From IMG/VR virus record IMGVR_UViG_3300010392_000074, positions 1 to 37,419 of that record: 37,419 nucleotides of DNA. One strand, written 5' to 3'. A program made the position numbers and the translations under genes. The DNA is from a virus. The notes beneath the pieces were generated by a model. That model saw only the letters and a program-made list of their open reading frames with translations. It was not told the origin of the DNA and made no database searches. Shown here in pieces: positions 1 to 37,419 of this stretch (the stretch's first letter is position 1; every line of letters begins with the position of its first letter).

Positions 1-64
1 AACACGGGTAAGCGTGCGACATTTGTTCTCGTTTCCCTATGGATTATTGGATGGTCGTTTGCGG
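1..64. repeat. Terminal direct repeat, left copy
   Basis: This 64-base segment is identical to the last 64 bases of the window (37356-37419). Joining the ends restores an open reading frame that both ends interrupt. The simplest reading is a circular assembly written with an overlap. A true short terminal repeat is possible but less likely, because the repeat falls inside a gene. Confidence 0.95.
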
Positions 65-114
65 AGTTTGGTTGTGGCATCGGAAAAATGTTTCAACGGA
101 AGATCAAGAAATGA
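1..114 (+). CDS. Small membrane protein, C-terminal part (gene split by the window ends)
   Basis: The reading frame starting at base 1 continues the gene that begins at 37311. On the circle the product is 52 residues. A hydrophobic stretch of about 20 residues (about 21-42, with VLVSLWIIGW at its core) is followed by a basic tail ending RKIKK, so a single membrane span is likely. The stop TGA (112-114) overlaps the ATG at 111. The function is unknown. Position among tiny early-type genes suggests a host-takeover or envelope-acting peptide, but that is inference. Confidence 0.6.
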   Translation, partial: NTGKRATFVLVSLWIIGWSFAEFGCGIGKMFQRKIKK

Positions 115-152
115 GCGAAATCGAAAAAGCATTTGAGGAGTGGTGGGTATGA
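111..152 (+). CDS. Possible 13-residue minicistron
   Basis: ATG at 111 overlaps the upstream TGA, and the frame runs 13 codons (MSEIEKAFEEWWV) to a TGA at 150-152, which overlaps the ATG at 149. Both junctions have the ATGA form used throughout this operon, so translational coupling is plausible. The acidic-aromatic ending resembles the beginning of longer phage proteins, so it may be the remnant of a truncated gene. It is too short to judge by coding statistics. Confidence 0.3.
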   Translation: MSEIEKAFEEWWV

Positions 153-385
153 GTGATCTAGTTTGCAGGTGGCGAGTGACGGGACCATTCAGGGGGCAAT
201 CTAAATCAGATTGCGGGTGGGAGGCAGGGTCAGCTGACTTTGATACGTATAAGTTTTGTCCAAGTTGTGGCAAACCTGTTCGGTATGCTCAGAGCGGCAT
301 TGAAGGCTATTTTAGCAAACTAGACAAACCAACTCCCCCAGAATTCGCCCAGCTACTGGATAACCACTTCGATGAACTCACATAA
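149..385 (+). CDS. Small zinc-ribbon-like protein
   Basis: This 78-residue protein starts at ATG 149, the start that overlaps the preceding TGA; a GTG at 140 in the same frame is less likely. It has a CRW motif near residue 6, a single cysteine about 16 residues later, and CPSCGK near residue 38. The same spacing pattern occurs in the C-terminal half of the protein at 37042-37314, so the two may be paralogous. The function is unknown; small zinc ribbons in phages often bind host proteins or nucleic acid. Its 3' end overlaps the next gene by 14 bases. Confidence 0.6.
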   Translation: MSDLVCRWRVTGPFRGQSKSDCGWEAGSADFDTYKFCPSCGKPVRYAQSGIEGYFSKLDKPTPPEFAQLLDNHFDELT

Positions 386-668
386 CAAAGCTCCAACACC
401 AGAACAGATCGAGCAAAACAACCAGGCCAGGGCGGCTATTTACAAAGATCAAAGTGAGATGAGAACTAAAATCGAAAAAGTCACATGTGACCTGTGCGCC
501 AAGACAGCTAATGTAACGACTCCAGGAACCGACCCGAATGAATGGGTTGGTTTTTGGTACGTCGACCCGCGCGGGATGGGCGATGTGGAATATCAGGTGT
601 GCGACGGATGCGCCAAATCCATTTCAGCCCGATATGCCGAGATCCATGCCCCAAAGAATGACGAGTAA
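372..668 (+). CDS. Hypothetical zinc-finger protein
   Basis: The product is 98 residues. After a polar, possibly helical N-terminus, two CxxC pairs (CDLC near residue 39 and CDGC near residue 76) bracket an aromatic-rich segment (WVGFWYV). This is the layout of a four-cysteine zinc ribbon. It starts inside the end of the upstream gene, consistent with coupled translation. No specific family is recognised. It belongs to the cluster of short cysteine-paired proteins spanning the window ends. Confidence 0.6.
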   Translation: MNSHNKAPTPEQIEQNNQARAAIYKDQSEMRTKIEKVTCDLCAKTANVTTPGTDPNEWVGFWYVDPRGMGDVEYQVCDGCAKSISARYAEIHAPKNDE

Positions 669-698
669 TTACTAGGACATTATGAGTAAAAAAGGATT

Positions 699-1112
699 AT
701 GAAAAGCCAAAGACGCTTCGTTAAAATGTTCAAGCCTCAGTTCGCTGCTAAGGTTCGAGCAGGGACCAAGCGGCAAACGATCAGGCCGATCCCCAAGCGT
801 ATGCCATCGGAGGGAAATACAATCGACTGTCGGCAATGGGAGGGCTTGCCCTACAGGTCAAAGCACATCAAAATCGGAGAGTTCACAATTTCAAAAGTCA
901 GATTCGTCACGGTGAGCACTCGGATGGTGAGTTTTAAAGAAACAGAATCAGGGGACGAGTGGGCGACGGGCGTTGGTTTCCATCTCGAAAGATTCGCGCA
1001 GGCTGATGGGTTTGGCTCTTGGGAAGAGATGGTTGATTGGTTTCGGAGGGAGCATGGCGAGCTGCCGTTCAAAGGTCTGTTGATAGGATGGGATTGGAAA
1101 AAAGAATTATGA
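699..1112 (+). CDS. ASCH/PUA-like domain protein
   Basis: The 137-residue product begins with a basic segment containing MFKPQFAAKVRAGTKRQTIR (residues 10-29). This resembles the start of phage ASCH-domain proteins, where a residue pattern around K-x-x-T-x-R lines an RNA- or nucleotide-binding groove. A later WEEMVDWF helix and the ending LLIGWDW also fit that family. ASCH is a PUA-related fold associated with RNA binding or modified-nucleoside handling; no catalytic role can be assigned here. The stop overlaps the ATG of the methyltransferase gene (1109). Confidence 0.6.
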   Translation: MKSQRRFVKMFKPQFAAKVRAGTKRQTIRPIPKRMPSEGNTIDCRQWEGLPYRSKHIKIGEFTISKVRFVTVSTRMVSFKETESGDEWATGVGFHLERFAQADGFGSWEEMVDWFRREHGELPFKGLLIGWDWKKEL

Positions 1113-2326
1113 AAATACACTGCGCTCACACGAAACTCGTTGACCCTGGGGCCTTGGTTTCAAACCCCAAGAACCCAAACGATCACACAGACGAGCAGAT
1201 CGAGATTCTAGCCAAAGTGATCAGATTCAACGGATGGCGGAGCCCGATCACAGTTTCTAAAAGGTCAGGATTTATCGTTTGTGGCCATGGAAGGCTGGCG
1301 GCAGCTAAGCTCGCAGGGTGTGAAGAGGTTCCGGTTGACGAGCAGGAGTTCGAAAACGAGGCGGCAGAACATGCCCACTTGATGGCGGACAATTTCATTC
1401 ACGACATGGCCGAAATGAACAAAGGCAAGACAAGGGATCTGGCCCTTGAAATTCAACCGTTCATCGACCTTGAGCTTGCAGGAATCAATGAAAAGCTGGA
1501 AATCAAGTTGGGACTGGATGCTCCTGAAAAGAGCGACGTCGACGCTGAGCCTAAGCTCGACCAAATAAAGGAACTCCAAGCCAAGTGGAAGACCGAACGA
1601 GGACAGCGTTGGAGTCTGGGGCCGCATTCGCTTTTCTGCGGGGACTCGACAAGCGCCGAGGATGTAAGCAAGCTCCTGGGCGCAGCCAAGCCAAATCTGA
1701 TGGTGACGGATCCGCCTTATGGGGTGAACTATGACCCTGGTTGGAGGGAAAAACATGGGGCAAAATCCCTTGGCAAGGTTTCGAACGACGATCGGGCGGA
1801 CTGGACTGAAGCCTGGCAATTGTTCCCAGGTGCGATCGCTTACGTGTGGCACGGGGCGCTTCACGCTGGCGTTGTTATGGACTCACTTGGAAGAGCCGGG
1901 TTTGCTCCTCGATCTCAGATTATTTGGGTGAAGCAGCATTTCGCTTTTTCTCGAGGCGACTATCACTGGCAGCACGAGCCTTGCTGGTATGTGGTAAGAG
2001 GAACAGGTCAATGGGCGGGAGACCGAAAGCAAACAACGGTTTGGCAAATTGATAACCACAACGCATTTGGTGGAGGGGAGAAGGAAACAAAGAAGACTCC
2101 GCACTCAACTCAAAAACCGATCGAATGCATGAAGCGACCGATCGAAAACAACTCGAACGAAGGCCAGGCAGTCTATGACCCGTTTCTTGGATCCGGAACG
2201 ACGCTGATGGCAGCTGTACAATCAGGGCGCATCTGTTACGGCATGGAACTGGACCCTGGTTACGTTGCGGTCATCCTCGAAAGATATTTTGACGCGACAG
2301 GTGAGAATCCTAAGTTGAATACATGA
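1109..2326 (+). CDS. ParB-like domain fused to N4/N6 DNA methyltransferase
   Basis: A 405-residue fusion. Residues about 9-100 form a ParB/Srx-type domain, with NPKNPNDH, then NGWRSPI and a GFIVCGHGRLAAAKLAG box. Residues about 165-400 are an amino-methyltransferase of the N4/N6 family. Catalytic DPPY is at 201-204 and the SAM-binding FLGSG at about 359-363. DPPY precedes the SAM motif, which is the beta-type order. ATG 1109 is chosen because it overlaps the preceding stop and because the ParB domain begins just after it; the longer upstream frame is a shadow of the ASCH gene. Such fusions are common in phages and probably methylate the genome against restriction. The target site cannot be read from sequence. 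Confidence 0.9.
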   Translation: MKIHCAHTKLVDPGALVSNPKNPNDHTDEQIEILAKVIRFNGWRSPITVSKRSGFIVCGHGRLAAAKLAGCEEVPVDEQEFENEAAEHAHLMADNFIHDMAEMNKGKTRDLALEIQPFIDLELAGINEKLEIKLGLDAPEKSDVDAEPKLDQIKELQAKWKTERGQRWSLGPHSLFCGDSTSAEDVSKLLGAAKPNLMVTDPPYGVNYDPGWREKHGAKSLGKVSNDDRADWTEAWQLFPGAIAYVWHGALHAGVVMDSLGRAGFAPRSQIIWVKQHFAFSRGDYHWQHEPCWYVVRGTGQWAGDRKQTTVWQIDNHNAFGGGEKETKKTPHSTQKPIECMKRPIENNSNEGQAVYDPFLGSGTTLMAAVQSGRICYGMELDPGYVAVILERYFDATGENPKLNT

Positions 2327-2751
2327 GCGGAAACAGTAATTCCGGCAGGAAGCCAACGAAATGGAACATGGCTCAAGTAAGAGCCATGGGTTCCTGCGGT
2401 GCTCCCTACGAGCACATGGCAACCTTTTTTGGCGTCTCCGAGCGAACCATTCGCAGGGAGATGAAAAAAGCTCCACGTGAAGGAAATTTTGTCCACGCCT
2501 ACAACGAGGGTTCAGCCGGACAGAATATTAAGATCCTGCAGCACGTCTATGCTCGGGCAATGAAGAATGACAAGGTGCTCATGTTCCTCCTGAAGTGCAA
2601 ATTTGGCTGGAGCGAGAAAATGCCAGAAGGCTCCCAGGACGTCACAATTCGCCACGTCGACGCAAGCGGGAAGCAGGTGGACGGAGTGCCGCTGCACCTG
2701 ATACCGTTCCCAGACAGGCCGAATCCTGGGCCGAAAACAAAAGAAGCGTAG
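2323..2751 (+). CDS. Probable small terminase subunit
   Basis: A 142-residue protein directly upstream of the large terminase. A helix-turn-helix-like stretch around residues 28-50 (APYEHMATFFGVSERTIRRE) fits the DNA-recognition domain of Mu gp27-type small terminases. Its ATG overlaps the methyltransferase stop. It ends with TAG at 2749-2751. After a single CGA codon the large terminase starts at TTG in the same frame, which is unusual. The assignment rests on the helix-turn-helix and on gene order. Confidence 0.7.
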   Translation: MSGNSNSGRKPTKWNMAQVRAMGSCGAPYEHMATFFGVSERTIRREMKKAPREGNFVHAYNEGSAGQNIKILQHVYARAMKNDKVLMFLLKCKFGWSEKMPEGSQDVTIRHVDASGKQVDGVPLHLIPFPDRPNPGPKTKEA

Positions 2752-2754
2752 CGA

Positions 2755-3999
2755 TTGCTAAAAGACAACACTGTCGACCTGCCAGCCTTCCATTCTGGCC
2801 AGCAGGAAATCTACGACCGGCAACGACGCCACAACGTCGTTGTTTGTGGTCGTCGTTTCGGGAAGTCGACCTTTGGCGGCATCCTGGGTTCTATGGCGCT
2901 CGGATACAGGGCGTCCTTCGGTTGGTTTGCTCCGACCTATAAATACCTCGAGCCTCAGTTCGAGGAGATGGCGACCTACTTCGACCGGTCTCCAACCTTT
3001 CAAGTCGATCGATCCTCCAAGAAAGTCTACCTCCGATCGGATAGAAGGGTTTCGATCGACTTTTGGTCCTGCGACAAGCCCGACCCTGGGCGAGGCTACA
3101 AATACCATGGAGTCGTCATTGATGAGGCCGGGATCATTCGAGACCTGAAAGCAAAGTGGGAGCAATCAATCCGACCGACCTTAACGGATTACAGGGGAGG
3201 CGCTTGGTTCCTTGGAACGCCAAAAGGGGCAGCTGGCTACTTCATGCAGCTGTTTGCAAAGGGGAAATCCTTAGACTCGGAAGACAATGAGTGGGCATCG
3301 TTCCGGAGAGGGACAATCCACAACCCGTTTATTGATCCGAACGAGATTGAGGCAGCAAGGCGGGAGCTTCCCGAGGACGTGTTCCGGCAGGAATACGAAG
3401 GAATACCAGCGGACGACGGTGGGAACCCGTTCGGCCTGGACGTGGTCCGGAGATACTACCGACCAGGCATGCTTGTTCGAGATCGGCAACCGTATGTTTT
3501 TGGCGTCGATCTTGCATCCAAACATGATTACACGTGGATAGTGGGATGCAATCGACAAGGGCAGGTTGTCGTCTCCGAGCGATTCCAGTTTGATTGGCCA
3601 ACAACGAAGCAGCGCATTTTGGAGGTATGCGGCAGGGTTCCAACCCTTGTGGACGAGACTGGAGTTGGCGATCCAGTGGTAGCGGATCTGATCGCAACTC
3701 GAGGCAATTTCGAAGGCTTCCGTTTTTCGGCAACGTCTAAGCAAATGATCATGATCGGGCTTCGAAACGACTTGCAGCTCGGGCAGATAGAGTACGACGA
3801 TGAGCGACTGAAATTGGAGCTCGAAGCCTTTTGCTATGAATTTAAAGAGGGACGAGTTATCTTCACGGCTCCAGAAGGCTTGCACGATGACGGAGTTTGT
3901 GCTTTGGCTTTGTGTCGACAATTAGTCCGCCAAGGGCCGATGAAAGGCGCATTAAGGGCATCCGATTTGATAACGAGAGCGAGAAGGCTTAGATCATGA
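2755..3999 (+). CDS. terL: Large terminase subunit (packaging ATPase/nuclease)
   Basis: A 414-residue motor protein that packages DNA into the prohead. The Walker A-like CGRRFGKST is at residues 31-39 and the Walker B VVIDEA at 120-125. Candidate nuclease acidic residues are D252 (FGVDLA), D300 (LVDETGVGD) and D378/D379 (HDDG), in the usual RNase H-fold order. Length and order match Mu gp28-like terminases. The start must lie before Walker A, and the only candidate after the in-frame TAG is TTG at 2755, so a TTG start or readthrough is needed. The stop overlaps the portal ATG. Confidence 0.92.
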   Translation: MLKDNTVDLPAFHSGQQEIYDRQRRHNVVVCGRRFGKSTFGGILGSMALGYRASFGWFAPTYKYLEPQFEEMATYFDRSPTFQVDRSSKKVYLRSDRRVSIDFWSCDKPDPGRGYKYHGVVIDEAGIIRDLKAKWEQSIRPTLTDYRGGAWFLGTPKGAAGYFMQLFAKGKSLDSEDNEWASFRRGTIHNPFIDPNEIEAARRELPEDVFRQEYEGIPADDGGNPFGLDVVRRYYRPGMLVRDRQPYVFGVDLASKHDYTWIVGCNRQGQVVVSERFQFDWPTTKQRILEVCGRVPTLVDETGVGDPVVADLIATRGNFEGFRFSATSKQMIMIGLRNDLQLGQIEYDDERLKLELEAFCYEFKEGRVIFTAPEGLHDDGVCALALCRQLVRQGPMKGALRASDLITRARRLRS

Positions 4000-5702
4000 A
4001 TTTTCTTAAACCATCCACATGGGGCGTATTTCAGGGGAACAAAGCGACATCTGAAAACGAACAGCCTGCGCCAAAAGCAAGCCCAGGAAGGACGTTTGCT
4101 CCCGATCGGCAGTGGGATCGATTCGGGACAATGGTTCAAGAGGAGATCGACCCGAGAACAGTCCAGAACATGCTGGAGGCTGCTCTTTCCGGCGACCCTG
4201 AATCCGCTCACCAGGTTTTCTGCAAGATGGAGGACACGTGGGATCGGCTCATGAAGAACATTCACGAGCTCAGGAATGCCGCTGCCCGTCAAACCTGGGC
4301 TGTTGAAGCTTACGCCGAAAAGGACGAGCAACCAACGGAGTCGGCTCTAGAGAAGGCGAGGCTAGTCGAGGACCTGCTCAAGAAAATGAAGTCCAACGTC
4401 GCTGCAAACAAGAATGGCATGAGAGGGATGCTTTACGATATCTCTGACGCAGTAGGGAAAGGGACAAGCGTTCAAGAGATCGATTGGGAGTTTAAAGACG
4501 GAGTTTGGGCCCCACAATCAACACGATGGGTGGACCCTCGTTATTATGGGCTAGACCCAAGAGGAACGCATCTCGGGTTGAGAAACCTTAAAGACGGGCT
4601 CGGTTGGAAACCTTTTCCTAAACACAAATTTGTCCTGGCTGCATTCAAGAACCGATCGGGTAACATGATGGGTTACGGGCTTTTTCGTGCTTTGGCTTGG
4701 TGGTGGGCTTGTGGGATCTTCTCGCGGCAATGGCTGGTCCGTTACGCTGAACTGTTCGGTATACCGTTTAGAGTTGCCAGGCACGACCCTGGAGCGGACG
4801 ACGACGAGAAGTGGGCGATCATGAATGCTCTAGAGGAAATGGGCAGTGCTGGCGTTGCGGTCGTCCCAAAAGGGACCGAGATTGACCTTTTAGAATCAAC
4901 CAAATCGGCATCTGAAAACCCTCAAAGCATTCTGCTGGACCGCAGGGACCGGTCTGCCGACATTCTAATTCTGGGGCAAACCCTCACGACAGACGTGGGT
5001 GATTCTGGGTCAAGAGCACTCGGGGACGTTCATCAATCCATCAGGATGGATAGATTGGTCGAGGTGACGGAATGGACATCGGACGTCGTAAACAGCAGCA
5101 TCATTCCTGCGATCTTGGATCTGAACTACGGGAACACAGATGAGTGCCCTAAGATGCGCCTTGAGGTTCCAGAATCAGGGTCGGCTTTGGAGAAGATTCA
5201 AAGGGACGAAATCTTCACGAGAATCGCTCCTATCGGCAAAAGCACATTCTACGCTCGTCACGGTGTCCCTGTTCCTGACAAGGACGAGGAAACGGTAGTT
5301 CAGCTGTCTCCACCTGCTCCAGACTTCACCGGAACCAGTGCAACGGAGAGTAGGATACTCCACTATTCTGCAGCGGGTGGAGGCGTTCCGCCTTCGGACA
5401 ACAAGCTTTTGGACTCTGCAATCTCAGATGTCCTTGGAGTGAATGCTGAATGGCTGGCACCCATTCGCCCTAAAATCGGGGCTCTATTCGCTCTGGCAGC
5501 AAAGGAGGAAACCACGGACAGCGAATTCCAAGCGGCACTAGAACGCTTGATTGACGAGGTCCCTGGAATGTTTGACGACCTCAATAAAGAGGCGCTTGCG
5601 AGCCATCTTGAAGCCATAGAAGGGGCTGCTGTAGTCAATGGCGTAGCGGAGCGGATCAAGAAAACGAAGGGTGCAGAGGCTATTCTTGAGGATTCTGAAT
5701 AA
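3996..5702 (+). CDS. Portal protein, DUF935 (Mu gp29-like)
   Basis: A 568-residue portal forming the ring through which DNA enters and leaves the capsid. The family core runs about 130-390, with the hallmark block from GIFSRQWLVRYAELFG (240-255) through PFRVARHDPGA. GQTLTTDVG followed by a conserved alternation of G, A, H and R is also DUF935-like. The C-terminal ~150 residues are acidic and variable, as in homologues. The ATG overlaps the terminase stop. The last 23 bases overlap the 3' end of a convergent - strand gene. Confidence 0.93.
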   Translation: MNFLKPSTWGVFQGNKATSENEQPAPKASPGRTFAPDRQWDRFGTMVQEEIDPRTVQNMLEAALSGDPESAHQVFCKMEDTWDRLMKNIHELRNAAARQTWAVEAYAEKDEQPTESALEKARLVEDLLKKMKSNVAANKNGMRGMLYDISDAVGKGTSVQEIDWEFKDGVWAPQSTRWVDPRYYGLDPRGTHLGLRNLKDGLGWKPFPKHKFVLAAFKNRSGNMMGYGLFRALAWWWACGIFSRQWLVRYAELFGIPFRVARHDPGADDDEKWAIMNALEEMGSAGVAVVPKGTEIDLLESTKSASENPQSILLDRRDRSADILILGQTLTTDVGDSGSRALGDVHQSIRMDRLVEVTEWTSDVVNSSIIPAILDLNYGNTDECPKMRLEVPESGSALEKIQRDEIFTRIAPIGKSTFYARHGVPVPDKDEETVVQLSPPAPDFTGTSATESRILHYSAAGGGVPPSDNKLLDSAISDVLGVNAEWLAPIRPKIGALFALAAKEETTDSEFQAALERLIDEVPGMFDDLNKEALASHLEAIEGAAVVNGVAERIKKTKGAEAILEDSE

Positions 5703-5895
5703 GGGCATTCAGGTTTCTGATTTCCCCTAGAGCCTCCTGAAGTTCATTGTAGACGCTCACCAGCATGTCGCCGTTCGATAGTCCATTGGACTGAGCTTCA
5801 GCTTCAAATGTCCTCTTGAATTCGGGCGGAACCCGGCAGCTCATGACTTGAGTTGATCGTGCGGGGCGACCGTTCTTCTTTGGTGTTTTAGGCAT
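5680..5895 (-). CDS. Ribbon-helix-helix-like regulator (only - strand gene)
   Basis: The 71-residue product starts at ATG 5893-5895; a TTG 54 bases upstream would extend it but is less likely. A basic N-terminus (KTPKKNGRPARS) leads into a beta strand TQVMSCRVP and two helices, the usual layout of a CopG/Arc-type ribbon-helix-helix DNA-binding domain. The C-terminal helix is leucine-rich. It converges on the portal gene and diverges from the gpG-like gene, so it faces a possible operator region at 5896-5981. It is probably a transcriptional regulator of the head operon or its own promoter. Confidence 0.6.
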   Translation of the reverse strand: MPKTPKKNGRPARSTQVMSCRVPPEFKRTFEAEAQSNGLSNGDMLVSVYNELQEALGEIRNLNALIQNPQE

Positions 5896-5912
5896 GTAAG
5901 ATGGGTTTTTAA

Positions 5913-5980
5913 TGTCATAAACCCCTCGAAACAAGCCTAGGATTGCCAAAAGTCATTCCTTACCCATTCCTGTAATGACA
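5913..5980. promoter_or_regulatory. Possible operator/promoter region between divergent genes
   Basis: Three similar half-sites lie in this spacer: TGTCAT at 5913-5918, AGTCATT at 5951-5957 and AATGACA at 5974-5980. The first two read as the complement of the third. The pair at 5951 and 5974 forms an inverted repeat around 16 bases. Ribbon-helix-helix proteins commonly bind paired short half-sites, and such a gene lies immediately to the left. No clear -35/-10 pair was found, so the promoter itself is unproven. Confidence 0.35.
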
Positions 5981-5999
5981 AGTGCGAATCAATGTCAAA

Positions 6000-6554
6000 A
6001 TGAATCAGGCACCGCTTTTGGAGTTAATCGAACTCCTGGATGAGCCTGAACTCGCGCTTCTCGGAGCTGGAAACGGTGTCAAAGCCCTTCTGCAGTCTCA
6101 CTACCGCGCGAAAAACCAGAAAGAGCCAAATAGGCTGGGCGGGAAGAGGCAGAACTTTTGGGCGGACGTCGCTCGATCCATTCGAGGTCCCGTAAGGGAG
6201 GGGCGCAAGGTCAAGGTTGAGATCACCCACGTCGCCATCCGCCAGAAGATTGAAGGCGGAACAATCAGAGCCAAACGTCACAAGCATCTAGCCATTCCTC
6301 TGCACCCAGAATCATACGGGAAGTTCGTCCGTCCCTTTGAAAGAGAGACCGGAATCGAGCTGTTTTTCGTAGAGATCAACGGAAACAAGTTTTTTGCCTC
6401 AACCGACAGCGGTCGGTTTGAGGTTTACTACCTACTGAAAGAGAAAGTCAAACAAGAGCCATGGCCAGGAAGCTTACCCGAAAACCGGGAAATCAATCAG
6501 GCAGCGCACGACGGAGCAGTCGAAGTGGTCCTGTCAGCTGTATCGGAGGCTTAG
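6000..6554 (+). CDS. Phage virion morphogenesis protein (Mu gpG-like)
   Basis: A 184-residue protein from ATG 6000; a GTG at 5982 would add six residues, and neither has a strong ribosome-binding site. Features resemble Mu-like virion morphogenesis/tail-completion proteins: an early NRLGGKRQNFWADVARSI segment, a central VEITHVAIRQKIEGGTI block and the AIPLHPESYG stretch. It lies between portal and protease genes as in Mu-type head clusters. Its end overlaps the protease gene by 94 bases in another frame, long for this genome. The role in joining head and tail is inferred from the family. Confidence 0.65.
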   Translation: MNQAPLLELIELLDEPELALLGAGNGVKALLQSHYRAKNQKEPNRLGGKRQNFWADVARSIRGPVREGRKVKVEITHVAIRQKIEGGTIRAKRHKHLAIPLHPESYGKFVRPFERETGIELFFVEINGNKFFASTDSGRFEVYYLLKEKVKQEPWPGSLPENREINQAAHDGAVEVVLSAVSEA

Positions 6555-7615
6555 GCTTAAGGATTCTCGCTACTGATGGCGAGGAACTCCAAGCCGAAGA
6601 CCTTCCTAAAAGTGTGCAATGGATGCCACCAGGGAGGCACGACATTCAGCCCAAGAACTCTGCCACAGGGAGAGGCGTCAAGCTGACGGTCGACGTTGGC
6701 CCTGCCCTTGTGGACCGGCTGAACGCTCAGGCCGAGGAGATCCGGAAAAAGGGGCACGACCCTTTCATTGACTTCAATCACAACGAGGACGCTGGAGCTG
6801 CCGGCCACATCGAAAGCTTTTACTGGGCTGGGTCAGATCCGCAGAAGGGCGGAATCAGAGCACTCGTTAAGTGGACATCTAAAGGGGCGAAGGCCCTTCA
6901 AGGACGAGAATTTACACGTTTTTCTCCCTGCTTCGCGGCTGATCGTGGCGGGAGTGTCACGGGCTTATCCACAGCAAATCTTGGTGGGCTCACAAATCGG
7001 CCAGCGTTCGCGGAGAACGAGCGCATCGTACAAGCAGAAGAAAGAGAACTGAACATGGATCCTGAAGAAATCAAAGAGATCGTGGCCTCCGCTGTTAGAG
7101 ATACGCTTCCAGCGCTCGTAGCAACCGAGGTCAAAACCGCACTCAAAGAACATCGAGCATCTGAGGGTGAATCAACACCAAAACCTGCTGACGAGAAGCA
7201 GGGCATGGATGACGATGATGAGGAGAAAAAGGAACTGAAGGCCAAGCTTGCCAAGTTCGAATCTGCTGAGGCAGAGCGAACCAAAGCTCGAGTGGACCAG
7301 ATCGTCGCGACAGCAGCGCAGCGCGGAATTGTCGCCCCTAGGGATGAGAAGGCAATTGCAGCCTTTCGTGTGAAGGCTGAGGCAGCTCCAGACCTGGCAG
7401 AGCAGCTTCTTGCAACCGAATCAGGATCCCCTTTCAGGGCTTCCGGATCGATCACGCCTGACGACCAGCCAAACCGAGGAGGTCAACCGCTGGTAGCAAC
7501 CGCAGACCAGATTGAGCAAAAAATTGCCAAATACGCTGCGGAACACAACGTCGACACCGAGACGGCCTACCTGGCCTGCGCTCAAGAAAGTCCAGCACTC
7601 TTCGCGGGACTCTAA
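6461..7615 (+). CDS. Head maturation protease and scaffold (Mu I-like)
   Basis: A 384-residue protein of the Mu gpI type: a protease in the N-terminal half and an acidic coiled-coil scaffold in the C-terminal half. PFIDFNHNEDAGAAG (101-115) holds the family's conserved H and D residues. ESFYWAGSDPQKGGIRALVKW (118-138) and FTRFSPCFAAD follow the usual order. Residues ~205-290 are highly charged, with a coiled-coil EEKKELKAKLAKFESAEAE. The first ~25 residues are basic and lie in the overlap with the upstream gene, so the true start could be later. An internal ATG at 7055 could give free scaffold. Confidence 0.88.
   Translation: MARKLTRKPGNQSGSARRSSRSGPVSCIGGLGLRILATDGEELQAEDLPKSVQWMPPGRHDIQPKNSATGRGVKLTVDVGPALVDRLNAQAEEIRKKGHDPFIDFNHNEDAGAAGHIESFYWAGSDPQKGGIRALVKWTSKGAKALQGREFTRFSPCFAADRGGSVTGLSTANLGGLTNRPAFAENERIVQAEERELNMDPEEIKEIVASAVRDTLPALVATEVKTALKEHRASEGESTPKPADEKQGMDDDDEEKKELKAKLAKFESAEAERTKARVDQIVATAAQRGIVAPRDEKAIAAFRVKAEAAPDLAEQLLATESGSPFRASGSITPDDQPNRGGQPLVATADQIEQKIAKYAAEHNVDTETAYLACAQESPALFAGL
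7055..7615 (+). CDS. Possible nested scaffold product within the protease gene
   Basis: An in-frame ATG at codon 199 (MDPEEIKEIV) follows a purine-rich stretch (AGAAGAAAGAGAA) that could act as a ribosome-binding site. Initiation here would give a 186-residue acidic, helical protein equal to the scaffold domain alone. In phage Mu, lambda and others, nested in-frame scaffolds are made exactly this way. The internal start is inferred, not proven. Confidence 0.45.
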   Translation: MDPEEIKEIVASAVRDTLPALVATEVKTALKEHRASEGESTPKPADEKQGMDDDDEEKKELKAKLAKFESAEAERTKARVDQIVATAAQRGIVAPRDEKAIAAFRVKAEAAPDLAEQLLATESGSPFRASGSITPDDQPNRGGQPLVATADQIEQKIAKYAAEHNVDTETAYLACAQESPALFAGL

Positions 7616-7657
7616 TTTCGGGCTGAAACCCACAAACAGAAAAGAAAAACAACGATC

Positions 7658-8056
7658 ATGAGCAAGCAAGTAGCACAAGCCATCGTTCAGCCCCAGGAAG
7701 CATTCCCGAATGGGGCGGACCACACAGACAAGGCAGGTCAAGCTGTCCGCCTTAATGCTGGCGTTTCGACGCTGGTCACATCCGATACAGCACTCACTGC
7801 CTTCGGGGTTATCCAGGAGGGCGGACTGTCGGGAGAGGACGACACCATCGTTCCTTTCGCCTCTGGAGCCAAGGCACAGTTTAAAGCGAATTCAACCGCT
7901 GGAGCAATTGTCGCCGGCAGTCGAGTCGCTGTTCACACTGACGGAACATTCAAACTCGCAGCGTCCGGCAAGGCTGTATGCGGGATTGCTTTGGAGTCAG
8001 CCGGAAACAGTCAAATTTTCTGGGCTCGCACGATCGTCCCTGTCCTTGAGGCATAA
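7658..8056 (+). CDS. Capsid cement/decoration protein
   Basis: A 132-residue, small-residue-rich protein between the scaffold and the major capsid genes, the usual position of a head decoration protein. Repeating short beta segments (GVIQEGGLSGEDDTIVPFASG, AGSRVAVHTDGTFKLAASGK, GIALESAG) resemble DUF2190-type cement proteins that bind the outside of HK97-fold shells. The start is ATG 7658 after an A-rich leader. Identification rests on composition and order; a direct sequence match cannot be claimed. Confidence 0.65.
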   Translation: MSKQVAQAIVQPQEAFPNGADHTDKAGQAVRLNAGVSTLVTSDTALTAFGVIQEGGLSGEDDTIVPFASGAKAQFKANSTAGAIVAGSRVAVHTDGTFKLAASGKAVCGIALESAGNSQIFWARTIVPVLEA

Positions 8057-8099
8057 GCGAGAGAAGCCAACTAGAACCTCAAGAAAGGAAATCTAAGAG

Positions 8100-9026
8100 A
8101 TGAGAAACTCACGAGCATACAACCCAATGCTGACTGGCTACTCCCGAGTGGTCGCCCAGCGCAACACAACGCCAGTCGCAGACGCCCTGGCTCCTCCGGT
8201 CATCGTGCAGAGTGCGATTGGCCAGTACAAGAGCTTCGACACAAAGTCTTCATTCCAGGTCTACAAGACCAAGCGTGGAGTCGGTGGCCAGTCGACGCGA
8301 ATCACCTTCGAGGGAACGGACCCGACTTACAACTGCAAAGCTCATGGACTTGAACATGCGATCGACGACCAAGAGCGGGACACTTACGGCAACGGTGACC
8401 CTCTCGGGATTGAACGGATGGCAGTCGAAAACCTCACGATCGGCGCTCGGCTTTCACGGGAGTCTGAGGTCGTAACCGCTGTGAACGCAGCCGTGACGGC
8501 TGTAGCTGGGAAAGGGGTCTGGGGGAATAACAGCAATGACCCGATCCAGGAGATTGACGAGCAGATCGAAGCGATCGCGACGGACATTGGCCAGCTCCCA
8601 AACCGCATCGTCTTTGGGCTGATCGCTTGGCGACGATTGATTCACAACTCCAATGTCCTTGGACGCATGCCTGGGGCCGACCTGCAGGAGTTGAATCCTG
8701 GCCGCGTGGCTCGACTGATCACCTTGAACCCTGCCATTGAGATCTACATCGGAACAATGGTCCAGGACAACAACGGGCTCGGCCAAGCAGAGGACAAGGT
8801 GCAGCTGGTGGGTGATGAGTGTTACATCTTTTTTGGTTCACAGAATGCAAACCAGATGGACGCCTCATTCGCAAAGACGTTCACCTTGGGCCGAGGCGGA
8901 ATCGCTCAGGTCCGGAAATACCGGGATGAACCTGCTCACTCGGACGTTGTGTCTGTTGATTGGTCACAGGACATCCAGGTAACGGCCTCGATCGCTGGAC
9001 GACGAATCACGACTGCGGATAGCTAA
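8100..9026 (+). CDS. Major capsid protein
   Basis: A 308-residue protein after the scaffold and cement genes, with the length expected of an HK97-fold major capsid protein without a long delta domain. Residues ~45-70 (SFQVYKTKRGVGGQSTRI) look like the extended E-loop region. A long helix with QEIDEQIEAIATDIGQLPNRIVFG (about 146-170) resembles the spine helix and P-domain. The C-terminal part holds short beta strands. It is preceded by AAGGAAA, a good ribosome-binding site, and followed by a stable hairpin (9048-9080). Confidence 0.85.
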   Translation: MRNSRAYNPMLTGYSRVVAQRNTTPVADALAPPVIVQSAIGQYKSFDTKSSFQVYKTKRGVGGQSTRITFEGTDPTYNCKAHGLEHAIDDQERDTYGNGDPLGIERMAVENLTIGARLSRESEVVTAVNAAVTAVAGKGVWGNNSNDPIQEIDEQIEAIATDIGQLPNRIVFGLIAWRRLIHNSNVLGRMPGADLQELNPGRVARLITLNPAIEIYIGTMVQDNNGLGQAEDKVQLVGDECYIFFGSQNANQMDASFAKTFTLGRGGIAQVRKYRDEPAHSDVVSVDWSQDIQVTASIAGRRITTADS

Positions 9027-9047
9027 TCCGAGGGAATTGATTGATTA

Positions 9048-9080
9048 GGGGGAGGAGGTCAAGCTGCCTTCTCCCTCTTT
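9048..9080 (+). terminator. Stable hairpin after the major capsid gene
   Basis: Eleven pairs can form between 9048-9058 (GGGGGAGGAGG) and 9067-9077 (CCTTCTCCCTC), two of them G-T, around an 8-base loop. Only three T bases follow, so it is more likely a weak terminator or an mRNA-stabilising structure that keeps capsid protein levels high than a full stop. Confidence 0.5.
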
Positions 9081-9101
9081 GAATAAGTAAAACTTAAAGC
9101 C

Positions 9102-9428
9102 ATGGCAGATTCAGACATCACGACAACTAAGCCAGAGTCCACAGATTCGGTCCCTAAAGTGGCACTGAAAATCCTTGAGGTCTTGAACCGCAACGGTGGA
9201 AGGGTTGGTGGTCGGCTCGTTACTGACACGGCTCCTTTGTCTAGCGTCGACTGCCTTCAGTTCGTCGCTGGCGGCAGTGGTGCGACAATATCAAGCGGGA
9301 CATTCCCAGATTTTGTGGGGTCCGTTTCTGGCTTTGCTTTGGCAGCGGGGCAACCTTTTCCGTTTGAATTTACGGCCATCGCATTGAGCGACGGATACGG
9401 TTACGCAGTAGACAGGGCGGCACCATAA
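9102..9428 (+). CDS. Hypothetical structural protein
   Basis: A 108-residue protein just after the capsid gene. A polar threonine- and serine-rich N-terminus leads into a glycine- and alanine-rich beta-type domain (FVAGGSGATISSGTFPDFVGSVSGFALAAGQPFPFEF). The composition is that of a virion surface or fibre-associated protein. No family is recognised. It lies four bases upstream of the TSDG-repeat gene and is probably co-transcribed with it. Confidence 0.55.
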   Translation: MADSDITTTKPESTDSVPKVALKILEVLNRNGGRVGGRLVTDTAPLSSVDCLQFVAGGSGATISSGTFPDFVGSVSGFALAAGQPFPFEFTAIALSDGYGYAVDRAAP

Positions 9429-9431
9429 ATC

Positions 9432-9659
9432 ATGTCTGGTCTGGCTAGGTTTTTTAGGCGAGGACTTTACGGGCAAGTGCTCGGAGTCGGCGTCTTGTTG
9501 TATCGATATTTGACAACCAGCGACGGGCGAACCATCCAAACAAGTGACGGATGCCCGTTGAGGACGAGCGAGGATCTCCGTTTCCTCCGAACTTCAAGCG
9601 GAAAGATTTTGACCACGAGTGACGGGCGACCGATGTTCGTTACGATCCCAAACACATAA
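9432..9659 (+). CDS. Small protein with TSDG-type repeats
   Basis: A 75-residue protein. After a basic, partly hydrophobic N-terminus (RRGLYGQVLGVGVLLYRY) come five short imperfect repeats: LTTSDGRTI, QTSDGCPL, RTSEDLRF, RTSSGKIL and TTSDGRPM. Each is a likely strand-turn unit. The related units LTTSQGQL and VTSNGQQF occur near the start of the gp36-like protein at 12930. The DNA also repeats here, which creates an ordered but unlikely frame on the - strand. The function is unknown; a head or neck surface decoration is possible. Confidence 0.6.
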   Translation: MSGLARFFRRGLYGQVLGVGVLLYRYLTTSDGRTIQTSDGCPLRTSEDLRFLRTSSGKILTTSDGRPMFVTIPNT

Positions 9660-9666
9660 TTGCGCT

Positions 9667-11436
9667 ATGGCCGGAACACCAATTGCACCATTCGACTTAC
9701 CCACTATCACGTCAATTCCTGAGACTGACAGTCTCATGATTTTTCGGGATGGAGGGGAGAGTGATTCTACCGTCCTGAATTTCTTGACGTCCGCCAGGGT
9801 CATCGCTGACGCGAACCTGACGTCCGTCCGTCTTGCTACGCTTGATGCAAGCGGAATCCTGAACCTTGGCCAGCTTCCCGCTGGATACGACGACAGCGCT
9901 CCACTCGGGACGTGGGCGATCGACAACACTGACCCAGTCCTGTCTGACGCAGGAGGAACCACAGGTGATAAATACAGAATCGTAGCCGACGGAACGATCG
10001 CAGAGGGAGCGGGATCGCTAGAGATCGATGGGGTTTCCGTTCAAGCTGGGGACTTAATAGTTAAAGGGTCATCCGCTTGGTATATCGCAAGCAAGGTCTC
10101 CAACCACTTCGACGGCTCCACTGACGAAGACACAGCAGCCGCGCTTGGCGATTACTACCGCACGGCGGATGTCAACGATCGAACGAATGCGCGGCAAGTC
10201 TCAAACGCCGTTCTTCTCGGAAACAACGGATACCTAGCTCCAGGTGTGGCTTATCCAGGGACAAACCCGATTCAAGACGAGTTCACCGCTATCGTCAGCG
10301 TTCGTTTCAACTCGTTGCCAACATCTAGTGATTCAAGCTTTGCAATGCTCACACTGAGTGGGGCTCAGTCTAGTTCATCTCACGGGTCGATGCAGATTGA
10401 GGTTGATGGGACAATTGATTTTAACCACTACGACGGCGGCTTTAATAGCTTAGCCGATATTCTCGGGGGAGCTGTGGAACTCGGGAGGGTGTATCGTCTC
10501 GCGTATCGCGTAGACTCCGCAAACGACGGTCTAACGTCTTTTGTCGATGGCGTTAAAGGCTCTAGCGTTGCCACGGGCGCAGGGACAGGAACGACACTTA
10601 GGTGGAACCTCGGCACGTCCGACGAAGACAACGGCGGAACAGAGATTTTAAGCTTTGTGCACTACAACCGAGTGTTAAGCGATGCTGAGATTGCACTAGA
10701 GGCTGTTGACCAGAATGTGAAAGTGACCGACCAATGGTCCGATAATAGCACCCAGACCAGCGGCACACTAACTGTGGGCCAGAAATACCGAATCGATACC
10801 TACGTAAGCGCAGACGACTTTACGAACGTAGGTGCCGGATCTAACGCTACTGGCGTTGAATTCGTTGCAACTGGGACAACTCCAACGACGTATTCCAACG
10901 GGTCCACTCTTAGGCTCATCGGGTGTGTCGTCGCCTTGCTGCCTGAAAACATTGAGTCCGATGGCTCAATCGTCGACGCTAGCTCCAACGAGCTGAACGC
11001 GACCGCAACCAACGTGACGCCATTGCGAACAAAGCCGCAGGTGAGCGGGACTTGGGCGCCGGTTTTGAAGTTCGCTACTCAAGTCACAACGCGACCTACT
11101 TACACAACGCAAGAAGCCTACTGGCGTAAGCTAGATGAAAAAACCGTGTTTGTGTCCGCTAGACTCCTGCTTTCTTCAAAGGGAGATGATACAGGCAATG
11201 CTTCGATTTCAGGATTGCCATTTACCAGCAAGAACACGACGGCAGACACGCTTGCCCATGCTGTTAGAGCGTCTGCTATGACCGGTCTAACTGGCGCGAT
11301 CATGGCCGTTCAGGGGAACAATAACACCACATTCGACCTACACCAATATGGGGCAACGGGAACCACTATCATTACAAACACGGTCTTCACGAACACCTCT
11401 CATCTCCAATTCTCATTCGTCTACGAAATCGAATAA
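9667..11436 (+). CDS. Fibre-like virion protein with LamG-type domain
   Basis: A 589-residue protein from ATG 9667; the longer frame from 9619 runs back into the previous gene. The N-terminal ~100 residues are the likely virion attachment part. Residues ~190-340 look like a concanavalin/LamG jelly roll (MQIEVDGTIDFNHYDGG, VYRLAYRVDSANDG, SFVHYNRVLSDAEI). The next section contains a GTLTVGQKYRIDTYVSADDF module frequent in phage fibres. The last ~130 residues (GTWAPVLKF to the end) are a typical trimerising fibre tip. It probably binds host surface glycans. Its place right after the capsid gene leaves open a head fibre instead of a tail fibre. Confidence 0.75.
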   Translation: MAGTPIAPFDLPTITSIPETDSLMIFRDGGESDSTVLNFLTSARVIADANLTSVRLATLDASGILNLGQLPAGYDDSAPLGTWAIDNTDPVLSDAGGTTGDKYRIVADGTIAEGAGSLEIDGVSVQAGDLIVKGSSAWYIASKVSNHFDGSTDEDTAAALGDYYRTADVNDRTNARQVSNAVLLGNNGYLAPGVAYPGTNPIQDEFTAIVSVRFNSLPTSSDSSFAMLTLSGAQSSSSHGSMQIEVDGTIDFNHYDGGFNSLADILGGAVELGRVYRLAYRVDSANDGLTSFVDGVKGSSVATGAGTGTTLRWNLGTSDEDNGGTEILSFVHYNRVLSDAEIALEAVDQNVKVTDQWSDNSTQTSGTLTVGQKYRIDTYVSADDFTNVGAGSNATGVEFVATGTTPTTYSNGSTLRLIGCVVALLPENIESDGSIVDASSNELNATATNVTPLRTKPQVSGTWAPVLKFATQVTTRPTYTTQEAYWRKLDEKTVFVSARLLLSSKGDDTGNASISGLPFTSKNTTADTLAHAVRASAMTGLTGAIMAVQGNNNTTFDLHQYGATGTTIITNTVFTNTSHLQFSFVYEIE

Positions 11437-11440
11437 CGCT

Positions 11441-11731
11441 ATGACTAAAACTGACTACGTTCTAAGCCTCATCCAAAGCGTCGAGGCACAAGCAGCAAAC
11501 CGCGTTCCCGGCAACGCCTTGATTGAGTCTCTCAAGCCGCTCAAGCAGCGGATGGAATACAAGCAAGGGCTCGGCCTGAATCCCACAGCCGAGAAAGCGA
11601 CAGATCTACTCGCAAGCATCAAGGCATCTATTGCCAATCACAACAAGGCAGTGCAAATCACCGTGCCGAGCGACAAAGAGATCCTCGAAGGGCTCGACGC
11701 TGCCGACGACGACACGCCTACCGAGCTTTAA
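11441..11731 (+). CDS. Hypothetical small acidic helical protein
   Basis: A 96-residue protein starting at ATG 11441, five bases after the fibre stop. Mostly alpha-helical by composition, with an acidic end (EGLDAADDDTPTEL). No family is recognised. The close coupling to the fibre gene makes a chaperone or partner of the fibre possible, but this is only context. Confidence 0.55.
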   Translation: MTKTDYVLSLIQSVEAQAANRVPGNALIESLKPLKQRMEYKQGLGLNPTAEKATDLLASIKASIANHNKAVQITVPSDKEILEGLDAADDDTPTEL

Positions 11732-11794
11732 TCCGGCGACGGTGAAGGAATAGACAGTTTCGAGCCCGAGTGAATCAGAAACCAAAACCAGAGC

Positions 11795-12301
11795 ATGACA
11801 AAGATAAGCAAACATCAAAGGGACGCCCGATCGTCAGCCATCTTCGTATTCTTGGCGGTGCTGTGTCTCGTTATCGCCGGATTGGTGAACGGATGCGCTT
11901 CCAAGTCGCGTCCGTACGAATCCACAAAGACGACCACGATTGCCGTTGATGGGTCACAGGTCATTACTGAGACGGTCAAGAGAGACTCGAAGATCAGGGC
12001 TTCTGGTTACAAAATGGACCTGGCTGGCTTTTCCGTCGACGAGCAGTTTCAAGAGGGGGGCGATTCGACTTACAAACTCAACTCGGAAGGCGCTAAAGCA
12101 ACGCCACAAAGCCAAGCTCTTGAAGCGTTCACGGGTGGTCTGAATGCCGCGCTGAAGATTCAAGGCTTTGCTCCTAATGCTGAAGCCAGCCTGCCGAAAG
12201 AGTTGCAAGACAGGCTGACCAAACTTGAAGAGTCTTTGTCTGATCTGGATCGAATCGCGAAAGCACTTGAAGCAACACGGCCGGCAGGCGCAGTCGAATA
12301 A
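11795..12301 (+). CDS. Predicted lipoprotein
   Basis: A 168-residue protein with a classic lipoprotein signal: basic N-terminus, hydrophobic core at residues 16-31 (IFVFLAVLCLVIAGLV) and cysteine 34 in VNGC. The mature part is polar, with a short C-terminal coiled coil (LQDRLTKLEESLSDLDRIAKALE). It should sit in an envelope membrane of a Gram-negative-type host. A role in lysis (outer spanin-like) or superinfection exclusion would suit a phage lipoprotein. It is longer than most spanins, and neither role is shown by the sequence. Confidence 0.7.
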   Translation: MTKISKHQRDARSSAIFVFLAVLCLVIAGLVNGCASKSRPYESTKTTTIAVDGSQVITETVKRDSKIRASGYKMDLAGFSVDEQFQEGGDSTYKLNSEGAKATPQSQALEAFTGGLNAALKIQGFAPNAEASLPKELQDRLTKLEESLSDLDRIAKALEATRPAGAVE

Positions 12302-12402
12302 ACTCACATTCTTGCTTGCTACGAAAAGGGGCCCGGCAGGCATCAAAGAGAACACTTGAACCACCGCCCCGGGTGGAGCCAAAGAGCTAAGAACTGTGAA
12401 GA

Positions 12403-12948
12403 GTGGGAAAAAAGGAACTTCCAGACAAAGTGTTTCGGCATGCTGTAGCGCGAGCTCCATTTGGAATCGCTGTTGTAGGCGGGGGCAATGAGTGGCTCTA
12501 TGTCAATCGCGCGTTGGCTGAGAGCTTTGGTTATGCGCTTCCGGAGTGGCCAGAGAACCGGACCTGGTGGGATCTCACGCACGATGCGGACCGGGACGGC
12601 GATCAAGCCTGCGTCAATGCGTGTCTACTCCCGAATGGACCTAATGGATACACTCTGGAAAAGCGATACAACCGTAAGAATCCAGGAGAGTTCTTCTGGG
12701 CAGAAGTCACGGTCTCAGTCATAAGGGATAACGATGGAAACTTTGAAAACTTTATATCCTTTGTCGTACCGACAGATCGTCCAGCAATATCGGCAACCCT
12801 CGCGACGATCCTTATTTCAAATTGGAAACCGGTCTCTGCTACATCGATCGGCGGGTTCTTCCTTATTGCGTGGGCCTTTGGTTTGATCTCGACGGAAAAG
12901 CTTAAACAGATCCTGGAGATATTATTGACATGGCGACCGATTGGATAG
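12403..12948 (+). CDS. PAS-domain protein with C-terminal membrane anchor
   Basis: A 181-residue protein with GTG start at 12403. Residues ~10-122 read as a complete PAS fold: FRHAVARAPFGIAVV, then LYVNRALAESFGY, a TWWDLTHDADR helix, a KRYNRKNPGEFFWAEVTVSVI core and the closing NFENFISFVV. A hydrophobic segment at ~148-163 (SIGGFFLIAWAFGLIS) should span the membrane, followed by a short amphipathic helix. No kinase or other output domain follows. PAS domains sense ligands, redox state or light, or mediate dimerisation. A membrane PAS in a phage, beside a lipoprotein, could tune lysis or host signalling; that is inference. Confidence 0.75.
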   Translation: MGKKELPDKVFRHAVARAPFGIAVVGGGNEWLYVNRALAESFGYALPEWPENRTWWDLTHDADRDGDQACVNACLLPNGPNGYTLEKRYNRKNPGEFFWAEVTVSVIRDNDGNFENFISFVVPTDRPAISATLATILISNWKPVSATSIGGFFLIAWAFGLISTEKLKQILEILLTWRPIG

Positions 12949-13427
12949 AGCTGACAGCCGACGACGCTTATCGCGTTTTGTCCGCAGACGAGTTGCAGAC
13001 GCTTGCAAACACTCAGCTTCAGCCAGGGGATTATTTGACGACTAGTCAGGGGCAGCTCGTCACAAGCAACGGTCAGCAGTTCATGCTCACGCCTCCTGTG
13101 GTCGACATTGTGACAGAGGTGGTCGAGGAGATCGCACTTGAAATTCGAGCGGACATGGCCTCCGGAGGTTATGACCTGGACGAAAGCCCGAAGATCCCCA
13201 AAGTGCTGAGAGGGCACGGGCTGGCCGTTTTGCCATACAAGCTATGGGGAAGGCTGGGGGGCCAAATGCTTGACGTTGACGGAACAAGGGAGAGGCTGCT
13301 TGATCGAGCGGAAGAGGTTCTCCGGAGTGTTCGGAAAAGCGAATACGATGGGCTCCCGAAAGCAGCGAGCCAGGATCCACAGGGGCAGCGACTGGAATTC
13401 AGGTCAAACACAAAACTGAAGCTGTAG
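12930..13427 (+). CDS. Head-tail connector, Mu gp36-like (DUF1320-like)
   Basis: A 165-residue protein. Residues ~60-145 are helical (VVDIVTEVVEEIALEIRADM, then PKIPKVLRGHGLAVLPYKLWGRLG) and match the layout of Mu gp36/DUF1320 proteins, which close the head-tail joint. It lies between head and tail genes. The N-terminal ~55 residues instead carry two TS-x-G turns (LTTSQGQL, VTSNGQQF), like the repeats in the protein at 9432. It overlaps the PAS gene by 19 bases in another frame. Confidence 0.6.
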   Translation: MATDWIELTADDAYRVLSADELQTLANTQLQPGDYLTTSQGQLVTSNGQQFMLTPPVVDIVTEVVEEIALEIRADMASGGYDLDESPKIPKVLRGHGLAVLPYKLWGRLGGQMLDVDGTRERLLDRAEEVLRSVRKSEYDGLPKAASQDPQGQRLEFRSNTKLKL

Positions 13428-13428
13428 G

Positions 13429-13905
13429 ATGACATCTCGCTTTACAGTTTTGCAGAATGCGATTGCGTCAAGGCTTTCAGCTTTGGGCCCTATTAAATCT
13501 CCCCCAAATAAGGACTCAAACTTCCTCGACAGTCTGGTGGTTCCCGTGGACACAACGGCACAGGGAGACTGGAGGAAGGCCGTCAGCATAAAGATTCAGC
13601 AGGTTGGGCTCGGGATACTTGTCCGCAAGGGGAACTACTCTTACAAGGCTCCCGTTGAGACATACCCTTTTATCGTGGAGATCGTAGAGACCCCAGTTTT
13701 GAACAGGGGTGCATTAGGGACTCAGCTTTCAGCTGAATTAGCCATGGAGGCTGTCACGGAGGGAATTAGGAATTGGTCTCCTGCTGAATGGACCGGGGAA
13801 TGCGAGGACGTGAGAGTCGAAAGCAAAGAGGGAAAACAGCAATTAACCTATGTGGTCGCGTTTAAAGTGCGAGCACACGTCAACGAGAGGACTAGAGAAC
13901 TATGA
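13429..13905 (+). CDS. Probable tail terminator/completion protein
   Basis: A 158-residue protein immediately before the probable tail tube gene, the usual place of a tail terminator. The predicted alternation of an N-terminal helix, a central beta region (VSIKIQQVGLGILVRKG, TYPFIVEIVETPVLNRG) and a helix, ending in strands (LTYVVAFKVRAHV), fits the alpha/beta tail terminator fold (lambda gpU, Mu gp37 type). No sequence signature was recognised, so this is from position and layout. Confidence 0.5.
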   Translation: MTSRFTVLQNAIASRLSALGPIKSPPNKDSNFLDSLVVPVDTTAQGDWRKAVSIKIQQVGLGILVRKGNYSYKAPVETYPFIVEIVETPVLNRGALGTQLSAELAMEAVTEGIRNWSPAEWTGECEDVRVESKEGKQQLTYVVAFKVRAHVNERTREL

Positions 13906-14357
13906 GCACATACGGACGCAAAGGGATGACCTTTGGATCAGGTGGAACCATCACGCCTGCGGCATTTCCTGGTGGTGGCGGGGCAGGCGTTGCGATTGAT
14001 ATCGTTCGCGGAACCATGACCGACATCACAGAAGTTCAAAATGCGATCGCAGCTGACGGCCTAACACAAGGTCGAGCATTTGCAGAGCGAGTTTGGCAAC
14101 TGACCGTCGACCTTGTGGTATCAGCGGACACTAAAGCACTGGCTGGAGCTGTTTACTGGCCTCAGCCTCTGACCGTTATCACCATCTCAGGGGCTCCAAA
14201 TGATGAGATCAACGGAGATTGGAATGTGGAACCGGGAGGAAGCTGGACCTGGGCAACAAATGAATTCCGCCAAGGCACGATGACATTGACGCGCCGATCC
14301 GCTAGCACAGCTGATCACACGGCAGGCAACGCAGTCGCTTTGGCTGTTATGTCGTAA
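13902..14357 (+). CDS. Probable major tail (tube) protein
   Basis: A 151-residue, beta-rich, glycine-rich protein upstream of the chaperone and tape measure genes, where siphoviruses encode the tail tube. The segment from VWQLTVDLVVSAD through the WPQPLTVITISGAP strand and GTMTLTRRS fits the beta sandwich of tube proteins. The ATG overlaps the previous stop, and the stop overlaps the next ATG by one base. The protein is short for a tube monomer but acceptable. Confidence 0.6.
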   Translation: MSTYGRKGMTFGSGGTITPAAFPGGGGAGVAIDIVRGTMTDITEVQNAIAADGLTQGRAFAERVWQLTVDLVVSADTKALAGAVYWPQPLTVITISGAPNDEINGDWNVEPGGSWTWATNEFRQGTMTLTRRSASTADHTAGNAVALAVMS

Positions 14358-14956
14358 TGCTGACTCTGGACCAACAGTATGCTATCGCCTGCGACCCTGG
14401 TCCTGGCCCGACTGGAAACCTGAAACTGCGGCAGGCTACAGTCGGGCATTTCATGCTGTTGTCCCGGCTCGAGTCACCAATCGTCGGAGATTTCAGGAAG
14501 ATGAAGCCTGGGTCATTGGCGCTTGCCGTATGGGTCCTTTCCCGTCCGTGGAGGAAGTCCAAGGATTCTCTGAAGTTTCGATCGACGAAGTTTTGGCTAA
14601 AGCTTGACGCTGCTCGATACCGGGAAAGCGAGACGCGATACACTTCCGACCTGGTCCACTTGGTTAACTTTTGGCGGTACCACACAACCGGCTTGCAGTG
14701 CTGGGAAAAAGAGGGCGGCAGCGGAGGCGGATCGATCCCATCTGTCTTTTCGATTCAATTTGTCCTGGCTCAACTAGGGTGCAGCCACGAGGAGATCTTC
14801 AGCCATTCGCTGAAGGGAGCCATAGCGTCAATGGCTGCTTACAACGCCATGACTAGCAAGGATTCTCCGATGATGGACGACGAGACGATGGCTGTCATCG
14901 AGAAGCGCAGAGGGCTGAGAATGCAGCAATCAAAGGAGGCGCAAAAAGATGGCTGA
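14357..14956 (+). CDS. Probable tail assembly chaperone
   Basis: A 199-residue, largely helical protein between the tail tube and tape measure genes. The positively charged centre (RPWRKSKDSLKFRSTKFWLKL) and aromatic helices are compatible with a tail assembly chaperone. Many siphoviruses make a second, frameshifted form here; no convincing slippery site or extended overlapping frame is visible before the tape measure. The assignment rests mainly on position. Confidence 0.5.
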   Translation: MLTLDQQYAIACDPGPGPTGNLKLRQATVGHFMLLSRLESPIVGDFRKMKPGSLALAVWVLSRPWRKSKDSLKFRSTKFWLKLDAARYRESETRYTSDLVHLVNFWRYHTTGLQCWEKEGGSGGGSIPSVFSIQFVLAQLGCSHEEIFSHSLKGAIASMAAYNAMTSKDSPMMDDETMAVIEKRRGLRMQQSKEAQKDG

Positions 14957-16115
14957 CGTGCCGGTAACGATCGAATTTGTCAGTGAAGGCGACGAGGCTA
15001 TCCGAGACGCTAAGGAACTGACAGACCAGCTCGACAACACCAACAAAGCGACGGACAAGTCTGTAGGGCTCACAAACCTGCTGATTTTTGCCCGTCGCAG
15101 GCTTTTGGGCGTCTCGTTGGCTCTCGCTACGGTCGGGCTCGGAAAGAAGCTCTTAGCTGAAGCCAGGGCCGTCGAAGGTCTTTCGCAGTCGATTGAGGCA
15201 TCGTCCGAGCAAATCCAGGTTTGGAGTATTGCTGCCGAAAAAGCAGGAACGTCGATCGAGTCAATACGGGAGTCCATTTTGAGCCTTGCAAGAGAGCAGG
15301 GAGGTGACAGTTCTATTTTCAGAACAATGGGGCTCGACCTGAACGAAGTGAGACGAGCGCAGCCAGCCGAGCTTTTCGCTATGATCAACCAGAAGATTGC
15401 AGAGGGAGGCATGACCGCGGTTGAGGTAGGAGCGGCGATCGAGGCGCTCGGACCAAAAGGTGAGGAGGTGTTTGTAGCTTTGGCCAATGGATTTTCCGTC
15501 TTTGCTGAACAGGCGCGAAAAGAGGGAAGAGTCATTGCCGGTGACGCTTTGGATCCAATGAATGAATCGGTTGCCCGGCTGGAACTTGCGTTCGACAACC
15601 TTGTTGACTCCATCAAGGGCTCGTTCACTCCTGCGATCGAGGCTGCCGCTAAAATGGCGACACCACTGTTTGACGGTATGTCTCAAGCTGCCGTAGGCAT
15701 CAAAGGGTTGATGCGAATCGGAATTGAAGGGGCAAAGCTCGGGCTCGGGTTCACGTTACCGGGAGCGGATACTGGAGAGCTGGCCAAAGGGCTCGCCAAA
15801 TCGGCAAAGGATTTTGGCCCTAACGCCATCGCCGACCTGATAGGACAGGAAGAGGCGCTTGATAAAACCCGCACAGATCGGTCTGCCGCATCGTCTGCCG
15901 ACCTCGCAAAACGGCTGGGCCAAGCCAACAGACTGGACGAGTTGGCGGATTCTTTAGGGCAAAGGAAGGCTGTGGATGGGTTCGCGAGGGCTGGTCTCTA
16001 TGTCACGCCAGGCGCAACAACAGGTCAAACGGCAATGCAAAAACAGGTCTCACTGCTTCGCAGGATCGCAGAAAACACCAGGGAGACTGCCACCGCAGTA
16101 GAAAAGAACGGCTAA
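14949..16115 (+). CDS. Tail tape measure protein
   Basis: A 388-residue, mainly helical protein. It opens with a beta segment (PVTIEFVSEGDEAIRD), then runs through long helices with AIRDAKELTDQLDN, a hydrophobic LLGVSLALATVGLG and repeated alanine- and lysine-rich helices. The layout and place match tape measure proteins, which set tail length and enter the cell with the DNA. At 0.15 nm per residue the tail would be about 58 nm, short for a siphovirus. It overlaps the chaperone gene by 8 bases. Confidence 0.75.
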   Translation: MADVPVTIEFVSEGDEAIRDAKELTDQLDNTNKATDKSVGLTNLLIFARRRLLGVSLALATVGLGKKLLAEARAVEGLSQSIEASSEQIQVWSIAAEKAGTSIESIRESILSLAREQGGDSSIFRTMGLDLNEVRRAQPAELFAMINQKIAEGGMTAVEVGAAIEALGPKGEEVFVALANGFSVFAEQARKEGRVIAGDALDPMNESVARLELAFDNLVDSIKGSFTPAIEAAAKMATPLFDGMSQAAVGIKGLMRIGIEGAKLGLGFTLPGADTGELAKGLAKSAKDFGPNAIADLIGQEEALDKTRTDRSAASSADLAKRLGQANRLDELADSLGQRKAVDGFARAGLYVTPGATTGQTAMQKQVSLLRRIAENTRETATAVEKNG

Positions 16116-16116
16116 A

Positions 16117-16953
16117 ATGGGTTACTACGTATCCAGGCCCCAGTATCAGGTTGGCAATCTCGTCTTTGTGGACGAGACGATCAGCTACAACATCCACAAG
16201 GGGACCCGAAGGACCGTCACATACGAGGGGCGACCAGCGGACTGCCTCTATCACTACAACAACAGGACGACGTCCTTCCCGGGGCATTTAACCGTAACAA
16301 AGCAGCAACTCGGGGCCCCATTCCATCGGGTTGTCGTGGAATACGGGATCGACCTATTTTCGACCTGGGGCCGATTAGGGGCCCAGCACGAAGTGCCGTT
16401 GGTCGCCTCAGATTTAGGGCAGTCGCTAGACTTTGCTTTTCCAGGGTGGGCCAGATTCATTGAGATTGAAATCGACAAGCATTACACCGCTCAGCTTGCG
16501 ACGAGCAGATTCGATCTAGAGGATATCAAGTCGGCAAAGCTGTTTGAAGTCGATGGGGTGACGGCAGCAGTCCTGAATACAAGCCGATTCTCTCGAACGC
16601 AACTAGACGCTCGAGCGGAAAAGTATGCGTTAACCTACATCCGAGGGGTGGAGGTTTTCTACGAGCCTAGATTTGTGATCACTAACACCATCACAGTCTC
16701 CGCAGACTTCAACGACTCAAACTACCCAGTCCTTGACGCGAATGTGAATAAAATGCTTTCTCCTTTTTGGATGGCGGGTGAAGCTATTCAGGCTGGTGAA
16801 ATCATTCCGGCAGGGATCATTGCCTCAAACGTGAAATGGTGGCATAAACAGCCCTACCAAAAACAGCAAACATCCGACAACACGTTTATTGTCACACGGG
16901 AATGGTGGGGGATTGATTATTTTGACGAGAACCTTTATCAGAAAGTGACCTAG
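16117..16953 (+). CDS. Probable distal/minor tail protein
   Basis: A 278-residue beta-rich protein directly after the tape measure, the usual site of the distal tail protein that starts the tail tip. It is rich in aromatic residues (TRRTVTYEGRPADCLYHYNN, FYEPRFVITNTITVSADFND), with repeated short strands and no membrane segment. The ATG comes two bases after the tape measure stop. No family is recognised; the name follows gene order. Confidence 0.5.
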   Translation: MGYYVSRPQYQVGNLVFVDETISYNIHKGTRRTVTYEGRPADCLYHYNNRTTSFPGHLTVTKQQLGAPFHRVVVEYGIDLFSTWGRLGAQHEVPLVASDLGQSLDFAFPGWARFIEIEIDKHYTAQLATSRFDLEDIKSAKLFEVDGVTAAVLNTSRFSRTQLDARAEKYALTYIRGVEVFYEPRFVITNTITVSADFNDSNYPVLDANVNKMLSPFWMAGEAIQAGEIIPAGIIASNVKWWHKQPYQKQQTSDNTFIVTREWWGIDYFDENLYQKVT

Positions 16954-16955
16954 CC

Positions 16956-17348
16956 ATGGCAGACGCATTGACAGCCTTATTCGACCCGACTTCAAGCAAC
17001 TTCGCAGCCCTGAATGTTACAGACCTGACGTACCAAGCGATTACTGCCGGAACAGGCATTGAAGCCGACCACGCAGACATTGGCGCTATCAAAGTCAAGA
17101 ACACTGGAGGTGCGGACCGGACTTTGAAAATCACCGTTCCGACACCAGTTGACTCTGGGCTCGACGCGATCGCTAAGACGATCACGACCCAAGACTACCT
17201 CATTGAGGACGGGCACGTGTTCGAGATTGCGAACATGGGCGCATACAACGACAGCTCCAACAGCCAAAAAATCACCTTTGACGCCAGCGGGGCAGGGCTA
17301 GCCATTCATTGTTCGAAACCGATCAACCCTAGCTACAAGGGGTCCTAG
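16956..17348 (+). CDS. Hypothetical small tail-region protein
   Basis: A 130-residue, mostly beta protein (DIGAIKVKNTGGADRTLKIT, DGHVFEIANMG), starting three bases after the previous stop. The composition resembles small structural or ornamental domains of phage tails. No family is recognised. It is tightly packed between the distal tail and tail-tip genes, so it is probably part of the virion. Confidence 0.5.
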   Translation: MADALTALFDPTSSNFAALNVTDLTYQAITAGTGIEADHADIGAIKVKNTGGADRTLKITVPTPVDSGLDAIAKTITTQDYLIEDGHVFEIANMGAYNDSSNSQKITFDASGAGLAIHCSKPINPSYKGS

Positions 17349-17350
17349 TC

Positions 17351-17572
17351 ATGCCTCCAGGCTCATATCAAGGCGTCCCGACAGGCAGAGGTCGAAAGCC
17401 GAACCAAATCCGAGAGCTACAAGAGCAGGTTCGGAAATATCATGTCCGGCCTGGGGTCGGGCGAGCTACGAGCCACACTCCTGGAGGAACATTCCTTACG
17501 TCAACCAAGCGACCAAAGCAACGTGGCAACTCTGTTCCCGCTGAGGTGCTGCAAGCGTCATACTGGGCTTAG
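17351..17572 (+). CDS. Hypothetical small basic protein
   Basis: A 73-residue protein rich in glycine, arginine and lysine (QGVPTGRGRKPNQIRELQEQ), with no clear hydrophobic core. It starts two bases after the previous stop and ends two bases before the TTG of the large tail-tip gene. No family is recognised. It may be unfolded and act as a linker or assembly factor. Confidence 0.5.
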   Translation: MPPGSYQGVPTGRGRKPNQIRELQEQVRKYHVRPGVGRATSHTPGGTFLTSTKRPKQRGNSVPAEVLQASYWA

Positions 17573-17574
17573 CT

Positions 17575-20500
17575 TTGCCGAGTGAATATCCAGGCTACTT
17601 TCCCGCTGTTCATCCTGTTTACTCTGGGACGCGCTTCGAGAGCGGACAGCAACGCGAAGTCGCTAGAGCGTTAAACGCCAGGCTCCTTTCAGGGCTTGGC
17701 GACATGCATTGGCGAAGCATCTTTGCCGGTTTCTCCTTTGCGAGAAACTTCCGGAACCCTGACTCCGGAGGGACTGTTTACCCACCAGAAGACGAGTGGT
17801 TCACATACTATGGTCTCCTGCCTGAGACTGAGTATTCGTGGCCTGCAGCATCCCCAGGCGACCCTGAAGGGCTAAACGTAAACAGCCCAGTCAATGCGTA
17901 TTTCTTTGGGATCAACCCGACTCTTGACGCTGAAGACACCCGTTTGAATGACGTTCCTTTGCGGGATCCTCCAGTCATCGGAGCCCTTCCGACCACAGAC
18001 CTGGATTACTGGGAACTGGGCAAAGACCAACGAGGAGCAATCCTTCCTTCGGACCTCACGGACTTTGCGGTTGCTCCTGCTATGTTTGCAGCTCGATCGA
18101 TGGAGACGTGGAATGAATCGAACGGGTTGAATTTGAAGTCTCTGTTCCACAAAACCGCAGGAGGGAAAATCGATTTGGCGTCCGACTCCATGAACAGGGA
18201 GAAAGGACAGCAGATCAACCAAATGCGCTCGAGGTTCTGTTCAGAATATCGAGGGACATCCGACCAGCGTGCGGACGATCCTTTATGGCAACCCGTCGAC
18301 CTAACGGTCCAATACGAGGCTATGTTCGATAGCCAGTGGTTTCTGGCTCCAGCTTACGGGCAGGAGGTTGGTTCTCTTGGGGTTATTGAGGCGCAATATC
18401 CTATTTTCGAATGGGACGATCTCGCAGCATCCGGAACCTATGGGGACTCGGGGGGCGTCGACAATTACTCTCCGCATTCAAGCTTCACGTTTGCAGGCGT
18501 GATCCTTGTGGGCGAAAGCATCGGAGCAACAGACCGCAGAGTTCAAATTGAGGAGGATGGTGTTGCGATCGCGACCCTTACCGTCAACCAGACCGTCGAG
18601 TCTGAAATGGTTTGGTGGCCTGTTTCAAAGACCGGAAACATCAAGGCAAAGCTCCTGGACACGCTGTCAGCGGGAGAGGACGTCTATGTCGAGCTGGCTG
18701 AAATATTGATTCACAAGCCTGAGCCTTTCGACGTGGACTTGTTCATCCGTATGTCTACAGCGAGGGCAAACAGCCCTACAATCTACCGCGGCAAGATCGT
18801 AGACACAGCTCCAGAGCTTTCGACCGCATACTTCACCAATGGATGCATTTACAACCCGACAAACGCTACTGTCCCGCTTGAGACGCACATTGCGAAATAC
18901 CCGCACTATCAAGCCATGAGAGAATTCCTCCTCAAGTGGCTACGGATTGTCACCTACAAGAACCTGAAGGGTTACGAGGTTAACGGCGACGGCAATTCGG
19001 TCTTGATATTTGACCGGCGAGGAAATGGAGATTCAGACGCAGACGCTTTTTTTGATCTGGCTCCGTCAGAGTCTGCGATCACCACAGCCAGACCGGATGT
19101 GCATTACAAGGTCGAGTCCGCTGGGACACCATCTGGATACGTGACCTATGACGGGCAGAATTACGCACTCGGAGACACCTTCAAAGGTTCAGAGGTCCGG
19201 ACGATTGACTTCACAAACGCAACAGACCTTGCTGTCAAGGAGGACTATTTCATTGTTGCTCCAGAAGACATAATTGAGAAGGGGGAGTCAAACGAGTGGA
19301 TATTTTCGATCGGTGGACAGGTGGTATTCAAGGACTCGGAGAGTAGCGGGTGGAAGCCCGACAACGTGGGGAATGTTTACGGCACAATGCTCGACAGATG
19401 CAGCCTCCTCTCTGAGTCAATGAAGGGAGACGTCGGCTCTGTTGCCGGAAAGGAATTGAACCGCTACGGGAAAGGGGGATCCCCTGCGTCGAATATTGTC
19501 ATTCGGACAGAGTTGACGCCTGGTCAACGGTATGAGGGAGACAACGTGCCTTACTGGGGAGCTGCTGCCCATGTTTACACGCCAATAAACACCGCCGATG
19601 GAGCCAGTTCTACGGACTGCAGGGATTCAATTTTCAATGCGGGGTCGCTGGACGTGGTTGAGGAGGGAGACTGCTCTGGAATCTCGGCACATTACCGATC
19701 TTGTCAGGTATTCAAACAGCCCTACCTCATCAAGTCCGTGAAGGTCGGAGCCAGCGAAAATCTTGTCGAGGTGGAACTACGCGGGAGGCTGCGTAAAACA
19801 GCTAGTGCACCTTCCTCGATCGCGGACACATCAGCAAGCAGGGCCAGTTACTTGTCAACGGACACGGACGAGCGAAGCGATGAAAATACTGTGGTCGGCG
19901 TTCTGGGTTGGTATGTCGACGGAAACACTCCGGATGAGGATCGGATCGGGGACGTTTCGCCAAACGCGAGCAGCGACTACGATGCGACGGATTTTTCAGG
20001 TTCCCTTTTGTGCAGGTTCTTTTTTCAAAGATTGATGCCCGAGGTTTACAACGATGCAGACGCATTGATCCAAACAGATCGCGACAGGAGGTGTTTTCAC
20101 GACCTGCCGGCGTATGCCGAATTCCTGGTCAGGGCTGGTGTTGGCGGTTTCTTGGACGAGGCGACCGTGGACGATACAATGGTCTACAGTGCTGCTTCCC
20201 CCACATATCATTCCTTCTGCTACGGGCAAACGTCTCGAGACCTGTCCATGGTGAGGCTGATGGAGCTCGTCAACGCGAACGGAGTGGGCCAGGACAGGCT
20301 TCCTATTCGCGACAACCTTGAGACAAAGGGCTATGGAGTGTTCCCCCAGACGAAGTGCTACGCAGGGACCTGGCGGGAACTTGGCCAAGCGATCAACCTC
20401 CTGAAGTCCTCTAGGTTTGGCGTTCCTGTTTACCTTGAGTCCAGACGGCTGACATATTGGGACGTCTATTCGGTAACGATCGAAACCATTGAAGGCTGGA

Positions 20501-21045
20501 ATATCGTCCGAGGAGCGAGCTACAGGAAACCGACGACGCTGCGAACAGTCGACACTGCGTTTTACCAGGAGGATATTCCTTTTCTCGACAACGCAGAGGC
20601 ATACATGACGCTTTACAACGATGGGTCCGGAGACAAGCTCCTTTGTTACTGGAGCGAGGTGGAATGGCGCATGCGTCCCCACCCGATGGTTCTGGATGCT
20701 GTTCCAGACAGTTTGAGGGATTATGTTGATTCTCTCGGCTTGGCTGTTCCGTATGTCTACGAGCCTCCTTCATTGATCCGCTCCGTCCTTTTGCGTGACC
20801 CCGAACCAGGGGACGACCTTGTGGACTTCACCGACTTGTCTACAATCTCACAGCCATCTGAAGGCTGCGCGATCGGCCAAAGCGGGACCCTTGCTCCTCT
20901 TACGCCACCAACGGGCGACATCGTAACATCTGCGATCGGCTCTGGCCCTGTTGGCGGAACCGCTGGAGACGCTGAATCCTACTCTCGATCTTCAATGGGA
21001 GTGGAATCGATCGGAGAAACCTACATTCGCGTCCCTGTCCGATAA
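17575..21045 (+). CDS. Large tail-tip/baseplate protein
   Basis: A 1156-residue protein, the largest in the genome, closing the structural operon. The only start that keeps the beginning of the frame is TTG at 17575; the first ATG is at codon 44. The sequence is beta-rich and acidic, with many aromatic residues, no signal peptide and no membrane span. Around residues 640-740 (about 19500-19790) a hub-like beta region is followed by a serine/threonine/aspartate-rich linker and more folded sequence. Its size and position match tail-tip hub or central-fibre proteins that contact the host. No enzyme motif was found. Confidence 0.6.
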   Translation: MPSEYPGYFPAVHPVYSGTRFESGQQREVARALNARLLSGLGDMHWRSIFAGFSFARNFRNPDSGGTVYPPEDEWFTYYGLLPETEYSWPAASPGDPEGLNVNSPVNAYFFGINPTLDAEDTRLNDVPLRDPPVIGALPTTDLDYWELGKDQRGAILPSDLTDFAVAPAMFAARSMETWNESNGLNLKSLFHKTAGGKIDLASDSMNREKGQQINQMRSRFCSEYRGTSDQRADDPLWQPVDLTVQYEAMFDSQWFLAPAYGQEVGSLGVIEAQYPIFEWDDLAASGTYGDSGGVDNYSPHSSFTFAGVILVGESIGATDRRVQIEEDGVAIATLTVNQTVESEMVWWPVSKTGNIKAKLLDTLSAGEDVYVELAEILIHKPEPFDVDLFIRMSTARANSPTIYRGKIVDTAPELSTAYFTNGCIYNPTNATVPLETHIAKYPHYQAMREFLLKWLRIVTYKNLKGYEVNGDGNSVLIFDRRGNGDSDADAFFDLAPSESAITTARPDVHYKVESAGTPSGYVTYDGQNYALGDTFKGSEVRTIDFTNATDLAVKEDYFIVAPEDIIEKGESNEWIFSIGGQVVFKDSESSGWKPDNVGNVYGTMLDRCSLLSESMKGDVGSVAGKELNRYGKGGSPASNIVIRTELTPGQRYEGDNVPYWGAAAHVYTPINTADGASSTDCRDSIFNAGSLDVVEEGDCSGISAHYRSCQVFKQPYLIKSVKVGASENLVEVELRGRLRKTASAPSSIADTSASRASYLSTDTDERSDENTVVGVLGWYVDGNTPDEDRIGDVSPNASSDYDATDFSGSLLCRFFFQRLMPEVYNDADALIQTDRDRRCFHDLPAYAEFLVRAGVGGFLDEATVDDTMVYSAASPTYHSFCYGQTSRDLSMVRLMELVNANGVGQDRLPIRDNLETKGYGVFPQTKCYAGTWRELGQAINLLKSSRFGVPVYLESRRLTYWDVYSVTIETIEGWNIVRGASYRKPTTLRTVDTAFYQEDIPFLDNAEAYMTLYNDGSGDKLLCYWSEVEWRMRPHPMVLDAVPDSLRDYVDSLGLAVPYVYEPPSLIRSVLLRDPEPGDDLVDFTDLSTISQPSEGCAIGQSGTLAPLTPPTGDIVTSAIGSGPVGGTAGDAESYSRSSMGVESIGETYIRVPVR

Positions 21046-21074
21046 ACAAACACTCCCCATTGTCCATTTTCTTG

Positions 21075-21102
21075 TTGACCGCTTGCGGTAATGTGGTAAT
21101 GT
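21075..21102 (+). promoter_or_regulatory. Sigma70-like promoter P1 (early region)
   Basis: TTGACC at 21075-21080 and TAATGT at 21097-21102 are separated by 16 bases. They lie in a 104-base gap between the last tail gene and the first small early-type gene. The near-perfect dyad ACCGCTTGCGGT (21078-21089) overlaps the -35 and spacer, and the motif ATGTGGTAA (21091-21099) overlaps the -10. The layout suggests a repressible promoter. Confidence 0.6.
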
Positions 21103-21149
21103 TAACACAACAAAAGGGGCAGCCCTAAATTCAAGCGAAAGATAGAAAA

Positions 21150-21443
21150 ATGGAACTCAAACACGGATTAAACAACCCGCACAACAGACACAACAGACAC
21201 AACAACGACTTTGGCACGATTGTTGACGGGTATGAGTTGATTGACTTAACTCAAAACGCCTACATCACTCAAGCAGGGGCACCCGCAGAGTGCTATTATC
21301 AGGCTCTCGGCGAGAGCCGATCCCGCACAGATGTGGACGGCGAGCCTGTTAGGTATATGGTAAAGTGGGAGATCGCGAACCCCGACACAGAAGACGAGTC
21401 AGAAGCCTGCGATTGGGATGCTTTTGAAATCGAACAAGTGTAA
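21150..21443 (+). CDS. Hypothetical early protein
   Basis: A 97-residue acidic protein, the first gene behind promoter P1. The N-terminus has an Asn/His/Arg repeat (HNRHNRHNN) encoded by a 9-base tandem repeat at about 21180-21203. The rest is a compact beta-type domain with a negatively charged end (DTEDESEACDWDAFEIEQ). No family is recognised. It is well placed to act early in infection. Confidence 0.55.
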   Translation: MELKHGLNNPHNRHNRHNNDFGTIVDGYELIDLTQNAYITQAGAPAECYYQALGESRSRTDVDGEPVRYMVKWEIANPDTEDESEACDWDAFEIEQV

Positions 21444-21476
21444 AAGTCGGAATACCAGGAAGGAGGACAGAAAAAA

Positions 21477-21662
21477 ATGAACAACGAAAACTACACCATC
21501 GCAGAACACTGGGATCCTAACGCGGAAATTTCAAGGGACGACGACCCTCAGACCGAGTACAACCGTTGGCGCGAATTCGCGAAGGCTGCGTCTTACTGGA
21601 GCGGGGATGAATTTACGCTAGCGGATTTTGAAACCTACATTGCAAATCAATCATTAACATGA
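21477..21662 (+). CDS. Hypothetical small acidic protein
   Basis: A 61-residue acidic protein preceded by GGAAGGAGGA, one of the strongest ribosome-binding sites in the window, so it is probably made in quantity. Predicted helical C-terminal half (YNRWREFAKAASYWSG, FTLADFETYIAN). The stop overlaps the next ATG. No family is recognised. Confidence 0.6.
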   Translation: MNNENYTIAEHWDPNAEISRDDDPQTEYNRWREFAKAASYWSGDEFTLADFETYIANQSLT

Positions 21663-21820
21663 GCGACATTCTGGACGCAATCCCACTTTGGTTTGGAATA
21701 ATGTTCTGGACCGTCATAATGGTTTTTGGGGCGATGGCCTCCTATTGGGCGACTGAAGCCTGGGAGTCCTTTAAGCTTCGATGGAGAAACCGAAACGAAA
21801 CAAAAAACCCATTCAAATGA
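21659..21820 (+). CDS. Small membrane protein
   Basis: A 53-residue protein found by reading the frame coupled to the previous stop (ATGA). Residues ~9-30 (PLWFGIMFWTVIMVFGAMASYW) form a strong membrane span. A basic tail (RWRNRNETKN) should face the cytoplasm, an N-out topology by the positive-inside rule. No family is recognised. Candidates are holin-like or superinfection-exclusion peptides, but position in an early region argues more for host takeover. Confidence 0.6.
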   Translation: MSDILDAIPLWFGIMFWTVIMVFGAMASYWATEAWESFKLRWRNRNETKNPFK

Positions 21821-22050
21821 GCGCAAAGAAATTGGACGGGCTAAAGAGATACAATGTGGATGGACTCCCTGAGCATCGCATGGGGACCGATCAGCAACTT
21901 CTGTATCACATCGGGGAGTGCGGGGCATTGATGAACGAGATCATGTTTCGGCTGAAAGAAAAGGAGGGGAACGCCAGCTGGAACGACGTAGCGAAGGCTG
22001 GAATGGTTCGCACGATGTTGACGAACATACGGAAAGGTCTTGACCAGTGA
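21817..22050 (+). CDS. Hypothetical helical protein
   Basis: A 77-residue protein from ATG 21817, which overlaps the preceding stop; an ATG at 21781 in the same frame would add twelve basic residues. Predicted mostly helical (DQQLLYHIGECGALMNEIMFRLKEK). The stop overlaps the GTG of the next gene. No family is recognised. Confidence 0.5.
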   Translation: MSAKKLDGLKRYNVDGLPEHRMGTDQQLLYHIGECGALMNEIMFRLKEKEGNASWNDVAKAGMVRTMLTNIRKGLDQ

Positions 22051-22367
22051 AAAAACAGGCGTTTGAGGATTACAAGAAGACATGCAGAGACTCTAGGCCG
22101 GACACATTCGACCGAGGCGAATTCACTGCATTTATCGGGACAGAGCCTCCTGTTTACATGGGCCGAATGGGAGGCGGTTACTTATGGGTTGAGCCTGGTG
22201 AAATCAGCGGTGCCCCATGCCACATGTCCTATGTTCTCGACCATTTCTACAATGGCGAGATTCAATTCGTCCCTTTGGACGAGTGGAACTTTGGGAACGC
22301 ATACGCATTGAGGTTCCTGGGCGAGTCGGAGGTTAGAGTTAAGGCTTCACTGGAGGAAACGGCATGA
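22047..22367 (+). CDS. Hypothetical protein
   Basis: A 106-residue protein with GTG start overlapping the previous stop, preceded by GGAAAGG. It has a basic, helical N-terminus and a beta-type centre with GRMGGGYLWVEPGEISGAPC. No family is recognised. The end overlaps the next ATG, making it part of an uninterrupted translational chain from 21477 to 24512. Confidence 0.5.
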   Translation: MKKQAFEDYKKTCRDSRPDTFDRGEFTAFIGTEPPVYMGRMGGGYLWVEPGEISGAPCHMSYVLDHFYNGEIQFVPLDEWNFGNAYALRFLGESEVRVKASLEETA

Positions 22368-23365
22368 GCAGCAACCCTAGCTTTTTTGACTATTTCAGAC
22401 CGGCAGACATGAGCGACTTGTTGACCAAATTCAAAGAAGCAAACTCGCCTATTGAGCAAGCGAAAGGTGTGGCTTTGTTTGATGTTCACAAGACGGTCGG
22501 AAGTGTTTCAGGTAGCCGGCAGATCAAATACACGACTTCCCTTTTTCTTCAGAATCACAACTTTTGGGAAAAGCCTGTCCATCTTGAGGCAGTCATGGAA
22601 ATGCCCACCAGCAATGCGGAAGAAAACCATAGGTTCCTCGTTGAGAACGGATGGGCTAAACCAGATCGGAGCTGGTGGAAGTCCTACCTAGACCCGATTC
22701 TAAGCTTTAACAGTCCCGATGTGGATCTTGAGGTCTACATCTGCCCGTTCCTTTTCACTGTGCTTTCCTCTGCTAGCCTTCTTCCGTCTCGGCATACCTA
22801 CAAGGTTATGTCGCGAACCAGCAACAGACATAATCCCGGGGCTATGTGGAGGTTTCTAGGGTTGGACTCGAGCAAGCCCGTCTTTGTAGCGGACGCAGAT
22901 TCTCTTAACCAGTTTCGCCTTTGCGGCTGGGAGTGGATCCAGAGCGATATTAAGTGGTATAGGAGAGCGCACAACGGAAAAGCCGACCACAACGACTTCG
23001 ACGGCAACTCAGTGTTCTATCACGCAGTGACTGCAAGCGAGTTTGGCTGCAAGGCTGGATGTGTTTCAGAAGCTAAAATGCGGGAAACACTTGCAGCTTT
23101 CTATTGGGCCGCAAAAAACGGGCTTGTCCAGAACTCTGTTTGGCATCCGGACCTTCGGAAAGTCTGCCCCCTGTTCGGGCGGAGCCCTGACGGCTACGGC
23201 TTTGACGAATTATTTTGTCAGCTTGTCTTGTTCCCGCTGATGGTTAAGGAGGGCGTCTTCTCTGTTTTCCCGCAACCCGACAGGAGAGGAACATTCGGAG
23301 ATCTAGACTTGGCGCTTTGTCAAAACTCATTGCTGGAAGGCCGATCGAAAGTGGTAATCCCATGA
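22364..23365 (+). CDS. Glycosyltransferase-like protein (GT-A type DxD)
   Basis: A 333-residue protein. Around residues 155-215 it has GAMWRFLGLDSSKPVFVADADSLNQ, then EWIQSDIKWYRR. This resembles a family of putative glycosyltransferases with a WRFL...DADS block, in which the DAD (177-179) would hold the metal and sugar nucleotide. No membrane span. It is followed, through a small zinc protein, by a GT9-like gene, so the pair may build one glycan. The target could be phage DNA, a virion protein or host polysaccharide; the sequence does not say. Confidence 0.55.
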   Translation: MSSNPSFFDYFRPADMSDLLTKFKEANSPIEQAKGVALFDVHKTVGSVSGSRQIKYTTSLFLQNHNFWEKPVHLEAVMEMPTSNAEENHRFLVENGWAKPDRSWWKSYLDPILSFNSPDVDLEVYICPFLFTVLSSASLLPSRHTYKVMSRTSNRHNPGAMWRFLGLDSSKPVFVADADSLNQFRLCGWEWIQSDIKWYRRAHNGKADHNDFDGNSVFYHAVTASEFGCKAGCVSEAKMRETLAAFYWAAKNGLVQNSVWHPDLRKVCPLFGRSPDGYGFDELFCQLVLFPLMVKEGVFSVFPQPDRRGTFGDLDLALCQNSLLEGRSKVVIP

Positions 23366-23607
23366 GAAGGGGAAGCAGGGAGCGAAAGCGACGAGCTAGG
23401 ACGACAACAATCATTTCGGAGTCGATACGGACCGCTTTTCGGTGGGTTCGCGACCCGAGTGAAGTGTCGAAGGAGATCGAAGAGTCCAGGCTTAAGATTT
23501 GCAGGAAGTGCGAATTTTGGGACAACTGGACCTGCCGGCGATGCACGTGCCCCATGCGATTCAAGATAACTTTAACAGCAGCAAAATGTATTCTGGGAAA
23601 ATGGTAA
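23362..23607 (+). CDS. Small cysteine-rich zinc protein
   Basis: An 81-residue protein from ATG 23362, chosen because it overlaps the previous stop. The basic N-terminus (RRGSRERKRRARTTT) is followed by CRKCEFWDNWTCRRCTCPM and a final KCILGKW. This C-x2-C...C-x2-C-x-C...C-x3-KW pattern recurs in small proteins of many phages and probably binds zinc. It sits between two glycosyltransferase-like genes and overlaps the second by 7 bases. Confidence 0.65.
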   Translation: MRRGSRERKRRARTTTIISESIRTAFRWVRDPSEVSKEIEESRLKICRKCEFWDNWTCRRCTCPMRFKITLTAAKCILGKW

Positions 23608-24512
23608 ATCAAAAGCCTACGGTCATTACATCGCCTCGTAGGAGGAAGCGTCTCAAAAACGACGACGTTTTGCGCCTCGCATTTAACCACGGGCTTGGGG
23701 ATGCCCTTATGTTTAGGGTCGCGTTAAGCCACGTGAAAAAGCCTGTCCTGCTTCACGTCCACACGGGTTGCCGTTACGCAGAGGTTTTTGAAGACCTCCC
23801 GCATGTCACAGTATCCGAGACTCGCAGGGCACACAGGAATCACTACGACATTCGATTCTACCCTGAGAACGACGACAAGCCTTGCCAGGCTGGGCCGAAA
23901 ACAAAGACACGCATTTGCTTGGAGCATGAGCTTTCGATCGTTGCCGAGTCAATCGTGGTTCGGCCTATGGAGCTGAAGTGGGGCAGGCGATACACACCAG
24001 AGGTCTGGGTTTCAATGATGAACGTCATGGAAGGCGGATCTCGACCGTATGTAGTCATGCACGGTCAAGCAGCAAGCTCCCCGCAGCGCAAGTCTTGTCC
24101 GCTTTGGATGGCTTACCAGATCCAGCAAATTGTTGAGGACATGGGTTATAGGTTGATCGTGTTAAACTACGATTTCAACCACAGGTTTGGGGCTGTTCCT
24201 GATTACTGGTGGGTGGGGCTGAACGATAGTCGATCGACGAAAGGCTGGCCTCTGGGCCCTGTGCCTATGTGGCATATTCTCAACCAGGCGTCAGGGTTCA
24301 TTGGGATCGACTCCGGACCTCTTCATTTAGCACTGACAATTCCCGGCCTCCCTTGCGTGTTTATCCGGAACCAGATCGACTTCATGACGTCCTTTTACGA
24401 TGCTGGGCTACAGCAAATCAAGGATGTCATCAGCTGGGACACTCATCACAAGGACGTTGAGAGCGTAATAAGAAACCTCCCCAGGAAAACCCAGGGAGGC
24501 GTGTCAGGCTAA
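23601..24512 (+). CDS. Glycosyltransferase family 9-like (heptosyltransferase fold)
   Basis: A 303-residue protein from ATG 23601, which overlaps the previous stop; ATG 23586 is possible. The layout is GT-B: an N-terminal NHGLGDALMFRVAL loop (29-42), as in heptosyltransferases, and a C-terminal FIGIDSGPLHLALTIPGLPC (233-252), the nucleotide-sugar motif of family 9. Bacterial members add sugars to lipopolysaccharide. In a phage it may alter the host surface or modify DNA or proteins. It closes the operon that starts at 21075. Confidence 0.75.
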   Translation: MVNQKPTVITSPRRRKRLKNDDVLRLAFNHGLGDALMFRVALSHVKKPVLLHVHTGCRYAEVFEDLPHVTVSETRRAHRNHYDIRFYPENDDKPCQAGPKTKTRICLEHELSIVAESIVVRPMELKWGRRYTPEVWVSMMNVMEGGSRPYVVMHGQAASSPQRKSCPLWMAYQIQQIVEDMGYRLIVLNYDFNHRFGAVPDYWWVGLNDSRSTKGWPLGPVPMWHILNQASGFIGIDSGPLHLALTIPGLPCVFIRNQIDFMTSFYDAGLQQIKDVISWDTHHKDVESVIRNLPRKTQGGVSG

Positions 24513-24582
24513 GGGCAGAGCGATAAGCTCCAAGAGGGCTTTACATTACTCTTCCGGTCGCCTGATTCAATCATTAACAATT

Positions 24583-24624
24583 TACCGCATGCGGTATTGA
24601 CTTGTCTGTGGATTTCAATATCTT
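24583..24624 (+). promoter_or_regulatory. Promoter P2 with palindromic operator before recT
   Basis: A perfect 14-base palindrome TACCGCATGCGGTA (24583-24596) abuts TTGACT (24597-24602). After 16 bases comes TATCTT (24619-24624). This pair fits a sigma70-like promoter reading into recT. The core ACCGC-N2-GCGGT is shared with promoter P1, so one dimeric regulator may control both operons. Confidence 0.6.
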
Positions 24625-24675
24625 TTAGGGACGCTTTAAAACAAAGCGCCAAGAGAACCGAAAACAAGGAACGAA

Positions 24676-25677
24676 ATGAGCAACGGAGCAATAGCAAAAA
24701 GCAAACCCGAACTTCCTAAGCATCCCATGGATGCAGGCTTGGGAATTTTCACACCTGGGCATTTTGACCAGGCCCAACGAGTCGCGACCGCATTGTCGCA
24801 ATCAACACTGGTTCCCAAGCAATACCAGGGACAGGTGTCAGACTGTCTGCTGGCGTTTGACATGGCAGCAAGGTTGAAGGCTAACCCATTGATGGTCATG
24901 CAGAGCCTTTACATTGTGCATGGGAAACCAAGCTGGTCGTCCAGCTTTATCGCGGGAATGATAAACACCTGCGGGAAGTTTGGACCGGTTCAGTATGACA
25001 TGCGTGGGGAAGGGGACGCCAGAGGATGCGTTGCCTTCGCTACATTCAGGGAGACTGGAGAGCGGATCGAAGGGCCAGAGGTGACAATAGGGATGGCAAA
25101 AGCCGAAGGATGGTATGGCAAAAACGGATCCAAGTGGCAAACCATGCCCGAGTTGATGCTGCGATACCGAGCCGTGACCCTGTTTGGTCGACTTTACGCC
25201 CCCGAGATTCTTCTCGGAATGCCGACCCAAGAGGAAGTGATCGACATCGAATCGTCTGTATCCGAGGTTGAAGAGAAAGCCATTCCTCAAGGCAAGATCG
25301 GGGCTCCCCAGGAGCCAAAGGAGGAGCCCGAAACCACCCCAGTGCCTGTGAAAAAGAAACGAGGCAGGCGAAAAGAGACAAAGAGTGAACCCGATGCGAC
25401 CGTGCCAAACGAAGCGCCATCTGGTTCCGCGGATGACCAAAAAACAGAGACCATTGAAGTGTTGCCGGATCCAGGCGAAGAGCCCGAGGAAGTTCAGCAG
25501 CTCAAACAGCTTTTGGCTGACAATGGGTTTTCGTGGTCGGACTTTGTGTTTTTCATGAAGACCGAGCAGGAGTTTGACATTGAAGCGCACGGAACGCCAC
25601 CAAACTTCCTTAGGGCTGTTCTCAAAAATCCAGATGCTTTGCTTGCGGGAATTGACGCCCTGAGGTCTGGACAATAA
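24676..25677 (+). CDS. recT: RecT-family single-strand annealing protein
   Basis: A 333-residue recombinase. Residues ~30-185 carry the RecT core, including AFDMAARLKANPLMVMQSLY, a WSSSFIAGMI segment and the hallmark WQTMPELMLRYRAVTLFGRLYAPE (154-178). The rest is an acidic, lysine- and glutamate-rich linker and a small C-terminal helical domain. RecT anneals single strands produced by a partner exonuclease, here encoded next. It drives recombination-dependent replication or repair. Transcription probably starts at P2. Confidence 0.9.
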   Translation: MSNGAIAKSKPELPKHPMDAGLGIFTPGHFDQAQRVATALSQSTLVPKQYQGQVSDCLLAFDMAARLKANPLMVMQSLYIVHGKPSWSSSFIAGMINTCGKFGPVQYDMRGEGDARGCVAFATFRETGERIEGPEVTIGMAKAEGWYGKNGSKWQTMPELMLRYRAVTLFGRLYAPEILLGMPTQEEVIDIESSVSEVEEKAIPQGKIGAPQEPKEEPETTPVPVKKKRGRRKETKSEPDATVPNEAPSGSADDQKTETIEVLPDPGEEPEEVQQLKQLLADNGFSWSDFVFFMKTEQEFDIEAHGTPPNFLRAVLKNPDALLAGIDALRSGQ

Positions 25678-25689
25678 AGAGGCCAGCTG

Positions 25690-25703
25690 TTACCACATTG
25701 ACA
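25690..25703 (-). promoter_or_regulatory. Copy of ATGTGGTAA motif before the nuclease gene
   Basis: TTACCACAT (25690-25698) is the complement of ATGTGGTAA found at P1 and P3, and it runs into TTGACA (25698-25703) on the + strand. No acceptable -10 lies before the ATG at 25723, so this is more likely a regulatory site than a promoter. Confidence 0.35.
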
Positions 25704-25722
25704 CAGGATAAGGAAAAGAGAT

Positions 25723-26808
25723 ATGAAAAACGAACGAGGAAACTTCATGAGTGCGTCATCTATGACTCGCTATGCACAATGTCCAGCCAGCTTTTTGAGA
25801 GGGAGATGGCTGCCTGACATTAGTTCGGAGGCAGCAGAGAGAGGCACTCGGATTCACGATGCCTTAGAAGCTCAAGACATTGGCGACCTTGAGCACAACG
25901 AAGCTCTGACAACGGAGAAATGCAACGACATTATTTCCGAGATTGTGGACAGGGTTATCGTTCCGCAATTGGAACCTGGGGAACAGTCAGTGACCGAGAG
26001 GGAGACAAGAGTTCAGTCCTTCGCGGGAATATACAGGTATTCAGGCAAGTGGGATCTTTTGGATTATTGGAAGCAATCAAAGGTCGCCATTGTTGCGGAC
26101 TACAAGACAGGGCCAAGAGGGGCCGAACACGCAGCCGAAAACTACCAGCTGGCTTCGCTGGCTGTATTGGCAGCACAGAGACACGGAATGCCGAAAGACA
26201 CTAAACTCTATGTGGCAATTGTTTCTCCGCTGAAGCATCCCAACTACACGATGGCTTCTTACACAGTCAAAGACCTTCCGGCGATCGAGGACGCCCTGGC
26301 CAACATAGCAGAGCATGCCCACAACCCTTATGCCCCTGCTTCAGCCGGTGACCATTGCAGGTATTGTCCCGCTCGACATGCATGCGAGGAGCGAAACGAG
26401 CTTGTGGGCGAAATGGCAAGGATTGAAACACCTACAGCCATCACGGATCCGTTGCAGTTTGCCGAATTACTAAACCTGGGAGACCTTGCTGTATCGGCAC
26501 ACAAAGAGCATAGAGCGTTTGCTAAAACCCTTCTCATGGAGGACAAGATCACGATACCAGGCTGGAAGCTTCAAAAAACAAAAGGCAGGAGCAAAATCAA
26601 ACCGGAGCCATTGATGACCAGAATGGGCGATGAGGGCTACCTCACGGCCATGCTTGGCACCATGGTGAGCGTCACAAAGAAAGGGCTTACGCAGGTAGTC
26701 CGAACCAAAACGGGCAAAGCAGGGAAAGAGTTGGAGTCAGAGGTGAAGCGACTTCTGGATGGGTGCTCGGAGGACGGAAAGCCATCGTTGAGCCTAGTGA
26801 AAGAATAG
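25723..26808 (+). CDS. RecB/Cas4-like exonuclease (PD-(D/E)XK, Fe-S type)
   Basis: A 361-residue nuclease, partner of RecT. N-terminal SMTRYAQCPASF and GTRIHDALEA, then catalytic D...K in VADYKTG (124-130) and the QLASLA helix, follow the RecB-family order. Cysteines C20, C212, C215 and C221 (CPASF; CRYCPARHAC) match the split four-cysteine iron-sulfur site of AddB/Cas4-type nucleases. It would resect double-strand ends for RecT. ATG 25723 has AAGGAAAAGAG upstream; a second start at 25747 is also well placed. Confidence 0.85.
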   Translation: MKNERGNFMSASSMTRYAQCPASFLRGRWLPDISSEAAERGTRIHDALEAQDIGDLEHNEALTTEKCNDIISEIVDRVIVPQLEPGEQSVTERETRVQSFAGIYRYSGKWDLLDYWKQSKVAIVADYKTGPRGAEHAAENYQLASLAVLAAQRHGMPKDTKLYVAIVSPLKHPNYTMASYTVKDLPAIEDALANIAEHAHNPYAPASAGDHCRYCPARHACEERNELVGEMARIETPTAITDPLQFAELLNLGDLAVSAHKEHRAFAKTLLMEDKITIPGWKLQKTKGRSKIKPEPLMTRMGDEGYLTAMLGTMVSVTKKGLTQVVRTKTGKAGKELESEVKRLLDGCSEDGKPSLSLVKE

Positions 26809-26809
26809 C

Positions 26810-27031
26810 ATGAGATCTAGAAACGGAAGCAAGCGGAAGACAGGGACTAAGCATAAAGGAATTGACCTTTCGAAGTGCTTAGCATTCGGCGAAAAGTGGA
26901 CTCAATCAAGGCTTCGGAGGCGGATCAAAGGAGGAATATCAGGCACGAATTACACAAAGCCTGGTCACAATTTAAGACTCAGCTCACCTTTGAATGCCTT
27001 TTTCGGGTTTGTCAGTCGGGCTTTTCGTTGA
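26810..27031 (+). CDS. Hypothetical small basic protein
   Basis: A 73-residue, highly basic protein (KRKTGTKHKG, RLRRRIKGG), starting one base after the nuclease stop. It may bind nucleic acid. No family is recognised. The tight spacing supports translation, but the high charge and short length leave some doubt. Confidence 0.45.
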   Translation: MRSRNGSKRKTGTKHKGIDLSKCLAFGEKWTQSRLRRRIKGGISGTNYTKPGHNLRLSSPLNAFFGFVSRAFR

Positions 27032-27106
27032 TTTAGACTTTGCTGCCAGTGCTCATTATCAAGATTGGAACCCGTGGCAGCTGGGTGTCTGATCAAAAAA
27101 ACAGCG

Positions 27107-27144
27107 GCCTGCCTGGAGTCTAACGTCCTTCAGGTAGGCTTTTT
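27107..27144 (+). terminator. Rho-independent terminator before rusA
   Basis: Twelve pairs form between 27107-27118 (GCCTGCCTGGAG) and 27128-27139 (CTTCAGGTAGGC), with two G-T pairs, followed by TTTTT at 27140-27144. The structure closes the recT-nuclease operon. It lies only nine bases before the rusA ATG, so it could also act as an attenuator. Confidence 0.75.
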
Positions 27145-27152
27145 AAACTAAT

Positions 27153-27635
27153 ATGCTATTCACCATCATTGTTCAAGGGAGACCCGTTCCTCAGCCTCGC
27201 CACGATGTCTTCTTCAACGCTAAGACAAGTAAACAGCGGCATGTATTCAACACGCCCAGGGTAAAAGTTTGGAAGGAACTCATCGCACTTAATTGTGCGG
27301 CTGGACGCATGCCGAGAGGAGAAGAGGGGCCAATTACGATCGACATTGAATTTCGATTTATTCGCCCTAAGAGCCATTTCGACGCGAAAGGGAACCTCCG
27401 GACAAGCTGCAGGGATGCTCGAGTCTCCCTGGGGCAGACAGGGGCGCAGGCTTGCGGCGACGGAGATAATTTAGAAAAAGCAGTCTGGGACGCTCTGCAG
27501 GAGAAGGGCGTCTTCAAAAACGACATTCAGATTTGGGACAACAGACGAAAATCCTTCTGGACCTCGGACCCAGAGCAGGAAGGGGCCACGATCCGACTTT
27601 GGACGGATGGGCCACAAACAGCAATCCAACACTGA
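27153..27635 (+). CDS. rusA: RusA-family Holliday junction resolvase
   Basis: A 160-residue protein. The family's acidic centre is intact: CGDGDNLEKAVWDALQ (101-116), then GVFKNDIQIWDNRRKSFW, including D103, D105, K109, D113 and D124. The opening TIIVQGRPVPQPRHDV also matches. RusA cuts four-way junctions made by recombination and helps clear DNA for packaging. There is no strong ribosome-binding site; the start lies just after a terminator hairpin. Confidence 0.9.
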   Translation: MLFTIIVQGRPVPQPRHDVFFNAKTSKQRHVFNTPRVKVWKELIALNCAAGRMPRGEEGPITIDIEFRFIRPKSHFDAKGNLRTSCRDARVSLGQTGAQACGDGDNLEKAVWDALQEKGVFKNDIQIWDNRRKSFWTSDPEQEGATIRLWTDGPQTAIQH

Positions 27636-27651
27636 AACATCAAAAAAGAAT

Positions 27652-27870
27652 ATGACAGCAACAACCGAAACGAAGCAATTAGACCCGATCAACAGTGCCG
27701 AAGGATCCAACACTAGAGTCCATCCGCAGATCCTGGCAGCTTATAAACATCTCGCAATCACAACGGGATCGACGGTATGGATGTCCGTCAACAGGACCCT
27801 GCTAGCCGAACTGAAAAGGCGGAAAGCATGCCCTGCAGACTGGAATATTAAGGCGCTCCAATCTGAATAA
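27652..27870 (+). CDS. Hypothetical small protein
   Basis: A 72-residue protein from ATG 27652, with AAAGAA upstream. A polar N-terminus precedes a helical region (VHPQILAAYKHLAITTG, MSVNRTLLAELKRR) that could be a small DNA-binding domain. No family is recognised. It lies between rusA and the initiator, just before the first cluster of origin-type repeats. Confidence 0.5.
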   Translation: MTATTETKQLDPINSAEGSNTRVHPQILAAYKHLAITTGSTVWMSVNRTLLAELKRRKACPADWNIKALQSE

Positions 27871-27925
27871 TGTCACGGAAACTGTGACAAAACGTTACGA
27901 ACGTGACAGTCACGCAGAGTCACGC
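27871..27925. repeat. GTCACG repeat cluster upstream of the initiator (iterons, cluster 1)
   Basis: Copies of GTCACG or its complement lie at 27872, 27902 (CGTGAC), 27909 and 27919, with relatives at 27882-27889 (CTGTGACA) and near 27893 (CGTTACG). Bases 27900-27925 are repeated exactly at 28345-28370 inside the initiator gene. The palindrome CGTGACAGTCACG sits at 27902-27914. This is typical of initiator-binding or autoregulatory sites. Confidence 0.7.
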
Positions 27926-27941
27926 AAAAGGGAAAAGCGAT

Positions 27942-28973
27942 ATGTATACGAAAATCTACGAGTGTTTACTGGATAGCTCGGTCTGGCAGCAACCGTCCGA
28001 TACTCGAGTTGTTTGGATCACACTCTTGTTGATGATGGATGAGGACGGAGTGGTTCGGATGGGGTCAATCAGTGCCTTGGCGAGGCGAGCGAATGTCTCC
28101 GACTCAGGGGCCAGGTCGGCGCTCAAATTCCTGGAGGGGCCGGACCCAGACGCAACAGACCAAGAGGACTTAGGAGTGCGCCTAGAGCGGATAACGGGAG
28201 GATGGCTTGTCATAAAGGGGGAGCAATATCGGAACATGAAGACACGCCAGGACATCAGGGAACAGAATCGTCTACGGCAAGCAAAACGCAGAGCACGATT
28301 GCGCGAAAACCAGATGGAATTCAACGGATGCGACGAGCGTGACAAACGTGACAGTCACGCAGAGTCACGCGATGTCACGAAAAGTCACACATCAGAACAG
28401 ATTAGAACAGACTCTAAGAATACTCCCCCCCCCGAGAAAGGGGACGAATCCAACTTTTTTGGCAAGCAAGGGGACGTGGGGCCGAGAGTCACTCCGGACT
28501 TTGCGGAAATCCCAAGCCTTGAGGAAGTGCTGGCGTGGAACGATGGGAGGCTAAGTGCTGACAAGGAATGGCTGGAAACGGCCTACCATGAGGCTGTGAG
28601 CGTTGGATGGCTCGACTACAAGCAAAGACGCATCGTCGCTTGGAAAAGCTATTTCACGGGCATCTGGAGGGCAAAAAGGAACAGACTGAATGAGAGAGGA
28701 CAGAATACGGGAGTGGGCAACAAGGGAAAACAAGAGGAAGGAACCGGAAAGCGTGGGGCAGCATCTACTGCGTATGCTCTCAGGCAAAAGCTTGATGGCG
28801 TCAAAATTGAGATCGGCGGCATCAGAGGAAAACGAGACAGGCTCACGTCAGGGCCCCTCGCCAGCGAGGAAGAACGAAAGATCCGATCCGACTACACCGA
28901 GCAGCTGAAGGAACTGAAGCAGAAGGAAAACGATATACAGCGAAGACTCGCAGATTTAGAGGTGCCGGAATGA
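27942..28973 (+). CDS. Replication initiator-like protein with N-terminal winged helix
   Basis: A 343-residue protein from ATG 27942, preceded by AAAGGGAAAAG; a GTG at 27903 would place the repeats in the coding region. Residues 1-105 (MYTKIYECLLDSSVWQQ, then GSISALARRANVSDSGARSALKFLEGPDP and GGWLVIKGEQYR) resemble the winged-helix domain common in phage replication proteins. The middle (~130-175) is a polar linker whose DNA carries phased repeats and a run of nine C. The C-terminal half is helical and ends in a coiled coil. The arrangement, initiator with the origin inside its gene, recalls lambda O. No helicase or loader gene is evident. Confidence 0.7.
   Translation: MYTKIYECLLDSSVWQQPSDTRVVWITLLLMMDEDGVVRMGSISALARRANVSDSGARSALKFLEGPDPDATDQEDLGVRLERITGGWLVIKGEQYRNMKTRQDIREQNRLRQAKRRARLRENQMEFNGCDERDKRDSHAESRDVTKSHTSEQIRTDSKNTPPPEKGDESNFFGKQGDVGPRVTPDFAEIPSLEEVLAWNDGRLSADKEWLETAYHEAVSVGWLDYKQRRIVAWKSYFTGIWRAKRNRLNERGQNTGVGNKGKQEEGTGKRGAASTAYALRQKLDGVKIEIGGIRGKRDRLTSGPLASEEERKIRSDYTEQLKELKQKENDIQRRLADLEVPE
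28338..28413. repeat. Phased repeat array inside the initiator gene (candidate replication origin)
   Basis: CGTGAC at 28338 and 28347 is followed by GTCACG/A at 28354, 28364, 28374 and 28384, exactly 10 bases apart. AGAACAG then follows at 28394 and 28404 in the same phase. The segment after 28390 is AT-richer. A 10-base step shifts the reading frame each time, so protein coding does not explain it. This is the layout of an iteron origin with a neighbouring melting region. Confidence 0.7.
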
Positions 28974-29203
28974 CGATTCACGAGTATCGACTTGAATGCT
29001 TGCTGGAGGATCTAGAGCGCGAGTGTGACCGTCGGTGTCTTCCCAAGGGGAGCCTCTTCACCCTCGAGACAGCCCCGCCATGGGCTCTAGAGATTATGAA
29101 CGCACATATCATTAGGCTGCGCTCAGGTGATAGGGCCGAATTGGTTTCGGCTTTGAAAGGCATTTACGGATCCGGTCGTGATGATATCGTTGTGTCGGCA
29201 TGA
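28970..29203 (+). CDS. Hypothetical small helical protein
   Basis: A 77-residue protein overlapping the initiator stop by four bases and the next start likewise. Predicted helices (YRLECLLEDLERECDRR, WALEIMNAHIIRL) with two cysteines near the front. No family is recognised. It is part of the same transcript as the initiator and may be its partner; this is only position. Confidence 0.5.
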   Translation: MTIHEYRLECLLEDLERECDRRCLPKGSLFTLETAPPWALEIMNAHIIRLRSGDRAELVSALKGIYGSGRDDIVVSA

Positions 29204-30057
29204 GCGTTTTAACTAAGCCAGTGAAATTCAAGGAAGCCCTGAAAAAGCTGGCAGGGCTTCGTCCTCTACAGATCGCGTTATCGTCAGCGCAATGGGCGTC
29301 TGTCCCAGTCGACATTCGAGAATCGGCGTTTTTTACTGCAAACGTGGAATCCGCAGACGTGCTGTCAAAGCTTCAAGGATTACTGAAAAAGGCGCTAGGG
29401 AAAGCGGTGGAACAATCTCCGAGAGGTAAGGTTCTTACAGTCGGAAGCAAGTCCGCTTTCATTGACATCATGCAACCGTGGATGATTCGCAACGGGTTTG
29501 CAGACGATCTCCCGAAAGGAATACCAAGGGGGAAACGTGGGATCATTCCTGAAAGCCAGGACCTGGGAAGCGCCAGGCGACTTGGGTTGATTTTTGAAAC
29601 ACAGCAGAGAAAGGCTTGGGGATTCGGGTCGATGAAACTAGCGACGGACGATCGGTTGGTGGATGCATACCCTGCATGGAGGTTTGTCAGGGGAGGCTCA
29701 GTTCAAGAACCCAGGCCGGACCACAAGAAACACGAGGGAGCTGTCAGGCTGAAGTCGGACCAAGCATTTTGGATAGCGCGAAACAACCCGAAGTTTGGAG
29801 GCTTTGGCGTTCCCTATGGGCCATGGGGATTCAATAGTCAAATGGACGTCGAAGAGGTTCCTCGATCGGAGGCAGTCAAGCTTGGTTTGATAAAGGAGGG
29901 TCAAAAAATTTCAACGAAAGGACCGCGGTTTAATGAGGCAACACGAGCCTCAATCAGGTCAATGGATCCAGCAATTGTCGGAAAACTAAAAAAGGCACTC
30001 GGCAACAAAGTCGAGATTGTCGACGGAGAGATACGAATAAAGAAAGGCGATAGATGA
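29200..30057 (+). CDS. Minor head protein (MuF-like), displaced
   Basis: A 285-residue protein. The early SSAQWASVPVDIRESAFFTANV stretch, followed by SARRLGLIFETQQRKAWGFGSM, PAWRFVRGG and GVPYGPWGFNSQMDVEEV, resembles phage minor head proteins related to Mu gpF that line the portal region. In Mu-type genomes this gene sits beside the portal; here it lies in a two-gene block with a tailspike, about 11 kb upstream of the portal on the circle. The start overlaps the previous stop. The assignment comes from motif memory, so it is moderate. Confidence 0.6.
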   Translation: MSVLTKPVKFKEALKKLAGLRPLQIALSSAQWASVPVDIRESAFFTANVESADVLSKLQGLLKKALGKAVEQSPRGKVLTVGSKSAFIDIMQPWMIRNGFADDLPKGIPRGKRGIIPESQDLGSARRLGLIFETQQRKAWGFGSMKLATDDRLVDAYPAWRFVRGGSVQEPRPDHKKHEGAVRLKSDQAFWIARNNPKFGGFGVPYGPWGFNSQMDVEEVPRSEAVKLGLIKEGQKISTKGPRFNEATRASIRSMDPAIVGKLKKALGNKVEIVDGEIRIKKGDR

Positions 30058-31187
30058 GGCAGAGAAGATTGAATTTGAACGTCGTGGCAAGTGGGTCGAT
30101 GGGGACTCAGGGCGATACAACCTTTAATATTTTGGACTACGTCAACGACGTCGGAAAAGCGATCGAAGGCAAAGAGGCAGTGGACAACGCATACCACAAG
30201 CTGCAGCGGGACGTTTACGAAAAGATCGTGATACCGACATACGAAGGGACGGAGATGCCCGACAACCCTCCCAGCGAGTTTTGGGCAAGAACTGCAGGGG
30301 CCACGGGAGTCATGATTTATTTCCCGGCAGGCAAATACTTGTGGGAGGGCGTTCCTCAGCTTTGGCCAAGGACTGGAATTTACGGAGACGGATACCTTAA
30401 CACGGTTTTCATTTACTCCGGAAACCAGATCAACAAAGCGAGACCTGAACAGCTGCCGCATTGGCATTTGAGTTCGTACGGAGACCCTTCATTGCTGGTT
30501 CTCGGGACCTGCTCGATTATGGGGACGAAATTCTTAGGAGTGAACGCAGGCATCAGAGACATTCGGTTTGTTCCAGGTCATGGAGGACGCGACAATTCGG
30601 GGATTATTCTTGCTGGTCACCTGATGAATCAGCAGGTCAGGGATTGTAATATCATGCAACACGGGAAAGGCAGGGCAACGGTCGGGCTGGGTACCGTAGC
30701 AGTCCAGGGCGATTGGACGCCCGAGTCGCTAGACGGAATTTATCGGGACGTGAAAGTTCACGGAGGAAGAACCCACACAAGCCACGTCAATGATCTCGTT
30801 GTGGACAACCTGCAGATTGAAAAACCAGAGGCAGGACTTTGGTTATCATCCGTGAAGTTTGGCCACGTTAGGGGATGCCGTTACTACCACAGCAAAGTCG
30901 GGGAAATCTTTACGTCGTGTCACGGCGTGACTGCTGAAAATTTCGCGACCCACTGCGATCTCGGAGGTTACTACAACAAGGCGCTTTCAGTTAAGCTGCA
31001 CCTATTTGAAAACGTCAATGTGGGCTACGCTTACAAGGCGCAGTCTCGAGACGACCGAGACGAGCGACTGAACTTGAAATTCGATGTTTGTGGCAAGGCT
31101 GAAAAGTCGCAACGTGTAGCGGTTGGCACAGAGTTCGAGGAGGCTCTAGGTATCTGGAAGCCTGGAGATCCTGTAGCAGGGACTTGA
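30054..31187 (+). CDS. Tailspike-like beta-helix protein
   Basis: A 377-residue protein. The segment TGVMIYFPAGKYLWEGVPQLWPRTGIYGDG (about 82-111) is the typical entry to a pectate-lyase-like right-handed beta helix. It is followed by short repeating strands (IRDIRFVPGHGG, VRDCNIMQHGKG, LVVDNLQIEKPEAG). The N-terminal ~70 residues would attach to the tail. Such spikes bind or cleave host polysaccharide. Catalytic residues cannot be assigned by eye. Promoter P3 overlaps its stop codon. Confidence 0.75.
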   Translation: MRQRRLNLNVVASGSMGTQGDTTFNILDYVNDVGKAIEGKEAVDNAYHKLQRDVYEKIVIPTYEGTEMPDNPPSEFWARTAGATGVMIYFPAGKYLWEGVPQLWPRTGIYGDGYLNTVFIYSGNQINKARPEQLPHWHLSSYGDPSLLVLGTCSIMGTKFLGVNAGIRDIRFVPGHGGRDNSGIILAGHLMNQQVRDCNIMQHGKGRATVGLGTVAVQGDWTPESLDGIYRDVKVHGGRTHTSHVNDLVVDNLQIEKPEAGLWLSSVKFGHVRGCRYYHSKVGEIFTSCHGVTAENFATHCDLGGYYNKALSVKLHLFENVNVGYAYKAQSRDDRDERLNLKFDVCGKAEKSQRVAVGTEFEEALGIWKPGDPVAGT

Positions 31188-31211
31188 CACTTTCTAGTCA
31201 TGTGGTAAATG
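31184..31211 (+). promoter_or_regulatory. Promoter P3 before the tRNA/RNA region
   Basis: TTGACA (31184-31189), 16 bases, then TAAATG (31206-31211). It shares with P1 the block ATGTGGTAA (31200-31208) at the same distance from the -35 box. The -35 overlaps the tailspike stop. It should drive the tRNA and the structured RNA candidate. Confidence 0.55.
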
Positions 31212-31230
31212 TCAGGAAGTGAGCACGGGA

Positions 31231-31311
31231 ATGAAAAAAAACACGGATCGCAGATCACTTCCGTTTGGAGGTTACAAGGGAAACCCATCCCGGCTGCATC
31301 AAGGTGCGTGA
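31231..31311 (+). CDS. Possible 26-residue peptide
   Basis: ATG at 31231 opens 26 codons (start MKKNTDRRSLPFGGYKG) ending TGA 31309-31311. AGGAAGTGAG lies upstream, but a little far. A perfect palindrome GTGAGCTCAC (31308-31317) and a T-rich stretch follow. It may be a leader peptide or a chance frame. Confidence 0.25.
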   Translation: MKKNTDRRSLPFGGYKGNPSRLHQGA

Positions 31312-31406
31312 GCTCACTTTTTAATTTGGTGTTCGGTCCACCGAGTCCTTCGCAATAGCCTAGGCAAGAGACGGAGCCATGCTCGGGCTTTATAGCAGAG
31401 CGTTTT

Positions 31407-31482
31407 TGCGGGTTGGCGCAGCGGTCAGCGTGTTTGGCTCATAACCAAAAAGTCAGTGGTTCGAATCCACTACCCGCAACCA
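31407..31482 (+). tRNA. tRNA with CAU anticodon (Met, or Ile if lysidine-modified)
   Basis: A complete 76-base cloverleaf: acceptor TGCGGGT/ACCCGCA (7 pairs), D stem GCGC/GCGT, anticodon stem TTTGG/CCAAA around CTCATAA, T stem AGTGG/CCACT with TTCGAAT, discriminator A and encoded CCA. The 1-72 pair (U-A) and the anticodon stem lack initiator features, so it is an elongator tRNA-Met or a tRNA-Ile(CAU). No second tRNA is present. Confidence 0.95.
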
Positions 31483-31483
31483 A

Positions 31484-31690
31484 TTTGCAATTCTCGCTGT
31501 TACCGGCGAGACGGCTGCATGTAGCTGGCACGCATGACGGGGTTCCTGGTCCTCGCAATCAAAACCAGGAAGCTTTTGAATGGCCCGGAGAGTGCGAAAT
31601 TACGCCTCCCGCTGTGAACGTGGCAGCGGGGAAGAGACAGCGATATCTGTGTTTCAGGTGAGACTCCTGATCGGGTCAGCTCTTTTTTTG
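31484..31690 (+). ncRNA. Candidate structured RNA downstream of the tRNA
   Basis: About 200 bases with no convincing gene hold several perfect stems: TCTCGC/GCGAGA (31492-31497 with 31506-31511), TTCCTGGT/ACCAGGAA (31543-31550 with 31564-31571) and CCCGCTG/CAGCGGG (31608-31614 with 31624-31630). A last hairpin (GAG and CTGA with TCAG and CTC, 31660-31682) runs straight into seven T (31683-31689), like a terminator. It may be a phage small RNA co-transcribed with the tRNA. It matches no RNA family that I recognise. Confidence 0.5.
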
Positions 31691-31723
31691 GTAGGATGAT
31701 GAGACCTGCCTCTTGCAACGGGT

Positions 31724-31764
31724 GATCCCCTTCTGACTTCGGTTGGAGGGGGATCTTTTGTTTT
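31724..31764 (+). terminator. Strong rho-independent terminator with UUCG loop
   Basis: Fourteen pairs can form between 31724-31737 and 31742-31755 (GATCCCC with GGGGATC at the base, C-UUCG-G at the tip), three or four of them G-T, followed by TTTTGTTTT (31756-31764). It isolates the tRNA/RNA unit from the genes downstream. Confidence 0.85.
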
Positions 31765-31778
31765 GCCTTCCTTAAAAA

Positions 31779-31792
31779 TACCACATTACCGC
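31779..31792 (-). promoter_or_regulatory. Inverted copy of the P1 operator motif
   Basis: TACCACATTACCGC is the exact complement of 21085-21098 in promoter P1 (GCGGTAATGTGGTA). It lies 48 bases before the ATG of the clamp-like gene. It may be a regulator-binding site. TTGACC follows at 31793-31798 on the + strand but without a good -10. Confidence 0.45.
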
Positions 31793-31839
31793 TTGACCCA
31801 CAAGCCTCACTGAGGCACCTTTTCCTGGAAAGGTTACCT

Positions 31840-32724
31840 ATGAGCGATATCAAGAAAAAAAACAATGCCAAGAAAGCGGATTACCCCAAGCCAATTGCAG
31901 CCGATCCAGTTCAGACAGCGTCTGTTGAGGAGGGCGTGACTGTTTCCGTTGAGATGGGCGGGAAAAGTTCTGGCCCCAGCAAGTCAGTAAAGGAAGCAGC
32001 CAAGAAGCTGAAGCAAATGGACAAAGGCAAAGAGGAGGGAGATTTCAGGAAAACACTTGAAGAGGAAGGCGCGATAAGGGCAGAGGTCTATTTGCAAGTC
32101 GGACATGACGTCAGTTCGTTCCAAGCTCAACCCGACAAGCCAGGGAGCACAAACAACCCGCTACAGTTCGCCCAGGTCAACTGCATCAAGCAGAAGGTGG
32201 AAGCAACTAACGGAGCTTGCGCGATCAGGGTTCCCATTGTTCGAGGAGATATAAGGGACTGGTCGAAGTCTGGAGTTTTGGCCATAGACCTATCTGCCTC
32301 AAAGGAGGTGTTGAAAAGGCCAGGGAAGGACGAGGAGGTTGATATCACACTGACTCAAACTTGGGAGAAGGCCACCATTTCTAGGCGGACGATTGTGCGC
32401 GAAAGCGACACGACTAAAAATGTCGAAATGGTCCCGCACGATCCGCGAGACTTTCCGAACATGGACGCACTATTCGATGCTCGTAAAAGGAGAACTAGTT
32501 CAGGACGAATTGTTGTTTCAGCTGAGCAGCTAAAGAGAATAGCAGAGTATGCATCAAAACACGGAGACGGGACGATTCTTTTGGACATTGCAGACCACGA
32601 GACGCAGCTTTATTGCGAGGTCCCTGTAGACGAGTGTGGCGTGGCTGAGATTATTGTTTGCCCGTTTTCAGCTCGGGACATAAGCGATCCCTACCGAGGG
32701 GCTGTCAAAATCACTGAAAGATAA
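31840..32724 (+). CDS. Possible sliding-clamp-like protein
   Basis: A 294-residue protein. The first ~70 residues are lysine-rich and probably unfolded. The C-terminal half has the order seen in phage clamp-like proteins: CIKQKVEATNGACAIRVPI (about 113-131), FPNMDALFDARK, a VVSAEQLKRIAEYASKH helix, GTILLDIAD, then a final GVAEIIVCPF strand. Beta clamps tether polymerase and other factors. The phage encodes no polymerase, so it would recruit host enzymes. The identification is by pattern only. Confidence 0.45.
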   Translation: MSDIKKKNNAKKADYPKPIAADPVQTASVEEGVTVSVEMGGKSSGPSKSVKEAAKKLKQMDKGKEEGDFRKTLEEEGAIRAEVYLQVGHDVSSFQAQPDKPGSTNNPLQFAQVNCIKQKVEATNGACAIRVPIVRGDIRDWSKSGVLAIDLSASKEVLKRPGKDEEVDITLTQTWEKATISRRTIVRESDTTKNVEMVPHDPRDFPNMDALFDARKRRTSSGRIVVSAEQLKRIAEYASKHGDGTILLDIADHETQLYCEVPVDECGVAEIIVCPFSARDISDPYRGAVKITER

Positions 32725-32728
32725 ATCG

Positions 32729-33313
32729 ATGACGACGTTTACCATTGGCACTGTTCCAGGGGATCTGTTTTCAACTCCTCCCTCGGACCTGAAACGATTC
32801 ATTCCTGTGCTTCGGGTTCAGGATCCCAGAGAGCCTGGATTCAATCGGCTAGAGCCATTTGTGCTAGATTCGAATGCCTACGTTGTATGGGCTCATGGGA
32901 ACAATTTTTACATGATGCGAATTCTTGAGGGATTCAAAACAGATGCAGCCTCAATTCCTCGCTTGCTTTGGCCATTGGTCAACCCTTTAGACCTGGGAAG
33001 GATAAGCTTCCTTTTTCATGACTGGCTGATCAAGCGCAAAGGGAGCGTTGAATCCTACCGATGGCGTCCGAATAACCGATCTTGGCATTTGGTCATTGGT
33101 AGGTTTTGGAACCGGACAGATGTTGACCGATTCTTCTTTCGATTGATGCGAGAGGAAATGGCTATGTGGCAGCTTCCAACCGGGAATGACTGGAAGTCTC
33201 GGCTGTCGCGTAGATGGCTAGTTTGGTCACGGAAACAACGACGTCGATGGGCTTTCCGGCTGATCCGATCTTACGTCGCAGCAAAAACAGCAGCCGGAAA
33301 AGGTGAATGGTAG
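32729..33313 (+). CDS. DUF1353 protein
   Basis: A 194-residue protein. The DUF1353 core GFKTDAASIPRLLWPL (about 68-83), followed by FLFHDWL about 15 residues later, is clear. The C-terminal third is arginine- and tryptophan-rich. DUF1353 is found almost only in phages and prophages and has no established activity; its conserved D and H residues suggest a metal-dependent enzyme. It starts four bases after the previous stop. Confidence 0.8.
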   Translation: MTTFTIGTVPGDLFSTPPSDLKRFIPVLRVQDPREPGFNRLEPFVLDSNAYVVWAHGNNFYMMRILEGFKTDAASIPRLLWPLVNPLDLGRISFLFHDWLIKRKGSVESYRWRPNNRSWHLVIGRFWNRTDVDRFFFRLMREEMAMWQLPTGNDWKSRLSRRWLVWSRKQRRRWAFRLIRSYVAAKTAAGKGEW

Positions 33314-33699
33314 AAGGTATGGACAACGAAAAAACACAAGCAGACAAGTCGCTAGATGAAACCACAAGCCAAGCATGCATGATGCTGACTGCTCTTTCCG
33401 GTGTGGCTTACGCGAACGCGAAAGCAAACGGATGGTGGGACAAGGGAGACCGGAACATCGGCGAGCTTTGTATGCTGATGGTCACTGAGATCGCTGAGGC
33501 ATACGAGGCGCACAGGAACGGAGACGCAATGGACGACAAGCTGCCTCAATACAAAGGGCTGCACGTAGAGCTTGCTGACACCATTATTCGGATTCTGGAC
33601 TACTGCGGACGAGAGGAAATCCCTATAGGGCAGCTCGTTAAAGAGAAAATGGAATTCAACAAAAGCCGAGGATATCGGCATGGAGGGAAAAAAGCGTGA
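33307..33699 (+). CDS. MazG-like nucleotide pyrophosphohydrolase
   Basis: A 130-residue protein of the all-alpha NTP pyrophosphatase group. ANGWWDKGDRNIGELCMLM leads to EIAEAYEAHRNG and HVELADTIIRILDYC, which supply the E..E and E..D metal-binding residues. These enzymes hydrolyse NTPs or ppGpp-like signals and can keep a starving host productive. ATG 33307 overlaps the previous gene by 7 bases; ATG 33319 is an alternative. Confidence 0.85.
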   Translation: MVEGMDNEKTQADKSLDETTSQACMMLTALSGVAYANAKANGWWDKGDRNIGELCMLMVTEIAEAYEAHRNGDAMDDKLPQYKGLHVELADTIIRILDYCGREEIPIGQLVKEKMEFNKSRGYRHGGKKA

Positions 33700-33899
33700 A
33701 ATCAGCGTGGCATGTATTTAGGGCGGGAATAATGCTCACAGGGGGAGCAATTCTGCTCCTTGTGGTCTTGTTTATCATGGTGGCACACCACAGGTCTTTT
33801 CCTCGGCGGGTGATGGTGGACGGGCACGAGTTTCTCGATACTCGCCCAGGATTGACAGACGCATATCAACACAGCCCAAACTGCTGGTGTGGACGATGA
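33696..33899 (+). CDS. Small membrane protein
   Basis: A 67-residue protein with GTG start overlapping the previous stop and GGAGG eleven bases upstream. Residues ~10-30 (AGIMLTGGAILLLVVLFIMVA) form a membrane span followed by HHRSFPRR. The C-terminal domain ends CWCGR. No family is recognised. It is one of three single-span peptides in the genome; one could act as a holin or inner spanin, but nothing shows which. Confidence 0.6.
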   Translation: MKSAWHVFRAGIMLTGGAILLLVVLFIMVAHHRSFPRRVMVDGHEFLDTRPGLTDAYQHSPNCWCGR

Positions 33900-34444
33900 T
33901 TATTAGAAAAATCAAAACGGAGCGAGACCCAGAAAGGCTCGTCTATCGAGATTTGGGTTCAGAGGACGAATGTCCAGAGCTTCAAATAGACCCAGAATTC
34001 AAAACGCAAAGCATCGAGACCGCAATCTCTGAACTAGGGTTTTCCGTGGTCGACATAGCTAAGGTGGTCAACAGGTGCAGAGAGCTTTTCGCTCAAGCAA
34101 GGGACAAGGCGCAAGGGGCGCACGAAGTAGCCTGGAAGTTGCGCCACGAGGCAAATTTGCAGGAAATGAATGGAAACGAGGCGCTCGTGATGATTCGGCA
34201 GCTGAATGAAAGAATCGACCAGCTGGAAAAGGTAGTGAGAGGACAAGGGGGAACCTCCGGCCAGGTCGAAATAAAAACACTGCCGTGTGCAAACTGTAAA
34301 TCGATCACAATCATCAGCGCGGGAGGGGACCCGTTTGATCATTGGGTTGAGTGCGAGGGATGTGGAGCCTGTGGGCCTATTGAAGACTCTCCAGCGCGTG
34401 CAGCATTAGCGTGGAATAGGCTTGTCCGGAGACAGAACGAATAG
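33896..34444 (+). CDS. Coiled-coil protein with C-terminal Lar-like zinc ribbon
   Basis: A 182-residue protein from ATG 33896 (overlap with the previous stop). Residues ~45-120 are helical coiled coil. The end has CANCKSITIISAGG, then VECEGCGACGPIEDSPARAALAWNRL. This matches the CxxC...C-x2-CGA-x-GP...A...AWN pattern of Lar-type restriction-alleviation zinc ribbons. Rac Lar enhances host self-methylation. The role here is suggested by the two methyltransferases nearby. Confidence 0.65.
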   Translation: MIIRKIKTERDPERLVYRDLGSEDECPELQIDPEFKTQSIETAISELGFSVVDIAKVVNRCRELFAQARDKAQGAHEVAWKLRHEANLQEMNGNEALVMIRQLNERIDQLEKVVRGQGGTSGQVEIKTLPCANCKSITIISAGGDPFDHWVECEGCGACGPIEDSPARAALAWNRLVRRQNE

Positions 34445-34451
34445 AAGTCCA

Positions 34452-34787
34452 ATGGAACAGCAAAACTTATTTGGTGGGCTAGACGCTCCAAAGCGACCAG
34501 ACCCGAAACGTCGAAGGATTCCGTTAGGTGAAATGAGCTGCGGACGATTCAAGGCGGAAAAAGGAATTGTGTGCTGGAAGACAAATGCAGAAGAGGAGCC
34601 ATGGGTTGCGTTCAAAAACCCTCCTGGACATGAAGGCAAGGGGCCGGTTGACGTGATCGCTGAACTAGCCCAATGGCTAGAGGACAAGAAGTTCATGACC
34701 TATGGAGACACGCAATACCAGGCGCTCACTCGGCTTTGCGACGCCCAAGGCATCATGATGCCGCTACACATGAGAAAGGAAGGATGA
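34452..34787 (+). CDS. Hypothetical protein with possible clamp-binding N-terminus
   Basis: A 111-residue protein from ATG 34452; the frame can be opened earlier only by TTG. It begins MEQQNLFGG, where QQNLF matches the bacterial beta-clamp-binding pattern Q-x-x-L-F. A basic segment (KRPDPKRRRIP) follows, then a folded acidic domain. No family is recognised. The motif hints that it binds the host clamp or the clamp-like protein at 31840. Confidence 0.55.
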   Translation: MEQQNLFGGLDAPKRPDPKRRRIPLGEMSCGRFKAEKGIVCWKTNAEEEPWVAFKNPPGHEGKGPVDVIAELAQWLEDKKFMTYGDTQYQALTRLCDAQGIMMPLHMRKEG

Positions 34788-34788
34788 C

Positions 34789-35142
34789 ATGGCAAGAGAC
34801 AGGCAAAGGAGCAACGCAAAGACACCGGGACACAGGGCAGCTGTGAGGCTTTACCCTACAAAAGGCAAGAAGTGCTTCGAATGCAAATCGAAAAGGGATT
34901 TGACTCGAGACCACATCGACCACGATCCCAGCAACAACAGTCCGGAAAACATCCGGATCTTGTGCAGGAAGTGCCACGGCAAAAAGGACGCCAATTATAG
35001 ATGGCGAAACCACAGCAAAACAAAGGGCTGCAAAACCTGCGGGAAGGTTTTTGAATATAAAAGGGCCAGACAAAAAACCTGCTCAAATCAATGCAGGCGA
35101 AAACTACAAGTAATAACGCTAAGGAAAGGGAAAGAGATATGA
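34789..35142 (+). CDS. HNH endonuclease
   Basis: A 117-residue protein. CFEC (29-32), DHIDHDPSNNSPENIRILCRKCH (41-63) and KKDAN form an HNH/zinc nuclease core, the acting residues being the DH pair, an N and the final H. A second CKTCGKVFEYKRARQKTCSNQC zinc finger (81-102) follows, as in homing-type HNH enzymes. It may be a free-standing homing endonuclease or help packaging; it lies far from the terminase. Confidence 0.85.
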   Translation: MARDRQRSNAKTPGHRAAVRLYPTKGKKCFECKSKRDLTRDHIDHDPSNNSPENIRILCRKCHGKKDANYRWRNHSKTKGCKTCGKVFEYKRARQKTCSNQCRRKLQVITLRKGKEI

Positions 35143-35399
35143 GGAAAGAGGCAGGGAGCGGTGCTCTGGGAAGGCTGAAAGCATCAAGGAGGAGAGGTTC
35201 AGGGGGGACAGTTGGCGCGAATTCGCTTGGGTCTCTACGGCACGCAGGGAATGCCGTAAACTCTGAGGTGAACTTCAGAAGCAAGCAGTCTCGTTGCTGT
35301 CACCAATGGCTAGAAGGTGAGGTGGCGTATGTTTGCTCGAAATGCCTGATGACCATTGACAAGGGGAACCCTTTACCAGAGAAAGGATGGCATGAATGA
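35139..35399 (+). CDS. Small basic protein with CxxC pair
   Basis: An 86-residue protein from ATG 35139, which overlaps the HNH stop and has AAGGGAAAGAG upstream; ATG 35091 is less likely. The N-terminal half is basic, glycine-rich and probably unfolded. The end has CCHQW, then CSKC, a short zinc ribbon. The last 8 bases overlap the methyltransferase gene. No family is recognised. Confidence 0.55.
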   Translation: MRKEAGSGALGRLKASRRRGSGGTVGANSLGSLRHAGNAVNSEVNFRSKQSRCCHQWLEGEVAYVCSKCLMTIDKGNPLPEKGWHE

Positions 35400-36378
35400 G
35401 CTTCATCTTTTCGCGGGTGCTGGTGGAGGAATTCTTGCAGGAAAGGCGCTCGGCTGGCGTTGTGTCTGTGCAGTGGAAAACAATCCATACCGTCAGCGCG
35501 TTCTCGTGCAGCGACAAAACGATAAAATCCTGGAGCCGTTTCCTATCTGGGACGACGTTCGAACATTTCTCGGGGCTCCATGGAGAGGTCTTGTTGACGT
35601 GGTTTCGGGAGGTTTCCCTTGCCAAGGCGTGTCAGCTGCAGGGAAAGGCGAGGGCCTTGAAGATTCCAGATCGGGATTATGGGGAGAGATGGCGAGGGTT
35701 ATTGGTGAAGTTCAACCAAGATTCGTGTTCGTGGAAAACAGCCCACTCCTTGTTTCAAGAGGAGGTCCCAGAGTCCTCTCTGATCTTGCCTCGATGGGGT
35801 ATGATGCGGTGTGGGGAGTTATGGGAGCGCATCACGTCGGTGCTCCCCACAAAAGAGACAGGATCTGGATCGTGGCGAACGCCGACCGCAAGCGACGGGC
35901 GGGGCGGGGCGTATGCAGACATGGAGAAGTTACGGAAGCGCCAGCAAGCCCACCATACAGAGCGACTTGCAGACCAGGTGAAGAATGCTCCGAGGATGTG
36001 GCCAACACCAACGAAGCACGGGAACCACAACAAAAAAGGAAGCAGTCCGCAGTCGGGAGATGGCTTGTCGACGGCAGTCAAGACCTGGCCGACGCCGAGA
36101 GCATCGGACGGGAGAAGGTCCCATGCTGGAAAAACGGACTCGACATCGATGCGGGTGAAATCGGGGCGTGGCACGCTTGGGGAGACAGTGTCCGACCAGG
36201 AGATCCGTGGAACCCTGAACCCATACTGGGTCGAGTGGCTGATGGGGTGGCCCATAGGCTTCACAGGGTTGAAGCCATTGGGGACGGACAGGTTCCAGCG
36301 GTGGCTGCAAGTATTTGGAGAATATTAAGCCAGGAGTTTAAGGCTTGCAGTGGAACAGGAAAGGAAGAGGAGATATGA
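35392..36378 (+). CDS. DNA cytosine-C5 methyltransferase
   Basis: A 328-residue enzyme from ATG 35392. LFAGAGGG (6-13) binds SAM, GGFPCQGVS has catalytic Cys77, ENSP (115-118) is motif VI, KRDRIWIVA (154-162) is motif VIII, and the C-terminal GRVADGV...IGDGQVPAVAASIW is motif IX/X. A long variable region in between should recognise the target. Motif VI reads ENS instead of the usual ENV, as in many phage enzymes. Within the variable region V/L-A-N/D-A/T recurs three times. The whole gene is overlapped by a second ORF in the +1 frame (35396-36328), which limits how it can evolve. Confidence 0.92.
   Translation: MNELHLFAGAGGGILAGKALGWRCVCAVENNPYRQRVLVQRQNDKILEPFPIWDDVRTFLGAPWRGLVDVVSGGFPCQGVSAAGKGEGLEDSRSGLWGEMARVIGEVQPRFVFVENSPLLVSRGGPRVLSDLASMGYDAVWGVMGAHHVGAPHKRDRIWIVANADRKRRAGRGVCRHGEVTEAPASPPYRATCRPGEECSEDVANTNEAREPQQKRKQSAVGRWLVDGSQDLADAESIGREKVPCWKNGLDIDAGEIGAWHAWGDSVRPGDPWNPEPILGRVADGVAHRLHRVEAIGDGQVPAVAASIWRILSQEFKACSGTGKEEEI
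35396..36328 (+). CDS. Overprinted ORF in the +1 frame of the methyltransferase (WPTP-repeat protein)
   Basis: 310 codons without a stop, starting at an ATG four bases after the methyltransferase ATG. The product shows features of a phage protein family I recognise: CSWKTA (111-116), PRWGMMRCGELWER (132-145), three W-x-T-P units (160, 202, 231) and the ending LNPYWVEWLMGWPIGFTGL (274-292). SWKTA is read from the DNA of motif VI, and WVEWLMG from the DNA of GRVADGV. Both products look conserved, so dual coding is likely. The alternative is that database entries for this frame are themselves miscalls. The function is unknown. Confidence 0.55.
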   Translation: MSFIFSRVLVEEFLQERRSAGVVSVQWKTIHTVSAFSCSDKTIKSWSRFLSGTTFEHFSGLHGEVLLTWFREVSLAKACQLQGKARALKIPDRDYGERWRGLLVKFNQDSCSWKTAHSLFQEEVPESSLILPRWGMMRCGELWERITSVLPTKETGSGSWRTPTASDGRGGAYADMEKLRKRQQAHHTERLADQVKNAPRMWPTPTKHGNHNKKGSSPQSGDGLSTAVKTWPTPRASDGRRSHAGKTDSTSMRVKSGRGTLGETVSDQEIRGTLNPYWVEWLMGWPIGFTGLKPLGTDRFQRWLQVFGEY

Positions 36379-36923
36379 ACCAAGAACATTACAATGAGAT
36401 TAAGAAAGGCGCAGAAAGAATGACACTAGAAAAAGCATTAGGTGAATATGAGCACGACGAGGAGCGAGACAAACCCATCGACGAGTTTGTAAAAGCGAAC
36501 AAAGCTGCATTCAAAAAGCAGTTGGATGTGTGGTTTTCAGAGGTTTTCGACCAGCATTACTACTGGCTGGAAGATAATGCCCCTATCGCGTTGACAGAGG
36601 AATCAGTTAGCCGCGCTAAGAAGCTGCTAACAGCAGTCTTGGAGGGCAACGAGGAAGCGGCTAAAGCGTTATTCGAATGCGATGATGAGCGACACGTTAC
36701 GATGGGGATCGACGCAGGGAAACCTTGGGCGAAAGTCGTTCACGGTCAACTCTCCATCACATCAGCTCAGAAGCTGCGGAAAGCCATTGTCGAAAAGCAC
36801 GCAGACTTACTGCGAACTAACTACATCAAAGACCTGGAGAGTCAGGTTGAAGGCATTCAGACACAGCTAAAGGAAGCGAACAAACGATTGACTGTTGCGG
36901 GTTTACAGGAGGTTTGCTGGTAG
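36375..36923 (+). CDS. Hypothetical helical protein
   Basis: A 182-residue protein from ATG 36375, overlapping the methyltransferase stop, with AGGAAGAGGAG upstream. Acidic and mostly helical, with a C-terminal coiled coil (YIKDLESQVEGIQTQLKEAN). No family is recognised. Confidence 0.6.
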   Translation: MNQEHYNEIKKGAERMTLEKALGEYEHDEERDKPIDEFVKANKAAFKKQLDVWFSEVFDQHYYWLEDNAPIALTEESVSRAKKLLTAVLEGNEEAAKALFECDDERHVTMGIDAGKPWAKVVHGQLSITSAQKLRKAIVEKHADLLRTNYIKDLESQVEGIQTQLKEANKRLTVAGLQEVCW

Positions 36924-36964
36924 TCTCCAGGAATTACACACACACAACAGGAAAGGTAGAGAAG

Positions 36965-37045
36965 ATGAATAACTGGTCGAGGTCGCGTATCGTTTGTAAG
37001 AGCTGCTGTGAGGTGCTGCAACAGGAGGAGTGGAAAAAGGAATGA
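36965..37045 (+). CDS. 26-residue cysteine-containing peptide
   Basis: ATG 36965 with AGGAAAGGTAGAG upstream opens 26 codons, including CKSCC. The stop TGA (37043-37045) overlaps the next ATG at 37042. Ribosome-binding site and coupling support translation. The function is unknown; it could also serve as a leader for the next gene. Confidence 0.45.
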   Translation: MNNWSRSRIVCKSCCEVLQQEEWKKE

Positions 37046-37314
37046 CCAATCTACCACCATGCCCTTGTTGTGGCGGGGAGTGCTACATACACGCTGGGAT
37101 GAGTGTGCTTATGTGCCGAGCCTGTGAATACGCCCTACCAGCCCAAGCCATCGCCCTCCACGAGCGGTTAGCGGGTAAATGTCGGTGGGAGCCACGAGGA
37201 CAAGGCTGGGCACGTAGCTGTGACGACTACAAGGAGACGGTCTATGCGCATGATATGCCGGGATCAGAATATTGCCCGGGCTGCGGTAAGCAGATTGAGG
37301 AGATTAGAGAATGA
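37042..37314 (+). CDS. Double zinc-ribbon protein (Lar-like)
   Basis: A 90-residue protein from ATG 37042. The first half has CPCCGGECYIHAG, then CRACEYALPAQAIALHERL, resembling Lar-type ribbons. The second half (CRWEPRG...C...YCPGCGK) matches the layout of the protein at 149-385. It therefore looks like a fusion of two ribbon types found separately elsewhere in this genome. The stop overlaps the next ATG. Confidence 0.6.
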   Translation: MTNLPPCPCCGGECYIHAGMSVLMCRACEYALPAQAIALHERLAGKCRWEPRGQGWARSCDDYKETVYAHDMPGSEYCPGCGKQIEEIRE

Positions 37315-37419
37315 GCGAGGCGTTTATATACTTATTGGATTGGGTTTCTGAAGGTAACACGGGTAAGCGTGCGACATTTGTTCTCGTTTCCCTATGGATT
37401 ATTGGATGGTCGTTTGCGG
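37311..37419 (+). CDS. Small membrane protein, N-terminal part (continues at base 1)
   Basis: ATG 37311 overlaps the previous stop and has GAGGAG upstream. The frame runs off the window and continues at bases 65-114 when the 64-base overlap is removed, giving 52 residues. The N-terminus MSEAFIYLLDWVSEG precedes the membrane span described for the 1-114 part. Confidence 0.6.
   Translation, partial: MSEAFIYLLDWVSEGNTGKRATFVLVSLWIIGWSFA
37356..37419. repeat. Terminal direct repeat, right copy
   Basis: This is an exact copy of bases 1-64. It shows that the sequence is circular or circularly permuted, with a unique length near 37,355 bp. See the left copy and the split gene 37311-37419/1-114. 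Confidence 0.95.

Follow-up and report, generated by a model that had tools for sequence, protein, structure and literature searches.

Introduction

M.EcoHK31I and M.AquI, which recognize YGGCCR and CYCGRG, respectively, are both cytosine-5 methyltransferases made of two chains. The second chain of M.EcoHK31I is about 176 amino acids long; in 1995, Lee, Kam and Shaw reportedly placed its beta ORF within the alpha gene, in a different frame, and found that activity depends on both chains. The larger chain of M.EcoHK31I carries motifs I to VIII, motif X, and the TRD, and the smaller chain carries only motif IX; in M.AquI, motifs I to VIII are in the alpha chain and the distal variable region and motifs IX and X are in the beta chain (PMC3404938). 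In the annotation of Paenibacillus phage Diva, gp50 appears as a "g49 internal gene" within the DNA methyltransferase gp49. This is the same overlap as that described here, in a related methyltransferase, and gp50 matches phrog_1008 at 1.1e-73. Both gp49 and gp50 are named just DNA methyltransferase.

Here we describe a methyltransferase locus in the viral record IMGVR_UViG_3300010392_000074, of which the whole stretch of 37,419 nucleotides was analyzed (the window). Compared by described layout only, the locus resembles M.EcoHK31I: motifs I to VIII and X are in one predicted chain (f1) and motif IX appears to be in a second (f2), which is encoded in an overlapping frame and seems to be under selection as a protein. 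It differs from M.EcoHK31I in that f2 is 310 amino acids long and covers about 95% of the f1 gene, starts 4 nt after f1 with what appears to be the same ribosome-binding site, and occurs at hundreds of phage and prophage loci. The locus differs from M.AquI in that motif X is in f1, apart from motif IX. The M.AquI arrangement, in which the second chain has both IX and X, is seen in two phage loci (L122 and L133) and in split actinophage loci. Unlike f2, Diva gp50 starts far into the gene and not 4 nt after the methyltransferase start. Two-chain methyltransferases with motif IX in the second chain were already known, as was Diva gp50 as an internal gene. No published description of a near-complete f1/f2 overlap was found in the literature searched. 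Within that literature, it appears to be unreported that two starts 4 nt apart open genes that overlap almost completely, that this arrangement is conserved at hundreds of loci, that selection acts on both frames, and that a series of intermediate layouts exists.

Results

Two long frames open from ATGs four bases apart, at 35392 (f1) and 35396 (f2), which are arranged as ATGAATGA. These frames had been noticed in a first-pass annotation, and their coordinates and lengths were confirmed from the sequence. The f1 frame (35392 to 36378) encodes a putative alpha chain of a cytosine-5 methyltransferase, 328 amino acids long, with motifs I to VIII and X and without IX. The f2 frame (35396 to 36328) is a +1-frame ORF encoding 310 amino acids, a putative beta subunit with motif IX. 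The f2 stop ends at 36328 and the f1 stop at 36378, so that the overlap takes in 310 of the 328 f1 codons. A Shine-Dalgarno-like AAGGA, read directly, lies at 35383 to 35387, 4 nt from the f1 ATG and 8 nt from the f2 ATG. The next gene (36375 to 36923) has an ATG that overlaps the f1 stop (ATGA). These features, and the motifs within f1 and f2 described below, are all on the plus strand. A small HNH endonuclease gene (PF01844) is located immediately upstream of the overlap, at 34789 to 35142. The window also contains a second DNA methyltransferase gene, at 1037 to 2326, whose N-terminal half is ParB-like (phrog_498, 1.5e-118).

The f1 protein was matched by PF00145 at 4.1e-30 over residues 3 to 168 only and by phrog_363 at 1.8e-63. 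A match to M.HhaI (PDB profile) was confined to motifs I to VIII and ended at residues 168 to 169. The translation has the signature of a cytosine-5 methyltransferase, with SAM-binding motif I (FAGAGGG, 35410 to 35430), the PC motif IV with the catalytic cysteine (GGFPCQ, 35608 to 35625, near-invariant in the alignment), an ENV-type motif VI (VENS), and motif VIII (HKRDRIW, 35848 to 35868); motif X (IGDGQVP, 36277 to 36297) was assigned, like motif I, from the translation and the alignment of relatives. The window motif X reads GDGQVP, with Asp where nearly all relatives have Asn. Neither motif IX nor the small domain was found in the f1 chain. The AF2 model of f1 has a confident catalytic domain, with a match to M.HhaI over about 168 of 327 residues, followed by a region (residues 172 to 285) mostly below pLDDT 50 with no ordered small domain and then by the motif X helices. 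The WPTP-type units of f2 (W160, W202, and W231; 35873 to 36097) fall in the stretch from motif VIII to motif IX, where f1 lacks conservation and is predicted to be disordered. In this model, f1 looks like half an enzyme. The first-pass annotation was therefore wrong in crediting f1 with all cytosine-5 methyltransferase motifs, since motif IX is absent from f1 and its apparent counterpart is in f2.

The f2 protein had been assigned from its motifs to a phage protein family, and that family is real: f2 matched PHROG 1008 at 6.8e-22. It also matched three small PHROGs without known function and had a weak match to a fourth. No family in Pfam or NCBIfam was matched. PHROG 1008 is labeled "DNA methyltransferase" only, which hides both its second-frame status and its missing motifs I to VIII. 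This profile covers the f2 of all arrangements, and the methyltransferase profile PHROG 116 matches f1 at 211 to 377 and the split f2 chains at 409 to 495. The f2 of L122 weakly matches the C terminus of PHROG 363, the f1 family (8e-4). The f2 motif LNPxWVEWLMGWPxGW, in the window LNPYWVEWLMGWPIGFT (36215 to 36265), occupies the collinear position, 21 codons upstream of f1 motif X, and is near-invariant in f2 at a site where f1 is variable. Because actinophage relatives carry that motif in frame, it is, judged by sequence, motif IX; in hhalign, the window-type f2 tail aligned to the motif of the single-chain actinophage enzymes at 93% with an E value of 2.4e-7. Direct comparison of the f2 tail with E. 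coli Dcm in hhalign was not significant. Residues 1 to 160 of f2, which overlap motifs I to VIII, are conserved and unlike any known domain, and f2 may therefore have functions beyond the supply of motif IX. The AF2 model of f2 alone was poor (pLDDT 58.8, pTM 0.32). A Foldseek search of the PDB with this model gave no match, f2 profiles gave no credible match to PDB sequences, and a search of BFVD gave matches of low TM-score, methylases among them.

The open state of f2 was compared with that expected by chance. Among 20,000 synonymous-codon permutations of f1, f2 was fully open in 0.055%, with about 5.4 stops expected, and it was fully open in 0.16% of draws when the codon usage of the window was applied. 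In every other large ORF tested in the window, the +1 run was at most 128 codons. Eighty viral loci were retrieved by similarity to f1, not f2, and the 79 with at least 200 matched codons were analyzed. In this set, which samples the clade of the f2-containing loci that seeded the retrieval profile and gives no share among all cytosine-5 methyltransferases, an open +1 frame covered at least 97.8% of f1 in every one of the 79 full-length relatives. Homologues that keep f1 and have stops in f2, which the first-pass annotation had named as counterevidence, were not found among these 79. The relatives contained 134 +1 stops versus 480 expected under synonymous permutation, or about 1.7 per gene, which is about the two stops that bound f2. 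The +2 frame had an excess of stops (1437 observed versus 1185 expected). The GC content of the relatives ranged from 46 to 64%, and the open +1 frame is therefore not a product of composition. In the E. coli Dcm control, 14 stops interrupted the +1 frame, and the longest open run was 88 codons. In a non-redundant set of 136 loci from phages, metagenomic viruses, and bacterial genomes, f2 was open across at least 90% of f1, with nine exceptions.

An f2 ATG was present in all 126 loci scored for starts, as ATGAATGA, GTGAATGA, or TTGAATGA or with no f1 start there; this count took in loci with an ATG near the f2 start, and the fair figure is 120 of the 136 non-redundant loci with the expected ATG. 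The codon at the f1 start was ATG in 52 of the 126 loci, GTG in 37, TTG in 15, and a non-start codon in 22, in which f1 must begin upstream. Shine-Dalgarno spacing in the relatives peaked 8 nt before the f2 ATG, hence 4 nt before the f1 start, and the signal is better placed for f2 than for f1. The spacing peak and the conserved f2 ATG support the proposal that one ribosome-binding site may serve both starts.

The third bases of f1 codons are the second bases of f2 codons. At 83 conserved fourfold-degenerate f1 columns, third-base entropy was 1.19 bits versus a background of 1.86 bits and was lower than background in 80 of 83, which is the reduction in frame-1 synonymous change that had been suggested as a check. 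Several f1 codons are frozen (P277 as CCC in 121/121, R281 as CGA in 97/97, A287 as GCC in 116/116, and V114 as GTG in 108/108), and other third bases are at background level (A151, R155, R157, and L312). The presence of both kinds within one gene indicates that recent common ancestry is not the reason. The motif coincidences noted in the first-pass annotation were borne out, with FVENSP of f1 read as SWKTAH in f2 and GRVADGV read as WVEWLMG. VENS and SWKT share the DNA at 35731 to 35742, where the invariant G at the third base of the V114 GTN codons fixes the f2 Trp. Opposite the f2 motif PRWGMMRCGE (35789 to 35818), the third bases of f1 A133 and G136 are nearly invariant, and f2 P132, W134, G135, and G140 are each at least 90% conserved in 104 sequences. 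Third-base entropy tracked f2 residue entropy (rho 0.65), a correlation that is in part built in; it did not track f1 conservation (rho -0.23). At the motif IX site, f2 was more conserved than f1 (0.98 versus 1.23 bits), an f2 Met present in 127/127 sequences lay opposite an f1 Asp column of 1.65 bits, and third-base relative entropy was 0.13. The dN/dS-like ratios, from pairwise counts uncorrected for multiple hits, were 0.72 (NN/NS) and 0.40 (SN/SS) for f2 and 0.40 (NN/NS) and 0.22 (SN/SS) for f1. Thus, f1 third bases are constrained where f2 is conserved, in keeping with the double constraint originally proposed. Profile scoring of real versus synonymously permuted f2 was rejected as a test: it told the two apart in 63 of 63 genes, but so did the +2 control, and the result was not frame-specific, because any third-base constraint shapes both frames.

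In phages L122 and L133, f1 stops 167 codons in, just past motif VIII, and its frame downstream of motif VIII contains 15 and 19 stops in all, respectively. Their f2 is open for 364 and 404 codons and carries motifs IX and X. The two differ by 18 substitutions, 12 of them at f2 third positions, and by a length of 120 nt, or 40 codons. With f1 dead there, the substitutions and the codon-multiple length difference indicate that f2 evolves as a protein itself. In the first 160 codons, f1 has 0 stops versus 6.0 and 7.6 expected and is still coding. Taken together with the frames open in 79 of 79 relatives, these patterns of selection support the dual-coding gene first proposed, and f2 is almost certainly a real protein. 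Three further loci (L163, L176, and L229) have a single f1 stop shortly after motif VIII, an intact f2, and a seemingly conserved f1 remainder that includes motif X; this stop may be decay, a sequencing error, or a real, perhaps three-part, split.

Four layouts were found among the relatives in a tally made by regular expressions, which left 58 loci unscored and left out Paenibacillus-type loci. In the single-chain layout (11 actinophage loci), one ORF has motif IV, LSPRFTEWMMGLPDGWVTD, and NEQLKACGNGVVPQQA, and PF00145 aligned three of four such enzymes tested to position 319 to 320 of 324, spanning motifs IX and X. In the split actinophage layout (20 further loci), f1 ends after motif VIII, the +1 ORF has motifs IX and X, and the two overlap by about 70 to 125 codons. 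The L122/L133 layout divides the motifs in the same way with full N-terminal overlap. In the window-type layout (71 f1-retrieved loci and about 139 further loci), f1 has motifs I to VIII and X and f2 has IX. Motif IX was not found in both frames of any scored locus. The stand-alone copies of the f2 protein that had been sought were not found, with a recognizable f1 in another frame at 252 of 252 loci checked, and this absence is among the outcomes that the first-pass annotation had listed as counterevidence; f2-only stretches do exist in L122, L133, and the split actinophage genes, and there f2 evolves as a protein beside a dead f1.

Individual records showed further features. The single-chain actinophage methyltransferases L268, L270 to L274, L276, L277, L280, L282, and L284 keep a WPTP-rich +1 ORF of 201 to 426 codons (probability of being open, 0.007 to 0.11 each) in addition to their own motif IX, and a pure motif IX role fails to explain this ORF. 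In Arthrobacter phage Chickaboom (L008), gp41 and gp42 are annotated as separate DNA methyltransferases with a 46-base gap, and the gp42 frame stays open upstream for a long way into gp41. The record of Pseudomonas phage phPA-G (L005) lists f2 as a hypothetical protein and omits f1, the reverse of other records.

Discussion

Comparison of the sequences shows that both frames are protein-coding under selection, that motif IX is in f2 and not in f1, and that among relatives motif IX, or IX with X, can be found in either frame. The locus probably encodes a two-chain cytosine-5 DNA methyltransferase in two overlapping frames of one gene, with f1 as the alpha chain and f2 as the beta chain. One ribosome-binding site would feed two starts four bases apart. 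From these, f1 would yield the catalytic alpha chain with motifs I to VIII and X, and f2 would yield a beta chain that supplies motif IX in trans and whose WPTP-unit region probably contributes to target recognition. The two chains would associate into one active enzyme, which presumably shields phage DNA from restriction. We infer independent initiation at both ATGs, physical assembly of the chains, a need for both, and this biological role. The second overprinted gene of the first-pass annotation is retained here as a real protein, but it is best read as the missing part of the same enzyme and not as an unrelated product. As to its origin, we lean toward a compensating frameshift pair around motif IX that put the motif out of frame; an overlapping ORF, grown back to the gene start, would supply it in trans, with both subunits locked in one DNA and one ribosome-binding site.

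A reading of f2 as a true overprinted protein that does something else, such as anti-restriction or regulation of the methyltransferase, and is no subunit of the enzyme is unlikely. A separate job would fit the conserved 160 N-terminal residues, which match no known domain, and the persistence of the open +1 WPTP ORF in single-chain actinophage enzymes with their own motif IX. However, f2 has the motif IX that f1 lacks, has motif X as well in L122, L133, and the split actinophages, and has a motif IX that sits in frame in single-chain enzymes. The split actinophage overlaps, with motifs I to VIII followed by IX and X in the other frame, are the layout expected of a programmed +1 frameshift that fuses f1 to f2 into one chain with I to VIII plus IX. 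Such a fusion is quite improbable, since window-type f2 has its own conserved ATG and a well-placed Shine-Dalgarno sequence, its constrained N-terminal part would be unused, and the window-type product would be without motif X. The conserved start of f2 and its constrained N terminus favor independent initiation over frameshifting.

The very strong third-base conservation at the motif IX site could also be produced by a constraint on DNA or RNA, such as a structure or a regulatory or packaging signal, rather than on the f2 protein. Yet over the full length of the gene the pattern keeps to f2 codons, stops are avoided in the +1 frame only, with more than expected in +2, and in the stretch of dead f1 the changes fall at f2 third positions and the length difference is a multiple of three; a signal of this kind is already largely excluded and has very little probability left. 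Conserved f1 words do force some parts of the f2 motifs, as with SWKT opposite VENS, but that the amino acid content of f1 leaves the +1 frame open by chance is scarcely credible: synonymous permutation predicts about 6 stops per gene, and the Dcm control has 14 stops in its +1 frame. The chance reading is already refuted by the stop deficit, the third-base constraint, and the L122/L133 substitution pattern.

Near-complete same-strand overlaps across hundreds of distant dsDNA phage loci have rarely been reported, and the two products of this overlap appear to be halves of one enzyme. If the two-chain reading is true, it explains why many phage cytosine-5 methyltransferases seem incomplete, without motif IX, and why the database label "DNA methyltransferase" is found on either frame or both. 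Annotation pipelines that allow one ORF per locus would then lose a needed subunit, and cloned single ORFs may seem dead. With single-chain forms, forms with IX and X split off, and forms with only IX split off all in existence, how an overlapping gene is born and becomes fixed can be tested directly.
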